A stretch of 64,000 bases of DNA from Bacteroidales bacterium (GTDB taxonomy: Bacteria > Bacteroidota > Bacteroidia > Bacteroidales > UBA932), in the NCBI GenBank assembly GCA_015060405.1, contig SUYN01000007.1, positions 25,447-89,446 of the forward strand, in the 5' to 3' direction. The translations under genes were made by a program, and so were the position numbers. How positions within the stretch are numbered: position 1 is the stretch's first letter; each line of letters opens with the position of its first letter. Below, in pieces: positions 1 to 64,000 of the stretch. The notes under the pieces were generated by a model that had not been told where the DNA came from, ran no database searches, and saw nothing but the letters and a program-made list of their open reading frames with translations.

Positions 1-63
1 GGAGTACAAAGCATTGAATAAAAAGCACATAATCCCATATATCTGGTAATTAACCCGAGTGTC

Positions 64-1326
64 ATGATGAGTGAATTGTTTACACCTTTCAGGATAGGCC
101 CGCTTGAGCTGAAGAACAGGACCATAAGGTCAGCCGCATTCGAGGCGATGTGCCCGGGACAGCGGCCTTCGCAGGAACTTTTCGACTACCACACCGCCGT
201 AGCGCGTGGAGGCATAGCCATGACCACAGTCGCCTATGCGGCGGTGTGCAGAAGCGGCCTCTCCTTCGAGAACCAGCTCTGGATGCGCGAAGAGATCGTT
301 CCGGAGCTGAAGGAGCTGACCGATGCGATACACAAGGAAGGAGCCAAGGCCTCGATACAGCTCGGGCATTGCGGAAACATGTCGCACCGCAGCATCTGCG
401 GATGCATGCCCTACGGAGCAAGCCGCGGCTTCAACCTCTACTCTCCTACATTCGTCCAGAAGATGAACATGGACCAGATCAACGAGGTAGCGGATGCCTA
501 CGGGAAGGCTGTGGAACTGGCCATTGAAGCAGGCTTTGACGCCATTGAGATACACGCCGGCCATGGCTACCTCATATCACAGTTCCTCTCCCCTTACACA
601 AATCACAGGAAAGATGAATTCGGAGGAAGTCTCGACAACAGGATGAGGTTCATGAGGATGTGCGTGAGCAAGGCGGTCGAGGCAGGAAAGGGCAAGGTCG
701 CCGTCTTCGCCAAGCTCAACACACGCGACGGCTTCAAGGGAGGTCAGGAAACGGACGAACTGATAGAGGTGGCAAAAGAGCTTCGCAGACTTGGCGTCGA
801 TGCCATAGTGCTCTCCGGAGGATTCGTGAGCCGCCATCCGCAGTATGTGATGAGGGGCCAGTTCCCCGTCAAGGCCATAGTCCATTATTTCCCATGGAGC
901 AAATGGTGGCTCAAGCTCGGAGTCAGTCTCGCCGGCAGGCTGGTCGCCCCGACTGTACCTTTCAGGAAGCTCTTCTTCATGGAGGATGCCATGAAGTTCC
1001 GCGAGGCGATGCCGGATTACCCTTTCGTATATGTAGGCGGAATCACTGACAGGAAGAGTGCGGAGGAAGCGATAGAGAAAGGCTTCCCTCTCATCCAGAT
1101 GGGTCGTGCGGTGCTGGAGGACACGGATTTCGTGAACAAGATGGCTGCCGACGCAGACCATTGCAGCGGATGCGGACACAGCAATTTCTGCATAGGAAGG
1201 ATGTATTCAAGGTCAATGCAGTGCCACAAGCATTGCAGTGACATCACCCCGGCACTTGAAAAGGAAGTGCAGAGGATAGAGAGGGAGAATGACAGAATTG
1301 AACGCAAACTTGGATACAAAGATTGA
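64..1326 (+). CDS. NADH:flavin oxidoreductase / Old Yellow Enzyme family
   Basis: Predicted cytoplasmic FMN-dependent ene-reductase of the Old Yellow Enzyme family; the substrate cannot be told. The TIM-barrel signatures are present: FTPFRIGPLELKNR at the N terminus, QLGHCG near residue 100 and the phosphate-binding stretch NHRKDEFGGSLDNR. At 420 aa it has only the barrel and lacks the C-terminal FAD/NAD(P) half of dienoyl-CoA reductase types. A cysteine cluster remains (C367, C370, C376, C387, C391), but its spacing (x2, x5, x10) differs from the usual C-x2-C-x3-C-x11-C iron-sulfur site. Two adjacent ATG codons could start it. The RNase P RNA follows on the same strand. Confidence 0.85.
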   Translation: MMSELFTPFRIGPLELKNRTIRSAAFEAMCPGQRPSQELFDYHTAVARGGIAMTTVAYAAVCRSGLSFENQLWMREEIVPELKELTDAIHKEGAKASIQLGHCGNMSHRSICGCMPYGASRGFNLYSPTFVQKMNMDQINEVADAYGKAVELAIEAGFDAIEIHAGHGYLISQFLSPYTNHRKDEFGGSLDNRMRFMRMCVSKAVEAGKGKVAVFAKLNTRDGFKGGQETDELIEVAKELRRLGVDAIVLSGGFVSRHPQYVMRGQFPVKAIVHYFPWSKWWLKLGVSLAGRLVAPTVPFRKLFFMEDAMKFREAMPDYPFVYVGGITDRKSAEEAIEKGFPLIQMGRAVLEDTDFVNKMAADADHCSGCGHSNFCIGRMYSRSMQCHKHCSDITPALEKEVQRIERENDRIERKLGYKD

Positions 1327-1354
1327 AATAATTGCACTTTTATCCATATATTTG
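1323..1354 (+). promoter_or_regulatory. Promoter of RNase P RNA
   Basis: Bacteroidota-type promoter: TTG at 1323-1325, 21-nt spacer, TATATTTG at 1347-1354, about 29 nt upstream of the mature 5' end inferred from the P1 helix. The -33 element overlaps the stop codon of the preceding gene. Confidence 0.6.
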
Positions 1355-1382
1355 CAGCCTGGAATGAATTGGAGGAACACAT

Positions 1383-1702
1383 AAGGCAGTTTGACCTGTC
1401 GCTGCTCTCGGGCAGAGGAAAGTCCGGACAGGGAGGGCAGCCTGCTGCGGAAAGCGCAGGTGGGAGTAATCTTACGGATGCCGTAACAGAAAACAGACCG
1501 CCCGTAAGGGTAAGGGTGAAACCGCGAGGCAAGAGCTCACGACGTCGTGTGGCGACATACGGCGGTGACGGCACCAGGCCCTGCAAGACCAAATATACTG
1601 ATGGTGCTCTCCGGAGCGAAATGGACGGCCCGTTCACATCAGGGGGTAGGTCGCGAAGATAAATGACAGGATAAAACAGAAACCGGCTTACGGAACTGCC
1701 TT
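1383..1702 (+). ncRNA. rnpB: RNase P RNA (rnpB), bacterial class A
   Basis: Catalytic RNA that trims the 5' leader of pre-tRNAs. Conserved core strings are directly visible: GAGGAAAGTCCGGAC near the 5' end (CR-I), AGGGTGAAA in the middle and ACAGAAACCGGCTTAC near the 3' end. The ends are set by a perfect P1 helix, AAGGCAGTT at 1383-1391 with AACTGCCTT at 1694-1702. The length is about 320 nt. It has its own promoter and terminator. The ORF-track entries crossing it (1017-1637 minus, 1369-1662 plus) are artefacts. Confidence 0.96.
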
Positions 1703-1710
1703 CAACACGG

Positions 1711-1738
1711 AGGATGACCGCTCAGGTCATCCTCTTTT
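1711..1738 (+). terminator. Intrinsic terminator of rnpB
   Basis: Hairpin AGGATGACC - GCTCA - GGTCATCCT (9-bp stem), then CTTTT. Confidence 0.85.
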
Positions 1739-1762
1739 GGTAAAATATTCTGAAGTTTTTTA

Positions 1763-1793
1763 TTGCAGAAAAAAGGTATAAATGTTATCTTTG
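1763..1793 (+). promoter_or_regulatory. Promoter of the DUF1846 gene
   Basis: TTG (1763-1765), 20-nt spacer, TATCTTTG (1786-1793). The ORF track uses this TTG as a start codon, but it is better read as the -33 element. The in-frame ATG at 1802 is only 8 nt past the -7 box, so the mRNA should be leaderless or nearly so. Confidence 0.75.
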
Positions 1794-1801
1794 TAACCCG
1801 T

Positions 1802-3268
1802 ATGAAAATCGGTTTTGACAACGAAAAGTATCTCAGGATACAATCCGAACAGATCAAGAAAAGGATTGCTCAGTTCGGAGACAAGCTTTATCTCGAATTC
1901 GGAGGAAAGCTATTTGACGACAATCACGCAAGCCGCGTGCTGCCCGGATTCCATCCCGACAGCAAGCTCCGCATGCTCCACCAGCTTAAGGATGAAGCAG
2001 AGATCATCCTGGTGATCAGCGCCCTGGACATAGAGAAGAACAAAGTGAGAGGCGACCTCGGAATAACCTATGATGAGGACGTCCTTCGTCTGCGCTCCGA
2101 GTTCGAGAACATCGGCTTCTATGTCAGCGGAGTCGTGATCACGCATTTCAACGGACAGTCAAGTGCGGATGCCTACCGCTCACGTCTTGAACGCAAAGGC
2201 ATAAGGGTTTATTATCACTACACGATAGAAGGCTATCCTAACAATGTAGCTCTGATAGATTCCGACGAAGGATTCGGCCGCAACGACTACATAGAGACCA
2301 CACGTCCTCTGGTAGTCGTGACCGCACCGGGTCCGGGAAGCGGAAAGATGGCCGTGTGCCTGAGCCAGCTCTACAATGAGAACAAAAGAGGCATAAAGGC
2401 CGGTTATGCAAAGTTCGAGACCTTCCCGGTGTGGAATCTCCCCCTCAAGCATCCGGTGAACATCGCCTATGAGTCAGCGACAGCAGACCTGAACGATGTG
2501 AACATGATAGACCCTTTCCATCTGGAGGCCTACGGGAAGATCGCCGTCAGCTACAATCGTGACACGGAGATATTCCCGGTGCTCAACGCCATCTTTGAAG
2601 GCATATACGGCGAGAATCCGTACAAGTCTCCGACAGACATGGGAGTCAACATGATAGGCTTCTGCATGAGCGATGAGGACGTATGCTGCAATGCGGCAAG
2701 GGAAGAGATAATAAGGCGTTACTACACAGCACTATGCAACCTTGCGGTCGACGGAAACAATGAGAATGAGGTGAACAAGATAGCCCTCATCATGAAGCAG
2801 GCCAAGCTCACTACAGACTACAGAAGGACAACGGTGGCGGCGCACGAAAGGAAGGAGCTCTCAGGAGTGGCCACCGCTGCCATAGAGCTTCAGGACGGCA
2901 CCATAATCACATCACGGACAAGCTCCCTCCTTGGCCCTAGCGCGGCTTTGCTTCTGAATGCCACCAAGCATCTGGCCGGCATTCCGCACACGGCAAAGCT
3001 CATCCCTGAAGAGATGATAGCTCCTATCCAGAAGACCAAGGTGTCCTACCTCCACGGCCACAATCCGAGACTGCACACTGATGAAGTGCTGGTAGCCATC
3101 TCAATGCTCAGCAACGAAGACGAGAACTGCCGGAAGGCTCTTGACCAGCTTCCTAAGCTCGAAGGCTGCCAGGTACACTCCACCGTAATGCTCAGCGAGG
3201 TGGACCAGAAGATATTCAGAAAACTCGGCGTGGGACTCACCTGCGACCCGGTAAAGAAGATAGAATAA
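1802..3268 (+). CDS. DUF1846 (UPF0371) family protein
   Basis: Conserved protein of 488 aa; its function is not established to my knowledge. The family signature start KIGFDNEKYL is at the N terminus, and a glycine-rich stretch APGPGSGKMA lies near residue 180, typical of these proteins. The start was set at ATG 1802 and not the tracked TTG 1763, because 1763 lies in the promoter and homologues begin at M-K-I-G-F. It is followed after 3 nt by an acyltransferase gene, so it probably heads the gls/glp operon. Confidence 0.9.
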   Translation: MKIGFDNEKYLRIQSEQIKKRIAQFGDKLYLEFGGKLFDDNHASRVLPGFHPDSKLRMLHQLKDEAEIILVISALDIEKNKVRGDLGITYDEDVLRLRSEFENIGFYVSGVVITHFNGQSSADAYRSRLERKGIRVYYHYTIEGYPNNVALIDSDEGFGRNDYIETTRPLVVVTAPGPGSGKMAVCLSQLYNENKRGIKAGYAKFETFPVWNLPLKHPVNIAYESATADLNDVNMIDPFHLEAYGKIAVSYNRDTEIFPVLNAIFEGIYGENPYKSPTDMGVNMIGFCMSDEDVCCNAAREEIIRRYYTALCNLAVDGNNENEVNKIALIMKQAKLTTDYRRTTVAAHERKELSGVATAAIELQDGTIITSRTSSLLGPSAALLLNATKHLAGIPHTAKLIPEEMIAPIQKTKVSYLHGHNPRLHTDEVLVAISMLSNEDENCRKALDQLPKLEGCQVHSTVMLSEVDQKIFRKLGVGLTCDPVKKIE

Positions 3269-3271
3269 CCT

Positions 3272-4087
3272 ATGAATGAAAGAAACCCGCAGATCCTCGA
3301 TCTTGAAAAGATAATACGTGAAAAAGCCGGCAGAAAGGCGAAATACATACCCCAGTTCCTCATAAACTGGTTCACGCGTTTTGCCCATCAGGATGAGATA
3401 AACGCCTTTCTCAAGGAAGGATATGTGGGGGTAGAGTTCTGCGAGAAATGCGTGGAGTACCTCGGCGTGAATGTCGAGATCGAAGGACTGGAGAACCTTC
3501 CTGACGACGGAAGGAAATACACCTTCGTATCGAACCACCCTCTCGGAGCGATCGACGGAGTCACACTCGGAAAGGTCATCGGCAGGAAGTATGACGGAAA
3601 GATCAAGTACCTCATGAACGACCTCGTGATGTACCTGAACGGCATGGCTCCCATGGGAATACCTATCAACAAGCTTGGCGGCCAGGCCAGGAATCTCCCT
3701 AAGCTCATGAACGAGGTCTATGCATCAGACAACCAGATGATCATATTCCCTGCGGGACTGTGTTCGAGAAAGATTGACGGAAAGATCCAGGACATCGAGT
3801 GGGGCAAGTCGTTTGTGACAAAGAGCAGACAGAGCGGGAGGGACATCGTACCTATCCATTTCGAGGGCCGCAACTCGGACAGGTTCTACAACGTAGCCAC
3901 ATGGTGCAAGCGCCTGGGAATCAAATTCAACTTTGCAATGCTCCTCTTGCCGGACGAGATGATCCGCAGCAAGGGCAACACCTATAAGGTAAAGATCGGG
4001 AAACCTATACCGATCTCGTCTCTTGACCGTTCGAGACAGGATATCGAATGGGCTCAGGAGATAAGGAAGACAGTGTATGAACTTTAA
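3272..4087 (+). CDS. PlsC-family acyltransferase, GlsA-like (glycine-lipid O-acyltransferase)
   Basis: Predicted membrane-associated O-acyltransferase of the lysophosphatidate acyltransferase (PlsC) fold, 271 aa. The catalytic HX4D motif is in SNHPLGAIDG (about residues 88-97), and an acceptor-site motif is at IIFPAGLCSRK. In Bacteroides the O-acyltransferase GlsA is encoded beside the N-acyltransferase GlsB. The next gene here has the GlsB/OlsB fold, so glycine or related aminolipid synthesis is the best inference. The 3' end overlaps or abuts the GlsB-like gene. A phosphatidate-forming role is possible but less likely given this partner. Confidence 0.8.
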   Translation: MNERNPQILDLEKIIREKAGRKAKYIPQFLINWFTRFAHQDEINAFLKEGYVGVEFCEKCVEYLGVNVEIEGLENLPDDGRKYTFVSNHPLGAIDGVTLGKVIGRKYDGKIKYLMNDLVMYLNGMAPMGIPINKLGGQARNLPKLMNEVYASDNQMIIFPAGLCSRKIDGKIQDIEWGKSFVTKSRQSGRDIVPIHFEGRNSDRFYNVATWCKRLGIKFNFAMLLLPDEMIRSKGNTYKVKIGKPIPISSLDRSRQDIEWAQEIRKTVYEL

Positions 4088-5204
4088 CCTGAAACTTATG
4101 GAACCTATCATCAGCCCAATTGATGTCAGCATCATAAAATCGGAGCTGACGCCGGCAAAAAAGCTGAGAGACACCAACAAGGGCAACAACGAGATCTATG
4201 TAGTCACACACCATGACTCACCGAACGTCATGCTGGAGATCGGACGACTCCGCGAGGTATCCTTCAGGGATTCGGGAGGCGGCAGCGGCCTGGAAGCCGA
4301 CATCGACGAGTTCGACACCATGGAGAATCCGTACAGACAGCTGATCGTCTGGGACCCGGATCACGAAAAGATCCTCGGAGGCTACAGATACATCTTCGGC
4401 AACGACATCAAGCTCGACGACAAAGGCCAGCCTCTCCTGGCGACGGCACATATGTTCCACTTCTCGGAACAGTTCATAAAGCAGTACCTGCCGCACACAA
4501 TAGAGTTGGGCAGGAGCTTCGTCGTTCCGGAATACCAGAGCCGTCAGGCCGGAGTCAAGGCCCTCTTCGCACTCGACAACCTCTGGGACGGGCTGTGCGC
4601 CCTTGCCATAGAGAAACCTGACATCAAGTACTTCTTCGGAAAGATGACCATGTACCCGGACTACAACCGTGAGGCAAGAGACCTCATCCAGCACTTCCTC
4701 TTCAAGCATTTCAAGGACGAGGAGGGGCTCGTAAGGCCAGTGGAGCCGTTGAAGATAGAGACTGACGAGGCCTACATGGACAGTCTCCTCACAGAGGAGA
4801 ACTTCAAGGAAGACTACAAGCTCCTGAACACGGAGGTCCGTAAAAGAGGAGTGAACATTCCGCCTCTGGTCAATGCCTACATGAGCCTCTCCCCTACGAT
4901 GAAGATGTTCGGAGGAGGAATCAACCATGAGTTCAGTGATGCCGAAGAGACATGCATCCTCATTGCATACGACGAGATACACCAGGAGAAGCTGGAGCGG
5001 CACGCTGATTCCTTCATACAGGAGAAGCTGGCAAAGATAAAGATGAGGTTTCCGAAGTTTGTCGCGAACATGGGAGACGGGTTGAAGGACCTGCTGACCA
5101 GGAGAAGGGAGTCAAGACAGAGAAAGGCTGAAATGAAGGCAAGGAAGAAAGACGGGAAATCCGTCAGCAGAAAGGCACGGAAGAATAAGAAAAACCAACA
5201 ATAA
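4077..5204 (+). CDS. GNAT/OlsB-like N-acyltransferase, GlsB-like
   Basis: Predicted N-acyltransferase, the first step of glycine-lipid (or ornithine-type lipid) synthesis, in the OlsB/'hemolysin' branch of the GNAT fold. Visible signatures are REVSFRDSGGGSG and the cofactor-side ELGRSFVVPEYQSR. The last 35 residues are very Lys/Arg-rich, which could aid membrane or acyl-ACP contact. A second start at ATG 4098 (MEPIISP) would remove the 11-nt overlap with the upstream gene and is equally plausible. The pairing with the PlsC-type gene matches Bacteroides glsB/glsA. glpA starts 11 nt after its stop. Confidence 0.8.
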   Translation: MNFNLKLMEPIISPIDVSIIKSELTPAKKLRDTNKGNNEIYVVTHHDSPNVMLEIGRLREVSFRDSGGGSGLEADIDEFDTMENPYRQLIVWDPDHEKILGGYRYIFGNDIKLDDKGQPLLATAHMFHFSEQFIKQYLPHTIELGRSFVVPEYQSRQAGVKALFALDNLWDGLCALAIEKPDIKYFFGKMTMYPDYNREARDLIQHFLFKHFKDEEGLVRPVEPLKIETDEAYMDSLLTEENFKEDYKLLNTEVRKRGVNIPPLVNAYMSLSPTMKMFGGGINHEFSDAEETCILIAYDEIHQEKLERHADSFIQEKLAKIKMRFPKFVANMGDGLKDLLTRRRESRQRKAEMKARKKDGKSVSRKARKNKKNQQ

Positions 5205-5215
5205 ATCACTAAATT

Positions 5216-6850
5216 ATGGCAGCAGCGACAAAAGGCAATGAATTCGATGTGATCATTGTCGGAGGTGGCATCACAGGAGCTGGTACAGCAAGGGACTGCG
5301 CCCTCAGGGGGCTGAAGGTCCTGCTTGTGGAAAGACATGACCTCGCTACGGGAGCGACCGGACGAAACCACGGTCTTCTTCACAGCGGAGCCCGTTACGC
5401 CGTCACTGACAAGGAATCGGCAGAAGAATGTATAAAGGAGAACATGATTCTCCGGAAGATTGCAAGGCATTGCGTCGAAGAGACCGAGGGTCTTTTCCTC
5501 ACTCTTCCTGAAGATGACCTTGCATATCAGGGAAAGTTTGTGGAATCATGTCTTGAGGCAGGCATCAAGGCGGAGGTCATCGACCCCAAAGAGGCGTTGA
5601 GGATGGAACCGTCTGCAAATCCGGACATCATCGGAGCAGTCAAGGTTCCGGATGGCGCTGTCGATCCTTTCAGACTGACGTCAGCCAACGTCATCGACGC
5701 AAAGCTTCACGGAGCCACAGTCAAGGTGTACAGCGAGGTGACCAGACTGATCAAGGAAGGAGACACCGTGAAAGGTGTGGAGGTCTACAATCACATCACT
5801 AAACAGACAGAAGAGTTCTACGCCCCTGTCACCGTAAATGCCAGCGGAATATGGGGACAGCACATCGCAGAGCTCGCTGGCGTCAAGATCAACATGTTCC
5901 CTGCAAAGGGCGCCCTGCTGATATTCGGTCACAGGGTGAACAATGTCGTACTTAACCGCTGCCGCAAGCCTGCCAACGCCGACATTCTCGTGCCTGGCGA
6001 CACGATATGCCTCATCGGAACCACATCAAGCCGCATACCTTTCGAGGAATGTGACAACATGTATGTGACACCTGACGAAGTGGACGTGCTCCTCAAGGAA
6101 GGAGAAAAGCTTGCACCGAACCTTGCATCAACACGTATCCTCAGGGCGTATGCCGGTGTCAGACCACTGGTTGCAACAGATGACGACCCTTCAGGACGAA
6201 ACATCAGCCGAGGAATCGTGCTTCTCGACCACGAGACAAGGGACGGAGTCAAAGGATTCATAAGCATCACAGGAGGTAAGCTCATGACCTACCGTCTCAT
6301 GGCGGAATGGGCCGCAGACCTTGTCTGCAGGAAACTTGGAGTATCGCAGAGCTGCATAACCATGAACACACCTCTTCCTGGTTCGGAAAGAGAGAACATA
6401 GATGAGATCTCATCAAAGACCTGGACAAGGCCGGGTGCCACACACAAGGCATCTGTAGGCCGTCACGGATCAAGGGCCGGGAACATAGGCCTGAACGACG
6501 AATATGAGGCAAGCCTTGTATGCGAATGTGAGGAAGTGTCTGTAGGTGAAGTGAAATACGCAATCAACGAACTCGATGTCCACAATCTTGTCGACCTGAG
6601 AAGACGTACGAGAGTCGGAATGGGAACATGCCAGGGAGAACTCTGCGCATGCAGGGCGTCGGGACTTCTTGCAGACTCGCACGGCTGCACGGAAAGAGCC
6701 AAGAACGACCTGAAGAGCTTCGTGAACGAGAGATGGAAGGGAATGTATCCTATATGCTGGGGCGACACTCTCAGAGAGAGCGAGTACTCACAGTGGATAT
6801 ATTCAGGCGTATGCGGCCTCGAAGGCGGAGATGAATGTGAAACGAAATAA
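5216..6850 (+). CDS. glpA: Anaerobic glycerol-3-phosphate dehydrogenase subunit A
   Basis: Catalytic flavoprotein that oxidises sn-glycerol-3-phosphate to dihydroxyacetone phosphate and passes electrons through GlpB/GlpC to menaquinone. Residues 9-40 form the FAD dinucleotide-binding motif (VIIVGGGITGAG). The DAO domain includes RNHGLLHSGARY and the C-terminal ITGGKLMTYR. After about residue 430 a BFD-like [2Fe-2S] domain has CEC and TCQGELC cysteines. This 544-aa length and fused Fe-S domain fit GlpA rather than aerobic GlpD. It heads glpABC and probably shares the mRNA of the acyltransferases. Confidence 0.95.
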   Translation: MAAATKGNEFDVIIVGGGITGAGTARDCALRGLKVLLVERHDLATGATGRNHGLLHSGARYAVTDKESAEECIKENMILRKIARHCVEETEGLFLTLPEDDLAYQGKFVESCLEAGIKAEVIDPKEALRMEPSANPDIIGAVKVPDGAVDPFRLTSANVIDAKLHGATVKVYSEVTRLIKEGDTVKGVEVYNHITKQTEEFYAPVTVNASGIWGQHIAELAGVKINMFPAKGALLIFGHRVNNVVLNRCRKPANADILVPGDTICLIGTTSSRIPFEECDNMYVTPDEVDVLLKEGEKLAPNLASTRILRAYAGVRPLVATDDDPSGRNISRGIVLLDHETRDGVKGFISITGGKLMTYRLMAEWAADLVCRKLGVSQSCITMNTPLPGSERENIDEISSKTWTRPGATHKASVGRHGSRAGNIGLNDEYEASLVCECEEVSVGEVKYAINELDVHNLVDLRRRTRVGMGTCQGELCACRASGLLADSHGCTERAKNDLKSFVNERWKGMYPICWGDTLRESEYSQWIYSGVCGLEGGDECETK

Positions 6851-6864
6851 CGGAGGGCAGGACA

Positions 6865-8115
6865 ATGAGATTTGATACAGTAATTATAGGTGGAGGCCTC
6901 TCCGGACTTGTATGCGGACTCAGGCTCCAGAAGGCAGGAAAGAAATGTGCCATCATATCGGCCGGACAGAGCGCAATGCATTTCTCATCCGGTACGTTCG
7001 ACCTTCTGGGAAGACTTCCGGACGGGACTACGGTTGAAAACCCGCTGGAAGCGCTGGATGCTCTGGATGAGACCCATCCATACTCGGTCATAGGAAAAGA
7101 GAATGTGGCGAAATATGCAGCCATGGCTCCTGAGTTTCTTAAGGAATGCAGGATAAAGGTCAGCGGAGATGCTGAGAAGAACAGCTGGCGTATAACTCCG
7201 ACAGGAGAACGCAAGCCTGCATGGCTTACTCTGGATGACTTCACTCCTCTGGCATCAAAAGAGGAAAAGATCGGAGAGAAGGCATTGATAGTCAATATTC
7301 TCGGTTATCTGGACTTCAACACGAAGTTCCTCGCCACATCATTTGAGAAACAGGGTACAAGCTGCCGCATAGTCTCCATAAAGCTTGAGGAGATGGAAAG
7401 GCTCCGCAAGAACCCGAGCGAAATGAGAGCGACCAACATTGCCCGCGTCATGGACAGGGAAGGAGTCTGGGAAAAGGCTGTCGCGCAGGTGAAGGACATG
7501 CTTCAGGGAGAAGATGTCGTCGTCCTTCCGGCAGTATTCGGCCTGAAGGAAGGATCAGTCATCGGAAAGATCAGGGAAAGCATCGGAGTCAAGACCATGT
7601 TTATCGCAACAATGCCACCTTCAGTGCCGGGAATCCGCTCGCAGATGACGCTCAAGGCAGAATTTGAGAAAGCCGGCGGCAGATTCCTGCTCGGTGACAC
7701 GGTCGTGGACGCCACCTATGGAGAGGACGGGAAGGTTACCAGCGTCGGGACAGTCAACTTCGGTGACATCAGGGTATATGCGGACAACTTTGTGCTTGCT
7801 ACAGGAAGTTTCTTCAGCAAAGGACTCATCGCCACACCGGACAAGGTGTTCGAGCCGGTGTTCGGAATCGATCTCACCTATGCAGACGGAAGAGAGGAAT
7901 GGCTTGACAGGAACTTCTGGAACAGACAGAACTATATTTCATTCGGTGCCGGATGCACGGGAAAGCTCAATGCCATCATTGACGGGAAACCGGTTGAGAA
8001 CCTGTATGCCATCGGCTCACTTCTTGGAGGAAGCAACACTCTGTATGAGGGTTGCGGCGGAGGCATCGCGATCATATCGGCACTATATGCAGCTGATGAA
8101 ATACTGAACAAATAG
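6865..8115 (+). CDS. glpB: Anaerobic glycerol-3-phosphate dehydrogenase subunit B
   Basis: Flavoprotein subunit of the GlpABC complex, 416 aa. It has an N-terminal FAD-binding Rossmann motif (VIIGGGLSGLVCGLRL) and the C-terminal ENLYAIGSLLGG and EGCGGGIAI segments of the family. It starts 14 nt after glpA. An unusually good Shine-Dalgarno sequence, GGAGG (6852-6856), lies 8 nt from the ATG, unlike most genes here. Confidence 0.92.
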   Translation: MRFDTVIIGGGLSGLVCGLRLQKAGKKCAIISAGQSAMHFSSGTFDLLGRLPDGTTVENPLEALDALDETHPYSVIGKENVAKYAAMAPEFLKECRIKVSGDAEKNSWRITPTGERKPAWLTLDDFTPLASKEEKIGEKALIVNILGYLDFNTKFLATSFEKQGTSCRIVSIKLEEMERLRKNPSEMRATNIARVMDREGVWEKAVAQVKDMLQGEDVVVLPAVFGLKEGSVIGKIRESIGVKTMFIATMPPSVPGIRSQMTLKAEFEKAGGRFLLGDTVVDATYGEDGKVTSVGTVNFGDIRVYADNFVLATGSFFSKGLIATPDKVFEPVFGIDLTYADGREEWLDRNFWNRQNYISFGAGCTGKLNAIIDGKPVENLYAIGSLLGGSNTLYEGCGGGIAIISALYAADEILNK

Positions 8116-8119
8116 GAGG
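8114..8119 (+). promoter_or_regulatory. Perfect Shine-Dalgarno of glpC
   Basis: AGGAGG, 7 nt before ATG 8127 and overlapping the glpB stop codon. It favours ATG 8127 over ATG 8133. This is exceptional here, because the other starts have A-rich leaders without a purine box. Confidence 0.8.
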
Positions 8120-8126
8120 AGAGGAT

Positions 8127-9374
8127 ATGACAATGCAAGAGAAAAACATAAGCGAAAACAATTTCGAACAGTGTATAAAATGTACGGTCTGCACCGTCTA
8201 CTGCCCTGTGGTTCCGGTAAATCCGCTCTACCCTGGTCCGAAACAGGCCGGTCCTGATGGAGAAAGGCTCAGGCTCAAGAAAGGACTGTTCTTCGATGAC
8301 ACGCTCAAATATTGCCTTAACTGCAAACGCTGCGAGGTGGCCTGTCCGTCAGGAGTACGTATAGGCGACATCATCCAGGCAGCAAGGATCAAATATAGCA
8401 CAGCACCGCCTAAATTGAGGGACATGATGCTTGCAAGCACAGACTTCGTTGGTTCGGTAGCATCAAAGGTTGCTCCGATAACCAACTTCGCCCTCGGTCT
8501 CAAGCCGGCAAAGGCGGTCATGGATGCAGTTCTCAAGATTGACAAGCATGCGAAGCTCCCTAAATATGCCTCAAAGACCTTCGAAAGCTGGTACAGAAAG
8601 AATGTCATGGCCTTCCAGAACTCATTCAGACATCATGTGAGCTTCTTCCACGGCTGTTCGACAAACTACAACTATCCTGAACTTGGAAAAGAACTGGTAA
8701 GCGTTATGAACGCACTCGGCTACGGAGTCCACCTTCTCGACAAGGAGAAATGCTGCGGTGTGGCGCTCATTTCAAACGGAATGATAGACAGGGCGAAGAA
8801 GAATGCTGTCCTCAACATCGAGAACATCCGCAAAAGCGTTACCGAAAGACAGATGCCTGTCATCGGAACATCATCTACATGTATGTTCACACTCAGAGAC
8901 GAGTATCCGCATCTCCTCAGGATGGACAACTCCGACATCAGAGACCATATCGACCTGGCTACAAGATTCATATATCGTCTTATCGACGAAGGCAAGGTAA
9001 AGCTCGTGTTCAAGAAGGACTACAAGGCACGCATAGCCTACCATACACCTTGTCACATGGAAAAGCTCGGCTGGGGCATATTCTCGACAGAGCTCATCCG
9101 AATGATTCCTGGAGTCGAGCTTACGATTCTGGACAGCAACTGTTGCGGTATCGCAGGTACATACGGCTTCAAGAAGGAGAACTACCCTGTTTCACAGGCT
9201 ATAGGAAAGCCGCTCTTCGAACAGATCAACAGGCTCAAGCCGGACTTTGTCGCATGTGACTGCGAGACCTGCAAATGGCAGATAGAGATGTCGACAGAGT
9301 ATCAGGTGAAGAACCCTATAACCATCCTGGCAGAGGCCCTTGACCTGGTCGCTACATCTGAAGCAAACAAGTAA
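8127..9374 (+). CDS. glpC: Anaerobic glycerol-3-phosphate dehydrogenase subunit C
   Basis: Membrane-anchoring iron-sulfur subunit that takes electrons from GlpAB to the quinone pool; 415 aa. Two ferredoxin-type 4Fe-4S motifs are near the N terminus (CIKCTVCTVYCP and CLNCKRCEVACP). Two CCG-domain motifs follow (KCCGVALIS, and HTPCHMEKLG with NCCGIAGTYG). It is the last gene of the operon, with a strong hairpin terminator 11 nt downstream. Confidence 0.93.
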   Translation: MTMQEKNISENNFEQCIKCTVCTVYCPVVPVNPLYPGPKQAGPDGERLRLKKGLFFDDTLKYCLNCKRCEVACPSGVRIGDIIQAARIKYSTAPPKLRDMMLASTDFVGSVASKVAPITNFALGLKPAKAVMDAVLKIDKHAKLPKYASKTFESWYRKNVMAFQNSFRHHVSFFHGCSTNYNYPELGKELVSVMNALGYGVHLLDKEKCCGVALISNGMIDRAKKNAVLNIENIRKSVTERQMPVIGTSSTCMFTLRDEYPHLLRMDNSDIRDHIDLATRFIYRLIDEGKVKLVFKKDYKARIAYHTPCHMEKLGWGIFSTELIRMIPGVELTILDSNCCGIAGTYGFKKENYPVSQAIGKPLFEQINRLKPDFVACDCETCKWQIEMSTEYQVKNPITILAEALDLVATSEANK

Positions 9375-9385
9375 GGAAGCTTCAT

Positions 9386-9428
9386 ATAAAACAGGAGGAT
9401 GGCCACGATGGCCATCCTCCTGTTTTAT
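9386..9428. terminator. Bidirectional terminator between glpC and the DUF6340-like lipoprotein
   Basis: Perfect 20-bp inverted repeat with a 3-nt CGA loop. The arms end in TTTTAT on both strands, so it can stop transcription from both sides. The minus-strand gene's TAA lies inside the right arm. Confidence 0.9.
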
Positions 9429-10360
9429 CTCATTCTCTGGTCTATGCGCTTTCGCATCGCATCCGAGATCGGCAGCTTGTTGTCTTCGTCCGAACGGTCA
9501 AGCCATTCTGAGGCAAGATGGTAATCTCCAAGCATATAGCAGGCAACCGATATGTTGAATTCAGCGCAGGCACGTTTCATCAGGTCGCCCGTATCGAGAA
9601 GGCCAAGCCATATTTCCATGGCACCTTTCCAGTCATATTGCTCCGCCTTGACCAGGGCATCGTACCATTTCTCGGTCTCATAATATACAATCGAATACTG
9701 CTCATGCTTCCACTGCGACTTGAATGAATCGGCAACGAGCACACCAGCGTTCCAACCGTCTGCGTCTATGTTCTTCATCGCGGTCTTCATGAGCTCGCCG
9801 CTGGTTCTCTTTCCGTCCGAATAGATGTCAGGCCTTGCCACGCTTGTACCCCCGAAGGCCTTCACTTCCTCCTTCTGGTCCATTGCATCGAAGCAGAAGA
9901 GTTTCATCGTATATGGCATGGTGGCTCTGCTGACATATGAGGAATCCTGCGAAGACGGTGAGGCAACTCTTGTCGCGCCACCTATGACTATGGTTCCAAG
10001 ACGTACGGTGTCGAAAAGGAATACCACATCCGCGCCTGTGTCCATCAGGATATTGAAGAGCGAATCTCTTGACGCATAATTGCCGTTTTCAGACATGCGC
10101 ATGCGATATATGCCCACACTTCCCTCTCCTGTGCCGTAGTCCTGCTCGAGGGTGTAGGCAAAACCGTCAGCCATGCCTTCCGAGAAGGTGTTTGCCACGG
10201 TGTTATCCGTCTCAAGATATACAACGGATATGTCTTTTCCCGCCAGGTCCACCCCAGACCTTGAAGGATGTCTCATCTCCACATGCACCGCATGTTTCAT
10301 AGGGGCACACGATGCAAGAGTCAGGCATACAGCCGAAATTGCGATTAATGTCTTCTTCAT
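9425..10360 (-). CDS. Lipoprotein, DUF6340-like
   Basis: Predicted lipoprotein of 311 aa: an N-terminal signal with lipobox LASC (Cys at about residue 18). The rest resembles the Bacteroidota DUF6340 group, ending in a TPR-like helical region with the IDADGWNAG segment. The function is unknown. It lies 5 nt downstream of rimO on the same strand. The family name is from memory of the pattern and less sure than the lipoprotein call. Confidence 0.7.
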   Translation of the reverse strand: MKKTLIAISAVCLTLASCAPMKHAVHVEMRHPSRSGVDLAGKDISVVYLETDNTVANTFSEGMADGFAYTLEQDYGTGEGSVGIYRMRMSENGNYASRDSLFNILMDTGADVVFLFDTVRLGTIVIGGATRVASPSSQDSSYVSRATMPYTMKLFCFDAMDQKEEVKAFGGTSVARPDIYSDGKRTSGELMKTAMKNIDADGWNAGVLVADSFKSQWKHEQYSIVYYETEKWYDALVKAEQYDWKGAMEIWLGLLDTGDLMKRACAEFNISVACYMLGDYHLASEWLDRSDEDNKLPISDAMRKRIDQRMR

Positions 10361-10365
10361 CTGAA

Positions 10366-11682
10366 CTATATTTCAACAGGTTCCGCAATAAGATCGTATT
10401 CATCAGCACCAGTGATACGGACCTTGATGAATTCTCCGACAAGAGAATACGGATCCACGTCACCGATGACGGCGGGATCATATTTCACAAGAATCTCGCC
10501 ATCCACCTCCGGACTCTCGAATTCGCTTCTGCAGACAAACACGCCGTCCATAAAGTCATCGACGATCACAACTGTCTCCGATCCGACACGCGACTGATTG
10601 AAGGCGAGAGAGATCTCACTCTGGACTGTCATGAGCTCGTCAAGACGTTCCTGTTTGGTCCTGCAGGTTATGCTGTCCTTGAAGTTTTCTGCTCCATAAG
10701 TCCCCTCCTCCTCTGAATACTTGAACGCGCCCAGCCTTTCGAAACGGGCGTCCTTCACGAAGTCAAGAAGTTCGTTGAAGTCACGTCTGCCCTCTCCCGG
10801 ATGGCCGACTATCATCGTGGTACGGAGCACTACTCCTGGCACCCTGCTTCTCATCTTCTCAATAAGCTCACGGGTCCATGCCCCTGTCACATGCCTGTGC
10901 ATGTTGTCAAGTACCTTATCGGAAATATGCTGAAGCGGGATGTCCATATACCGGCAGACCTTAGGATTGTCAGCCATCTGGTCGAGGACATCTTCAGGAA
11001 ATGATGCAGGATAGGAATAATGTATCCTTATCCATTCTATGCCATCCACCTCAGAGAGCTTCTGGAGAAGTTCGGCCAGAGCCCTGCGCCTGTAAAGATC
11101 GAGTCCGTAATATGTTGTGTCCTGTGCTATGACGATAAGCTCCTTCACTCCCTTGGCTGCCAGCTTTTCTGCTTCAAGCACCAGCTCTTCCATCGGTACC
11201 GACCTGTGCGCTCCTCTGATGAAAGGTATCGCGCAATAGGAGCATCTCCTGTCACATCCTTCGGAAATCTTAAGGTAGGCGTAATGGGACGGAGTCGTAA
11301 GATGTCTTTCTGAGGACTTTGCCGCTGACGGTTCCACCCCAAGCTCACGGATCACGGGATCGAACTCCCTTGCACCGAACCATGCATCAACCTCAGGAAT
11401 CAGTCCTGGGAGCTCTGACGCATAACGCTCTGACAGGCAGCCAAATACAATCACCTTCGAAGCCTCCCCCCTGTTCTTGCGTTCAACAGCCTCAAGGACT
11501 GCCTGGATGGATTCCTCCTTGGCATCCCCGATGAATCCGCAGGTATTGAGAAGAATCACATCAACGGGAATATCCTCTCCCTCCGGAATCAGCTCATAAT
11601 GAGACTCCACTTGGGAAAGGATATGTTCAGTGTCAACCTTGTTCTTGGAACAGCCCAAGGTAATTGCCTGAAGTTTCCTCAT
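10366..11682 (-). CDS. rimO: Ribosomal protein S12 methylthiotransferase RimO
   Basis: Radical-SAM enzyme that methylthiolates a conserved aspartate of ribosomal protein S12. Domains in order: an MTTase N-terminal domain with its cluster cysteines (LGCSKNKVD, LNTCGF, FGCLSERY), a radical-SAM core with the CX3CX2C motif in GCDRRCSYCAIP (about residue 145), and a TRAM domain over the last 65 residues. At 438 aa it has the family's length. It is the penultimate gene of the nusB-to-lipoprotein run. Confidence 0.95.
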   Translation of the reverse strand: MRKLQAITLGCSKNKVDTEHILSQVESHYELIPEGEDIPVDVILLNTCGFIGDAKEESIQAVLEAVERKNRGEASKVIVFGCLSERYASELPGLIPEVDAWFGAREFDPVIRELGVEPSAAKSSERHLTTPSHYAYLKISEGCDRRCSYCAIPFIRGAHRSVPMEELVLEAEKLAAKGVKELIVIAQDTTYYGLDLYRRRALAELLQKLSEVDGIEWIRIHYSYPASFPEDVLDQMADNPKVCRYMDIPLQHISDKVLDNMHRHVTGAWTRELIEKMRSRVPGVVLRTTMIVGHPGEGRRDFNELLDFVKDARFERLGAFKYSEEEGTYGAENFKDSITCRTKQERLDELMTVQSEISLAFNQSRVGSETVVIVDDFMDGVFVCRSEFESPEVDGEILVKYDPAVIGDVDPYSLVGEFIKVRITGADEYDLIAEPVEI

Positions 11683-11688
11683 GTCCGG

Positions 11689-12120
11689 TTACTCCTGCTC
11701 TGTCGCTTCCGTCTCCTCTGCATCGAGGTCAACGAAGTCAAGAGAAGCGTAGTTCTTGAGGGCGTTGTACCATTCTACAACCTTCTTCATATGAGACACG
11801 TAGAAACGGTCACGGTCGTAATCAGGAATGGCCTTCTCGAAGAGTGCCTTGAGAACTGCAGGTTCGGACTTGCCTGACGGAGCATTCTCCTCACCGAGCA
11901 CCTCTTTGAGATTGAGGAAGACCTGCTGGAGCTTCACTTCCTCATCCTCAGTGTAGATCGAGATGTCTGCAAGTGAAGTAATCTTGCTTGTCATTCCTAC
12001 AGAAGTCCTCTTCTTATCGGCAAGAGCCTCTACGATGGCTCCTGTCCTTGCCTGTGAGATATAAAGGTACAAACCGCTCTGACCTGAAATGGCCAGGATT
12101 TTTGAAAGATCTGTTTTCAT
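11689..12120 (-). CDS. DUF5606 family protein
   Basis: Small conserved Bacteroidota protein (143 aa) of unknown function. The N terminus MKTDLSKILAISGQSGLYLY is the family hallmark; the C terminus is acidic. Its start overlaps the coaE stop by 4 nt (ATGA), implying translational coupling. Confidence 0.85.
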   Translation of the reverse strand: MKTDLSKILAISGQSGLYLYISQARTGAIVEALADKKRTSVGMTSKITSLADISIYTEDEEVKLQQVFLNLKEVLGEENAPSGKSEPAVLKALFEKAIPDYDRDRFYVSHMKKVVEWYNALKNYASLDFVDLDAEETEATEQE

Positions 12121-12743
12121 TTCTTAATAAATTGTTTATGTATATTCGACATTAATTCTTCTACCTTGTCTGCAAGCTCCGCAGGAGTCCCGTCGTTGCA
12201 TATTGCAAAATCCACACGAGGATCGGTTTCTCCCTGTGACAATCTGTTCATCAGGGGCTGGCTTGCCATCCTCGAGCGGACAGCCTCAATGTCAGCGCCA
12301 TCCCTTGAAGATGCTCTGGATGCCCTCAGTTCCAAGGGCGCATCCACCAGCACTACAATATCCGGCAGGCCGTCAAACTGCGGCTTTTCAAGAATGGTTG
12401 CAGACTCGAACACAATCACTTCCTCGCCGGCATTCCGTCTCTTGAACTTCTCGAAATCCTCGATCAGCGCAGGAAAGACAAGTGACTCCACTGTCGCAAG
12501 CGCGTCCTTGTCAGAAAAGATCCTCTGAGCAAGAAGGCGGGGCTGGAAGACACCGTTCCCGTCACGCAGGACACAGTCCAAAGCCTCCTCGATGGAAGCC
12601 AGCAGACCGTTGTCCTCTACATACAGGGCCTTGACTCTGGCATCCGCATCGTACTGGGCGGTCCATCCTCTTTCATACATCATCCTGCACACCGACGACT
12701 TGCCGCTACCAATGCCACCGGTGACAACCACCACACTCATCAC
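12117..12743 (-). CDS. coaE: Dephospho-CoA kinase
   Basis: Last step of coenzyme A synthesis: ATP-dependent 3'-phosphorylation of dephospho-CoA. The P-loop GGIGSGKSSV is at residues 8-17, followed by the YDAD segment and VVLVDAPLELRASR of the lid region. The 208-aa length is normal. It overlaps both neighbours by 4 nt in a compact operon. Confidence 0.95.
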   Translation of the reverse strand: MMSVVVVTGGIGSGKSSVCRMMYERGWTAQYDADARVKALYVEDNGLLASIEEALDCVLRDGNGVFQPRLLAQRIFSDKDALATVESLVFPALIEDFEKFKRRNAGEEVIVFESATILEKPQFDGLPDIVVLVDAPLELRASRASSRDGADIEAVRSRMASQPLMNRLSQGETDPRVDFAICNDGTPAELADKVEELMSNIHKQFIKK

Positions 12744-13714
12744 TTGTCCTCCAGGAAACAGTTTACAGCCACCGGATCGGCTTCAAAAGCGATGAAACCA
12801 CGTGGCTGGCCTGCAAGTCTGACAGGACATTTTCCGGAAATCGAATTCTGAAAATCCCTGTAGTCCACATAGAGTTCCAGCCCTTCTTCCGGATCCGCCT
12901 CCAGCGGGAAGGTGCATTTTATCTTCACCTGCGCTGACGAAGGAAAGACCACGAGATTCTTTTCTGCCGGCACATTCACAGCGTTGACCGGCAAGGTCGT
13001 CACGACCTCCACATATCTTCTTACATCCACCTTATAGTGTATGTCATCTATGGAGTATTCCAGTTCAGGCATGTTCTCAAGCTTGACCAGTCCCTGTACG
13101 GATGTAGAGAGGTCGGTGTGCTTGATCGGCTCGGTAAAGACCTTCTCCACGCGCTCAAGCCTGTATGGTTCACCGTACACTATCACAGAATCGGGAGAGA
13201 ACTGAAGTTCGCCTTCAGCCATGTACTGGGGCATGTAGGTGAGGGAATACACCGGCTGGACCGGCACCTTCTTGTGGGATATTTCCGGGAAGGTGAAGAA
13301 TACCGTGTCAGAAACGAAGAATTCCAGTGTGACTCCGTCTCCATAGATCAGATGAGAGTACTCGAACAGATCCTGTGAAAGTATGTAGAACTGGTCCCCG
13401 TCCTTATGCCTCAGCACTTCCGGCTTGAAATCGACATATGTCGGGATGCGTCCAGTCCTGATGTCAGAAAGGATGAAACGGTAACCTGTCGCTCGTCCTC
13501 TGGCTATGATGTCGCTGTGGTTTTCCGATTCGGCCGCTCGTCCGTCTATCTTGCAATGAGCAACCACTGAAGCTGATATGTAATCCGTGTACTTCAGAGA
13601 AAGGTTGTGAATGAGCCAGGTACTGAACGCCAAAAGGAGAGCCAGCAGAAAAACCGCCAGATCTCTCCCCGTGATGTTCAGCAAGCGCAATATCCTATGA
13701 TAAAGCCTTCTCAT
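12740..13714 (-). CDS. YbbR-domain membrane-anchored protein
   Basis: Predicted inner-membrane protein of 324 aa, with one N-terminal membrane segment (LAVFLLALLLAFSTWLI) and periplasmic YbbR-like domains in a row. In Firmicutes YbbR/CdaR proteins modulate a c-di-AMP cyclase; a role here is only inference, though a 7TM-HD protein (c-di-AMP phosphodiesterase type) lies elsewhere in the window. Bacteroidota keep it between yajC and coaE, as seen here. Confidence 0.8.
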   Translation of the reverse strand: MRRLYHRILRLLNITGRDLAVFLLALLLAFSTWLIHNLSLKYTDYISASVVAHCKIDGRAAESENHSDIIARGRATGYRFILSDIRTGRIPTYVDFKPEVLRHKDGDQFYILSQDLFEYSHLIYGDGVTLEFFVSDTVFFTFPEISHKKVPVQPVYSLTYMPQYMAEGELQFSPDSVIVYGEPYRLERVEKVFTEPIKHTDLSTSVQGLVKLENMPELEYSIDDIHYKVDVRRYVEVVTTLPVNAVNVPAEKNLVVFPSSAQVKIKCTFPLEADPEEGLELYVDYRDFQNSISGKCPVRLAGQPRGFIAFEADPVAVNCFLEDK

Positions 13715-13730
13715 TCGTTTCCGGCTGAAG

Positions 13731-14033
13731 CTATACCTGCTCTGTGTAGTCCTTTACGAGAGCCTGCTTGCTTACGCGGATCTTGACATTGTTGTCAACC
13801 TCGATAAGCACTGTTCCTTCCTTCACTTCGCATACCGTGCCGTAGATGCCGCCTACAGTGACCACCTTGTCACCCTTCTTGAGGCTGTCGCGGAAAGCCT
13901 GAAGTTCCTTCTGCTGCTTTCTCTGCGGACGGATCATGAAGAACCACATTACTACGAAGATGAGGATGAGCATGATCCACATTGAAAGTCCGCCACCCTG
14001 TGCAGCAGGTGCTGCCTGTAAAACTGTAAACAT
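13731..14033 (-). CDS. yajC: Preprotein translocase subunit YajC
   Basis: Accessory subunit of the Sec translocon, 100 aa. One membrane segment (MWIMLILIFVVMWFFMI), then the conserved RPQRKQQKELQAFRDSLKKGDKVVTVGG family segment and a short basic/acidic tail. Confidence 0.95.
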   Translation of the reverse strand: MFTVLQAAPAAQGGGLSMWIMLILIFVVMWFFMIRPQRKQQKELQAFRDSLKKGDKVVTVGGIYGTVCEVKEGTVLIEVDNNVKIRVSKQALVKDYTEQV

Positions 14034-14064
14034 AATTATCTGATTTTAAAAGTTATTATTGCCA

Positions 14065-15024
14065 TTAAAGAAGTCCTTTGCCTTCCTTCCTGATTGCCCC
14101 TTCGTTCACGAGGGACTGGGCAAGCCTGTCAAGAAGTCCGTTCACGAACGAACGGCTCTTCGGAGTGCCGTAGAACTTCGAGATCTCCACATACTCGTTG
14201 ATGGACACCTTCAGCGGAATCGTCGGGAAGGTCACTGCCTCGGCAAGACCCATTACGATGAGAACGACGTCGGTAGAGAAGAGACGTTCCTTCTCCCATC
14301 CGGTCACAGACTCTGCAACCATGGCCGAGTACTTCTCGTATCCTGCAAAGGATGCCTGCAGGAGTTTCCTTACAAAGAACTTGTCGCTTTCCACCCCTTC
14401 GCCCTTGAGCATCTCGCTCTGGTAGAGAGGCAGGAGGCTCCAGGATTCACCGGATGCAAAGCTCCTGAAGGTCTTGCAGCACCATGTCAATGAATATGCC
14501 AGGTCGTCATTCCAATAGAGGGACTTTTCCTCAAGAAGTGTCTCCAGCTCCTCGCTGTCCACGAACTCCTCTTCAAAGATCCTTGTAAAGAGCCTGCAGT
14601 CCTCGGCAAGCGACCTCTCCGGACTTGCCATATACTCGGCATAATAGTCCTTTGATGCTACGGACGTCATGATCTTCTTGAGAAGAAGGTCATACTGCGA
14701 CCAGTCGAATTTCTTCTTCTTGAATACCTTCTGGAACTCCTCGTCATTATCCAGAAGTCTTGCAAGAGCATTCTCTGCAAACTTCATGTTCGGGTTGCGC
14801 TCCTCCTCGGTCGGATTGAACTTGGATTTCAGGGATTCTATCCTTTCCTGCGCTATTTTTGTCAACGGCGACACGATTCCTAGCATGTAAATATAGAGGT
14901 CTCTTGTCGCCTCACAAGACACTTCAAGCTGACTTTCGGCCTGCGAAAGAGTCACATTGCCGGATAAGATGCTGCTATACAGCACTTTGAAGGCCTTGAT
15001 TCTGAGAATTCGTCTGTTAAGCAT
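14065..15024 (-). CDS. nusB: Transcription antitermination factor NusB (long form)
   Basis: RNA-binding antitermination factor for rRNA operons. The NusB fold is at the C terminus (ERLFSTDVVLIVMGLAEAV, ISINEYVEISKFYGTPKSRSFVNGLLD). At 319 aa it is about twice the proteobacterial length, with an N-terminal extension, as usual in Bacteroidota. A TATCTTTG -7 box on the minus strand (15046-15053) marks its promoter. It heads the operon nusB-yajC-ybbR-coaE-DUF5606-rimO. Confidence 0.92.
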   Translation of the reverse strand: MLNRRILRIKAFKVLYSSILSGNVTLSQAESQLEVSCEATRDLYIYMLGIVSPLTKIAQERIESLKSKFNPTEEERNPNMKFAENALARLLDNDEEFQKVFKKKKFDWSQYDLLLKKIMTSVASKDYYAEYMASPERSLAEDCRLFTRIFEEEFVDSEELETLLEEKSLYWNDDLAYSLTWCCKTFRSFASGESWSLLPLYQSEMLKGEGVESDKFFVRKLLQASFAGYEKYSAMVAESVTGWEKERLFSTDVVLIVMGLAEAVTFPTIPLKVSINEYVEISKFYGTPKSRSFVNGLLDRLAQSLVNEGAIRKEGKGLL

Positions 15025-15111
15025 AATTTATATCAAAAATTTATGCAAAGATACACGCATTTTCAGAAAAATCCCTAACTTTGTAAAGATTTACTTAAAA
15101 AAAGATATGCT

Positions 15112-15444
15112 ATGTATAGTGAGGATTACGATGGAGCAAATGCTCAGGAGCGTTCAGGTGAGGACATCTATTCAAAACCTGTAAGAGCTGGAAAGCGTAC
15201 ATACTTCTTTGACGTCAAGGCCACGAAAGGCAACGACTACTACCTGACGATCACTGAAAGCAAGCGCAAGGTAGACAACAACGGCCACTACGCCTATGAC
15301 AAACACAAGATCTTTCTCTACAAGGAGGACTTTGAGAAATTCGCGGAAGGCCTCGAGGAAGTGATCAAGTACATCAAGACCAATTGTCTGAAAGGCAACG
15401 AGTCGAAAGACAACTTTACAGACGTGAACTTTGAAGAATTATAA
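15112..15444 (+). CDS. DUF3276 (PUR-domain) protein
   Basis: Small conserved Bacteroidota protein (110 aa) of the PUR-alpha-like fold, thought to bind single-stranded nucleic acid. The core is KRTYFFDVKATKGNDYYLTITESK followed by the KIFLYKEDFEKF segment. It is transcribed from a TAACTTTG box at 15076-15083, divergent from nusB, and has its own terminator. Confidence 0.9.
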   Translation: MYSEDYDGANAQERSGEDIYSKPVRAGKRTYFFDVKATKGNDYYLTITESKRKVDNNGHYAYDKHKIFLYKEDFEKFAEGLEEVIKYIKTNCLKGNESKDNFTDVNFEEL

Positions 15445-15455
15445 TCAACCGCATC

Positions 15456-15483
15456 AGGACAACCGCTCAGGTTGTCCTTTATT
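15456..15483 (+). terminator. Terminator of the DUF3276 gene
   Basis: AGGACAACC - GCTCA - GGTTGTCCT (9-bp stem) followed by TTATT. It has the same loop and flanking ACC/GGT as the rnpB terminator. Confidence 0.8.
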
Positions 15484-15491
15484 GTAATATC

Positions 15492-17498
15492 ATGAACAGT
15501 TACGGATTCATTCGTACAGCAGCCGCTGTACCTTCAGTCAGGATTGCAGACACGACATTCAACACCAGTGAGATCTGCCGTCTTATCGCAGAAGCTTCTG
15601 ACAAAGAAGTTTCACTTGCAGTATTCCCCGAACTTTCGCTCACAGGAAGTTCGTGCGGCGACCTTTTCCTTCAGGACCTTCTTGTGAAGGGGGCAGAAGA
15701 AGGGGTGAAGAAGATTGCGGACTTCAGCCGCGGAAAGTCTGTCACTACAGTCATCGGAGCCCCTGTTCCGTATAGAGGACGTCTTTACAGCTGCGCCATA
15801 GTGGTCAGGAACGGAAACATCAAGGGAATAGTGCCCAAGACATACCTTACGGCAGAAGAAGGAAGATGGTTCGCCTCCGGAGCCGATTTCCTGTCATCGG
15901 AAGTAAGAAATGACGGCACTTATCTGGACAACGGAAAGGACTGCGTGCGCGAAGGCTTCTGCGGAGAGATAAGATATGCCGGACAGAAATCCAACATATC
16001 CCCAGACATGCTTTTCGGGATCGGTCACTGCACCTTTGCCGTCGAACTGGGGAACGACATGTGGGCACCCGTACCTCCGTCTTCATTCCATGCCGCCCAG
16101 GGAGCGCAGGTGATAGTGAACCTGTCGGCAGACAGGGAGATTCTGATGAGGGACACCTACAGAAAGGACCTGCTCAGGCAACATTCCGCAAGGAACATCT
16201 GCGGCTATGTCTACGCATCTGCTGGATTCGGCGAATCCACCCAGGACAATATATATGCAGGCGCCGCATCGGTCTGGGAGAACGGTCAGATGCTTGCGGA
16301 AAGCGAAAGATACAGCATGGAATCATCGCTCACGGTTGCAGACATCGACATACAGAAGATAGAAGTCCTCAGGCGGAGAAATCCTTTGAGAATCATATCT
16401 CCGGCCGGCACGGATGCATCGACTTATTACAGGAATTATGAAAGAAGGAACATAGGAGACCCTTGCTGCACGGACTTCGAAAGCCGTCTGTTCAGAGCCA
16501 TAGAGCCGCACCCTTTCGCACCGGCCGAAGGCCTGCCCGAAAGATGCCGCGAGATTCTTTCCATCCAGGTGGCAGCCCTGATGACCAGACTCAGGCACAT
16601 CGGCTGCAGGACTGCCGTGTTAGGCATCTCCGGAGGTCTGGACAGTACTCTGGCGCTGCTGGTTGCCGTCCTCGCCACTGACAGGCTCGGATGGTCAAGA
16701 GACCGCATAGTCGCAGTGACCATGCCTGGCTTCGGCACCACGTCCAGGACAAAGAACAACGCATGGGCCCTTATGGAAGCCCTGAGCGTGACGTGCAGGG
16801 AAATCTCCATCGTCCCTGCGTGCGAGCAGCATTTCAAGGACATCTCCCATGACTCTGCCCTTCACGATGCGACCTACGAGAATTCCCAGGCACGCGAAAG
16901 GACACAGATCCTCATGGACATAGCCAACCAGACAAACGGAATAGTCATCGGTACCGGAGACCTTTCCGAGCTGGCACTCGGCTGGGCGACCTACAACGGA
17001 GACCACATGTCCATGTACGGGGTAAACGGCGGCATCCCCAAGACATTGGTACGCAGCCTCGTGAAATGGGCGGCAGAAAACAGGTTCGGCATCACTTCAG
17101 AAGATCCGGAGGGCCGCAGCGTCAAGGATATCCTTCTTGACATCGTGGACACCCCTATCAGTCCGGAACTTCTTCCTGCAAATGAACAAGGCGAGATACA
17201 GCAGGTAACCGAAGACCTTGTGGGGCCATACGAACTTCACGATTTCTTCATATACAATTTCGTAAAGTCCGGCTATAATCCCGAGAAGATATACTTCCTT
17301 GCACGCAAGGCCTTCGACTACGACGACCAGACCATCCTGAAATGGCTGAAGACCTTCATCAGAAGGTTCTTCAACCAGCAGTTCAAGCGTTCGTGCATGC
17401 CTGACGGGCCGAGGGTAGGTTCTGTGGGTCTTTCCCCTCGCGGAGGCTACATCATGCCGTCAGACGCATGGAGCACATTATTTTCAGAAGACTTGTAA
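15492..17498 (+). CDS. nadE: NAD+ synthetase with nitrilase-like domain lacking the catalytic cysteine
   Basis: Last step of NAD+ synthesis (deamido-NAD+ to NAD+). The two-domain 668-aa form has an N-terminal nitrilase-like glutaminase (about 1-290) and a C-terminal PP-loop synthetase (ISGGLDSTLALL, about residue 378). In the glutaminase, Glu47 (VFPELSLTG) and Lys116 (IVPKTYL) of the triad are present, but the cysteine expected in the 'EICEDLW' position is Gly187 (VELGNDMW, codon GGG at 16050-16052). Glutamine hydrolysis should therefore fail, and free ammonia is the likely nitrogen donor. The synthetase half looks intact. Confidence 0.93.
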   Translation: MNSYGFIRTAAAVPSVRIADTTFNTSEICRLIAEASDKEVSLAVFPELSLTGSSCGDLFLQDLLVKGAEEGVKKIADFSRGKSVTTVIGAPVPYRGRLYSCAIVVRNGNIKGIVPKTYLTAEEGRWFASGADFLSSEVRNDGTYLDNGKDCVREGFCGEIRYAGQKSNISPDMLFGIGHCTFAVELGNDMWAPVPPSSFHAAQGAQVIVNLSADREILMRDTYRKDLLRQHSARNICGYVYASAGFGESTQDNIYAGAASVWENGQMLAESERYSMESSLTVADIDIQKIEVLRRRNPLRIISPAGTDASTYYRNYERRNIGDPCCTDFESRLFRAIEPHPFAPAEGLPERCREILSIQVAALMTRLRHIGCRTAVLGISGGLDSTLALLVAVLATDRLGWSRDRIVAVTMPGFGTTSRTKNNAWALMEALSVTCREISIVPACEQHFKDISHDSALHDATYENSQARERTQILMDIANQTNGIVIGTGDLSELALGWATYNGDHMSMYGVNGGIPKTLVRSLVKWAAENRFGITSEDPEGRSVKDILLDIVDTPISPELLPANEQGEIQQVTEDLVGPYELHDFFIYNFVKSGYNPEKIYFLARKAFDYDDQTILKWLKTFIRRFFNQQFKRSCMPDGPRVGSVGLSPRGGYIMPSDAWSTLFSEDL

Positions 17499-17510
17499 AG
17501 AAACGCATAC

Positions 17511-18347
17511 ATGAGAAGATCCATACTTGCCATAATGACATTTCTCCTCGGGATGGCGGCAGCAGCGCAGAACCGGCTGGAGAGTCTCGAGACAGTCTAC
17601 AAAGACAGGAACGTCACATTCAGAAAGATTGACAGTCACACATGGATGGGCTCAGGAAAGGTCATGTCGTCCGAGACCATATATTTGATTGAAGGCAAGA
17701 AGAAGGCCCTGCTGATAGATGCTGGGACAGACATGCCAGGGCTGGACAGGATAGTTTCGGGAATAACGAGAAAGCCCGTCACCTTAGTGCTGACCCACGT
17801 GCACCCAGACCATGCAGGAGCAGTCGGATGCTTCGATGAAGTCTGGATCAACCCGGCTGACAGCATCAATATTCCTGACTTCATGGCAGACTATAAAGGC
17901 ACCGTAAGGTATCTGGAGAACGGCCAGCTGTTCGATCTCGGAGGAAGAGTGCTGGAGACATATTTCACACCGGGACACACTCCGGGCTCAACAACCTTCC
18001 TGGAGGTGGGCACTGACAAGGGCTACAGCGGAGATGCTTTCGGCAACGGCAACCTCCTTGTGTTCTGCGACTTCCAGACACTCATCCGGACTTGCAGAGA
18101 TTCATATTCCTACTTCAGCAGCAAGGGATATACGAAATTCTACTGCGGACATTTTTCCGGATCCAACTTCGAGACCATGGACAGGATAAGACTCATCCAG
18201 ACCCTGGCTGAAGAGGCCCTTGCCGGAAAAATCGAAGGTGAGCCTACAGACGGATTCGGCAACATCAACAAAGTCATCGTCAGAGACAACTTCAGACTGA
18301 ATTACAACGACCTCATGCTCGAGGAGGAAAAGTCCTCCTCGAGGTAA
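17511..18347 (+). CDS. Exported metallo-beta-lactamase-fold hydrolase
   Basis: Predicted zinc hydrolase of the MBL superfamily, 278 aa, with an N-terminal signal peptide ending in AAAAQ. The metal motif is LTHVHPDHAGAVG (HxHxDH), followed by TPGHTPGSTTF, the SGDAFG aspartate and a late histidine (YCGHFSG). The substrate is unknown. It starts 12 nt after nadE. The last codons form an 11-bp hairpin (18318-18343) with no T-run, so I do not call it a terminator. Confidence 0.85.
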   Translation: MRRSILAIMTFLLGMAAAAQNRLESLETVYKDRNVTFRKIDSHTWMGSGKVMSSETIYLIEGKKKALLIDAGTDMPGLDRIVSGITRKPVTLVLTHVHPDHAGAVGCFDEVWINPADSINIPDFMADYKGTVRYLENGQLFDLGGRVLETYFTPGHTPGSTTFLEVGTDKGYSGDAFGNGNLLVFCDFQTLIRTCRDSYSYFSSKGYTKFYCGHFSGSNFETMDRIRLIQTLAEEALAGKIEGEPTDGFGNINKVIVRDNFRLNYNDLMLEEEKSSSR

Positions 18348-18398
18348 GATAAGAACGATTCTTCTGACGGGATAGGTCTGAAGAGAAATGACTGACGT

Positions 18399-19226
18399 CT
18401 AAAGGGATCCGATTATCCTGGCGAACAGGGTGGTCATCTTTTCCGCGGCCGCATCTGCAGCCACCACCACATCGTCTCCATCATTGACATAGTCATCCGC
18501 ATAGTCGTCATGGGCCTCATTGGTGATGACCGACATGCCGAAGACAGGAATCGAAGAATGACGTGCCACGATGACTTCAGGAATAGTGGACATTCCGACT
18601 GCATCGGCGCCGATAAGCCTGTAGTACTTATACTCTGCAGGTGTCTCGTATGTCGGGCCTGTACTTGCGAAATACACTCCGCTCTTGAGCTCGTAGCCCA
18701 GTCCTGCCGCGATTTCGAAAGCCCTCATCCTGAGCGACTTGTCGTATGGTCTCGTCATGTCGGGGAATCGAGGTCCGAACTCATCCATGTTAGGGCCGAT
18801 GAGAGGGTTCGGAAGATGGCTGATATGGTCTGTAATCACCATCATGTCACCTACCTTGAAGTCGAAGTTCACACCGCCCGCAGCATTTGACACAAAGAGA
18901 TACTGGATGCCGAGCACCTTCATGACCCTGATAGGAAGGGTCACAAGCTCCATCGGATATCCTTCATAATAGTGGAAACGTCCCTGCATCGCGACCACGA
19001 ACTTGCCGCCAAGTTCGCCTGCGATGAAGTTTCCCTTGTGCCCCACTGCAGTAGAGACAGGAAAGCCCGGAATCTCCTTATACGGTATGACGGTCCTGTT
19101 CTCGATCTTGTCCGCCAGCTTGCCGAGGCCGCTGCCGAGAACGATGCCTGCAAAAGGTTTTCTGCCGTCAAGCTTCGCCGCGATATATTCCGCGGCCTTC
19201 ATTATCTTTTCTACTCTTGGATCCAT
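18399..19226 (-). CDS. Purine nucleoside phosphorylase (trimeric type)
   Basis: Phosphorolysis of purine nucleosides to base plus ribose-1-phosphate. It is the 275-aa PNP-I/PunA type, with GIVLGSGLG (phosphate site), [19 protein letters not shown] and the base-binding TNEAH stretch. It lies 33 nt downstream of an MTA/SAH deaminase-like gene on the same strand. Together they would convert deaminated thioadenosine/adenosine nucleosides to hypoxanthine. Confidence 0.92.
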
Positions 19227-19259
19227 ATTCTTTTCCAGTTCAAGTTTCGCAAATGTAAA

Positions 19260-20546
19260 TTAATGTACGGCCGGCAGCTTGGAAAGCACTTTTGCAGCTT
19301 CTGAAAGGATCTCCTTTTCTCCTTCCACCACTCTTCCACGCATCACGAATCTTCCGTTGCATATGACAGAATCTATGCAGTCGGAATGTGCTGAGTAGAC
19401 AAGGTTGGCTTCAAAGGAGCCGGTGGAAAGGAAACTATAGTTCTGAGTGTCCACGATCAGGAGGTCTGCCAAGGCACCCTCACGGATCCGGCCTATCTCG
19501 AGACCGAGAGCCTTGCCTGCATTCGAAGTCGCCATGCATATGAGCTCGTCAAGAGGCATGGCTGAAGGATCATCCCTCCATGCCTTCTGTATCATGGCGG
19601 AAGTCTTCATTGTCTCCAGCATGTCAAGGTTGTTGGAAGAAGCACAGCCGTCAGTTCCGAGACATATGTTCGCTCCGGCATCCCTCAGTTCATTATATAG
19701 GAATCTGTATCCGGACGCGAGCTTGAGGTTGGAATTCACATTGTGCACGCAGGTGACACCTCTTTCTCCAAGGATCCTGATGTCTTCTTCTGAAACCCAA
19801 AGTGTGTGTGCAGCGATCAAATCCGGACCGAGGACTCCAAGGCTGTCAAGGTACTGTACAGGAGACATTCCGTCATGAAGCTCCTTGCAGTCAGCGACTT
19901 CCTTGCGTGTCTCGGACACATGGACATGGATCTTCAGGCCCCTCTCCCGTGCGAAACGGGCAGCCCAGAGAATCATTTCCTCAGTCACCGAATATATGGC
20001 GTGGATAGCTATCGCAAAGAGTGAATGGTCGTTCCATTTCATCGCCTCTTCATACATTTCAAGACACTGCGCCTTCTGGCGTTCCGCCTCCTGAGGATCG
20101 TTCCTGTCACATATCACATATGCAAGGACAGGACGAAGTCCCATCTCCATTGCGGCCTTGTGAGCCATCGGCATATGCCAGTAGTGGTCATTGAAGGTAG
20201 TCGTGCCTGTCTTTATCATCTCCAGGCATGCAACCTTTGTCGCATGATACACATATTCTTCATCTATTGCGGACTCGATCTTCCATATGCGGTCAAGCCA
20301 GTCGTGGAAGGCGATGTCCTCTCCGACGCCACGCATCATCGACATTCCGGCATGGGTATGCATGTTCACAAGGCCAGGGAAGGCTGTCTTTCCGGTACAG
20401 TCGACGACCTCTGCTGATGCAGCTGCATCCGCAAGCTTTTCACCGCCGGCGGGGGCGATGGCCGCTATAAGTCCATCCTCAATCAGGATATCTGACACAA
20501 TTCCCTCTGACACAATATTTTTCAACAGTATCCTATTCATAGGCAT
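19260..20546 (-). CDS. Amidohydrolase, MTA/SAH deaminase (MtaD)-like
   Basis: Metal-dependent deaminase of the TrzN/ATZ/MtaD branch, predicted to deaminate methylthioadenosine, S-adenosylhomocysteine or adenosine. Metal ligands are visible: MHTHAGM (about residue 63), HVHVSE, AAHTLWVSEED and GTDGCASSNNLD. The start is ATG 20546 (or 20540); the tracked start is a TTG just upstream. A TAACTTTG box (20563-20570, minus) fits the promoter. A chlorohydrolase-type guanine deaminase is the main alternative. Confidence 0.85.
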   Translation of the reverse strand: MPMNRILLKNIVSEGIVSDILIEDGLIAAIAPAGGEKLADAAASAEVVDCTGKTAFPGLVNMHTHAGMSMMRGVGEDIAFHDWLDRIWKIESAIDEEYVYHATKVACLEMIKTGTTTFNDHYWHMPMAHKAAMEMGLRPVLAYVICDRNDPQEAERQKAQCLEMYEEAMKWNDHSLFAIAIHAIYSVTEEMILWAARFARERGLKIHVHVSETRKEVADCKELHDGMSPVQYLDSLGVLGPDLIAAHTLWVSEEDIRILGERGVTCVHNVNSNLKLASGYRFLYNELRDAGANICLGTDGCASSNNLDMLETMKTSAMIQKAWRDDPSAMPLDELICMATSNAGKALGLEIGRIREGALADLLIVDTQNYSFLSTGSFEANLVYSAHSDCIDSVICNGRFVMRGRVVEGEKEILSEAAKVLSKLPAVH

Positions 20547-20630
20547 CAAATCTTAAAGTCTTCAAAGTTATATATTTTTTCTAATAAAAAAGAGTCTGAA
20601 AAACTATTTTGACATTTTTCATCTCAACAT

Positions 20631-20661
20631 TTGAAATATCGATAAAAAAGCACTACATTTA
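20631..20661 (+). promoter_or_regulatory. Promoter of the ferredoxin/oxoacid oxidoreductase operon
   Basis: TTG (20631-20633), 20-nt spacer, TACATTTA (20654-20661), one mismatch from TAnnTTTG. It leaves a leader of about 115 nt before the first ATG. The leader opens with a perfect 9-bp hairpin (20668-20676 with 20689-20697). Confidence 0.6.
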
Positions 20662-20784
20662 CTTCGATTTTGAAACAAATAACGTGCTGTTTCAAAACAA
20701 CTGAAACACGCGTCCCGCCACGACCCGGGAAAACACAGAAACTTGGAAAACACATAAACATAAAACATCTAAAACAAAAAAGTA

Positions 20785-21003
20785 ATGGCATTCAAAGGAG
20801 CAATCGAAGTCGACACACAGAAATGCAAAGGCTGCGGAGTATGTGTAGAGAACTGCCCGACCAAGAGCATAGAGCTCTCCAAACTGGTCAACAACAAGGG
20901 TTATCATTATGCCGAGATGGTTGGAGAAGCTTGCATAGGCTGTTCAAACTGTGCAATAGTCTGCCCGGATTCGGTGATTACTGTTTACAGAGTTAAAATT
21001 TAG
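20785..21003 (+). CDS. 2[4Fe-4S] ferredoxin subunit of the oxoacid oxidoreductase
   Basis: Small electron-transfer subunit (72 aa, delta/KorD-like). It has two complete cluster motifs, CKGCGVCVENCP and CIGCSNCAIVCP. It lies 4 nt upstream of the alpha subunit and is the first gene of the four-subunit operon. Confidence 0.93.
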   Translation: MAFKGAIEVDTQKCKGCGVCVENCPTKSIELSKLVNNKGYHYAEMVGEACIGCSNCAIVCPDSVITVYRVKI

Positions 21004-21007
21004 TGAT

Positions 21008-22090
21008 ATGGCAGAGAAAATTCTGATGAAAGGAAACGAGGCGATTGCCATATCGGCAATACGCAACGGTGCGGACGGATATTTCGGTTATCCGATCACC
21101 CCGCAGTCTGAAGTGATGGAGACTCTCATGAAGGAAAGACCTTGGCTCACCACAGGCATGGTGGTTCTTCAGGCAGAGAGCGAGACATCTTCAATCAACA
21201 TGGTCTACGGCGGCGCATGCTGCGGCAAGAAGGTGATGACATCTTCAAGCTCACCTGGTATAAGCCTCATGTGCGAAGGCCTCAGCTACCTTGCAGGTGC
21301 AGAGCTTCCATGCGTGGTTGTAAACTGCCAGCGCGGCGGCCCTGGTCTTGGAACCATCCAGCCGAGCCAGAGTGACTACAACCAGTGCGTGAAGGGCGGC
21401 GGACATGGCGACTACAATGCCATAGTCCTTGCTCCGGCTTCAGCCCAGGACATGTACGACTTCGTAGACACCGGTTTTGACCTTGCATTCAAATACCGCA
21501 CTCCTGTCATCATCCTCGCTGACGGTATCGTCGGACAGATGATGGAGAAGGTTGAACTCCGTCCGGAGAAGCCTCGCATGACAGAAGAAGAGCTGAAGGC
21601 AATCGCCCCTTGGGCCACTACCGGAAAATCAGCAGACAGAAACTACAACTTCATCACCTCCCTCGCCCTCGAGTCTGACGTCCAGGAGAGATTCAACCAG
21701 AAACTCGCCGCAAAGTACGAGGTGATCAAGGAGAATGAAGTAAGATACGAAGAGTACCAGACAGCAGACGCCGAATATCTTTTCGTCGCATTCGGCTGCT
21801 CAGCCCGCATTTGCGAGGCCGTAGTTGACCAGCTCCGCGAGGAAGGCATCAAGGCAGGTCTCCTCAGGCCGGTCACCCTCTTCCCATTCCCGACCAGGAG
21901 ACTCCAGGAGCTTTCAGGACAGGTAAAGAGCATGATGAGCATCGAGCTCAACCTCGGACAGATGGTAGATGACGTAAGACTCGCAGTCAATGGTGCTTGC
22001 CCTGTAGGATTCTATGGAAGACAGGGTGGAAACATCTACACCCCAGACGAGATCGCAGAGGCGTTCAAGAAGTTCAACAATCTGAAATAA
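21008..22090 (+). CDS. 2-oxoacid:ferredoxin oxidoreductase subunit alpha (VorB/KorA type)
   Basis: Pyrimidine-binding subunit of a thiamine-diphosphate oxoacid oxidoreductase that decarboxylates 2-oxoacids to acyl-CoA with ferredoxin reduction. Family features: GNEAIAISAIRNGADGYFGYPITPQSE at the N terminus and ARICEAVVDQLREEGIKAGLLRPVTLFPFP near the C terminus. At 360 aa it lacks the fused gamma domain, which is encoded separately. 2-oxoglutarate or branched-chain 2-oxoacids cannot be told apart from sequence alone. Confidence 0.92.
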   Translation: MAEKILMKGNEAIAISAIRNGADGYFGYPITPQSEVMETLMKERPWLTTGMVVLQAESETSSINMVYGGACCGKKVMTSSSSPGISLMCEGLSYLAGAELPCVVVNCQRGGPGLGTIQPSQSDYNQCVKGGGHGDYNAIVLAPASAQDMYDFVDTGFDLAFKYRTPVIILADGIVGQMMEKVELRPEKPRMTEEELKAIAPWATTGKSADRNYNFITSLALESDVQERFNQKLAAKYEVIKENEVRYEEYQTADAEYLFVAFGCSARICEAVVDQLREEGIKAGLLRPVTLFPFPTRRLQELSGQVKSMMSIELNLGQMVDDVRLAVNGACPVGFYGRQGGNIYTPDEIAEAFKKFNNLK

Positions 22091-22099
22091 GGAAACAAA

Positions 22100-22873
22100 A
22101 TGAATATAGAAGACATCAAGAAACCCGAGAACATCGTCTACAAGAAGACTCCTATCCTGACAGACACAGTGATGCATTATTGTCCGGGATGTTCTCATGG
22201 TACAGTCCACAAGCTCGTCGCCGAGGTCATCGAAGAGATGGGCATCCAGGACAAGACAATCGCCATCAGCCCTGTAGGCTGCTCGGTATTTGCATACAAC
22301 TACCTCAACATCGACTGGCAGCAGGCCGCTCACGGACGCGCACCTGCCCTTGCTACAGCCACCAAACGTCTGAACCCGGACAAATACGTGTTCACATATC
22401 AGGGAGACGGTGACCTCGCATCGATCGGAACAGCGGAGATCATCCATGCATGCAGCCGAGGCGAGAACATCGTTGTGATCTTCATCAACAACGGTATATA
22501 TGGTATGACAGGAGGTCAGATGGCCCCTACCACCCTTCTCGGAATGAAGACCGCAACCACTCCTTACGGCCGTGACGCAAAGCTCAACGGTTTCCCGCTC
22601 GTACTCGCCCCTATGATCGCGCAGCTTGACGGAACAGCCTTCATCACAAGACAGTCAGTTCACACTGCACCTGCAGCACGCAAGGCAAAGGCAGCCATCA
22701 GGAAGGCCTTCGAATACAGCCAGAAGGGAATCGGACTTTCATTCGTGGAGATCGTCGCAACCTGCAACTCAGGTTGGAAGATGAGCCCTGTGGCAGCTAA
22801 CAAGTGGATGGTGGAGAACATGTTCCCTAAATATCCGCTCGGAGACATTAAGGACGTATTAAAAACAGAGTAA
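22100..22873 (+). CDS. 2-oxoacid:ferredoxin oxidoreductase subunit beta
   Basis: Thiamine-diphosphate-binding subunit (257 aa). Visible are the CPGCSHG cluster-side motif and the ThDP/Mg motif GDGDLASIG followed by NNGIYGMTGGQ. It lies 9 nt after alpha and 2 nt before gamma, so expression is stoichiometric. Confidence 0.93.
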   Translation: MNIEDIKKPENIVYKKTPILTDTVMHYCPGCSHGTVHKLVAEVIEEMGIQDKTIAISPVGCSVFAYNYLNIDWQQAAHGRAPALATATKRLNPDKYVFTYQGDGDLASIGTAEIIHACSRGENIVVIFINNGIYGMTGGQMAPTTLLGMKTATTPYGRDAKLNGFPLVLAPMIAQLDGTAFITRQSVHTAPAARKAKAAIRKAFEYSQKGIGLSFVEIVATCNSGWKMSPVAANKWMVENMFPKYPLGDIKDVLKTE

Positions 22874-22875
22874 TC

Positions 22876-23421
22876 ATGAAAGAAGAAATAATCATAGCAG
22901 GATTCGGAGGACAGGGTGTCCTTTCGATGGGAAAGATCCTCGCCTACTGCGCAATCATGCAGGACATGGAGGTGACCTGGATGCCATCTTACGGCCCTGA
23001 GATGCGTGGTGGTACAGCCAACGTATGCGTCATCATCAGCGACAAGAAGATCAGCTCGCCTATCGTGACGAAATACGACACAGCCATCATCCTCAACCAG
23101 CAGTCGCTGGACAAGTTCGAGAGCACTGTAAAGCCTGGAGGTCTTCTGGTGTATGACCCTAACGGAATCATCAACCCTCCTACAAGGACAGACATCCGCA
23201 TCTGCAGGATAGACGCGATCAATGTAGCTGCCCAGGTCGGCAATTCGAAGGTGTACAACATGGCTGTGATGGGAGCATTCCTCAAGATGAAACCGCTCAT
23301 CAACCCTGAAAACATCGACAAGGGGCTCGCGAAATGCATCCCTGCCCGTTATGCAGACCTGATTTCACTCAACAAGGCTGCCATCGAAGAAGGCATGAAG
23401 GCCGTCGAAGTGATCCTCTAG
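22876..23421 (+). CDS. 2-oxoacid:ferredoxin oxidoreductase subunit gamma
   Basis: Gamma subunit, 181 aa, recognised by the GFGGQGVLSMGKILAYCA opening and the MPSYGPEMRGGTANVCV motif. It completes the delta-alpha-beta-gamma operon, which ends at a 15-bp hairpin just downstream. Confidence 0.92.
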   Translation: MKEEIIIAGFGGQGVLSMGKILAYCAIMQDMEVTWMPSYGPEMRGGTANVCVIISDKKISSPIVTKYDTAIILNQQSLDKFESTVKPGGLLVYDPNGIINPPTRTDIRICRIDAINVAAQVGNSKVYNMAVMGAFLKMKPLINPENIDKGLAKCIPARYADLISLNKAAIEEGMKAVEVIL

Positions 23422-23437
23422 TCACACGCTCATATAT

Positions 23438-23493
23438 AAACTGCTTTGATTTGTTCAATTTATTTTGAGAAATCAAAGCAGTTTATTATTTTT
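23438..23493 (+). terminator. Terminator of the oxoacid oxidoreductase operon
   Basis: Perfect 15-bp stem AAACTGCTTTGATTT with AAATCAAAGCAGTTT (23438-23452, 23470-23484), 17-nt loop, then ATTATTTTT. Its 3' arm overlaps the next promoter. Confidence 0.85.
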
Positions 23494-23494
23494 G
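23465..23494 (+). promoter_or_regulatory. Promoter of the coiled-coil/zapA operon, embedded in a terminator
   Basis: TTG (23465-23467), 19-nt spacer, TATTTTTG (23487-23494). The -33 is in the hairpin loop and the -7 overlaps the terminator's T-tract. The first ATG is 25 nt downstream. Confidence 0.7.
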
Positions 23495-23519
23495 CATTGT
23501 ATGCGGAAATTTTTGTAAA

Positions 23520-23792
23520 ATGCTGGAAAACGTCAGGAAACAGATAACGCGGCTCATCGCCGCCTATGAATCAGAGAGGGAGCAGAAGCTTAAGCTCCAG
23601 TCTGAGCTTGATGAGGCAAAGGCAGAAAACGAAGCATACAGGAAGCAGATTATTGAGTTAGAAAGACAGATCGATAACCAGAAACTGACAGACGCCTTCA
23701 TGGCGGGCGGCACAGACACGGCCGCAGCCAAGAAGAAGATCGACAGCCTGGTAAGGGAGATTGACAGATGCATAAAGCTGATGGAGGGATAG
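23520..23792 (+). CDS. Small coiled-coil protein upstream of zapA
   Basis: 90-aa protein, almost wholly predicted coiled coil (heptad-like stretch from about 20 to 55, then a short AGGTDTAAAKKK break and a second helix). I do not recognise a named family. The position 1 nt before zapA and the size recall ZapB-like division proteins, so a divisome role is inferred only. Confidence 0.75.
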   Translation: MLENVRKQITRLIAAYESEREQKLKLQSELDEAKAENEAYRKQIIELERQIDNQKLTDAFMAGGTDTAAAKKKIDSLVREIDRCIKLMEG

Positions 23793-23793
23793 T

Positions 23794-24093
23794 ATGGGAC
23801 AGCAGAAGATCACAGTGAAGATTGCAGGCCGGCCGTATGTCCTGAACTCATCGTCACCCGAACAGGAATGGAAGATCAGGACCTCTGCCGACGAGATAAA
23901 CAGGAAGGTCAATGCTTACCTGGACAAATTTCCGGGAAAGAGCATAGTTGACATACTGTCATTTGTGGCACTGAATGTGTGCATATCAAATCTGACACTT
24001 CAGGAGCAGATGAAGAATCTGACGAACGAGGAAAACGCTCTTGCAGAAGAGCTTTCAGGTTATCTTGACAATATTGATAAAAACAGCCGTTAG
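23794..24093 (+). CDS. zapA: Cell division protein ZapA
   Basis: FtsZ-ring-associated protein (99 aa) that crosslinks FtsZ protofilaments. It has the N-terminal beta-rich head (KITVKIAGRPYVLNSSSPEQEWKIR), then a long C-terminal helix with DILSFVALNVC. The C terminus reaches into the promoter of the candidate ncRNA that follows. Confidence 0.88.
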   Translation: MGQQKITVKIAGRPYVLNSSSPEQEWKIRTSADEINRKVNAYLDKFPGKSIVDILSFVALNVCISNLTLQEQMKNLTNEENALAEELSGYLDNIDKNSR

Positions 24094-24106
24094 TTACTTA
24101 TTTTTG
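24074..24106 (+). promoter_or_regulatory. Promoter inside the zapA 3' end, driving a candidate ncRNA
   Basis: TTG (24074-24076), 22-nt spacer, TATTTTTG (24099-24106). There is no suitable ORF until rny at 24344, so the first product would be an RNA starting near 24110. Confidence 0.6.
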
Positions 24107-24109
24107 CTG

Positions 24110-24317
24110 AAATCAACACTAATAATGTAACCGGGATGACTCGGATGGCAATGATGGACCTATGTTACCCTTATGGGGATTCCGCTTGCGGGACGGAGGA
24201 TATCTGAACCATGGATCCGGCACCCAAATCTTATTCTTTAAGATTTTCTGACAAACTGGCTAACGGCTTTTTCTTTATAACTTGACCAGTCTGCTTATGT
24301 AAGACTGGTCATTTTTT
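24110..24317 (+). ncRNA. Candidate ncRNA between zapA and rny (possibly 6S RNA)
   Basis: Non-coding interval of about 200 nt bounded by a good promoter and a strong terminator. It holds paired elements: GTAAC/GTTAC, a CCGC-TT-GCGG hairpin, CGGAT/ATCCG, and a perfect 8-bp hairpin AAATCTTA-TTCT-TAAGATTT. Size and position (directly after zapA, as ssrS is in enterobacteria) suggest 6S RNA, but I could not derive the full 6S fold by eye. The alternative is a long rny leader with an attenuator. Confidence 0.5.
24283..24317 (+). terminator. Terminator of the candidate ncRNA
   Basis: TGACCAGTCT and AGACTGGTCA (10-bp stem) followed by TTTTTT, 27 nt before the rny start. rny must therefore be read through it or have a promoter I cannot see. 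Confidence 0.85.
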
Positions 24318-24343
24318 GTAAAGACTAAAACCATATATACATT

Positions 24344-25885
24344 ATGAATACATTAATTCTAGTTTTAACAGGTCTATCGAGTGGGGCAGCCGCACTCGCA
24401 GCCTACATAATTGTCCATAGAATAGTTCTTAAAGGACAAAAGGAAGATATCATCAAGAAAGCAGAGCTTGAGGCAGAGAGCATCAAAAAGGAAAAGATCT
24501 TCCAGGCAAAGGAGAAGTTCCTGCAGCTCAAGAGCGAGCACGAGCAGTACATCAATGAGAAGAACAAGATAATCAGCGAGACTGAGAGCCGTCTGAAGCA
24601 GAAGGAGAACAACCTCAACCAGCAGAGTTCAGAGCTTGGCCGCAAGCAGAAGGAGACTGACGCAATAAGACAGAATCTTAAGAACCAGATCGAGATTGCG
24701 AACAAGAAGACTGAGGAATACGAGCAGCTCAAGCAGACAGCCATCAAGCAGATCGAGGAGATCGCAGGACTTACTGCAGCGGAGGCGAAGAACCAGCTCA
24801 TCGAAAGCATGAAGGCCGAGGCCAAGACCCAGGCTCAGTCATATATCAACGATGTGATGGACGAAGCACGCCTCACAGCTTCAAAAGAGGCCAAACGAAT
24901 TGTAATCAACACAATACAGCGCACAGCATCAGAGACTGCGATTGAAAATGCCGTCACTGTCTTCCACATCGAGAGCGACGAGATCAAAGGCAGGATCATC
25001 GGCCGTGAGGGAAGGAACATACGAGCACTGGAGGCGGCTACAGGAGTGGAAATCGTCGTTGACGACACACCGGAAGCCATCCTCCTTTCGGCATTTGACC
25101 CTGTAAGAAGAGAGGTCGCACGTCTGGCCCTGCACCAGCTTGTCATCGACGGACGTATCCATCCTGCACGTATCGAGGAAGTGGTGGCAAAGGTACAGAA
25201 GCAGCTCGAGGATGAGATCATGGAGACAGGTAAGAGGACATGCATCGACCTGGGCATCCACGGAATGCACATCGAGCTTGTGAAGCTCATCGGCAGAATG
25301 AAGTACCGTTCTTCATACGGTCAGAACCTCCTCCAGCATGCACGCGAAGTTGCAAACATCTGTGCGACAATGGCATCGGAGCTCGGCCTGAATCCGAAGA
25401 CTGCCAAGAGGGCCGGACTTCTCCACGACATAGGAAAGGTTTCCGACGAGGATCCGGAGCTTCCACACGCACTCCTCGGCATGAAGCTGGCTGAGAAATA
25501 CAAGGAAAAGCCAGATGTATGCAATGCCATCGGCGCCCACCATGAGGAGATCGAGATGACATCCATCATATCTCCTCTCGTAATGGTCGGAGACGCCATT
25601 TCAGGAGCAAGACCAGGTGCACGCCGCGAGGTTATCGAATCCTACATCAAGAGACTCAAGGAGATGGAGGACATCGCAAAGTCTCACAACGGAGTCACAA
25701 AGACCTATGCGATCCAGGCAGGACGCGAGCTTCGTGTCATCGTCGGTGCCGATCAGGTCAGCGATCAGGAGGCCGAGTCACTGTCAGTTGACATAGCAAG
25801 GAAGATTCAGGAAGAGATGGTATATCCTGGTCAGGTGAAGATCACCGTAATCCGCGAAACAAGATCAGTAGCATTTGCAAAATAA
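24344..25885 (+). CDS. rny: Ribonuclease Y
   Basis: Membrane-anchored endoribonuclease initiating mRNA decay (513 aa). In order: one N-terminal membrane segment, a long coiled coil (about 30-170), a KH domain ([15 protein letters not shown], about residue 213) and an HD domain ([20 protein letters not shown]). The [21 protein letters not shown] segment is the family linker. Confidence 0.96.
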
Positions 25886-25903
25886 AAAACATAAACAAAT
25901 CGT

Positions 25904-27829
25904 ATGAAAAAAGTCCTTTCCATACTGTCAACCCTGATAATCAGTGTTGCAGCATTTGCCCAAGGTCAGCTGGTGACCTGGTCATCTCACGTAGAGGAGG
26001 CTGGTGACAATGTCTACAAAGTGATCTTTACAGGAAAGATCGCTGAAGGTTACCACACCTACACTCTCGCAGATGAATTCTCGGCGACAGAATTCATGGA
26101 TCCTGCAGTAACAGGCGGAGAACTTGTCGGCGAGCCGTACGAGCTCAGCACACCGACTGAAGAAACAGATGAATTCGGAGACCTTGCCAGACATTACTAC
26201 AACGAGATCGTCATCGCCCAGGATATAAAGGCTGAAGATGGAGCTGTGTTCACCGGCACGATATTCACAAACTCATGCACAGGAGGCGCATGCAAGGCTG
26301 AATACTACGACTTCGAGGTGACCATCGGCGATGGAGCTGCTGCCGGAGCGCCTGCACAGAAGACAGCCTTCCCATGGGGCCTCATCCTTCAGGCCATCCT
26401 CTGGGGCTTCGCGATGCTCATGACACCTTGCGTGTTCCCTATGGTGCCTATGACGGTGTCTTTCTTCCTCAAGGGTTCCGATTCTGTAGCCCAGGGAAGA
26501 TTCAAGGCCGGCATGTACGGACTTTTCATCGTTGCGCTCTACACATTGCCGATTGCGCTGCTCATCATCATCACAAGAGTGGTCGGAGGCGAATCGGTAA
26601 CAGCCGACATCTTCAACTGGATTGCCACACACTGGCTGCCTAACATCCTGTTCTTCATCATATTCATGGTGTTTGCAGCATCATTCTTCGGAGCATTCGA
26701 GATCACTCTTCCTCAGTCACTCGTAAACAAGAGCGACAAGGGATCGGACAAGAAGGGCCTTGCAGGTGTATTCTTCATGGCACTCACCCTCGTGCTTGTG
26801 TCATTCTCATGTACAGGCCCTATCGTAGGAAACGTGCTCATCCAGGCTACATCAAGCAACGGCGCATGGTGGATCCCTATCGTGACCATGCTCGCATTCT
26901 CGATAGCATTCGCACTTCCTTTCACCCTTCTCGCATTCTTCCCTTCACTCCTGAAGGACCTCAAGAAGAGCGGTGGCGGATGGCTGAACACAGTAAAGGT
27001 GGTGATGGGATTCATCGAGGTGGCACTCGGTTTCAAGTTCCTCAGCGTTGCTGACCAGACCTATCACTGGGGACTCCTCGACAGAGAGGTTTATCTTGCA
27101 ATCTGGATCGTATGTTTCTCTCTCCTTGGTTTCTACCTTCTCGGCAAGATCCGTTTTGCACACGATGACGAAGTTACCCACGTGTCTGTTCCAAGACTCA
27201 CATTGGCAATCGTCGTATTCTCATTCGTAGTCTACATGATCCCAGGAATGTTCGGTGCTCCTTTGAAGGCCCTTTCAGGATATATGCCGCCGATCTCTTC
27301 ACAGGACTTTGTGCTCTCTGCCGGAGGTCCTGCACAGCAGGTGACAGCTGCTCCTGCACATCAGGAGGGAACAAAATACGACTTTCTCCATCTGCCGCAC
27401 GGACTTCAGGGATATTTCGATCTCGACGAGGCTCTTGACGCAGCCAAGAAGGCAGGCAAGCCTGTATTCGTCGACGTGACAGGACACGGATGTGTAAACT
27501 GCCGTGAAATGGAGTCAAGAGTATGGAGTGCACCGGAAGTTCTGGACAAACTTCATAATGACTATATAGTGGTTGCCCTCTATGTCGACGACAAGTACAA
27601 GCTTGCAAAGGAAGACTGGGTGACAGATGAGACGACAGGAGATGTCTACAAGGACCTCGGGCGTGCGAACTCGTACATCGCCCGCACAAAATGGAATGTG
27701 AACGCACAACCTAACTACGTGCTTCTCTCCCCTGACGGAGAAATGCTCGTTCCTGTACGTGGCTATGACCTCTCGGTTGACGGTTTTGTTGATTTCCTTC
27801 AGAGCGGACTCGACGCATTTGAGAAATAA
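25904..27829 (+). CDS. DsbD-family protein-disulfide reductase
   Basis: Inner-membrane carrier of reducing power to the periplasm, 641 aa. Signal peptide (to about residue 19), an N-terminal periplasmic DsbD-alpha-like domain with CTGGACKAEYYDF, a central CcdA-like bundle of about eight membrane helices (TPCVFPMVPMTVSFF, SFSCTGPIVGNVL with the redox-type cysteines), then a C-terminal thioredoxin domain with CVNC (HGCVNCREME, about residue 528). All three modules are present. It follows rny by 18 nt. Confidence 0.9.
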   Translation: MKKVLSILSTLIISVAAFAQGQLVTWSSHVEEAGDNVYKVIFTGKIAEGYHTYTLADEFSATEFMDPAVTGGELVGEPYELSTPTEETDEFGDLARHYYNEIVIAQDIKAEDGAVFTGTIFTNSCTGGACKAEYYDFEVTIGDGAAAGAPAQKTAFPWGLILQAILWGFAMLMTPCVFPMVPMTVSFFLKGSDSVAQGRFKAGMYGLFIVALYTLPIALLIIITRVVGGESVTADIFNWIATHWLPNILFFIIFMVFAASFFGAFEITLPQSLVNKSDKGSDKKGLAGVFFMALTLVLVSFSCTGPIVGNVLIQATSSNGAWWIPIVTMLAFSIAFALPFTLLAFFPSLLKDLKKSGGGWLNTVKVVMGFIEVALGFKFLSVADQTYHWGLLDREVYLAIWIVCFSLLGFYLLGKIRFAHDDEVTHVSVPRLTLAIVVFSFVVYMIPGMFGAPLKALSGYMPPISSQDFVLSAGGPAQQVTAAPAHQEGTKYDFLHLPHGLQGYFDLDEALDAAKKAGKPVFVDVTGHGCVNCREMESRVWSAPEVLDKLHNDYIVVALYVDDKYKLAKEDWVTDETTGDVYKDLGRANSYIARTKWNVNAQPNYVLLSPDGEMLVPVRGYDLSVDGFVDFLQSGLDAFEK

Positions 27830-27842
27830 TCTGTAAATGACG

Positions 27843-27878
27843 GAAGAGACAGTGAAGCTTATGCACAACTGTCTCTTC
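27843..27878 (+). terminator. Hairpin downstream of dsbD, possible weak terminator
   Basis: GAAGAGACAGT and ACTGTCTCTTC form a perfect 11-bp stem 14 nt after the dsbD stop. No T-tract follows, so termination is uncertain. Confidence 0.45.
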
Positions 27879-27897
27879 TGTCGTTATAAGGGACAAC

Positions 27898-28126
27898 ATG
27901 AAAAGAACAGCACTGATCACAGCCATAGCGGCAGCAGTACTTATGTCGGTATCGGCCAAGTGACAGAATATCCAGCTTGCCAGATGCAGGATACGGATCT
28001 GAACTGGCTTGCAGGAGCCTTCCTCGGCACCTCGACCACGACGACTGATGCGGCAAGTTCAAGAAGCTGACGCCGACAATGTACATACTCGCAGTTCTCT
28101 TCATATTGAAGTACATCTTCATATAG
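27898..28126 (+). pseudogene. Decayed small exported/membrane protein gene
   Basis: ATG 27898 opens a convincing signal peptide (MKRTALITAIAAAVLMSVSA) but meets TGA after 21 codons. Protein-like sequence continues in shifted frames: LNWLAGAFLGTSTTTT near 28000, then GKFKKLTPTMYILAVLFILKYIFI ending in TAG at 28126. This looks like one small gene broken by two frameshifts. I recognise no family. A sequencing error is the alternative. The stretch 27830-28160 holds nothing else but the hairpin at its left end. Confidence 0.4.
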
Positions 28127-28160
28127 AAGGAATCATCCGGGCTGGCGGATGTAAAGACCA

Positions 28161-28532
28161 CTATTTTTCGGTACCATACCCAGGGCCTGGACCTTCACTG
28201 AACTGTCTTCGTCTGGACTCGCTGAAGCTTTTATAGCCGTTTACTCTTTTGCGGCATCTCTTTACGGTAATAATCTCTTCTCCAAGTACAACTTCTATTT
28301 TGGCAATGGTAGCCAATGTGAAATTGTGTTGCCCACTCATCCATTTTGATATTTCAGCATTCTTTTTGCCCATTGCATTTGCAAAATCTGTCTTGCTCCA
28401 TCCTTTCCGTTTAAGAATGTCGCTTATGCGCGCTGCTATTGCAAAAGAGTGCGAACTCATACGTCTCTTTTCTTCTGGAATAACAGAATATAATTCCTCG
28501 AATAACGGATCGGAGTAATGAACTGCTGTCAT
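28161..28532 (-). CDS. XRE-family HTH antitoxin (HigA-like)
   Basis: Predicted DNA-binding antitoxin/autorepressor (123 aa). A Cro/CI-type helix-turn-helix covers about residues 29-88 (ISDILKRKGWSKTDFANAMGKKNAEISKWMSG). The last 30 residues (after VKRCRKR) are Arg/Ser/Gly-rich and run into flanking DNA, so this tail may be non-native. It starts 1 nt after the upstream toxin-like gene, an order (toxin first) typical of HigBA-type loci. Confidence 0.8.
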   Translation of the reverse strand: MTAVHYSDPLFEELYSVIPEEKRRMSSHSFAIAARISDILKRKGWSKTDFANAMGKKNAEISKWMSGQHNFTLATIAKIEVVLGEEIITVKRCRKRVNGYKSFSESRRRQFSEGPGPGYGTEK

Positions 28533-28533
28533 G

Positions 28534-29028
28534 TCAATCTATATATAGTTTAATATTGTATATGATCTCTTCTATGTCTTTCCCTTCTGATTCTATTACG
28601 GACAATTCCTTGTCTATTCTTTGCAAAGTCTGTACATATCCGGACAGACATCCGTCTTCCTGATATGTCTTCGTCACTTTGACTCCTCCACCTCCAACAA
28701 TCAACAGTCTATCAGATATCCTTATGCAGTAGAGTCTTAGAGTACCGTTATCTTTCAGTTTCCCGCAAGATGCAAATAATGGTATCGCGCATATCCTATC
28801 TGTCATTTTGCCTTCCGGACGGAAGAATGACTCCCTGACTCCATACCGGGAGACTCCCGCCAATGTCTGCAGAATCTGCTGAAAATCATGTTTCATGCTA
28901 TCATTTTCTACTCCCATATAGGCATGGAGGAAATGATGCAGTTCTGTGGTTTCATTCCCATCGATCCTTATAGAAAAGATCTCCGCCACTTCCGTCAATC
29001 TGAATGGTACAAACTCAACCTCTCTCAT
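28534..29028 (-). CDS. Putative RelE/HigB-like toxin
   Basis: Protein of 164 aa, probably the toxin partner of the HTH protein. A RelE/HigB-like core is suggested by RYGVRESFFRPEG, RICAIPLF, GTLRLYCIRISDRLLIVGGGGVK and TKTYQED; an N-terminal extension of about 60 residues is unusual. I do not recognise an exact family. ATG 29028 is preferred over the tracked GTG 29043, which lies only 7 nt past the -7 box. The DNA is visibly more A+T-rich than its neighbours, consistent with transfer. Confidence 0.6.
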   Translation of the reverse strand: MREVEFVPFRLTEVAEIFSIRIDGNETTELHHFLHAYMGVENDSMKHDFQQILQTLAGVSRYGVRESFFRPEGKMTDRICAIPLFASCGKLKDNGTLRLYCIRISDRLLIVGGGGVKVTKTYQEDGCLSGYVQTLQRIDKELSVIESEGKDIEEIIYNIKLYID

Positions 29029-29050
29029 AGCCCTCGGTTTCACTTACATG

Positions 29051-29080
29051 CAAATATATGCACATCATTTTAAAAAGCAA
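29051..29080 (-). promoter_or_regulatory. Promoter of the toxin-antitoxin operon
   Basis: Minus-strand TTG (29078-29080), 19-nt spacer, TATATTTG (29051-29058). Confidence 0.75.
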
Positions 29081-29095
29081 TGGATTAGGGCTATA

Positions 29096-29119
29096 TTTTT
29101 TAACTTATAAGTTAAAAAA
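29096..29119. promoter_or_regulatory. 24-bp perfect palindrome, candidate operator
   Basis: TTTTTTAACTTA joined to TAAGTTAAAAAA, a perfect palindrome 15 nt upstream of the toxin -33 element. Position and symmetry suit a dimeric HTH regulator such as the adjacent antitoxin. It could also form a hairpin with T-tracts on both strands. Confidence 0.5.
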
Positions 29120-29159
29120 CAGGCATCGCCGGAGCTCCGCATCTTTGGGGCATAATCAT

Positions 29160-29212
29160 CCGCCAGCCCGTCATCGCGGAAGCGCATGCTTCAGACGATG
29201 ACGAGCTGGCGG
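29160..29212 (-). terminator. Long hairpin downstream of glnS
   Basis: CCGCCAGC..CGTCATCG pairs with CGATGACG..GCTGGCGG; an inner GAAGC/GCTTC stem lies in the loop. It begins 20 nt after the glnS stop. There is no strong T-tract, so it may stabilise the mRNA end and not terminate. Confidence 0.45.
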
Positions 29213-29232
29213 TCGGTTATGAGAGACTGTCC

Positions 29233-30903
29233 TTAGAACTTGAAGCTGTCCTTGAGGGCAGTTGTCTTGTTGAACACATAGTGGTCAGGAGTTGTGTCAG
29301 GATCCTTGAAGAAGTAGCCGACACGCTCGAACTGAACTGCTATTCCTGAATTATCTTCAAGCAGAGCCGGTTCCGCGTAACCCTTTCCAATCACGAGGGA
29401 CTCAGGGTTAAGGTAGCTCTTGTAGTCTTCACCTTCAGGGATCTGCCCCATCTGTGCCTCGGTGAAGAGCTTGTCGTAGAGTCTGAGCTCAACTTCCTTG
29501 GCATGCTCTGTAGAAACCCAATGGATGGTGCCCTTTACAGAGCGCCACTCGCCTGCTCCTGGCTTTGAAGTCGGATCGTATGTACACTTGATTTCAACGA
29601 TGTTGCCCTCTGCATCCTTCACCACTTCCTGGCACTTGACGATGTAGGTATATTTCAGACGGACCTCCCCATCCGGCTTGAGGCGGAAGTACTTCTTAGG
29701 AGGCTCCTCCATGAAGTCGTTTCTCTCAATATACACCTCGCCTGTGAAAGGAACCTTGCGTGACGATCCTTCCGGATCAGCAGGATTAAGAGGGGCGTCG
29801 AACCACTCAACCTTGCCTGGCTCCCAGTTGGTGATGGTCAGCTTCACCGGATCCTGTACAACCATATAGCGGTTTGAACGCTCGTTCAGGTCCTGACGGA
29901 CACACCACTCCATGAGCTGGAGGTCGATCAGCTGCTCACGTTTCGCGACTCCGACCTTCTCGGCAAACATCCTTATCGACTCAGGAGTGTAACCGCGGCG
30001 GCGGATACCGCATATGGTCGGCATGCGAGGGTCATCCCAGCCGCTCACGAAGTTGTTCTTCACAAGCTCAAGAAGCTTGCGCTTCGACATCACAGTATAT
30101 GTCAGGTTGAGTCTCGCAAACTCGTACTGATGAGAAGGGAAGATGTCCAGCTTCTCAATGAACCAGTCATAGAGAGGACGGTGCACGTCAAACTCGAGAG
30201 TACAGATCGAGTGAGTGATGTTTTCGATGGAGTCTGACTGACCGTGGGCATAGTCGTACATAGGATAGATGCACCATTTGTCTCCTGTACGATGGTGGTG
30301 TGCATGGATGATGCGGTAGAGAAGAGGGTCACGGAAAAGCATGTTAGGATGAGCCATGTCTATCTTGGCACGAAGCACCTTCTCACCTTCCGCATACTTT
30401 CCGTCACGCATCTCACGGAAGAGCCGGAGATTCTCCTCAACGCTCCTGTTGCGGTACGGGCTCTCTGTACCGGGCACCTGGACAGTTCCACGGCCTGCGC
30501 GTATCTCTTCCTGTGTCTGGTCATCCACATAGGCCAGGCCCTTCTTTATAAGCTCTTCAGCCCACTCATAGAGCTGGTCGAAATAGTCAGATGCGTATCT
30601 TTCGTTCTCCCACTGGAAGCCGAGCCACTTGATGTCTTCCTTGATTGAATCAACATACTCGGTGTCTTCCTTTACAGGGTTGGTATCGTCGAAACGGAGG
30701 TTGGTCTTGCCGCCGTATTTCTTCGCAAGGCCGAAATTGATGCAGATGCTCTTCGCATGGCCGATGTGAAGGTAGCCGTTAGGCTCAGGCGGGAAACGTG
30801 TCATCACTGATTCACACTTGCCGCTTGCGAGATCAGACTCGATGATCTCCTCCAAAAAGTTGAGATTCCTTGTCTCAACAACTTCCTTGTTTACCTCTTC
30901 CAT
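29233..30903 (-). CDS. glnS: Glutaminyl-tRNA synthetase
   Basis: Class I synthetase charging tRNA-Gln (556 aa). The catalytic Rossmann domain has the HIGH motif (PPEPNGYLHIGHAKS, about residue 45) and the KMSKS-like VMSKRKLLELV. The C-terminal beta-barrel anticodon domain is complete. Its length and the NLRFDDTNP signature fit GlnS rather than GltX. A TATATTTG -7 box (30936-30943, minus) lies 33 nt upstream of the start. Confidence 0.96.
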   Translation of the reverse strand: MEEVNKEVVETRNLNFLEEIIESDLASGKCESVMTRFPPEPNGYLHIGHAKSICINFGLAKKYGGKTNLRFDDTNPVKEDTEYVDSIKEDIKWLGFQWENERYASDYFDQLYEWAEELIKKGLAYVDDQTQEEIRAGRGTVQVPGTESPYRNRSVEENLRLFREMRDGKYAEGEKVLRAKIDMAHPNMLFRDPLLYRIIHAHHHRTGDKWCIYPMYDYAHGQSDSIENITHSICTLEFDVHRPLYDWFIEKLDIFPSHQYEFARLNLTYTVMSKRKLLELVKNNFVSGWDDPRMPTICGIRRRGYTPESIRMFAEKVGVAKREQLIDLQLMEWCVRQDLNERSNRYMVVQDPVKLTITNWEPGKVEWFDAPLNPADPEGSSRKVPFTGEVYIERNDFMEEPPKKYFRLKPDGEVRLKYTYIVKCQEVVKDAEGNIVEIKCTYDPTSKPGAGEWRSVKGTIHWVSTEHAKEVELRLYDKLFTEAQMGQIPEGEDYKSYLNPESLVIGKGYAEPALLEDNSGIAVQFERVGYFFKDPDTTPDHYVFNKTTALKDSFKF

Positions 30904-31013
30904 ATCCTTGAATAATGAATTTGCAAATAATCGGGCAAATATACGGTTTTTTTCCCTATTATCCGTAGTTTGCCCGGTTTTTATGAAGGCCGCCTATCCT
31001 GTCCGACCAGCCG

Positions 31014-32651
31014 CTATTTCGGAATCGCATTCATCGTGACGCTGCATCCCCAGAATGAAGACACATTCTGAGTTTCTATGGAGCCGTCGTGTCTGATAAG
31101 ATAAGTACGCATCACATGGGTGCTGTAACTTCCGCTGCTCATGAACTGAAGGGTGATGCGCGAAGCGACGCCACCAAGTACATTCCTGTCGAACACTACT
31201 TCCACATCCGATGTGTTGAAATGAGTATATTGCTCCTCACCGCTTTCACCATATACCTTCACGGCCAGTTTCCCGCTCCCGGGTGCATCTTCAAGCTGAA
31301 GGTATATCCCTTTATATTCATTCAGACTTACAGAATGGCCGCTCAGATGAGCCTCACCCCATTGGGACGTGTAATCTACGGTGTATGTACATTCATAATC
31401 ATCTATCACAGGCAGAACCGGTTCATAGTTCTCTCCATGATAGGCCTTCAGTATGGCTCTGGCCGCCTCCGGATCGGAGAACACCGGCAGAGAACGTGAA
31501 GAGCCGTCGGACAGCCCCATCCAGTAGAAGGTCCCCATCTCATATTCCATGGCCTTCCTGACAAAGAAATCCATGAACTCCAGCCTCTTCGCCTTGTCAG
31601 GGTTCTCCGTGCTGGTCCCCCATTCGCCCAATATGACAGGAGCCCCCTTGGATACAAGATGGGTACGCAGGTCCTCGAACATCGTATTCACCTCATTCCT
31701 CATCTTTCCCATATCATCGATGCCCGGATAGGCATGCACCTCGAAGATAAGGTGATCTTCACTTATGTCCTCAGGCAAGGCCATCTCTTTGAGAGGATCT
31801 TGAAGATGGCTGTTCCAGTTGCCGCTTCCGTTGCAGGCTCCATAGGTGTTGACTATCAGGTTCCTCGCAGCATTGTTGCCACCGGTCCCTCTCACGACAT
31901 CCACAAAGGTCTGGGCATAGGCATTTATAGCCTTGTAGGCATCAGCGGCAAAAGCCGCATCATAGCCGCCGTTGAAGGATGCGAAACACCACGAATGTCT
32001 GGAATCCAGCATCTCATTGTAGCTCTCGAACAGGAGTTTCTCGCCATAATCCCTGAACTCTTCCGCGATCTGCCGCCAGAGCGAGGAGTATCTGTCCTTC
32101 ACCTGCTCATATTCCTTCATTCCGGCAAGAAGCCAGACATCCTCGTCCGCTCCCGTGTCGTGATGGACATTAACGATGCAATACATTCCTTCATCGAGCA
32201 CATAATCCACGATTTCATGTACACGGTTCATCCAGGCCTCATATACATTATTGTCCGCATCCATATGGATCCCCCATGTAACCGGGACCCTTATCGCTCC
32301 GAATCCGGCATCCTTCATCATCTTCATCAGCTCAGGTGACGTCCGGGCCTGACCCCAGTATGTCTCCCAGAACAGCCAGTCATCCTCGCGTCCCTTGCCG
32401 GCATCCCACGCGTCAAGCGTATTTCCAAGATTCCAGCCGACACCCATGTTGGCAACCGCCTCGGCAGCAGTCTCCCAAGCTGTCACATCGACCGGAGGTT
32501 CCGGTTTCTGCTCCTGTTCCGGATCCTTTTCTTCCTCCGGCTTCTCCACTACGGGATCATCCGTCACAGGTTCATTTTCTTCTGCCGGCTGACAGGAGAT
32601 GGACATAATCGCTGAAATTACGATACTGAAGAGAAATCTATAGGCATTCAT
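31014..32651 (-). CDS. Glycoside hydrolase family 5 lipoprotein (endoglucanase-like)
   Basis: Predicted surface or periplasmic beta-glycanase, 545 aa. Signal with lipobox-like SISC (about residue 20), an acidic Pro/Glu linker (about 23-55), a GH5 TIM barrel opening with GVGWNLGNTLDAWD, acid/base Glu in FESYNEM and nucleophile Glu in VILGEWGT, then a C-terminal domain of about 130 residues rich in beta strands, perhaps carbohydrate-binding. The GWNLGNTLD pattern recalls subfamily GH5_4. No SusC/SusD pair is adjacent. Confidence 0.9.
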   Translation of the reverse strand: MNAYRFLFSIVISAIMSISCQPAEENEPVTDDPVVEKPEEEKDPEQEQKPEPPVDVTAWETAAEAVANMGVGWNLGNTLDAWDAGKGREDDWLFWETYWGQARTSPELMKMMKDAGFGAIRVPVTWGIHMDADNNVYEAWMNRVHEIVDYVLDEGMYCIVNVHHDTGADEDVWLLAGMKEYEQVKDRYSSLWRQIAEEFRDYGEKLLFESYNEMLDSRHSWCFASFNGGYDAAFAADAYKAINAYAQTFVDVVRGTGGNNAARNLIVNTYGACNGSGNWNSHLQDPLKEMALPEDISEDHLIFEVHAYPGIDDMGKMRNEVNTMFEDLRTHLVSKGAPVILGEWGTSTENPDKAKRLEFMDFFVRKAMEYEMGTFYWMGLSDGSSRSLPVFSDPEAARAILKAYHGENYEPVLPVIDDYECTYTVDYTSQWGEAHLSGHSVSLNEYKGIYLQLEDAPGSGKLAVKVYGESGEEQYTHFNTSDVEVVFDRNVLGGVASRITLQFMSSGSYSTHVMRTYLIRHDGSIETQNVSSFWGCSVTMNAIPK

Positions 32652-32769
32652 GACGTTATCATTATTACATCCTCAAAATTACGCAGAATTTTCCGTTTCA
32701 GCATACAAATCAGCTCCATTACGGGAAAAATTTCTATTTTTGCACACCTAATCTGAAAACAGTGCTGAT

Positions 32770-33657
32770 ATGATAAAATCAATGACAGGCTACGGCAAGG
32801 CCGAGACCATCCTCGAGACAGGAAAGATTACAGTGGAAGTACGATCCCTGAATGGAAAGACAGCAGACATCAGTGTGAAGACACCGATGCTTCCCAAAGA
32901 CAAGGAAATGGCTGTAAGGCAGAAGATTGCCGCAGCACTGACCCGTGGCAACATCGATTTCTTCATAACCTTCGAGCCGAATGCGGCAGACAGTGCCAAG
33001 AAGATCAACATGGCCCTTGCAATGGAGTACTACAGCCAGATCAGCGAACTCGGAGGACAGATCGGCGCACACAACCTGTGGAGCCAGAACCCTAACGACC
33101 TGCTCGCCCTGATACTGCGGATGCCGGAAGTGATGGACGCCAGGAAACAGGATGTGATCACGGAAGAAAACTGGCCGGCAGTCGAAGCATGCATAGACCA
33201 GGCGCTGGAAAACATCAACAGGTTCCGTGCCCAGGAAGGAGAGGTCCTGTATAAGGATGTTACAGAAAAGGTCGCTAACATCCTCGAATACTCAAGGCAG
33301 GTGGAGGCTTACGAAAAGGAACGTGTCGAAGCCATCAGAGAAAAAATTTTGAGCAGATTTGCCGAACTCAAGGCCGAACCTGACCAGAGCCGTCTGGAGC
33401 AGGAGATGATCTTCTACATCGAGAAGCTCGACATCAACGAGGAAAAGGTGCGCCTTCGCCAGCACTGCCAGTATTTCCTCGACACCATTGCTTCGGAAGA
33501 GTGTCCAGGCAAGAAGCTCGGCTTCATAGCTCAGGAGATGGGCCGCGAGATCAACACGACGGGCTCAAAGGCGAACCACACGGAAATACAGAAGATTGTA
33601 GTGAAGATGAAGGACGAACTTGAGAAGATCAAGGAACAGAGCCTCAACATACTGTAA
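32770..33657 (+). CDS. yicC: YicC-family endoribonuclease
   Basis: 295-aa YicC family protein, known in enterobacteria to act in RNA degradation. The N-terminal domain starts MIKSMTGYGKAE; the C-terminal DUF1732 part ends with GREINTTGSKANHTEIQKIVVKMKDELEKIKEQ. A TATTTTTG box (32735-32742) lies 28 nt before the ATG. A bidirectional terminator separates it from ndk. Confidence 0.92.
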   Translation: MIKSMTGYGKAETILETGKITVEVRSLNGKTADISVKTPMLPKDKEMAVRQKIAAALTRGNIDFFITFEPNAADSAKKINMALAMEYYSQISELGGQIGAHNLWSQNPNDLLALILRMPEVMDARKQDVITEENWPAVEACIDQALENINRFRAQEGEVLYKDVTEKVANILEYSRQVEAYEKERVEAIREKILSRFAELKAEPDQSRLEQEMIFYIEKLDINEEKVRLRQHCQYFLDTIASEECPGKKLGFIAQEMGREINTTGSKANHTEIQKIVVKMKDELEKIKEQSLNIL

Positions 33658-33661
33658 AAGA

Positions 33662-33693
33662 AGAGGGAAGAACCGGCGGTTCCTCCCTCTTTT
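33662..33693. terminator. Bidirectional terminator between yicC and ndk
   Basis: AGAGGGAAGAACC - GGC - GGTTCCTCCCTCT, 13-bp stem with one mismatch. A T-tract follows on the plus strand and a T-rich stretch on the minus strand. Confidence 0.8.
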
Positions 33694-33707
33694 AAATACA
33701 TGTATGA

Positions 33708-34169
33708 TTACATTTCGTCCGGAGCATACTTGAACGGATCAAGAGGAGATTCGTATTCGCAATAGTCCGACTCCACAAAGAAACGCTTGAGCTCGATCGC
33801 GGCATTCTCGAGAGAGTCAGATGTGTGAACGATGTTCTCCTGTGCGCTGAGGCTGTAGTCTCCACGGATGGTTCCTGGAACAGCCTTGCTCGCCTTGGTT
33901 GCACCAGCCATGTCGCGTACCACCTGAACTGCACTGTAACCTTCCCAGCAGCAGAGGATTACAGGAGCCGCCATCATGCCGTCACGAAGCCAAGGGAAGA
34001 ATGGTCTGTCGAGAAGATGTGCATAATGTACCTTGAGGATCTCTTCGTCAAGCTGGACCATCTTCATGGCTACGAGCTTGAGGCCTCTTTTTTCAAATCT
34101 TGAAATCACTTCGCCGATCAGACCTCTCTGGAGGCATCCCGGCTTGAGAATTACCAATGTTCTTTCCAT
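33708..34169 (-). CDS. ndk: Nucleoside diphosphate kinase
   Basis: Balances nucleoside triphosphates through a phospho-histidine. The start is ATG 34169 (MERTLVILKPG); the tracked start 34199 adds 10 residues that overlap arcA. The active-site histidine is in NIVHTSDS and the nucleotide-binding segment includes GTIRGDYSLS. The 153-aa length is standard. A short insertion-like stretch (HLLDRPFFPWLRDGM) fits Bacteroidota homologues. Confidence 0.95.
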   Translation of the reverse strand: MERTLVILKPGCLQRGLIGEVISRFEKRGLKLVAMKMVQLDEEILKVHYAHLLDRPFFPWLRDGMMAAPVILCCWEGYSAVQVVRDMAGATKASKAVPGTIRGDYSLSAQENIVHTSDSLENAAIELKRFFVESDYCEYESPLDPFKYAPDEM

Positions 34170-34188
34170 TATCAATATATTATTAGTG

Positions 34189-35457
34189 TTACCAATCAAC
34201 TTTACGACGGGACAGCGGCATCGTCATGCAGCGAGGTCCGCCACCTCCGCGTGGAAGCTCGGATCCGTCTATCGTCAGGGCACATGGCCTGTCACCATAT
34301 ACGATGGAATCGGCCTTTCCTGAAATGAAATCGGCGGACTTCACGATTTCGAATCCTTCCTTATCCAGTTCCTCCAGTGTGTGGATGTTTCTTGCATATG
34401 TCAGCACCTTTCCCGGTGCGAAGGAGAAGAAGTTGGCGCCGCTGTGCCACTGTTCCCTCTCCTGGTCCCAGTCATGACTTCCGCCGCATATTATCGGCTT
34501 GAGGTCCATGCCCAGAGTCTTCAAGGCCTTCAGAAGTCCGGAAACCGGCCTTATGCCGGAGACGTTGCCCTCTTCTATGGTTATATGGACGGTCTGATAC
34601 TGGTTGGCCTGCATGATCAGAGGCTTGAACACCATGCACTTGTCCCGGTCCAGAAGGGTGAAGACCATATCGAGATGGATGAATGATTCAGGCTCGGACG
34701 GAAGCTGCTGCACAAGGATATGATAGGTTCCGTGAGGATTGCCCCTGCGGAACTGCTCTATCATGAAATCGATTCCCTGCGGAGTCGTCCTGACACCGTT
34801 TCCTATGATCAGGATGTCCTCACGCGCGATTATTATGTCGCCCCCTTCCATTATGACAGGCGAAGATTCCGGCAGAAGATTCGGATCGGTCACGCTGCAG
34901 CTGAAGGCCCCACTGTGACGGTATATGGCATCCATTATCAGCGACTCCCGCATTCTGACCTTGTTCGCCATCCTGCAGACCAGAGCCTGATTGCCGATCG
35001 TGACTGCCGCATCCCTTGTAAAATAGAAATTGTACAGAGGATAAAGTGCATAATATTCATTCCTGAGATAGGAAGTAAGCGTGTCCACCCTTGCAGGCAG
35101 GCCCTCTATAAGGACTCTTGCCAGTTCGGCGGAATCCAGTCCCATAAGTGTGTCAAGATACGGCATGACGTCTTCAGCGACGCATATCCTGTGTATAAGG
35201 TCCGCCCTTGGCTTCCACTGTTCGAGCACCCTGACAAGGAGATCACTGACCTCATATACCTTGGCAAGCTTGGATAGCGTGCCGTAGAGCTGCCCGTACT
35301 CGTGACGGGCGATCGAAAGATTCAGGATGTCACTGTACAAGGCTCTCTGGACATTCCTCGGAGTCATGTTCTCGACTTCTGCGCCCGGCCTGTGAAGAAG
35401 GACGGCATCAAGTCTGCCTATTTCTGACTGTATGTCAATCTTTAACGGATCAGCCAT
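34189..35457 (-). CDS. arcA: Arginine deiminase
   Basis: Hydrolyses arginine to citrulline and ammonia (422 aa). Guanidino-modifying-enzyme residues are present: the FTRD and MEGGDI segments, the histidine of FIHLDMVFT, and the nucleophile cysteine in RGGGGPRCMTMPLSR at the C terminus. No ornithine carbamoyltransferase or carbamate kinase gene is next to it, so the rest of the pathway must be elsewhere. Ammonia from here could serve an ammonia-dependent NadE, but that link is inference. Confidence 0.93.
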   Translation of the reverse strand: MADPLKIDIQSEIGRLDAVLLHRPGAEVENMTPRNVQRALYSDILNLSIARHEYGQLYGTLSKLAKVYEVSDLLVRVLEQWKPRADLIHRICVAEDVMPYLDTLMGLDSAELARVLIEGLPARVDTLTSYLRNEYYALYPLYNFYFTRDAAVTIGNQALVCRMANKVRMRESLIMDAIYRHSGAFSCSVTDPNLLPESSPVIMEGGDIIIAREDILIIGNGVRTTPQGIDFMIEQFRRGNPHGTYHILVQQLPSEPESFIHLDMVFTLLDRDKCMVFKPLIMQANQYQTVHITIEEGNVSGIRPVSGLLKALKTLGMDLKPIICGGSHDWDQEREQWHSGANFFSFAPGKVLTYARNIHTLEELDKEGFEIVKSADFISGKADSIVYGDRPCALTIDGSELPRGGGGPRCMTMPLSRRKVDW

Positions 35458-35489
35458 ATTGAAATTACAGTTTAGCGTTATTCAACTTG

Positions 35490-35520
35490 TAAATATAACA
35501 ATTATTTTGATATGGGACAA
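35490..35520 (-). promoter_or_regulatory. Promoter of arcA
   Basis: Minus-strand TTG (35518-35520), 20-nt spacer, TATATTTA (35490-35497). Confidence 0.6.
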
Positions 35521-35530
35521 AAACCGCACG

Positions 35531-35555
35531 ATATATGATATCCCATATATGATAT
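35531..35555. repeat. Two 11-bp direct repeats between divergent promoters
   Basis: ATATATGATAT occurs at 35531-35541 and 35545-35555, 14 bp apart centre to centre. They lie between the arcA promoter and a TATATTTG box (35571-35578) facing the other way. Candidate regulator site. Confidence 0.5.
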
Positions 35556-35652
35556 TACGTCTTAATTCGCTATATTTGTAGAAGGAATCAGCTGATATGA
35601 TCAGGGCGCAGTCCCGAAATATGCAGAATGAAAGAAACAAAAGTCAAAAACT

Positions 35653-36024
35653 ATGAAAGGAAAAATCATCGGCATCGCCTCATTGACCGCCGCCCTGCTT
35701 CTGGCGGGATTCGTATTCTTCAAGTTCTATTTCGTGTTCGGCGAAGGGGTCAAGGCGGGAGAACTTAATTTCGTGGTATATAAGGGTTATGTCTTCAAGA
35801 CCTACGAAGGAAGGGCCATACAGGCCGGATTCGGCAAAGGCACCAACACAGCGCTCCAGTCGTACGAATTCGACTTCTCGATCACAGACACTGCCGTCGC
35901 AGACAGCCTCATGAGATGCGGAGGAAAGACAGTCGAACTCCACTACAAGGAGTACCTCGGGACACTCCCATGGAGAGGCAAGCAGAAATACATTGTGGAC
36001 AGAATAGTATCAGTAAGAGAATAA
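35653..36024 (+). CDS. Small conserved membrane protein
   Basis: 123-aa protein with one N-terminal membrane helix (IASLTAALLLAGFVFF) and a soluble domain with GEGVKAGELNFVVYKGYVFKTYEGRAIQAG. Similar Bacteroidota proteins are known only as conserved hypotheticals (sometimes mislabelled 6-phosphogluconate dehydrogenase). It is probably cotranscribed with the peptidase 2 nt downstream. Confidence 0.8.
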   Translation: MKGKIIGIASLTAALLLAGFVFFKFYFVFGEGVKAGELNFVVYKGYVFKTYEGRAIQAGFGKGTNTALQSYEFDFSITDTAVADSLMRCGGKTVELHYKEYLGTLPWRGKQKYIVDRIVSVRE

Positions 36025-36026
36025 TC

Positions 36027-38030
36027 ATGAAGAAATCATTCCTTCTCCTGGGCATAGCGTTCCTGGGACTGACCGCAGCAGCCCAGCCGGGCGTAATCAG
36101 CACAAGACCAGCCAACCCGCAGGACGGGAGGATCCTGACTATGGAGGAAACCATTCTTTCAAGGGACCTGTCTCCTGCCAACCTCTGGGCCACATGGATG
36201 AACCCGGAGGAAATCAGCCTGTACAAGGACGGCAGATGGCAGGTGCTCGACACTAAGACAGGAGCTTACCGCAGCCACACCGGTGCCCCCGCTCCAAAGA
36301 TGAAGGCTCTCACCAGGGACAGGAGCCTCTATCTTGCAGACAAGGACGGCAACGGGAAAGTGATAGCGGAGAGCCCATGCAGCGACATCACCTACGGGGA
36401 GCATGTAAGCCGCAACGAATTCGGCATCAGCGGAGGCATATTCTGGTCTCCTGACAGCACGAAGATAGCCTTTTACAGAAAGGATGAATCAAAGGTGACT
36501 TCATTCCCACTTCTGGACATAACCACACGGACAGGCTCCCTCAAGGAGATAAAGTACCCGATGGCCGGAATGGACTCCGAGAATGTTCAGCTGGGCATAT
36601 ATGACATAGCCACAGGAAACACGGCATATGCAAAGGCTGACGATTTCGGCTACGACACCTACCTGACCAACATAAGCTGGTCACCGGACTGCAGGAAGAT
36701 ATACATCATGGTCCTGGACAGAAGCCAGAAGCATCTCAAGCTCAACGCATACTGCTCAGAGACAGGAGAATACATCAAGACCATCCTGACAGAGGACAAC
36801 GACAGATACGTCGAGCCTCTCGATCCCCTGTATTTCATGAAAGGCAGTAATGACGTATTCATCTACCGTACGGCAGACATGGACGGCTACCGCAATCTGT
36901 ATCTTTGCGACAACGACGGCAACATCCGCAGGCTCACCGCCGTGGATGCGGATGTGAAGTATGTCGGAAACGACGGAAGATATGTCTACTACACTTCTGC
37001 CGAGGTGTCACCGATAGAGAATCATCTCTTCAGGATCGACATCAGGAACCTGAAGAAGGGGGTTGATAAAGCTGTGTTCGGAAAACCTCAGCGTCTTACA
37101 CAGGAAGAAGGCTGGCACGAGATAGCCCTGAGCCCCGACTGCAGGCATTTTATCGATTCATACAGTTCGCTCTGCATTCCAAGAGTCATAAACCTCTGCA
37201 GATCAGATGGAAAAATCATTTCCAACCTCCTCACCGCAGAAGACCCGACCCTTGACTATGCATATACGGAGATAAGTCTGGGAACAGTGAAGAGCGCAGA
37301 CGGACAATACGACAACTACTACAGGCTGATAAAGCCGAAGGACTTTGACCCTTCCAAGAAGTATCCTGTCATAGTGTATGTCTATGGAGGACCTCACTCG
37401 CAGATGGTTCAGAACACCTACATGGCGCTTCTGCGCAGGTGGGAGATGTATATGGCTCAGAGAGGCTATCTGGTCTATGTCCAGGACAACAGAGGGACAG
37501 AGAACAGGGGGCTCGCCTTCGAGCAGGCCATCCACGGACAGTGCGGGCAGGCAGAGATGGCGGACCAGATGGAGGGCGTGAAGATGCTCCTGGAGCTTCC
37601 GTATGTCGACAAGGACCGTATAGGCGTTCACGGATGGAGCTATGGCGGATTCATGACCATCTCACTGATCACCAACTATCCAGACGTATTCAAGGTCGGT
37701 GTTGCAGGAGGTCCTGTGATCGACTGGAAATGGTACGAGGTGATGTACGGCGAGAGATATATGGACCATCCGGACAGGAATCCTGAAGGATATGCAAAGA
37801 CAAGCCTCATCAACAAGGCCAAGGACCTGAAAGGCAAGCTTCTGATATGCCAGGGAGCCATCGACCCCGTCGTGGTCTGGGAGCACAGCCTGAGCTTCAT
37901 CAGAGAATGTATCAAGAACAACATCCAGGTGGATTATTTCCCTTATCCTTGCGCCGAGCACAACGTGATGGGCAAGGACAGGGTCCACCTCCACGACAAG
38001 ATATCCATGTATTTCGAGGATTATCTCTGA
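36027..38030 (+). CDS. Dipeptidyl peptidase IV family (S9B) exported peptidase
   Basis: Serine exopeptidase removing N-terminal dipeptides (Xaa-Pro/Ala), 667 aa, probably periplasmic. The start is ATG 36027 (MKKSFLLLGIAFLGL), which gives a signal peptide ending TAAAQ; the tracked start 35916 overlaps the previous gene. The N-terminal half is a beta-propeller (DPP_IV_N). The C-terminal hydrolase has nucleophile Ser in HGWSYGGF, Asp in QGAIDPVV and His in AEHNVMG. Confidence 0.9.
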   Translation: MKKSFLLLGIAFLGLTAAAQPGVISTRPANPQDGRILTMEETILSRDLSPANLWATWMNPEEISLYKDGRWQVLDTKTGAYRSHTGAPAPKMKALTRDRSLYLADKDGNGKVIAESPCSDITYGEHVSRNEFGISGGIFWSPDSTKIAFYRKDESKVTSFPLLDITTRTGSLKEIKYPMAGMDSENVQLGIYDIATGNTAYAKADDFGYDTYLTNISWSPDCRKIYIMVLDRSQKHLKLNAYCSETGEYIKTILTEDNDRYVEPLDPLYFMKGSNDVFIYRTADMDGYRNLYLCDNDGNIRRLTAVDADVKYVGNDGRYVYYTSAEVSPIENHLFRIDIRNLKKGVDKAVFGKPQRLTQEEGWHEIALSPDCRHFIDSYSSLCIPRVINLCRSDGKIISNLLTAEDPTLDYAYTEISLGTVKSADGQYDNYYRLIKPKDFDPSKKYPVIVYVYGGPHSQMVQNTYMALLRRWEMYMAQRGYLVYVQDNRGTENRGLAFEQAIHGQCGQAEMADQMEGVKMLLELPYVDKDRIGVHGWSYGGFMTISLITNYPDVFKVGVAGGPVIDWKWYEVMYGERYMDHPDRNPEGYAKTSLINKAKDLKGKLLICQGAIDPVVVWEHSLSFIRECIKNNIQVDYFPYPCAEHNVMGKDRVHLHDKISMYFEDYL

Positions 38031-38725
38031 TCTGACTGTATAGGCCTGGGCTCATGATCCTCCAATGGAGCCACTGAGAGCCCTACACCTATTATGAATT
38101 CACCGGCGACAAAGGATGCCTGCACACCCACAGTGAAGACTTCGGGTGTTGCAGGCAATCTTATTGCGGCCGGATTCCCGTCAGGTGGAGGGAAGAGCAC
38201 TGGAGAATATACGGCAATAGAGCCGAAATACTGCTGCCAGAATGCCACTGAAACATTCTTGGAAGGCCTGTAGATTATACCCTCACGGGTTCCCATGCCC
38301 CATCTGTTTCCTACCACGCCCATCTGTATTCCGTACAGGATACCGGACATCAGATAAAACCGGCTTCTGCCGAGCTTCAGGGTGTTGCCCAGCATATTCT
38401 GCATCGAAAGATACAGTTCGGGGACGTCTGTCACATTGGATCCGTTCAGACTGGAAAAGAATCTGTCAGGATGCGCCATGTTGAATTCGCCGAACCCCAT
38501 CTTGCCGTCAAAGCCATACACAGGAACGACATGAAAGACCGGACGCAGAAGAGGCGCATATTTCCACGGCAGGTAACCGTTCAGGCGGTCTGCAGGGATG
38601 AAGAGCTGGGGCGAAAGAAAATTCCTTATAGGGGCAGGAAGGGTATCAGGTGGCGTCAGTTCCTGCCCTCCGGCTGCAACACTCAGGGAGACAGCAAGGG
38701 AAAATATCAATATATATCGTGTCAT
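38021..38725 (-). CDS. Exported protein of unknown function
   Basis: 234 aa with a signal peptide (MTRYILIFSLAVSLSVAAG) when begun at ATG 38725 and not at the tracked 38755. The remainder has alternating aromatic/hydrophobic strands (GRSRFYLMSGILYGIQMG, VSVAFWQQYFGSIAVY), suggesting an outer-membrane or beta-rich protein. I recognise no family. Its 3' end overlaps the convergent peptidase gene by 10 nt. Confidence 0.75.
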   Translation of the reverse strand: MTRYILIFSLAVSLSVAAGGQELTPPDTLPAPIRNFLSPQLFIPADRLNGYLPWKYAPLLRPVFHVVPVYGFDGKMGFGEFNMAHPDRFFSSLNGSNVTDVPELYLSMQNMLGNTLKLGRSRFYLMSGILYGIQMGVVGNRWGMGTREGIIYRPSKNVSVAFWQQYFGSIAVYSPVLFPPPDGNPAAIRLPATPEVFTVGVQASFVAGEFIIGVGLSVAPLEDHEPRPIQSDQR

Positions 38726-38835
38726 ATCATCAGTCCGTTTCACAGAAAAAGGCAAGTATTATGCCCGTTTTCAAGGAAATATTCTAACTTTGTCCTGTTT
38801 TGCGTTTTGCGGGAACTATAAAGAACGGACAGGAC

Positions 38836-40092
38836 ATGAAATCGATAAAGAACATATACAAGATAGGCAAAGGGCCTTCCAGCAGTCACACGATGGGCCC
38901 TTTCAAAGCCGTGAGACATTACCTTGAAAACCACAGCGATGCTGACCATCTCCATGTGACCTTATATGGATCCCTGGCAGCTACAGGCAAAGGCCACCTT
39001 ACAGACAAGGCCATTCAGGAAGCCTTCGAGACATGGAAATGGACAGACAAGGAGACACTCGAATCCACAGTCAGGAGAAGAGGGGACGTAGTGATAGAGT
39101 GGAAGCCTAAAGAGACATTGCAGCTTCATCCTAACGGGATGAAGATCGCGTCTATAAACTACGACGGAGACATCTACGACAGATGGACATACTACAGCAT
39201 CGGTGGCGGGGACATCATATGCATGGACATGCCGGTAGAAGGTGAGAACGGCCCGGAAATATACTCTATGAACACGCTCAAGGAGATCATGGACTGGTGC
39301 AACAGGAGCGGAAAATCATATTGGGAATACGTCGAGGAGGTCGAAGGAGACACCTATGGCTTCTGGGAGCATCTCCAGCTTGTCTGGGAAGTCATGCAGA
39401 AGGCTGTTGAGCGCGGAATCGAGCAGGAAGGGGCTCTTCCAGGACCGTTGAACATGAGAAGAAAGGCATTGAGCTATTTTGTGAGGGCAGACGGCCAGAG
39501 CGATGCATTCCGCACAAGAGGTCTCATTTTCGCCTATGCCCTCGCTGTCAGCGAGGAAAATGCAAGCGGAGGGACGATAGTGACTGCCCCTACCTGCGGA
39601 TCATGCGGCGTCCTTCCAAGCGTGCTCTATCATCTCAAGAAGACATATGGATTCAGCGACCTCAGGATAGTCCGGGCACTCGCGACTGCAGGCCTTATCG
39701 GAAATATCGTGAAGCACAATGCATCGGTATCAGGAGCAGAAGTCGGATGTCAGGGCGAAGTCGGCGTAGCCTGCGCCATGGCTGCGGGAGCAGTCACCCA
39801 GCTCATGGGAGGAAGTCCGTCACAGATCGAATATGCAGCGGAGATGGGACTCGAACACCACCTCGGACTCACATGCGATCCTGTAGGCGGTCTGGTCCAG
39901 ATCCCATGCATCGAAAGAAACGCCTATGCTGCCGCACGTGCATTTGATGCGGGCATATATTCCCTCTACACGGACGGACGCCACAGGGTGACATTCGATC
40001 AGGTGGTCAATGTGATGAAGCAGACAGGTAAGGACCTTCCGTCACTCTATAAGGAGACAAGCGAGGGCGGACTCGCAAAAGAATTCGAATAG
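38836..40092 (+). CDS. sdaA: L-serine ammonia-lyase (iron-sulfur)
   Basis: Converts L-serine to pyruvate and ammonia. 418 aa from ATG 38836 (the tracked TTG 38800 is too close to the TAACTTTG box at 38785-38792). The beta domain starts KIGKGPSSSHTMGP; the catalytic alpha domain has the cluster cysteines in TAPTCGSCGVLPS, GAEVGCQGEVG and LTCDPVGGLVQIPC. It is the single-chain form with both domains fused. Confidence 0.95.
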   Translation: MKSIKNIYKIGKGPSSSHTMGPFKAVRHYLENHSDADHLHVTLYGSLAATGKGHLTDKAIQEAFETWKWTDKETLESTVRRRGDVVIEWKPKETLQLHPNGMKIASINYDGDIYDRWTYYSIGGGDIICMDMPVEGENGPEIYSMNTLKEIMDWCNRSGKSYWEYVEEVEGDTYGFWEHLQLVWEVMQKAVERGIEQEGALPGPLNMRRKALSYFVRADGQSDAFRTRGLIFAYALAVSEENASGGTIVTAPTCGSCGVLPSVLYHLKKTYGFSDLRIVRALATAGLIGNIVKHNASVSGAEVGCQGEVGVACAMAAGAVTQLMGGSPSQIEYAAEMGLEHHLGLTCDPVGGLVQIPCIERNAYAAARAFDAGIYSLYTDGRHRVTFDQVVNVMKQTGKDLPSLYKETSEGGLAKEFE

Positions 40093-40110
40093 CACAAACA
40101 TAAAATGAAA

Positions 40111-40138
40111 GCAGGACACACCTCACGGATAGTCCTGC
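40111..40138 (+). terminator. Weak hairpin after sdaA
   Basis: GCAGGAC and GTCCTGC (7-bp stem, 14-nt loop) 18 nt after the stop, followed by CCAAAAAG. There is no T-tract; low confidence. Confidence 0.3.
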
Positions 40139-40244
40139 CCAAAAAGAAAATTTGAATTGAATTGTGTGTGTTAAAGAAGTTCTTTCACAAGAACACGGCA
40201 AAGATAATAAGAATAAAGCATATTTCACAAGAATTTCGCCACAA

Positions 40245-40880
40245 ATGAGAAAATTTGACACCTGTTTCTTCGAGCGTTATGCTCAGATCTGCCTTGAGAC
40301 ACTTCTTGGGGATCATTACTCGGATCTGGTCAACGAAGACAGGCCCGACCTGCAGAAGCCGGACAGAAGCCTGGGAATCGAAGTGACAAGGGCAATGGAG
40401 CCGGACAAGAAAGTCGCCCAGGCCTTGCTGAAGGAGATGGCAGGTGTGCCTGTAGAAGAAAAGGACAGGGAGGAAGTAAGGCAGATCATCAGCAGCGGTT
40501 ACGGATATGGTCTTCAGGACGGGCGCTATGTCGGTTCGCTCGAATACGACTACTGGATGCTCGCCCAGCCACTGAGAAGGATAATCGAGAGCAAGATCAG
40601 CAAGGTTGGCGCCGGATTCTATGGCGATTTCAAGGAATACGGACTATATATATTCTGTAAGGACAACCTCAGCGAAGAGGAGGTCATCCTTACCATGGAG
40701 TATGCCAGCGACCTTCAGAGACATCTGGACATAAGATACTCCACACTCTATCTCTCCCTTATCGACAGACTGTATGTCTGCGACCTGACCAATGTAGACA
40801 GGCTCTTACACAAAACAACATGCACATCCCACGAGATTACCCGAGAGATGTGCAAGAAATTCTTTATCAATTCATTATAG
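40245..40880 (+). CDS. Unknown protein with PD-(D/E)XK-like segment
   Basis: 211 aa from ATG 40245 (MRKFDTCFFERYAQ); the tracked start adds 27 low-complexity residues. Near the N terminus, EDRPDLQKPDRSLGIEVTRAM resembles a nuclease-type D-x(10)-E-x-T/K active-site strand pair. The rest is helical. I do not recognise the family; a nuclease role is a guess. A 150-nt A-rich leader without clear promoter precedes it, and its stop overlaps the convergent pyrF stop by 6 nt. Confidence 0.65.
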   Translation: MRKFDTCFFERYAQICLETLLGDHYSDLVNEDRPDLQKPDRSLGIEVTRAMEPDKKVAQALLKEMAGVPVEEKDREEVRQIISSGYGYGLQDGRYVGSLEYDYWMLAQPLRRIIESKISKVGAGFYGDFKEYGLYIFCKDNLSEEEVILTMEYASDLQRHLDIRYSTLYLSLIDRLYVCDLTNVDRLLHKTTCTSHEITREMCKKFFINSL

Positions 40881-41717
40881 ATTTGCCGTCTGCGCTGCGA
40901 CCTGGCCTGCAACCTTTGCAAAATCCTCTGAGCCGTCAGCAAAAAGGATTCCTCTTGAGGAGTTGATGAGAAGACCGCCGTGGTCATTGGCACCATGTGC
41001 TATAACCTCTTCAGCCGAACCTCCCTGGGCACCCACACCCGGGACAAGGAAGAAGTTGTCCGGGCAGAAGCTGCGGAGCTCTTCGAGCTTGTCAGCCTTG
41101 GTAGCACCTACGACGAACATCATGTTGTCCGGAGTCGAGATTTCCATCATCTCTTCCATGACAGCCCTGTAGAGAGGCTTGCCATCCTTCTGGGCCATCT
41201 GGAACTGGAAGGCCGAGGCATTGGATGTGAGGGCAAGCACGATAGCCCATTTGTCCTTGTACTCCAGGAAAGGAGTCACGCTGTCAGCACCCATATATGG
41301 AGCTATTGTCACAGCATCAAAATCCATTTCCTCAAAGAATGCCTTTGCATACATCCTGGCTGTGTTGCCGATGTCTCCCCTCTTCGCATCTGCGATAAGG
41401 AAGATCTCCGGATACTTGGTCCTGATGTAGTCTACCGTAGCATCAAGCGCACGCATGCCGTCGATTCCATAACATTCATAAAAGGCGAGATTAGGCTTGT
41501 AAGCGACACAGTGCTCTGCAGTCGCATCGACTATAGCCTTGTTGAACTCAACGATCGAACGGGCCTTCCCTTTGAAGAGTTCTCCCTTTATGGCAAGCTC
41601 ACCACTCGAGGCAAGAGCCTTGATATGTTCAGGCATCTTGTTGAAATCCACATCCAGACCTACGCAGAGCATGCTTTTCTTCGCCTGTATCTGCTGATAT
41701 AATTCTTCTCTGTTCAT
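40875..41717 (-). CDS. pyrF: Orotidine-5'-phosphate decarboxylase (type 2)
   Basis: Decarboxylates OMP to UMP, the last step of de novo pyrimidine synthesis. The catalytic stretch is in LIADAKRGDIGNTA, with the type-2 features LCVGLDVD and VPGVGAQGG. The 280-aa length is normal for this type. It lies 12 nt downstream of the peptidase gene, likely in one operon. Confidence 0.95.
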   Translation of the reverse strand: MNREELYQQIQAKKSMLCVGLDVDFNKMPEHIKALASSGELAIKGELFKGKARSIVEFNKAIVDATAEHCVAYKPNLAFYECYGIDGMRALDATVDYIRTKYPEIFLIADAKRGDIGNTARMYAKAFFEEMDFDAVTIAPYMGADSVTPFLEYKDKWAIVLALTSNASAFQFQMAQKDGKPLYRAVMEEMMEISTPDNMMFVVGATKADKLEELRSFCPDNFFLVPGVGAQGGSAEEVIAHGANDHGGLLINSSRGILFADGSEDFAKVAGQVAAQTANL

Positions 41718-41729
41718 ATATCGATGTCA

Positions 41730-43076
41730 TTAATAATACTTGTAGAACAATGCTATGGCCTCCATTCCGGCGAAGAGCTGCTTGAGAAGGTAACTTTCGT
41801 TCGGAGAGTGGATCGTGTCACGCTCAAGACCGAATCCCATCAGAAGCGGGTCGATCTGAAGGATACGCTGAAGATCTGCAAGGATTGGAATCGATCCACC
41901 GCCACGAGACGGAACCGGTTCGATGCCATAAACTTCTGTCATGGCCTTTTCTGCTGCCTTATATGCATGAGAGGAGATCGGAATCAGGAAGCCGTCCCCA
42001 CCATGATGAGGTATGACCTCAACCTTCACATAATCCGGAGCTATCGCGAGGAAATGTTCAGTAAAGAGCCTTGTTATCGTCTCGCTGTCCTGATTCGGAA
42101 CAAGTCTCATGGAGATCTTTGCATGAGCCACTGACGGAAGTACTGTCTTGGCACCCTCACCTGTGTAGCCTCCCCAGATACCGTTCACATCAAGGCAAGG
42201 ACGTATGCCTGTACGCTCAAGCGTAGTGTAGCCGGCCTCTCCCTTCACCTCCTTGATATCAAGGAATTCCTTATATTCTTCCATATCGAAAGGAGCGCGG
42301 GAAAGTTTTGCCCTGTCCTCGTCCGAAAGCACCACCACATCATCATAGAAGCCCTTGACTGTGATATGCCCGTCCTTGTCGATCAGAGACGAGATCATGT
42401 CGCAAAGGACATTGATAGGATTGGCGACCGCTCCGCCGTAATGGCCCGAATGCAGGTCCTTGTTCGGTCCTGTGACCTTGACCTCCACATATGAGAGGCC
42501 GCGCATGCCGCAGTTAATGGAAGGAACTGATTCCGAGATCATTGTCGTGTCAGAGACGAGTATTATGTCTGCCGCAAGCATTTCCTTATTCTCCCTGGCC
42601 CATGCGGCAAGAGAAGGGCTTCCGATTTCCTCCTCACCTTCGAGGATGAACTTCACGTTGTGCTTGAGACCGCCTTCACGCACCATGAACTCGAAAGCCT
42701 TGATATGCATGAACAGCTGGCCCTTGTCATCATTGGCGCCGCGGGCATATATAGCTCCGTCGCGGATTTCAGGCTCGAACGGATCCGAGTGCCATAGTTC
42801 GATCGGGTCGACAGGCTGAACATCGTAATGTCCGTACACGAGCACGGTCGGGAGTGAAGGATCAATGATCTTCTGGCCGAAAACCACAGGGTGGCCTGTC
42901 GTAGGATAGACAGCCGCCTGGTCAGCCCCTGCTTCGAGCAGAAGTTCGACGAGCCTTTCTGCACAGCGCTGCATGTCAGGCTTATGCTGCTCCAGCGAGC
43001 TCACAGAAGGGATCCTCAGCAAAGAAAAGAGCTCCTCAAAGAACCTCTCCTTATTTTTCTCAATGTATGTCTTCAT
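41730..43076 (-). CDS. M20-family dipeptidase
   Basis: Zinc aminoacyl-dipeptidase of the M20 family, cytoplasmic (no signal), 448 aa. The metal ligand segments are VLVYGHYDVQPVDP, ARGANDDKGQL and LEGEEEIGSPS, with a lid domain in the middle (DLHSGHYGGAVANP) and a late RGGGSIP region. The substrate range is not readable from sequence. Confidence 0.9.
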   Translation of the reverse strand: MKTYIEKNKERFFEELFSLLRIPSVSSLEQHKPDMQRCAERLVELLLEAGADQAAVYPTTGHPVVFGQKIIDPSLPTVLVYGHYDVQPVDPIELWHSDPFEPEIRDGAIYARGANDDKGQLFMHIKAFEFMVREGGLKHNVKFILEGEEEIGSPSLAAWARENKEMLAADIILVSDTTMISESVPSINCGMRGLSYVEVKVTGPNKDLHSGHYGGAVANPINVLCDMISSLIDKDGHITVKGFYDDVVVLSDEDRAKLSRAPFDMEEYKEFLDIKEVKGEAGYTTLERTGIRPCLDVNGIWGGYTGEGAKTVLPSVAHAKISMRLVPNQDSETITRLFTEHFLAIAPDYVKVEVIPHHGGDGFLIPISSHAYKAAEKAMTEVYGIEPVPSRGGGSIPILADLQRILQIDPLLMGFGLERDTIHSPNESYLLKQLFAGMEAIALFYKYY

Positions 43077-43087
43077 ATATCAATGAT

Positions 43088-43225
43088 TTATAATTCGATT
43101 ATCTCATCATCTGTCTCACCCCAATCGCCCACACCTACACTCATTGCCAGCACTCCTTCGGTCTGTATCTCTATCATCTCGACCTCAGGGGCCTCATATT
43201 TTACTCGTTTCACAACCATATTCAT
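43088..43225 (-). CDS. Small 45-aa protein of the YEAPEVE type, not in the ORF track
   Basis: Minus-strand ORF translating to a 45-residue acidic peptide with KYEAPEVEMIEIQTEGVLA, a glycine-containing stretch SVGVGDWG and an acidic end. Short proteins with the same Y-x-A/T-P-x-V-E...EGVL pattern are frequent in Bacteroidota and have no assigned role that I know of. A TATCTTTG box (43226-43233) directly precedes it. A second ATG at 43219 lies 6 nt past the box, so a leaderless 43-aa form is the more likely product. It lies in the clpX-dipeptidase gap. Confidence 0.7.
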   Translation of the reverse strand: MNMVVKRVKYEAPEVEMIEIQTEGVLAMSVGVGDWGETDDEIIEL

Positions 43226-43237
43226 CAAAGATAGCAA

Positions 43238-44458
43238 TTATTTGGCAAGTTTCTCCTTTGCGTATGCCAGAGTCAGCTTGAAAGTCTTCCTGCCGGAAGA
43301 AGGAGCCTCATACATGGCGTCTGTCATTATAGCCTCACAGATGGACCTCAGCCCTCGGGCCCCGAGCTTGTTCTCTATCGAGGTGTCCACTATCAGGTCA
43401 AGAACTTCCGGATCCACCGTCAGCTTGATGCCGTCGAGGGCGAACATCTTCTCATACTGACGCATCAGGGCATTCTTCGGTTCTACAAGAATCCTCTTCA
43501 AGGCTTCCCTGTCGAGATGGTCGAGATAGGTGATGACAGGAAGTCGTCCTATGATCTCAGGTATGAGTCCATACGAACGGAGATCCTGAGCCTCGACATA
43601 TTTCAGGAGGTTATCCTTATCTATCTGCTGACGGTTTGCAGCCCCGAAGCCTATCACCTGGGTGTTGAGCCTCTGAGCGATCCTGCGTTCGATTCCTTCA
43701 AAGGCACCGCCGCAGATGAAAAGGATGTTCTGGGTGTTCACATGAAGGAATTCCTGCTCCGGATGCTTGCGTCCTCCCTGAGGGGGCACGTTGACTACGC
43801 TTCCCTCAAGAAGCTTGAGCATCGCCTGCTGCACTCCTTCTCCGGACACATCGCGGGTAATGGAAGGATTGTCGCTCTTTCTGGCGATCTTGTCTATCTC
43901 ATCTATGAAGACAATGCCTCTTTCTGCCCTTGCCACATCATAGTCCGCCTCCTGTAGAAGTCTCGAAAGGATGCTCTCCACATCTTCTCCCACGTAGCCG
44001 GCTTCTGTAAGGACTGTAGCGTCGACGATAGTGAAAGGGACATTCAGAAGCTTGGCTATAGTCTTGGCCATCAGCGTCTTTCCCGTTCCCGTAGGACCTA
44101 CCATGAGGATGTTGGACTTCTCAAGTTCGAATTCGTTATCAGCCTCAAGATTGTTATTGATGCGCTTGTAGTGATTATAGACAGCCACAGACAGGAGCTT
44201 CTTCGCCCTGTCCTGCCCGATCACATACTGGTCAAGGAAGGCATGGATCTCTTTCGGCTTATGCAGTGAATCCACCTTTCCAAGAGGCCGGGCAGCCTTT
44301 GCTGACCTGTCGAAGTCCTTGATATAATCACCGGCAAGCTTCACGCAATCAGAACATATGCAGGCATCAAGTCCCTGAAGAAGAAGGGGGGTCTCATCCT
44401 CGCTCCTTCCGCAGAACATGCAATATCTGCCGCTGGTTTTCTTTGTCGACTTAGCCAT
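43238..44458 (-). CDS. clpX: ClpX, ATPase subunit of Clp protease
   Basis: AAA+ unfoldase feeding substrates to ClpP (406 aa). The N-terminal zinc domain has [10 protein letters not shown] and CICSDC; Walker A is [13 protein letters not shown], Walker [10 protein letters not shown], and the sensor segments are complete. Its ATG overlaps the clpP stop by 1 nt (TAATG), implying translational coupling. Confidence 0.96.
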
Positions 44459-45129
44459 TACCTCTTCTTCTTTGTAAGGATTTCGTCAATCATTCCGTAC
44501 TCGAGAGCCTCCTGCGAGGTCATCCAGAAATCACGGTCTCCGTCTGCATATATCTTCTCAATGCTCTGACCCGTGTGCTCGGATATGATCGAATACAGTT
44601 CCTTCTTTGTCTTTTCTATCTCCTGTGCAGCGATGAGGATGTCAGAAGCCTGTCCGCGTGCGCCTCCGAGAGGCTGATGTATCATCACACGCGAATGTTT
44701 GAGAGCCGACCTTTTTCCCGGCGCGCCTGCGCAGAGAAGCACCGATCCCATGGACGCGGCCATGCCTGTACATATGGTAGCCACATCCGGCTCGATGATC
44801 TGCATGGTGTCATATATTCCAAGGCCGGAAGACACCTGACCGCCGGGAGTGTTTATATATATAGATATGTCGCTTGCCGGATCATTAGAGGCGAGGAAGA
44901 GCAGCTGCGCCTGGATGATGTTCGCCACGTCATCATCGATAGGAACGCCGAGGAAGATGATCCTGTCCATCATAAGGCGGCTGAAAACATCCATAGATGC
45001 CACATTCAGCTTTCTCTCTTCTATAATAGTAGGGTTGATGTAGCCGTCATATATAGACGAATACCTATGCATCGTCATGGAGCTTATCCCATGCTCCAGG
45101 ACAGCATATTTCTTGAATTCCTTATCCAT
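44458..45129 (-). CDS. clpP: ClpP protease subunit
   Basis: Serine protease subunit (223 aa). Catalytic Ser is in [14 protein letters not shown] and His in [11 protein letters not shown], with the Asp at the expected later position. A clear terminator separates it from the upstream tig, so clpP should have its own promoter, which I do not see clearly. Confidence 0.96.
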
Positions 45130-45155
45130 CAGATTATGTTTCTTTGTAGTAAATC

Positions 45156-45183
45156 AAAAAAGGCCGGCTCGGGAGCCGACCTT
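45156..45183 (-). terminator. Terminator of tig
   Basis: On the minus strand AAGGTCGGCT - CCCG - AGCCGGCCTT (10-bp stem with one G-U) followed by TTTT. Confidence 0.85.
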
Positions 45184-45197
45184 CATGCTATGCGATG

Positions 45198-46505
45198 CTA
45201 TTTCAGCTCACGGAACTTGTCAACCGAAATCTTCTTCTTCTTGAGTGTCACAACCTCACGTACTGCAGCGAAAGTCTTCTCGTTCTCTACCTGATCGAGG
45301 ATCCTTCTTCCCTGCTCCTCCTGTGAAAGGATGTTCTTTGCAAATGACTCAAGCTGCTCCTCAGGGACATTGTTCATGCCGTACATTGCAAACTGATATG
45401 CAGCGAAGCCCTTTGCAGATGCGAGGAGGTCAGCCTCTTCGATCTGTACGTTGTACTTCTGCATGAGATAGTTGCGTACCATCTGCCACTTGTAGTCGAT
45501 GATGAAGAGATCCCAGTCCTTCTCGATGTCCTCCATTGTGAACTTACCCTCGTTCACAACATATACCCATCTCTTGAGGAACTCCTCTGCGATCTTCACG
45601 TCAGCCTTCTCAAGAAGGAAGTTCTTTGCGTCCTTAGAGAAACGGAAATCTGCCTCCTGAGCATACTCGCCACGGATTCTCTCCTCAATCTTCGCATCGA
45701 ATTCAGCCTCTGTCTTCACACCGAACACCTTCTCGAAAGTCTCCTCTGTAAGAGCTGCAGGAACGAATGTCTTGACATTCTTAACTGTCATCCTGAACAT
45801 AGGGTCAAGCGAAGCAAGCTCTTCCTTGCTTACCTTGAGCATTGAGGCACGGTCAGTCTCATTCTCGAACGCCTCATTCACATTCACGTCAAGGACATCG
45901 CCAGGCTTCACACCTACGAATGATGCGCGCGCTGCTTCAGCGACGTTGCGGAGAGCCACATATGTACCCTCGACCTTCATGTCGCCCTGCTCGAAATCAA
46001 CGATGATGAAGTCCTCTTCCTTTGCAGCCTCACCTTCCTCAAGCGAGCCGTACTGGCGGAGAAGGTTGTCCTTCATCTCCTTCTTGGCAGCCTCTGTCAC
46101 TGTGATTGTGTAGTAAACCACCTCGTCATCCTTGGAAAGTTCGAATGAAATCTCAGGATTCTCAGCAATGTCGAAACGGAAAGTGAATTCATTGCCTGCC
46201 TCCCATACATGTGACTGCTGGTCTTCTGCAGGAAGCGGCTCACCGAGCACGCGGAGAGAGTTCTCCTGGATAAAGTTGTTCAATCCCTCTGCGATGACAT
46301 CGTTCACAGAGTCCACGAGAGCCTGCTGGCCGTACATCTTCTCAACGAGAGACATAGGAACCATACCCTTGCGGAAACCCTTGATCTCAGCCTTCTTCCT
46401 GAAATCATTGAGTCTCTTCTTTCTGTTCTCTGCATAGTCATCGGCAGTCACTGTGACAGCAACTTCGAGGTTAAGATCATCGATTCTGTTCTGTTCAAGT
46501 TTCAT
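45198..46505 (-). CDS. tig: Trigger factor-like chaperone
   Basis: Ribosome-associated folding chaperone (435 aa). The N-terminal ribosome-binding domain carries the loop IKGFRKGMVPMSLVEK (about residues 40-55). The central PPIase-like region is divergent, as in other Bacteroidota, and a long helical C-terminal domain follows. It precedes clpP/clpX, as in many bacteria. Confidence 0.9.
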   Translation of the reverse strand: MKLEQNRIDDLNLEVAVTVTADDYAENRKKRLNDFRKKAEIKGFRKGMVPMSLVEKMYGQQALVDSVNDVIAEGLNNFIQENSLRVLGEPLPAEDQQSHVWEAGNEFTFRFDIAENPEISFELSKDDEVVYYTITVTEAAKKEMKDNLLRQYGSLEEGEAAKEEDFIIVDFEQGDMKVEGTYVALRNVAEAARASFVGVKPGDVLDVNVNEAFENETDRASMLKVSKEELASLDPMFRMTVKNVKTFVPAALTEETFEKVFGVKTEAEFDAKIEERIRGEYAQEADFRFSKDAKNFLLEKADVKIAEEFLKRWVYVVNEGKFTMEDIEKDWDLFIIDYKWQMVRNYLMQKYNVQIEEADLLASAKGFAAYQFAMYGMNNVPEEQLESFAKNILSQEEQGRRILDQVENEKTFAAVREVVTLKKKKISVDKFRELK

Positions 46506-46564
46506 ATTATCTGTTATTTAATCATTTTCATTTCAAAAACGCAGTCGCGCAGAAATTTAGCCTG

Positions 46565-46594
46565 CAAAAGTAATCAAAACTTACGATATTTCAA
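46565..46594 (-). promoter_or_regulatory. Promoter of tig
   Basis: Minus-strand TTG (46592-46594), 19-nt spacer, TACTTTTG (46565-46572), about 60 nt upstream of the ATG. Confidence 0.7.
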
Positions 46595-46598
46595 AATA

Positions 46599-48638
46599 CT
46601 ATTGAGCCGCCTGCTGCTTGCGTTTAGGATAAGACACGCGGGAGTGGTAGATCTGCTGGAGATATGACTTGATCTCATCCTTTATAGCATTGATTTCCCT
46701 GATAGAAATGTCTGCATCTGAGAACTGTCCCTGGCTCATCTTTGTCTGCACAATCGAATCCACAAGTGCGGAAATGTTCTCGGCCGAGTACTGCTTGAGG
46801 CTTCTTGAAGCAGCCTCCACCGAGTCGCATATCATCAGGATGACATGTTCCTTGGTGACTGGCTTCATGCCGTTGTAGAAGAATGCCGACACGTCATCAG
46901 GATCACCGCCGTCATTGAGGTACTTCGTGTAAAAATAACCTGTGCTCGAGGTGCCGTGGTGAGATGAGATGAACTCCCTTATCACCTGCGGGAGACCGTG
47001 CTTTTCCGCCATGGCAAGACCGTCAGAGACGTGTCTGATGATCTCCTGTGCACTTTCCTTAGGAGTCAGGTCCTCATGGAAACGCACTCCGGAAGTCTGA
47101 TTCTCAGTGAAGCACTGGGGGTTGTTGATCTTTCCTATATCGTGATACAGGGCTCCGGCACGAACAAGAAGTACATTGGCATCAATGGAGCGCGCTGCTG
47201 CATCCGCAAGATTCATGACCTGAAGAGAATGCTGGAATGTACCCGGGGCCTTGTCTGCAAGGGTCCTGAGAAGCCTGTTGTTGGTGTCGCTCAACTCGGC
47301 AAGTTTGGTGTTGGACACCAGTCCGAAGACTCTTTCGAAGAGATAGATGAGAGGATATCCCGCCACAGACAGGAACGCAGCCAGGGCCATGTCAAGCACG
47401 GTGCGGTAATTTGCTATTCCGGAAACGCCGTCCACAAGACGGAAAGCGCCCCACACAAGCACCATCACCGCAAACACGATCAGGGCCGTCACGAACTGCA
47501 GCCATCCGCGGTTGAAGAATCCGAAGACAAGCATGCCAACACTACCCGCAACCAGATATATGACAAAGAGCTCGACACCATTCGGAGCGAATATGAGCAT
47601 CGGAAGCAGCGATATGAAATATACCGAGAACACCACCCTCTTTGAAAAGAATGCAAGAAGATAAAGGGAGATGAGCGTAAACGGCATTAGATAGTACATT
47701 GACGGATCCTCACGGGCGACAAGAGACGAGGCAATTGCAGCCAAGGCGAAGATCATCAGCAGGTAGAGGTACTTGTTGTATTCGTCAAACACCCTGAAGT
47801 TGCAGTAGCAGAGGGCAAGGAAGAGCACGAGAACTATGGAGAATGCAAGGAATATGTTTCCGACCCACATGAAGGCCCTGTTTCCGGCGTAACCCATGCT
47901 CTGGTCATACTCGTGTTCGTATGATTTAAGAAGCTGCTCGACCTCCGCTGTAACTATCTCACCTTCAGAGACAATCACCTGTCCGACACGAACAACGCCC
48001 TGAGTGGTAGATATGTACTTGACGCTCTCGTCATGCACAAGATCGGTGGTCTTGGAATCATATATGAGATTCGGAGAGAGCAGGCCCGACAAGCCGGCTG
48101 CGTTGAAGAGGGAGTCAACATTGCAGTCTTCCCGGGCGACAGCCACGGCTGCACGAAGATAGGCTTCGGCATCAGCCATGGTGTATACCTCGGAAACGGG
48201 GACCTTGGAAGCACGTCTGTCCTTCTGGACGAAGATAAGACCTTCGGCGCTGTCCCAGCTCTGTTCCTGAGACGGAGAAAGTATGCCTTTGGAGTACAGC
48301 ACTTCCACAGCATCCGAAAGGACCGGCTTGATCACAGCCCACTCGCCAAGTTCCATTGATGCGATCGAGTTCTGGCTCTGAGGCGCCACATTGGCATCGA
48401 GCCTGAAATAAGGGATGACTGCAGAACCGTTCTTTTCACGCTCCTCCTGCATCTGGGCCTCGGTCTTCAGTATCGGAAAATCGAACTGAGCGATAAGGGT
48501 CTCATACATCCACGGCGAACCCTTCCTGTAGTCATAATTGAACTTAGGACTCTGTGGCATCATGAAGACCATGATGAGGAAAAGGGCTATCAATGGTAGA
48601 TAGGCCTTGAATGTACGTGGGAAATTGATTTTTTCCAT
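46599..48638 (-). CDS. 7TM-HD phosphohydrolase (PgpH-like)
   Basis: Membrane phosphodiesterase, 679 aa. In order: an N-terminal membrane helix, an extracytoplasmic domain (about 50-260), seven membrane helices (about 270-450), and an HD domain with GTFQHSLQVMNLADAAA and GALYHDIGKINNP plus SSHHGTSSTGYFY. PgpH members hydrolyse c-di-AMP; that substrate is inferred by family. A basic tail (YPKRKQQ) closes it. Confidence 0.9.
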   Translation of the reverse strand: MEKINFPRTFKAYLPLIALFLIMVFMMPQSPKFNYDYRKGSPWMYETLIAQFDFPILKTEAQMQEEREKNGSAVIPYFRLDANVAPQSQNSIASMELGEWAVIKPVLSDAVEVLYSKGILSPSQEQSWDSAEGLIFVQKDRRASKVPVSEVYTMADAEAYLRAAVAVAREDCNVDSLFNAAGLSGLLSPNLIYDSKTTDLVHDESVKYISTTQGVVRVGQVIVSEGEIVTAEVEQLLKSYEHEYDQSMGYAGNRAFMWVGNIFLAFSIVLVLFLALCYCNFRVFDEYNKYLYLLMIFALAAIASSLVAREDPSMYYLMPFTLISLYLLAFFSKRVVFSVYFISLLPMLIFAPNGVELFVIYLVAGSVGMLVFGFFNRGWLQFVTALIVFAVMVLVWGAFRLVDGVSGIANYRTVLDMALAAFLSVAGYPLIYLFERVFGLVSNTKLAELSDTNNRLLRTLADKAPGTFQHSLQVMNLADAAARSIDANVLLVRAGALYHDIGKINNPQCFTENQTSGVRFHEDLTPKESAQEIIRHVSDGLAMAEKHGLPQVIREFISSHHGTSSTGYFYTKYLNDGGDPDDVSAFFYNGMKPVTKEHVILMICDSVEAASRSLKQYSAENISALVDSIVQTKMSQGQFSDADISIREINAIKDEIKSYLQQIYHSRVSYPKRKQQAAQ

Positions 48639-48731
48639 ATGTCAAAAATTAGCCGTTCTTAAAGCACATACAGTGCCGCCACGGATGTGACGACACTGAT
48701 ATAAGTGCATCTGAAGCATAGTATTCATGAA

Positions 48732-50828
<2,097 letters not shown>

Positions 50829-50857
50829 TCATCACGAAAATGCCACTATCGGTTCAC

Positions 50858-52636
50858 TTACATATCAAGGCATATTCCCGCCGTGACATATGGTCCTTCT
50901 TCAGCATAAAGAAGCTCCCTCTGTATGGTCATGCCAAGGAGATTGCCTCCACGTACCCAGAACGACATCCCCTTATTGAAGCGATATTCCAGGCTTACAC
51001 CGAGATCGGCATATCCCGGCACAGTGACCATGAGCTCCTTTCCATGGCCGCCGGAGATCTTCCTGTAGGCATATCCGTCACGGGCTGTCGCAAACTCGCA
51101 GTCCACCCCGGCATGAATCCTGTCCTTGAAGTCATACATCACAGAGACGTCACCTGTGAAAGGTGCCGGAAAGACGAAGCCGGCGATATGGTCGAAGTCA
51201 TTCTGCACACCAGTCACCCCATTGAAGCGAAGGCTGCCGTCCACCCGCAAGGGTTCCGTGTCGAGGAGGAAATCCAAAGCCGCAAAGGCAAGATCATACG
51301 CAGTATATCCGAGGCCCGGCATATAATCCGACCTGCCTTCCGGAACATAGAGGGTCTGGACAGGGGTATTCCCGAAGATCCGGTAACCTCCTCTGAGGGT
51401 ATATCCGAAGCGCGAAGTGATCCTTCCTTCAAATCCGAGTTCTGCCGAAAGCTTCTCCTCGGTCACATCGAGCAGGTTCCACACTCCTCTTCCGTAGTAC
51501 ATGTTCAGACGGCGGTTGGCGCTCACAAGCGACGAATAAGTATTCATCCCGCATCCGCCACCTACATCTGCATAGACCTTAAGGAATTCCGGGAACATCA
51601 TGTACTCGGCTCTGAAGTCAGGGTAGATGACCTGCTCCTTATAAGAATACATATCCGATCCTGCATCCGTCCTGAACACCGTAGAGAAGCGGACTCCGGC
51701 ACTGAAGTTCAACCTGGTGGTCTTGATCACATAAGACGGCGCGAAATACAGGCTTCCCGCAGTTACACCGAAGACTTTTCTTTCGTCAGTCATACGGAAT
51801 CCTGCATCAATATTCAGATTGTGGCCGCCGGACAGAACCGACTCAACATTAAGTCCGAAATCAAGGTCGTGCGCCCTCACACCGGCGTGCCCGTTTGCCT
51901 CATCATTGAGAAGGTCATCAGAAAACCGGTATTTGAGGCCGACGGAATATTCAAGTCCGACAGAATGAGGATCCTTGGAGGCAAGTCCAAGACTGAGGCC
52001 CGCAGAATTGAATGCACGGGCGCGCAAGGCATATATATCTTCTGACTGGCTCTGGAAAAGGTTGAGATAGTCGGCAGAAAAGACAAACATCGCATTGGTC
52101 CAGTCATATCTTCCTGCCACACCTGCAGAAGAAACAAGATCAAGGCCTTTCCAGCAGGTCTTTGCGGTATCAGCCTCTACTATGCTGACAATATCCTTGT
52201 TGATGCCCGATGAAGTCATCGGCAGATACTCACCTATATAGGACCTGTTCCTTCCGTACACATCAAGTCTGAAAGGTCCCTTGAGATCCGGGCTCCAGAC
52301 CACGTCCAACGTCGGATGAAGCCTGTATCCGGCACCGGCCTTGAGATAAAGGCCGCCCCTTTCCCGCTGCTGCGGTTCAAGGGTCATGTCGACAGAATAA
52401 GGCACGAATTCATATGCTCCCTTATATGGGGTATCGGTCACGGAATAATCGAAATCAAGGTCGAACCGATACACCGAATCAGGAACAGCCATTTCTAATA
52501 TAGGTTTATGTACGACCAGAAGCTTACCTTCATAGTCCCTGCTCACCTCAACGGTCGGGTCGAGATTCTGCGCGGAGGCCGAAAACGCCATGAAAGACGC
52601 AACAGCCACAAACAGATATGATATATTGTTCTTCAT
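50858..52636 (-). CDS. Outer-membrane beta-barrel protein, TonB-receptor-like, plug-less
   Basis: 592 aa from ATG 52636, which opens a signal peptide (ISYLFVAVASFMAFSASAQ). The rest consists of repeated amphipathic strands (LYLKAGAGYRLHPTLDVVW, YSVGLKYRF, ADLGVSLEYRFNKG) and ends as barrels do. I see no TonB box or plug domain, so it is not a full TonB-dependent receptor. It follows a large TPR protein by 29 nt; the two probably act together at the envelope. Confidence 0.8.
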   Translation of the reverse strand: MKNNISYLFVAVASFMAFSASAQNLDPTVEVSRDYEGKLLVVHKPILEMAVPDSVYRFDLDFDYSVTDTPYKGAYEFVPYSVDMTLEPQQRERGGLYLKAGAGYRLHPTLDVVWSPDLKGPFRLDVYGRNRSYIGEYLPMTSSGINKDIVSIVEADTAKTCWKGLDLVSSAGVAGRYDWTNAMFVFSADYLNLFQSQSEDIYALRARAFNSAGLSLGLASKDPHSVGLEYSVGLKYRFSDDLLNDEANGHAGVRAHDLDFGLNVESVLSGGHNLNIDAGFRMTDERKVFGVTAGSLYFAPSYVIKTTRLNFSAGVRFSTVFRTDAGSDMYSYKEQVIYPDFRAEYMMFPEFLKVYADVGGGCGMNTYSSLVSANRRLNMYYGRGVWNLLDVTEEKLSAELGFEGRITSRFGYTLRGGYRIFGNTPVQTLYVPEGRSDYMPGLGYTAYDLAFAALDFLLDTEPLRVDGSLRFNGVTGVQNDFDHIAGFVFPAPFTGDVSVMYDFKDRIHAGVDCEFATARDGYAYRKISGGHGKELMVTVPGYADLGVSLEYRFNKGMSFWVRGGNLLGMTIQRELLYAEEGPYVTAGICLDM

Positions 52637-52665
52637 CTTCTTATTATTGTATCGCAAGCGATAAA

Positions 52666-55656
52666 TTATTGACCGATTGGTTCAGACATCATCTCATCCA
52701 GCTTCCTCATCCTCATCGAGACGTTATCAAGGACATCATCATCCGGACCTGATGGCTCATAGCCGTCGACCAGGCTCTGGAAAGTGGCCTTTGCCTGCTC
52801 ATACTCACCTCTTTCCACAAAAGAGTCTCCCAGGATGATGAAGCTCTTTGCAAGCCAGTACACATGAGGTGTCCCGGCATCCGACAGGGCATAGACCTTA
52901 TTTTCCACCTCTTCGAATTCTCCCTTGTCATAGCTGTCGACTATGAGCATATAGGCAGCCTCTGCACCATACTGATTAGAAACATCCCTTGCAAGATCGG
53001 ACACGATGGCGAAGGCCTCGTCACGACGGCTGGATGCAAGATAGGACTTAGCTTTCACATAGAGAGCCTCGGCCTTGCTCTGGGCATCTGCCTTGTCAGA
53101 AACAAGGAGTCTGTCTGCATTGCTGATGGCATCGGACCACTTGTGGGCCTTGAAGGCAGAACGCATCATTCCAACCACGGCAACATGCCTGTTGTTTTCC
53201 AGAAGTGCTGCCGAATACAGCGAGGAATAACCGCCGTAGGCATCCTCCCAGCGCTCAAGCTGATATGAGAGCCGTGAGAAATTGAGCATGGACAGCTCGA
53301 CAAAAGAGCCTTCTCCGTCCCTGATCACATTGGTATATGAATCACAGGCCTGCTCCAATCTGCCCAGACTTCTGTATGACTCGGCCATATAGAAATCCGC
53401 CTTATATGCATTCGCTCCCGTCGGATATCTGTCCAGATAATTCTGCAGCGAGACAAGAGCCTTCTCGTAATTTCCTGACAGATAGACCTGTTCTGCTGAA
53501 TTGAAGATCATCGCCTCCTTTTCATCTTCTGTCTTTGTGGCCCCCTTTCCGATGGATTCTATATATGAGATGTATTCTTCAGGATCGTTCTTTGTCTGAT
53601 AGATAGCCTCTATGGCAGCCATCGCATCGTCAGAATAATCGGAGAAGGACATCTCCTCGACAACTTTCTTGTAATACTGCAGGGCCTCGTTGTACTGGGA
53701 CTGGTTTCTGGCAAGGGAGCCCATCTCCACATATGCCCTTGCCACAAAATTATAGTCCTTTACGTCCTTCACTATCCTGTTGAAACATTCGAAGGCATGT
53801 TCATCCTGCTCTGCGGCCACATAGGCCCTTCCGAGCTCGAACATAGCCTCCGGATAGAATTCCGAAGTCGGAGATGCCTTCATTACATTGGACAGGAGCT
53901 CGATCTTCCTTGCACCCTTGTTCAGGAGTCCGTATGAAAGGCCCGCCTGATAGTAGGCATATATGTCATCTACATCGAAATAATCCTTAAGGACAAGGTC
54001 ATATGCCTTTGCGGCCTTCTCATAATCCTTCTGGATGAAGAAGCAGTCCGCCCTTCTCTCCATGGCCTCCTTGCGATAGAGAAGCTCCAGAGACTCATTG
54101 AGGTACACATCGAACCACTTGAGAGCCGAGCCATAGGCTCCCTTCTTGTAATGGCTGTAGGCGATGCAGTATGGAAGGACGTATGATTCGGACTGCCGGT
54201 AAAGCGCCGATGTATTGTAGAGATTCTCGAACTGTTCTATTGCAGCATCATACTGGTCATTGCGGTAATATGATTCAGCAAGCCAGAAACGGGAGAGCTG
54301 GTTGAATCTGCTGCTTCTGTCCGAATAATATGCAGACGCCTTCAGGCAAGGGATGGCCAGACGATAGGACCCGCTGGATATCAGCTGATTTGCCCTCAGG
54401 TAATTTGCCTTCATATAGTTCAGGACCATCCCGTCATCGAGCTCGTCAATCCTGTCGTAGGCCTCGATTGCAGAGGCATAGTCACGGTCGTACAGGGCAG
54501 CCACAGCAATGTAGTTGTTGATTCTGTCCGACTGCTCCTTGGCAGGATATTTCTTGAGATAGTCATTGAAGACAGACGGATCATGGTTGATGTCGAAGGC
54601 AAGCTTTGCCCAATTGAAATATGCGTCCTCTGCTATCATAGGGTCGTACCACACCTGGGCGGCCTCCTTGAACGCAGAAAGTGCAGCCACCTTGTTCCTG
54701 GTCTGAATGTAGCTGTAACCCATATGATAATTGGCGATCTGTCCCAGGGAATCTGATCTTTCCGTCATCTTCTCATAGCTGCGTATCGCACCTTCGTAGT
54801 CCTGGACCGCATAGAGGACCGAACCGCTGTAGAACCATTCCGACCTGCTCTTCGGGGAGTCTCCGTCCACCATGGCGACATCATAATACTCTCTCGCCTG
54901 ATCTGCCTGTCCAAGGACAAGGAGGGACTCTGAGATAAGTCTGGCCGTGTGGGGCTTCCGGTCCTGCGGCACCTTCCGTATCATCTCCTCCGCATTTGCA
55001 GCCACATATTCATGGTCACCGAGCATGAAGCGGCATTCCATGATGTAATAATTAGACATTTCCTGGAAACGGCCGTCCTTCACCGACTTCTCAAACCATG
55101 AGAGAGCCTTTTCAAAAGAGCGGGTCTCATAGTTTATATATCCGAGAATATATCTGGACGGTGCAGTGTAGTCATTCATAGGCAGTCTCTCCACCTGCTC
55201 AAATCCGGCCAGAGCCTCCTTGAACTTATGGTTCTCCAGATCACAGAAGGCCTTCTTGAACATGAACTCTGTCCTCTGGTCCGGGTAAAGCTGCTTCAGG
55301 TCAAGATCATCCAGAATCTCCGAAGCCTTTTCAAAACTGCCGTCATCAAAGAGATTAAGAGCATGGGCATAGCTTATCTGCGGCACAATGGCCAGATGCG
55401 GATTCTCATCTATGAAATGGCGCATCGGCGCCTCATATCCTTCAGTACGGCGGATCACTTCGCAGAGAATATCATACCCTCTTGCATGAGCTCCATCCTG
55501 TTCTGCAAACAATGCAGATGCACGGGAACCTAATCCCCTGTCCATCAGCCTTAACGCTTCCCTCAGCCCATCCGGGCCGCCCTCTGCTCCGGCAGAGACA
55601 GCAAATGAGCACGACAGGAAGGCCAGGACGGCTGCAAATATTGTCTTTCTTATCAT
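52666..55656 (-). CDS. Large exported TPR protein
   Basis: 996 aa with a signal peptide (MIRKTIFAAVLAFLSCSFAVSAGA) and about 20 tetratricopeptide-type helix pairs along its length (e.g. AMFELGRAYVAAEQDEHAFECFNRI, FYMAESYRSLGRLEQACDSYTNVI). It is probably a periplasmic scaffold. A minus-strand TAAATTTG box (55703-55710) marks the promoter. Its partner is the barrel gene downstream. A tight functional call is not possible. Confidence 0.88.
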   Translation of the reverse strand: MIRKTIFAAVLAFLSCSFAVSAGAEGGPDGLREALRLMDRGLGSRASALFAEQDGAHARGYDILCEVIRRTEGYEAPMRHFIDENPHLAIVPQISYAHALNLFDDGSFEKASEILDDLDLKQLYPDQRTEFMFKKAFCDLENHKFKEALAGFEQVERLPMNDYTAPSRYILGYINYETRSFEKALSWFEKSVKDGRFQEMSNYYIMECRFMLGDHEYVAANAEEMIRKVPQDRKPHTARLISESLLVLGQADQAREYYDVAMVDGDSPKSRSEWFYSGSVLYAVQDYEGAIRSYEKMTERSDSLGQIANYHMGYSYIQTRNKVAALSAFKEAAQVWYDPMIAEDAYFNWAKLAFDINHDPSVFNDYLKKYPAKEQSDRINNYIAVAALYDRDYASAIEAYDRIDELDDGMVLNYMKANYLRANQLISSGSYRLAIPCLKASAYYSDRSSRFNQLSRFWLAESYYRNDQYDAAIEQFENLYNTSALYRQSESYVLPYCIAYSHYKKGAYGSALKWFDVYLNESLELLYRKEAMERRADCFFIQKDYEKAAKAYDLVLKDYFDVDDIYAYYQAGLSYGLLNKGARKIELLSNVMKASPTSEFYPEAMFELGRAYVAAEQDEHAFECFNRIVKDVKDYNFVARAYVEMGSLARNQSQYNEALQYYKKVVEEMSFSDYSDDAMAAIEAIYQTKNDPEEYISYIESIGKGATKTEDEKEAMIFNSAEQVYLSGNYEKALVSLQNYLDRYPTGANAYKADFYMAESYRSLGRLEQACDSYTNVIRDGEGSFVELSMLNFSRLSYQLERWEDAYGGYSSLYSAALLENNRHVAVVGMMRSAFKAHKWSDAISNADRLLVSDKADAQSKAEALYVKAKSYLASSRRDEAFAIVSDLARDVSNQYGAEAAYMLIVDSYDKGEFEEVENKVYALSDAGTPHVYWLAKSFIILGDSFVERGEYEQAKATFQSLVDGYEPSGPDDDVLDNVSMRMRKLDEMMSEPIGQ

Positions 55657-55755
55657 TATCTGTTCTATATTAGTTTACAATGCACAAGCTTGATATAACT
55701 TACAAATTTAACCATTTTTTACTATCTTTGTGAGGTTAAACATGATTTTTTATCT

Positions 55756-56469
55756 ATGGAACGGAATAAACCTATCATCTCATTCAGAAATGCGGACATC
55801 ATCAACGGCGAGGCGACTGTGATCTATGGTCTGAACATGGAAGTCATGCCCGGAGACTTTGTCTACATAGTAGGAAAAGTCGGCACCGGAAAGACCTCCA
55901 TCATAAGGACCATCATCGCAGAGAACCCTCTTACCAAAGGAGAAGGCGAAGCCTGCGGATTCAGCCTGAACGGGATAAGGGACAAGGAGATCCCTTATCT
56001 GAGAAGAAGGATGGGCGTCGTGTTCCAGGACTTCCAGCTCCTGATGGACAGAAGCGTCGAAGACAATCTTTCCTTCGTGCTCAAGGCCACAGGTTGGAAG
56101 AACGAAGAAGAGATGTCAAAGAGAATAAACTCCGTCCTCGAAGCCGTCGGCATGCAGCGTAAGGCTCACAAGATGCCGCACCAGCTTTCCGGAGGTGAGC
56201 AGCAGCGCATCGCTATAGCGCGCTCGCTGCTGAACGACCCGGAGGTGATCATTGCCGACGAGCCGACCGGAAATCTCGACAACGAGACAGCTGACGGCAT
56301 CATGAAGCTTCTCACCGGCATCAACAGCGAAAAGGGCACAGCCATAGTGATGGTGACGCACAACAGACAGATATTCGAGAAGTATCCGGGCAGGGTGATG
56401 GTATGCAAGGACGAATGCTGCACGGAGCAGACGGAAGACGAGGCTATAGATCTTGAACTCGCCATCTGA
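55756..56469 (+). CDS. ftsE: FtsE-like ABC ATPase
   Basis: ATPase of the FtsEX complex, controlling septal wall hydrolysis (237 aa). Walker A is GKVGTGKTS, Q-loop VVFQDFQLL, signature LSGGEQQRIAIARSL, Walker B VIIADEPTGNLD and H-loop VTHNR. No ftsX is adjacent. LolD-type transporters are close relatives, so the exact partner is inferred. TATCTTTG at 55723-55730 lies 25 nt before the ATG. Confidence 0.85.
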   Translation: MERNKPIISFRNADIINGEATVIYGLNMEVMPGDFVYIVGKVGTGKTSIIRTIIAENPLTKGEGEACGFSLNGIRDKEIPYLRRRMGVVFQDFQLLMDRSVEDNLSFVLKATGWKNEEEMSKRINSVLEAVGMQRKAHKMPHQLSGGEQQRIAIARSLLNDPEVIIADEPTGNLDNETADGIMKLLTGINSEKGTAIVMVTHNRQIFEKYPGRVMVCKDECCTEQTEDEAIDLELAI

Positions 56470-56470
56470 G

Positions 56471-57118
56471 ATGACCAGAAGAGAATTATACAGAAAGGTG
56501 ACCGGATGGTTCTCGGCCAACATGGAGGTTGCGGAGACCGAACTCCACTATGACTCCGCTTTTCATCTTCTGATCGCGGTGATCCTGTCCGCCCAGTGTA
56601 CGGACAAGCGCGTGAACATCTACACGCCCGCCATCTTCGCCAGATTCCCCCAGCCCGAGGATCTGGCAGAAGCGTCATTTGAAGAGGTCTACGGAATGAT
56701 CAAGTCGATTTCATTCCCCAACAACAAGGCGAAGCACCTCATCGGGATGGCGAAGATGCTCGCTGAGGATTTCTCAAGTGTCGTCCCATCCGAGCCGGAG
56801 CAGCTCGAGAAACTCCCCGGAGTGGGAAGGAAGACAGCCAATGTGATAGCATCTGTGATATATGACAAGCCGGTCATCGCCGTCGACACCCATGTGTTCA
56901 GGGTATCGAGAAGAATAGGCCTGTCCAAGGGCAGCACGGTCGAAGCCGTAGAAAAGGACCTGACGGCCGGATTCCCGGCAGAACTCCGAGGCAAGGCTCA
57001 CCACTGGCTGATCCTCCACGGAAGATATGTATGTACGGCACGAAAGCCCAAATGCGAAGAATGTGGCCTCAGGGATCTCTGCAACGAATATAAACTGAAT
57101 AATCTCCGCATCCGCTGA
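56471..57118 (+). CDS. nth: Endonuclease III
   Basis: Base-excision DNA glycosylase/AP-lyase for oxidised pyrimidines (215 aa). The helix-hairpin-helix is LPGVGRKTANVI with the catalytic lysine; the catalytic Asp is in AVDTHVFRVS; the C-terminal [4Fe-4S] loop is CTARKPKCEECGLRDLC (C-x6-C-x2-C-x5-C). ATG 56471 is 1 nt past the ftsE stop; the tracked start 56453 is a TTG inside ftsE. Confidence 0.95.
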   Translation: MTRRELYRKVTGWFSANMEVAETELHYDSAFHLLIAVILSAQCTDKRVNIYTPAIFARFPQPEDLAEASFEEVYGMIKSISFPNNKAKHLIGMAKMLAEDFSSVVPSEPEQLEKLPGVGRKTANVIASVIYDKPVIAVDTHVFRVSRRIGLSKGSTVEAVEKDLTAGFPAELRGKAHHWLILHGRYVCTARKPKCEECGLRDLCNEYKLNNLRIR

Positions 57119-58749
57119 TGAACTGCCTCCACAGATTCAGCCCTGACATCCGACTTGAATGGGACGGCACCTTCACCGACCCGTTCAGATACAGGCCGCA
57201 CCCGCTTGTAGCCAAGGCAGCAGCGGAAGTGCTGAAGACCGCTTCCGAATCCGGCTTCATGCTGGGGAAGATGATGGGAGTGCTGGTGGTGAAGAACCCG
57301 GAAGACGGAACGACAGGCTATCTCGCTGCATTTTCCGGATCGGTCAATGACAGGAGCATTATTGACGGATTTGTACCGCCGGTCTTTGATCTCCTGGATC
57401 CTCAGGGAGTGTTCAAGACGGGAGAAGCCGAGCTCAACCTCATGAGTTCCAGGATAAAGGAGCTGGAGAACTCCCCGGAACTTCTGGAACTGAAAGAGCA
57501 GCTGGACAGCACGCTGGCCTGCGCCGAAAGCGAAATATCAGCCATGAAGGCGAGGATGGCAGTCTCCAGGAAAGACAGAGAAGCCAGGAGAGCCAGTCCG
57601 GAAGGCAGGGAACTCTCAGGAATCCTGATAAGGGAGAGCCAGTTCGAAAAGGCTGAGCTTAAAAGGCTCAAATCGTCATGGAGGGCGCAGACTGAAGCGA
57701 TAAGGCAGAAGATCGCAGCAATTTCAGAAGAGATACAGGCACTTAAGGCAGAGAGAGCAGAAAGATCAGAGAAGCTCCAGAAATGGATATTCGACAGGTT
57801 CATTGTCAGCAACGTCCTTGGAGAGCGCGCATCCATAAGTGAAATCTTTTCAGCCTGCGGCCAGATACCTCCGGGAGGCACCGGCGAATGTGCGGCACCC
57901 AAGCTGCTCCAATATGCCTTCCTCAACCATCTCGAGCCTGTAGCAATGGGAGAATTCTGGTACGGCGAATCACCGGAAGGCCCCATCAGGACACACGGAC
58001 ACTTCTACCCTTCATGTACAAGCAGATGCGGTCCGCTGCTGAAGTTCATGCTGAAAGGGCTGAAGACGGAAAAGGCCGAAGTCACCGGCGGCAGTCCGGC
58101 CATCATTCACCAGGACAATGACGTGGCCGTGGCATGCAAACCGTCAGGCATGCCGTCAGTGCCAGGGCTGGACGGGCAGGTCTCCATGCTGGAATGGATG
58201 CAGGAGCGCCTCGGCGGATCCGTGGAAAGCGTCCACCGCCTGGATATGGACACATCAGGAATCATAGTATATGCCATGAATCCCGAAGCCGGCAGCGACC
58301 TGCGCAGGCAATTCGAGGAACATTCGGTCAGCAAGACCTACATGGCAAGGCTGTCTCCGGAAGACAAGGGCACAGATGCCGGGCCGGCAATGAAGCTGCT
58401 CCCGGGTTCAAAAGGCAATGTCAGCCTTCCGCTTGCGGCAGATTATGACGAAAGGCCGCGTCAGAAGGCAGACATGACCCAGGGCAAAGAAGCTCTGACC
58501 AATTATGAGGTTACAGCAGTACACGAAGACGGATGTACAGAAATACTGTTCCATCCCGTAACAGGCCGCACACACCAGCTCAGGGCACACTCCGCACATA
58601 TTCATGGGCTTGCCAGGCCTATAGTCGGCGACATGCTTTACGGCGGCCTTCCCCACCCCCGCCTATGCCTTCACGCACTGGAGATCTCATTCCGACATCC
58701 GGGCACAGGCGTACAGGTGACCTTCAGCTGCCGGAAATCCATGTACTAA
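57118..58749 (+). CDS. RluA-family pseudouridine synthase with long N-terminal region
   Basis: RNA-modifying enzyme (543 aa). The catalytic domain occupies the C-terminal third: DVAVACKPSGMPSVPG, then VHRLDMDTSG with the catalytic Asp, and HPVTGRTHQLRAHSA. It is preceded by about 330 extra residues with a coiled coil (about 105-225) and a Cys-containing stretch (FYPSCTSRCGPLLKFML). This long form is seen in Bacteroidota. The substrate RNA is unknown. Its ATG overlaps the nth stop (TGATG). Confidence 0.88.
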   Translation: MNCLHRFSPDIRLEWDGTFTDPFRYRPHPLVAKAAAEVLKTASESGFMLGKMMGVLVVKNPEDGTTGYLAAFSGSVNDRSIIDGFVPPVFDLLDPQGVFKTGEAELNLMSSRIKELENSPELLELKEQLDSTLACAESEISAMKARMAVSRKDREARRASPEGRELSGILIRESQFEKAELKRLKSSWRAQTEAIRQKIAAISEEIQALKAERAERSEKLQKWIFDRFIVSNVLGERASISEIFSACGQIPPGGTGECAAPKLLQYAFLNHLEPVAMGEFWYGESPEGPIRTHGHFYPSCTSRCGPLLKFMLKGLKTEKAEVTGGSPAIIHQDNDVAVACKPSGMPSVPGLDGQVSMLEWMQERLGGSVESVHRLDMDTSGIIVYAMNPEAGSDLRRQFEEHSVSKTYMARLSPEDKGTDAGPAMKLLPGSKGNVSLPLAADYDERPRQKADMTQGKEALTNYEVTAVHEDGCTEILFHPVTGRTHQLRAHSAHIHGLARPIVGDMLYGGLPHPRLCLHALEISFRHPGTGVQVTFSCRKSMY

Positions 58750-58751
58750 AT

Positions 58752-58781
58752 AAAACGGTCCGCATATCTGCGGACCGTTTT
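58752..58781. terminator. Bidirectional terminator between the RluA-like gene and rpmE
   Basis: Perfect 13-bp stem AAAACGGTCCGCA / TGCGGACCGTTTT with loop TATC; T-tracts on both strands. Confidence 0.9.
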
Positions 58782-58801
58782 CACCATATGTCTTGGAAGA
58801 A

Positions 58802-59050
58802 TTACTTCTTCTTTGCGTATCTCTGATAGAATTTGTCAACGCGACCTGCAGTGTCGACGAGCTTCATCTTACCTGTGTAGAATGGGTGAGATGTGTTAGA
58901 GATCTCAAGCTTTACCACTGGGTATTCAACACCTTCAATCTCAATTGTCTCCTTTGTGTTTGCACATGAACGTGTGATGAACACGATTTCGTTTGACATA
59001 TCCTTGAAAGCTACAAGACGGTAGGTTTCGGGATGTATACCTTTCTTCAT
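58802..59050 (-). CDS. rpmE: Ribosomal protein L31 type B
   Basis: 82-aa large-subunit protein. It starts MKKGIHPETYRLVAFKDMSN and ends HPFYTGKMKLVDTAGRVDKFYQRY. It lacks the CXXC zinc ligands of type A and has only a single Cys (SCAN), so it is the zinc-independent type B. Confidence 0.96.
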   Translation of the reverse strand: MKKGIHPETYRLVAFKDMSNEIVFITRSCANTKETIEIEGVEYPVVKLEISNTSHPFYTGKMKLVDTAGRVDKFYQRYAKKK

Positions 59051-59086
59051 AACGATTAAAAATTAGTTAACTATTTTTTCGAGGCG

Positions 59087-59117
59087 CAAATGTACACCCT
59101 TTTTTCATAATAAACAA
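59087..59117 (-). promoter_or_regulatory. Promoter of rpmE
   Basis: Minus-strand TTG (59115-59117), 20-nt spacer, TACATTTG (59087-59094). Confidence 0.75.
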
Positions 59118-59134
59118 CAATTTCCTCAAGAAAA

Positions 59135-60202
59135 TCACTTAATTCTCACAGGCTGATCATCATAAAGAAGGAACTTCTTGGCCTTGCGGATCCATTTCTG
59201 CTCCTCCACCTTGATATGCTCCCTTGCATCCTCCCACGAGACCTCTCCATTGATGTAATCCAGAAGGACCTGATCGGAGAGCTTGGCATCAAAGCCTTCC
59301 TCAAGAACAAACTCCTTGCAGTTCTCCTTGAAGTAACGTATCAGCTGCAGGGTATGCATCAGAGAGTGATACTCCTCACCCGGCTCGCGCATCAGTTGAT
59401 AGCCGAAACATTTCTGTCCCTGATACTTTCCGCAAGATGGCGTGAACGAGCACGGACGCAGCATGATACCTTCAGCTAAAGGGACATCAGCCTTTCCGAC
59501 AGTCTTGACGAATGGCGCTCCGAAATACTCATAAGGACGTGCCGTACCAATCCCGGGAGTGATGTTCGTATTGTTCCACAATCCCCCGCCGCTGTACATG
59601 TCGCAGGTGAAGAGCCCCGGAATGTCCGAGGCCGGTGCTATCATCCACGGCATGAGCTGGTGATTCGAGCCTGTCGCAAGGGCGGATATGATATGAAGAG
59701 GGAACTTAGCACCGATCTCATGGTAGTAGAGATTCGCGAGCTCCCCGAGTGTAAGTCCATGACGATGAGCCACTTTAGGAACATTAAGCTCCTGCACGGA
59801 AGAAGGCATGGTCCCCTCCACTATACGGCCGGCCGGATTGTTATGGTCAACGATGTACAATGACGGAGCATCATCCTTCATCGTCTTGAGCGTCTCCATC
59901 AGACGGAACACGTCCTTCGTGTAGTTGAAGTATCTCGTGCCGACATCCTGTATCTCCACCACCACGGCATTCAGTCCTTCAAGTTCCTCCCTCGTGAATT
60001 CTATATGATTGGTCAGAGGAGTAAGTTCTGTGTCACGAGGATTGAATATGACCTGAAGGTTGCCTCTCTCACGGAAGAGGTCGTACATATATCTTCCTTT
60101 TTCAGTGTCCCAGCAGTTCTGGGTGCAGAAACAGCCCACCTTGCCTTCATGCAAGGCCTTGTCCAGCTGCTCCTCCAATGATGTTGTCCTGAATGAAAAC
60201 AT
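59135..60202 (-). CDS. DUF1343 / NamZ-like protein, divergent and without signal peptide
   Basis: 355 aa related to the DUF1343 family, whose studied member NamZ is an exo-N-acetylmuramidase. Family segments: VVVEIQDVGTRYFNY, YIVDHNNPAGRIVEG, HRHGLTLGELANLYYHE and NTNITPGIGTARPYEYFGAPFV. Two oddities: there is no signal peptide, and the F-x-PEHG segment usual near the N terminus reads VIFNPRDTE. It lies 10 nt downstream of glmM, so it is probably cotranscribed with amino-sugar synthesis. A non-catalytic or altered role is possible. Confidence 0.75.
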   Translation of the reverse strand: MFSFRTTSLEEQLDKALHEGKVGCFCTQNCWDTEKGRYMYDLFRERGNLQVIFNPRDTELTPLTNHIEFTREELEGLNAVVVEIQDVGTRYFNYTKDVFRLMETLKTMKDDAPSLYIVDHNNPAGRIVEGTMPSSVQELNVPKVAHRHGLTLGELANLYYHEIGAKFPLHIISALATGSNHQLMPWMIAPASDIPGLFTCDMYSGGGLWNNTNITPGIGTARPYEYFGAPFVKTVGKADVPLAEGIMLRPCSFTPSCGKYQGQKCFGYQLMREPGEEYHSLMHTLQLIRYFKENCKEFVLEEGFDAKLSDQVLLDYINGEVSWEDAREHIKVEEQKWIRKAKKFLLYDDQPVRIK

Positions 60203-60212
60203 GTCCTCTAAA

Positions 60213-61661
60213 TTACATTAACGAATCAGCTATGTCAATGACCTTGCGGGCCAGGGCATCCGCCGCCTCCTTCGTAGCCGCCTCTGCATATATGCGGACG
60301 ATTGGTTCAGTGTTCGAACGGCGCAGATGGACCCACTCCTTCCTGGACTCGAAAGACACCTTCACTCCGTCAAGAGTGTTGACGTCCTCGTCCGCAAAGA
60401 CTTCACGGACCTTATCCAATATGGTGTCTATCAAGGCATTGTCTGCCAGTTCAATCTTATTCTTCGCTATGACATACTTAGGATATGTAGCAAGGAGCTC
60501 CGACACCTTCATCTTCTTATATGCAAGATTAGTAAGGAAAAGCGCCACACCCACCATCGCATCCCTTCCGTAGTGAAGGGCAGGATATATGACACCGCCG
60601 TTGCCCTCGCCTCCGATGAGGGCTCCGCACTCCTTCATCTTTGTCGTCACATTCACTTCGCCCACCGCTGCGGCATGATATTCACCGCCATACTGCTCCG
60701 TCACATCCCTCAAGGCACGTGACGACGAGAGGTTTGATGAAGTGGCAAGTTCATATGGATGAGCTATCTCTTCGATCGAGCGTCCCGACTCGAGGGCTTC
60801 ATTGTACACTCTTGAAATCAGATAGTCCGCGACACTGACCAGAGTATATTCCTCACCAAAAGGTGTTCCATCCTCGCATATAAGGGCCAGACGGTCCACA
60901 TCAGGATCCACGGATATGCCGAGATCCGCCCCGCCCGCCACGACTGCCTCGGAGAGTTCCGTCAGATTTGACGGAAGCGGCTCAGGATTGTGGGCGAACT
61001 CGCCGGTAGGCTCACAGTTGACGAAGATGCACTCGACGCCGAGCCTCTCAAGCAGACGAGGCATGATTATGCCACCTACTGAATTGACCGCATCGAGGGC
61101 GACCTTGAAACCGGCCTTTCTCACAGCCTCCGCATCCACGGCATCCAGAGCCAGCACGGCATCCAGATGAGCATCGGTAAAATCCTTTTCCTCCATGACT
61201 CCGAGCGAATCCACATCTGCGAAAGAGAACTCCCCTTTTTCAGCGCACTCAAGGATTGCCGCACCTTCCTCAGCATTGAGGAATTCGCCTCTTTCATTCA
61301 GAAGCTTGAGGGCGTTCCATTGTTTGGGATTATGCGAAGCCGTAAGAATGATTCCGCCATCAGCCTGCTCGAACACGACTGCCATCTCAGTCGTCGGGGT
61401 CGATGCAAAACCTGCCTTTACAACATCCACACCGCAGGATATCAGGGTTCCGCAGACAAGCTGCTCGACCATATCTCCGGACAGACGGGCATCCTTTCCT
61501 ACTACCACCTTGTATCTCCCGCCCTCCAGCTTCGGCAGACGTTCCTTCATCTTCTCGCAATATGCGTATGTGAATTTCACGATATCAAGGGGAGAAAGGC
61601 CTTCTCCCGGCGCTCCGCCAATGGTACCGCGTATTCCAGATATTGATTTTATAAGTGTCAT
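60213..61661 (-). CDS. glmM: Phosphoglucosamine mutase
   Basis: Interconverts glucosamine-6- and -1-phosphate on the path to UDP-GlcNAc. 482 aa from ATG 61661 (MTLIKSISGIRGTIGG); the tracked start 61676 adds five residues. The phosphoserine loop is LTASHNPKQWNALK, the metal loop SVDPDVDRLAL and the sugar loop GEGNGGVIYP. Phosphomannomutase activity cannot be excluded by sequence. Confidence 0.9.
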   Translation of the reverse strand: MTLIKSISGIRGTIGGAPGEGLSPLDIVKFTYAYCEKMKERLPKLEGGRYKVVVGKDARLSGDMVEQLVCGTLISCGVDVVKAGFASTPTTEMAVVFEQADGGIILTASHNPKQWNALKLLNERGEFLNAEEGAAILECAEKGEFSFADVDSLGVMEEKDFTDAHLDAVLALDAVDAEAVRKAGFKVALDAVNSVGGIIMPRLLERLGVECIFVNCEPTGEFAHNPEPLPSNLTELSEAVVAGGADLGISVDPDVDRLALICEDGTPFGEEYTLVSVADYLISRVYNEALESGRSIEEIAHPYELATSSNLSSSRALRDVTEQYGGEYHAAAVGEVNVTTKMKECGALIGGEGNGGVIYPALHYGRDAMVGVALFLTNLAYKKMKVSELLATYPKYVIAKNKIELADNALIDTILDKVREVFADEDVNTLDGVKVSFESRKEWVHLRRSNTEPIVRIYAEAATKEAADALARKVIDIADSLM

Positions 61662-61692
61662 GACTGGTTTATCCAATTACAAGTTATCTTGG

Positions 61693-61723
61693 CAAAATTA
61701 AAGTTTTATGACTGCAATAACAA
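61693..61723 (-). promoter_or_regulatory. Promoter of glmM
   Basis: Minus-strand TTG (61721-61723), 20-nt spacer, TAATTTTG (61693-61700). A plus-strand TACTTTTG box (61733-61740) for the DUF486 gene lies 10 nt away, so the two promoters are back to back. Confidence 0.75.
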
Positions 61724-61764
61724 ATTAAATGTTACTTTTGCAGACTGAAAGACAAGGTATAAAA

Positions 61765-62133
61765 ATGAAAGCGATCTGGACAATACTCCTTCTGATAGCA
61801 TCAAATGTATTCATGACATTTGCATGGTACGGCCACCTGAAACTCCAGGAGATGAAGATCTCATCAGGCTGGCCCCTGATTCTTGTAATACTCTTCTCAT
61901 GGGGAGTGGCCTTCTTCGAGTACTGCGCCCAGGTTCCGGCCAACAGAATCGGATTCGTTGAAAACGGAGGTCCCTTCAACCTCATGCAGCTGAAGATCAT
62001 CCAGGAAGTCATCTCACTCACTGTATTCACAGTCCTGGTGACAGTGATGTTCAAGGGACAGACTCTTCAGTGGAACCATTTTGCAGCGTTTTTCTGCCTG
62101 ATCATGGCTGTATTCTTCGTATTTTTGAAATAA
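61765..62133 (+). CDS. DUF486 / DMT-like small membrane protein
   Basis: 122-aa inner-membrane protein with four predicted helices (IWTILLLIASNVFMTFAWYGHL; WPLILVILFSWGVAFFEY; QEVISLTVFTVLVTVMF; FAAFFCLIMAVFFVFL). It has the VPANRIGF motif of DUF486, a half-size relative of drug/metabolite transporters. Substrate unknown. The start was moved from the tracked 61729 to ATG 61765, past the promoter box. Confidence 0.9.
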   Translation: MKAIWTILLLIASNVFMTFAWYGHLKLQEMKISSGWPLILVILFSWGVAFFEYCAQVPANRIGFVENGGPFNLMQLKIIQEVISLTVFTVLVTVMFKGQTLQWNHFAAFFCLIMAVFFVFLK

Positions 62134-62168
62134 AACGACGGTTTTTTCAAAAAATATTGCAGAAAAAT

Positions 62169-62198
62169 TTGGAAGTAAAGAAATATTGCTTACCTTTG
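62169..62198 (+). promoter_or_regulatory. Promoter of tRNA-Glu
   Basis: TTG (62169-62171), 19-nt spacer, TACCTTTG (62191-62198), 18 nt before the mature tRNA. Confidence 0.75.
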
Positions 62199-62216
62199 CA
62201 ATCCCAAACGAAACAT

Positions 62217-62291
62217 GGTCGGTTCGTATAACGGTTAGTACTCAAGATTCTCAATCTTGCAATAGGGGTTCGATTCCCCTACCGACTACCA
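62217..62291 (+). tRNA. tRNA-Glu (anticodon CTC), CCA encoded
   Basis: 75-nt cloverleaf: acceptor GGTCGGT/ACCGACT, anticodon stem CAAGA/TCTTG around loop TTCTCAA (anticodon CTC), and T-arm AGGGG-TTCGATT-CCCCT. Discriminator A is followed by an encoded CCA. Confidence 0.95.
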
Positions 62292-62292
62292 G

Positions 62293-62318
62293 AGGTCAGC
62301 AGAAATGCTGGCCTTTTT
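62293..62318 (+). terminator. Terminator of tRNA-Glu
   Basis: AGGTCAGCA - GAAA - TGCTGGCCT (9-bp stem, one G-U) with TTTT following. Confidence 0.85.
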
Positions 62319-62391
62319 CGTTATATAGGTCACCATATATAATTGTTACAAACCCATATCATCAGAGATGATATAATGACACTACGTCCCA

Positions 62392-63537
62392 ATGCCAGGA
62401 ACAATCATCATAGCCCCGGACTCATTCAAAGGATCGCTGACCTCGTCCGAAGTCGCCCAAGCCATATACGAAGGCATAATGGACGTCAGACCTGACTGCA
62501 AGACCAGAACAATATGCATGTCAGACGGAGGCGACGGGATGATCCGGGCGCTGGAAGGTTGCATTCAGGCCGAAAAGGTCTGTCTGCATGTACATGGCCC
62601 CATAGGCAGAACAGTGGAGGCTTCCTACCTCATTGCGGACGGAACAGCAATAATTGAGATGGCCCAGGCAAGCGGACTGACCTGCATCGAAGTCTCAGAA
62701 CGCAACCCTCTCAAGACATCCACATATGGAACAGGCGAAATCATCCTCCATGCCCTTGGGAGAGGATGCAGAAGGTTCATTATCGGACTGGGCGGAAGCG
62801 CCACGAATGACGCCGGATGCGGAATGATGGAAGCTCTTGGCTGCAGATTCTTCACCCCCGAAGGGAAGGAGATCACAGGCTGCAATGGCGAAAGCCTCAT
62901 ATCCATAGCATCAATGGACACAACGGAAATGGACAGAAGGCTGGCAGGATGCAGTTTCACAGCTGCATGTGATGTAGATGCAGTCTTCACCGGCCCGGAG
63001 GGTGCAGTCCAGGTCTTTGCGGCACAAAAAGGAGCTGACGCGTCTATGATGAACGAACTGGAAAAAGGGATGAAATCCTATGAATCCGTAATCCTGAAGC
63101 AATATGGAACAAGACTCTCCGAGATCAAAGGAAGCGGAGCTGCCGGCGGGATGGGCGGTTGCCTTCACACATTCTTCAACGCGGAAATGCATAAAGGGGC
63201 CGACCTCATCCTTGAAATGACCGGATTCAGCGAGGCGCTGAAGCAGGCAGACCTTGTCATCACCGGAGAAGGCAGAATAGACAGGCAGACCTTCATGGGC
63301 AAAGCGCCATCGGAGATAGCTGCAAGGGCTGCCTCTGAAGGAACACCTGCAATTGCCATCGGAGGAATCGTGGAAAACGGCATTGAGGAATCCCACAGGA
63401 AGTCATTCAAAGCCATCCTCCCCATCTGCCCAAGACCGGCATCAGAAGAAGAACTTTCAGAAGCCATGAATCCGGAAACTGCCAAAAGGAACATCCGAAG
63501 GACCATAGCCACCTACCTGGCAGACAAGAGTATATAA
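62392..63537 (+). CDS. Glycerate kinase
   Basis: Phosphorylates D-glycerate, probably at the 2-position as in the GarK/GlxK family (381 aa). The N-terminal IIIAPDSFKGSLTSSEVAQAI, then CMSDGGDGMI, the LGGSATNDAGCGMMEALG loop and the late VITGEGRIDRQT motif are all typical. An 8-bp palindromic hairpin (62356-62374, ATATCATC/GATGATAT) lies 18 nt upstream of the ATG, of unknown role. Confidence 0.93.
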   Translation: MPGTIIIAPDSFKGSLTSSEVAQAIYEGIMDVRPDCKTRTICMSDGGDGMIRALEGCIQAEKVCLHVHGPIGRTVEASYLIADGTAIIEMAQASGLTCIEVSERNPLKTSTYGTGEIILHALGRGCRRFIIGLGGSATNDAGCGMMEALGCRFFTPEGKEITGCNGESLISIASMDTTEMDRRLAGCSFTAACDVDAVFTGPEGAVQVFAAQKGADASMMNELEKGMKSYESVILKQYGTRLSEIKGSGAAGGMGGCLHTFFNAEMHKGADLILEMTGFSEALKQADLVITGEGRIDRQTFMGKAPSEIAARAASEGTPAIAIGGIVENGIEESHRKSFKAILPICPRPASEEELSEAMNPETAKRNIRRTIATYLADKSI

Positions 63538-63784
63538 AACAGCCTGACAGCTGCCACAGCGTCAAAAACATCAGACAATCAAACGGTTTCATATTTCAAC
63601 GGAAAATCCCGGCTGTTCTCAATCACGGCCAGAAAAACGGCCCTTTACCTGGCCACTCATAGAAAAAAACATCTCCGGCCAGGAAATCGAGCTTATTTAT
63701 GGCCGTCACTGTCACAAATAAACGATTATTCAACAAAAAATTTTGCAGATTCAAAAAAAAGAGCCATATTTGCAGTCGCATTAA
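63538..63784 (+). other. 247-nt non-coding gap before tRNA-Ala
   Basis: I see no gene here. It contains repeated GGCC-bearing short motifs (CGGCCAG, CGGCC, TGGCCA, CGGCCAG, TGGCCG) between 63620 and 63705 that could pair with one another, and the tRNA promoter at the right end. The 109-aa tracked minus ORF across it is antisense to the tRNA. Confidence 0.5.
63743..63772 (+). promoter_or_regulatory. Promoter of tRNA-Ala
   Basis: TTG (63743-63745), 19-nt spacer, CATATTTG (63765-63772), one mismatch in the -7 box. Confidence 0.6.
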
Positions 63785-63858
63785 GGGGGTATAGCTCAGT
63801 TGGCTAGAGCGCCTGCTTTGCAAGCAGGAAGTCGTCGGTTCGACTCCGACTATCTCCA
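63785..63858 (+). tRNA. tRNA-Ala (anticodon TGC)
   Basis: 74-nt cloverleaf: acceptor GGGGGTA/TATCTCC (two G-U pairs), anticodon stem CCTGC/GCAGG around TTTGCAA (anticodon TGC), T-arm with GTTCGACT. The discriminator A is followed by CTA, so CCA is not encoded, unlike the tRNA-Glu above. Confidence 0.95.
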
Positions 63859-63863
63859 CTACC

Positions 63864-63899
63864 AACCCACTCGGAGATGCTTCTGAGTGGGTTTTTCTT
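63864..63899 (+). terminator. Terminator of tRNA-Ala
   Basis: AACCCACTC and GAGTGGGTT (9-bp stem) with a T-rich tail TTTCTTTTT. Confidence 0.85.
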
Positions 63900-63915
63900 T
63901 TTGGGAGGGTCAAAA

Positions 63916-63954
63916 TGTACCCACATTGTACCCACATTTTGGATGTACCCACTT
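63916..63954 (+). repeat. Tandem TGTACCCACAT repeats
   Basis: TGTACCCACAT occurs twice back to back (63916-63926, 63927-63937), with a third near-copy TGTACCCACTT at 63944-63954. They lie just beyond a tRNA gene. This resembles arm-type sites beside tyrosine-recombinase genes of integrative elements; the rest lies outside the window. Confidence 0.6.
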
Positions 63955-64000
63955 CGCTGAAAGAGAAATGATCCCGGAAATATCTTGCGATATCTGCGGG

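Follow-up and report, generated by a model that had tools for sequence, protein, structure and literature searches.

NadE of the window and its catalytic residues

The window, which is the whole stretch of DNA analysed here (64,000 nucleotides), is part of contig C4 of a metagenome-assembled genome (MAG) of 2.43 Mb that is 94% complete and consists of 30 contigs. From its named close relatives, which are Bacteroidales MAGs including several Candidatus Cryptobacteroides, we infer that the host genus is of the Cryptobacteroides type. The genes and residues at the locus are as follows.

15112..15444, + strand: DUF3276 gene, upstream of nadE; a conserved neighbour in Cys-bearing and Cys-less relatives
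15492..17498, + strand: nadE, two-domain NAD(+) synthetase, 668 aa (NF002730 equivalog; alignment with M. tuberculosis NadE)
15492..16391, + strand: nitrilase-type glutaminase (G) domain, residues ~1–300, predicted to be catalytically dead (Pfam, alignment, AlphaFold model)
15630..15632, + strand: Glu47 (M. tuberculosis Glu52, general base of the triad), kept and clade-invariant (alignment)
15648..15650, + strand: Ser53 (M. tuberculosis Tyr58, tunnel constriction residue), Tyr lost (alignment; role, PMC6946656)
15837..15839, + strand: Lys116 (M. tuberculosis Lys121, triad), kept and clade-invariant (alignment)
15843..15869, + strand: YLTAEEGRW, remnant of the YRE loop with 4 residues deleted (alignment; loop role, PMC6946656)
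16050..16052, + strand: Gly187 (GGG) at the position of the nucleophile Cys176 (alignment)
16629..16649, + strand: SGGLDST PP-loop of the synthetase domain, intact (sequence; invariant columns 380–385)
17511..18347, + strand: metallo-beta-lactamase-fold hydrolase gene, downstream of nadE

The 668-residue polypeptide, whose ORF begins with ATG, is a two-domain NadE. It matched the NCBIfam equivalog NF002730 (NAD(+) synthase) over residues 2–668 with 777 bits against a cut-off of 473, as well as the Pfam families CN_hydrolase (44 bits) and NAD_synthase (100 bits). In an end-to-end phmmer alignment with NadE of M. tuberculosis (3dla; E 7e-119), the nitrilase nucleophile Cys176 corresponded to Gly187 of the query, where VEICEDMF is replaced by VELGNDMW. 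The other two triad residues were kept, as Glu47 (GAA) and Lys116 (AAG). The Glu-Lys-Cys catalytic triad of glutamine-dependent NadE is thus incomplete in the query, while the fused nitrilase-fold N-terminal domain of ~300 residues is present and the SGGxDS PP-loop of the synthetase is intact at S380–T386. These results bear out the original prediction from this sequence, according to which the nucleophile had been lost while Glu47, Lys116 and the PP-loop remained.

In tbNadE the YRE loop contacts glutamine and makes up constriction 1, the main bottleneck on the way from the glutamine tunnel to the ammonia tunnel (PMC6946656). In the query this loop (M. tuberculosis Tyr127–Glu132) is 4 residues shorter and replaced, reading YLTAEEGRW for YLPNYNEFYExRW, and it is also deleted and replaced in most members of the clade of Gly-bearing relatives described below (Gly clade). 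Moreover, Tyr58, Glu177 and Ser203 of the M. tuberculosis enzyme are replaced by Ser53, Asn188 and Asp214, respectively.

The AlphaFold model of NadE, a monomer model, had a pLDDT of 82.6 overall and mostly >90 in the glutaminase domain. Its best PDB matches were M. tuberculosis NadE chains, C176A mutants included, with TM scores of 0.81–0.84. The end-to-end homology and the model agree with the earlier claim of a full-length, folded domain, and the glutaminase domain of the query is predicted to be folded but catalytically dead. Nitrilase-family enzymes are usually inactivated by removing the nucleophile Cys. In tbNadE, bound glutamine was trapped by means of the C176A variant (PMC6946656). 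The invariance of Glu47 and Lys116 throughout the Gly clade might be taken to mean that glutamine is still hydrolysed in this domain, by a different mechanism or through a different nucleophile. However, the alignment of 225 rows placed no other Cys, and no Ser, at the nucleophile position, and the elements that hold glutamine (YRE loop, Ser203 and Tyr58) are lost or variable across the clade, so that continued hydrolysis is extremely unlikely.

Fixation and phylogeny of the Cys loss

The nucleophile column of the 225 aligned NadE rows contained Cys in 190, Gly in 30 (query included), Asp in 1, Gln in 1 and a gap in 3. Gly was found in all 26 sequences of one clade and is thus fixed among these relatives of the query; its codons were GGA (12), GGC (9), GGT (4) and GGG (1). 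The 26 sequences were monophyletic, with a support of 0.91 in the synthetase-domain tree and 0.59 in the glutaminase-domain tree. By parsimony, the nucleophile position changed 8 times on the former tree and 6 times on the latter. Separate Cys-to-Gly losses were identified in L215, L201 and L030 and, outside the genus, in L080, and the nucleophile was replaced by Gln in L064 and by Asp in L026. A full-length YRE loop is still found in two members of the Gly clade, L194 and L226, which suggests that Cys was lost first and the YRE loop later.

The source MAG is in 30 contigs, and an assembly or sequencing error in this one genome might be suspected. Such an error is contradicted by 26 distinct sequences, drawn from numerous assemblies, that have Gly encoded by different codons, and its probability is negligible.

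Genes around nadE

The metallo-beta-lactamase-fold gene downstream of nadE was also found in two close Cys-less relatives, but not at this position in the Cys-bearing relatives examined. The surroundings of nadE are otherwise largely the same in Cys-bearing relatives, and therefore indicate nothing special on ammonia supply. It had been suggested that ammonia might come from serine or arginine deamination encoded by sdaA and arcA in the window. This suggestion of a local supply is unsupported and was rejected, given that the neighbours of nadE are largely common to Cys-bearing relatives. The candidate for arcA is an ORF of the arginine-deiminase family (Pfam ADI; 34189–35457, − strand) that scored far below the arcA equivalog cut-off, and sdaA was not seen among the ~30 window ORFs scanned, which are a part of all ORFs of the window. 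The window also encodes a glutaminyl-tRNA synthetase (29233–30903, − strand), and glutamine is still needed for translation. A gene for the glycine lipid acyltransferase GlsB lies beside that for a second acyltransferase (4077–5204 and 3272–4087, + strand).

Second NadE, separate glutaminase and ammonia uptake

A PF02540 search of the query's own genome identified one NadE, and its two weaker matches read as GuaA and an MnmA-type protein; a second nadE was thus not found in this genome. Taken with the full-length but apparently dead glutaminase domain and the intact synthetase domain, this result favours the original prediction that the enzyme would use ammonia. No NAPRTase/NadV-family match was found in the same genome. 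AmtB was not found there either, which is consistent with, but not proof of, high ambient ammonia.

If a separate glutaminase docked on NadE and supplied ammonia in trans, glutamine would remain the effective donor. Two-subunit NAD synthetases of this kind are known from Thermus thermophilus (PMC3376133). However, no stand-alone nitrilase glutaminase was found in the query's own genome, where the only other CN_hydrolase reads as Lnt-type, and the PF00117 scan of this genome returned only the GuaA stub described below, whereas 14 of 14 control genomes matched. Given also that GuaA and CarA of the clade have lost their glutaminases, supply in trans is very unlikely.

Glutaminase sites of other amidotransferases

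Other amidotransferases were compared between 24 Gly-clade genomes and 20 Cys-bearing congeners, with joined E. coli proteins as one query and with catalytic residues read from DNA. The genome-wide statements given here rest on targeted searches, several of them with joined E. coli sequences, and all absences except that of pyrG come from MAGs that are 52–95% complete and were searched with E. coli queries.

GuaA of the query's own genome (G000:C22:152-1459; L002, L413) is 435 aa long and has an intact LSGGVDSS motif, but neither GICYG nor HPE. In all 21 Gly-clade genes examined, the GATase domain of GuaA was cut to approximately its first 85 residues, with the Cys, His and Glu gone, whereas GuaA was intact in 16 of 16 cases examined from the Cys-bearing set. 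Stand-alone GuaA synthetase domains without GATase were also found in G023 C17 (L274), G070, G128 and other genomes, sometimes beside full-length GuaA. CarA was found in 11 Gly-clade genomes (L263/L311, L307, L309, L310, L312 and L347-L352). In all of them Cys was replaced by Gly (GxGxGY) and His by Asn or Ala, whereas CarA was intact in 9 of 9 cases from the Cys-bearing set. One of these 11 genomes, G415, has a second CarA copy with the Cys, in which HPE is changed to QPD. In G067, an independent case of Cys-to-Gly in NadE, HPE of CarA (L283) is changed to LPQ and GuaA is intact. Neither CarA nor CarB was found in the query's own genome.

AsnB was found in none of the 24 Gly-clade genomes vs 10 of the 20 Cys-bearing congeners, and GltB in 0 of 6 vs 4 of 5. 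Glutamate dehydrogenase and NagB were present in 11 of 11 genomes searched, AsnA of the ammonia type in some, and type III glutamine synthetase is kept, as judged by a weak match. The catalytic cysteines of PurF and PurL were kept in the 6 Gly-clade genomes examined, and a general loss of all amidotransferases was therefore rejected. GlmS was found in 2 of 7 congeners outside the Gly clade (G016 and G022) and in none of 3 Gly-clade genomes searched. Because GlmS is also missing in most congeners outside the Gly clade, its loss does not seem to be confined to that clade. NagB was present where tested, and glucosamine-6-phosphate may come from reverse NagB activity with ammonia.

NadE, GuaA, CarA and PyrG are all intact in the sister genomes G313, G295, G082 and G135, which therefore places the changes in the glutaminases and PyrG on one stem branch. 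They are one coordinated set of changes that was inherited by the Gly clade, and the related genomes are not independent of one another. The original prediction had noted neither the loss of the YRE loop nor the loss of the GuaA and CarA glutaminases and of PyrG, AsnB and GltB.

Deletion of pyrG

PyrG was found in none of 24 Gly-clade genomes vs 19 of 20 Cys-bearing genomes (Fisher p ~1e-11, a value that ignores genome relatedness and thus overstates the evidence). In Cys-bearing congeners, pyrG is ~10 kb from nadE, between two conserved genes. We take these neighbours, from their sequences, to be a glutamine-cyclotransferase-like gene and a gene for a 259-aa membrane protein. In G269 the two neighbours are adjacent, ~100 bases apart, and the same was found in G206 and, on the same contig just outside the window, in the query's own genome; the loci of the empty site are L411 (G000:C4:20000-25800), L408 and L410. 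An assembly gap was rejected as the cause, given that the conserved neighbours adjoin in all three genomes, and the absence of pyrG thus reflects deletion of the gene. Because the window contains a gene of the OMP-decarboxylase family (40875–41717), de novo pyrimidine synthesis is at least partly present, yet no CTP synthase was found.

Constraint on the glutaminase domain

The mean identities among the 26 Gly-clade sequences were 58% for the glutaminase domain and 78% for the synthetase domain. Of 320 positions in the glutaminase domain, 41 were invariant in the Gly clade vs ~59 when 26 Cys-bearing congeners were drawn at random. The invariant positions include Glu47, Lys116, Gly187 and Asp189. 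The ratio of glutaminase to synthetase rates, from pairwise protein distances, was 2.30 in the Gly clade vs 1.66 in Cys-bearing congeners, and pairwise dN/dS of the glutaminase domain was ~0.14 in the clade, with dS near saturation. Because the rate ratio is raised and dN/dS is ~0.14, we read the dead domain as relaxed yet still constrained, and under purifying selection.

The nitrilase fold might instead be a passenger that has been eroding neutrally toward deletion since catalysis was lost, in an enzyme that would still depend on ammonia. The raised rate ratio fits such erosion, as do the proteins of a second lineage of the genus (L362-L365, L367, L369, L382 and L388), which are 520–560 aa long after excision of the central part of the domain (~residues 93–200, the Lys and Cys positions included); intermediates of this lineage still carry Gly. 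Moreover, ~130 of 367 matching genomes of the genus, counted by hand from E-values, gave only weak, single-domain NadE-type matches. However, almost every one of the 26 main-clade sequences has the domain at full length despite its low identity, dN/dS is low, and the four invariant residues named above are retained, with each of the four Gly codons represented at position 187. Neutral erosion is thus somewhat unlikely.

Proposed switch of the amide donor

We propose, with a probability of about 0.86, that the clade as a whole switched its amide donor from glutamine to free ammonia, with a NadE that is ammonia-dependent and carries a dead but folded glutaminase domain. On one stem branch of Cryptobacteroides-type bacteria, NadE, GuaA and CarA had their glutaminase sites destroyed, and PyrG and, by the searches made, AsnB and GltB disappeared. 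PurF, PurL and glutamate dehydrogenase were retained, as was, by its weak match, type III glutamine synthetase. In the proposed scenario the lineage, in a habitat rich in ammonia, would have stopped using glutamine as the amide donor for NadE, GuaA and carbamoyl phosphate synthetase. NadE, which would no longer hydrolyse glutamine, would use the intact synthetase domain to make NAD by amidation of deamido-NAD with free ammonia. The dead domain is probably retained for the octamer and the domain interface. The pattern of residues and genes suggests that free ammonia is the nitrogen donor for NAD, GMP and carbamoyl phosphate synthesis in this lineage; in vivo use of ammonia by these enzymes and plentiful ammonia in the gut are both what we infer.

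It is well established that NadE, GMP synthetase and carbamoyl phosphate synthetase are all able to work with free ammonia if they are prevented from hydrolysing glutamine. Such use was described for NadE (PMC6946656) and carbamoyl phosphate synthetase (PMC4655335). Both tbNadE and human NadE also accept ammonia, and the Km of human NadE for NH3 is tabulated as 42 mM (PMC6946656). Because the ammonia-dependent Km can be high in known enzymes, an adequate supply of ammonia in vivo is an assumption of the proposed switch. Against an ammonia-dependent NadE stands the invariance of Glu47 and Lys116, which pure decay does not predict, and GuaA and CarA still carry remnants of their glutaminases. 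Against a full switch, the use of glutamine clearly persists in PurF, PurL and GlnRS.

A stronger version holds that glutamine has been largely abandoned and that the dead domain of NadE serves as an entrance for ammonium. Gly187, the YRE deletion and the loss of Tyr58 would then remove the tunnel bottleneck, Glu47 and Lys116 would bind or deprotonate ammonium, and the repeated Cys-to-Gly changes (in ~5 lineages of NadE and in CarA) would be adaptations that open the channel. This version is unlikely and put forward as speculation. Opening of the tunnel is one idea for why Cys was repeatedly replaced by Gly. Relief of backbone strain at the turn of the nucleophile is another.

Comparison with known systems

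Arguments on the in vivo donor of NAD synthetases, glutamine or ammonia, have drawn mostly on kinetics and the distribution of genes, and the mosaic of one- and two-domain NadE was proposed to result from gene transfer and loss, with no further fusion or fission (PMC3376133). Within one genus, our results identified intermediates that range from intact NadE through Cys-to-Gly, loop deletion and domain excision to single-domain NadE. Silencing of two unrelated glutaminases and deletion of CTP synthase on the same branch make this clade a natural experiment in switching the nitrogen donor, and the proposed switch yields clear predictions on the need of uncultured gut bacteria for ammonia and cytidine. 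No earlier report of such a glutaminase-loss clade was found in a literature search whose coverage left out most subscription journals.

Similar to M. tuberculosis NadE, a long octameric enzyme of NF002730, the query has the same domain order, predicted fold, PP-loop and synthetase motifs, with ~37% identity in the structural match. Different from it, the query has Gly as the nucleophile residue, a deleted YRE loop and replaced Tyr58, Glu177 and Ser203, and is predicted not to use glutamine. Its predicted donor, free ammonia, is that of single-domain NadE of the E. coli/B. subtilis type; unlike these enzymes, however, it keeps a nitrilase domain of ~300 residues, and its synthetase domain is that of the two-domain family. 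The glutaminases of CarA and GuaA, which were lost on the same branch as that of NadE, have class I triad folds unrelated to the NadE nitrilase. For a dead glutaminase domain that is kept, the closest precedent is vertebrate CPS1. Human CPS1 has Ser294 in place of Cys and uses external ammonia as the donor, and retains a glutaminase-like domain with its Cys replaced (PMC4655335), similar to the query with its intact synthetase motifs. CPS1, however, belongs to the class I GATase family and is a single animal enzyme, whereas a set of bacterial enzymes is affected here.
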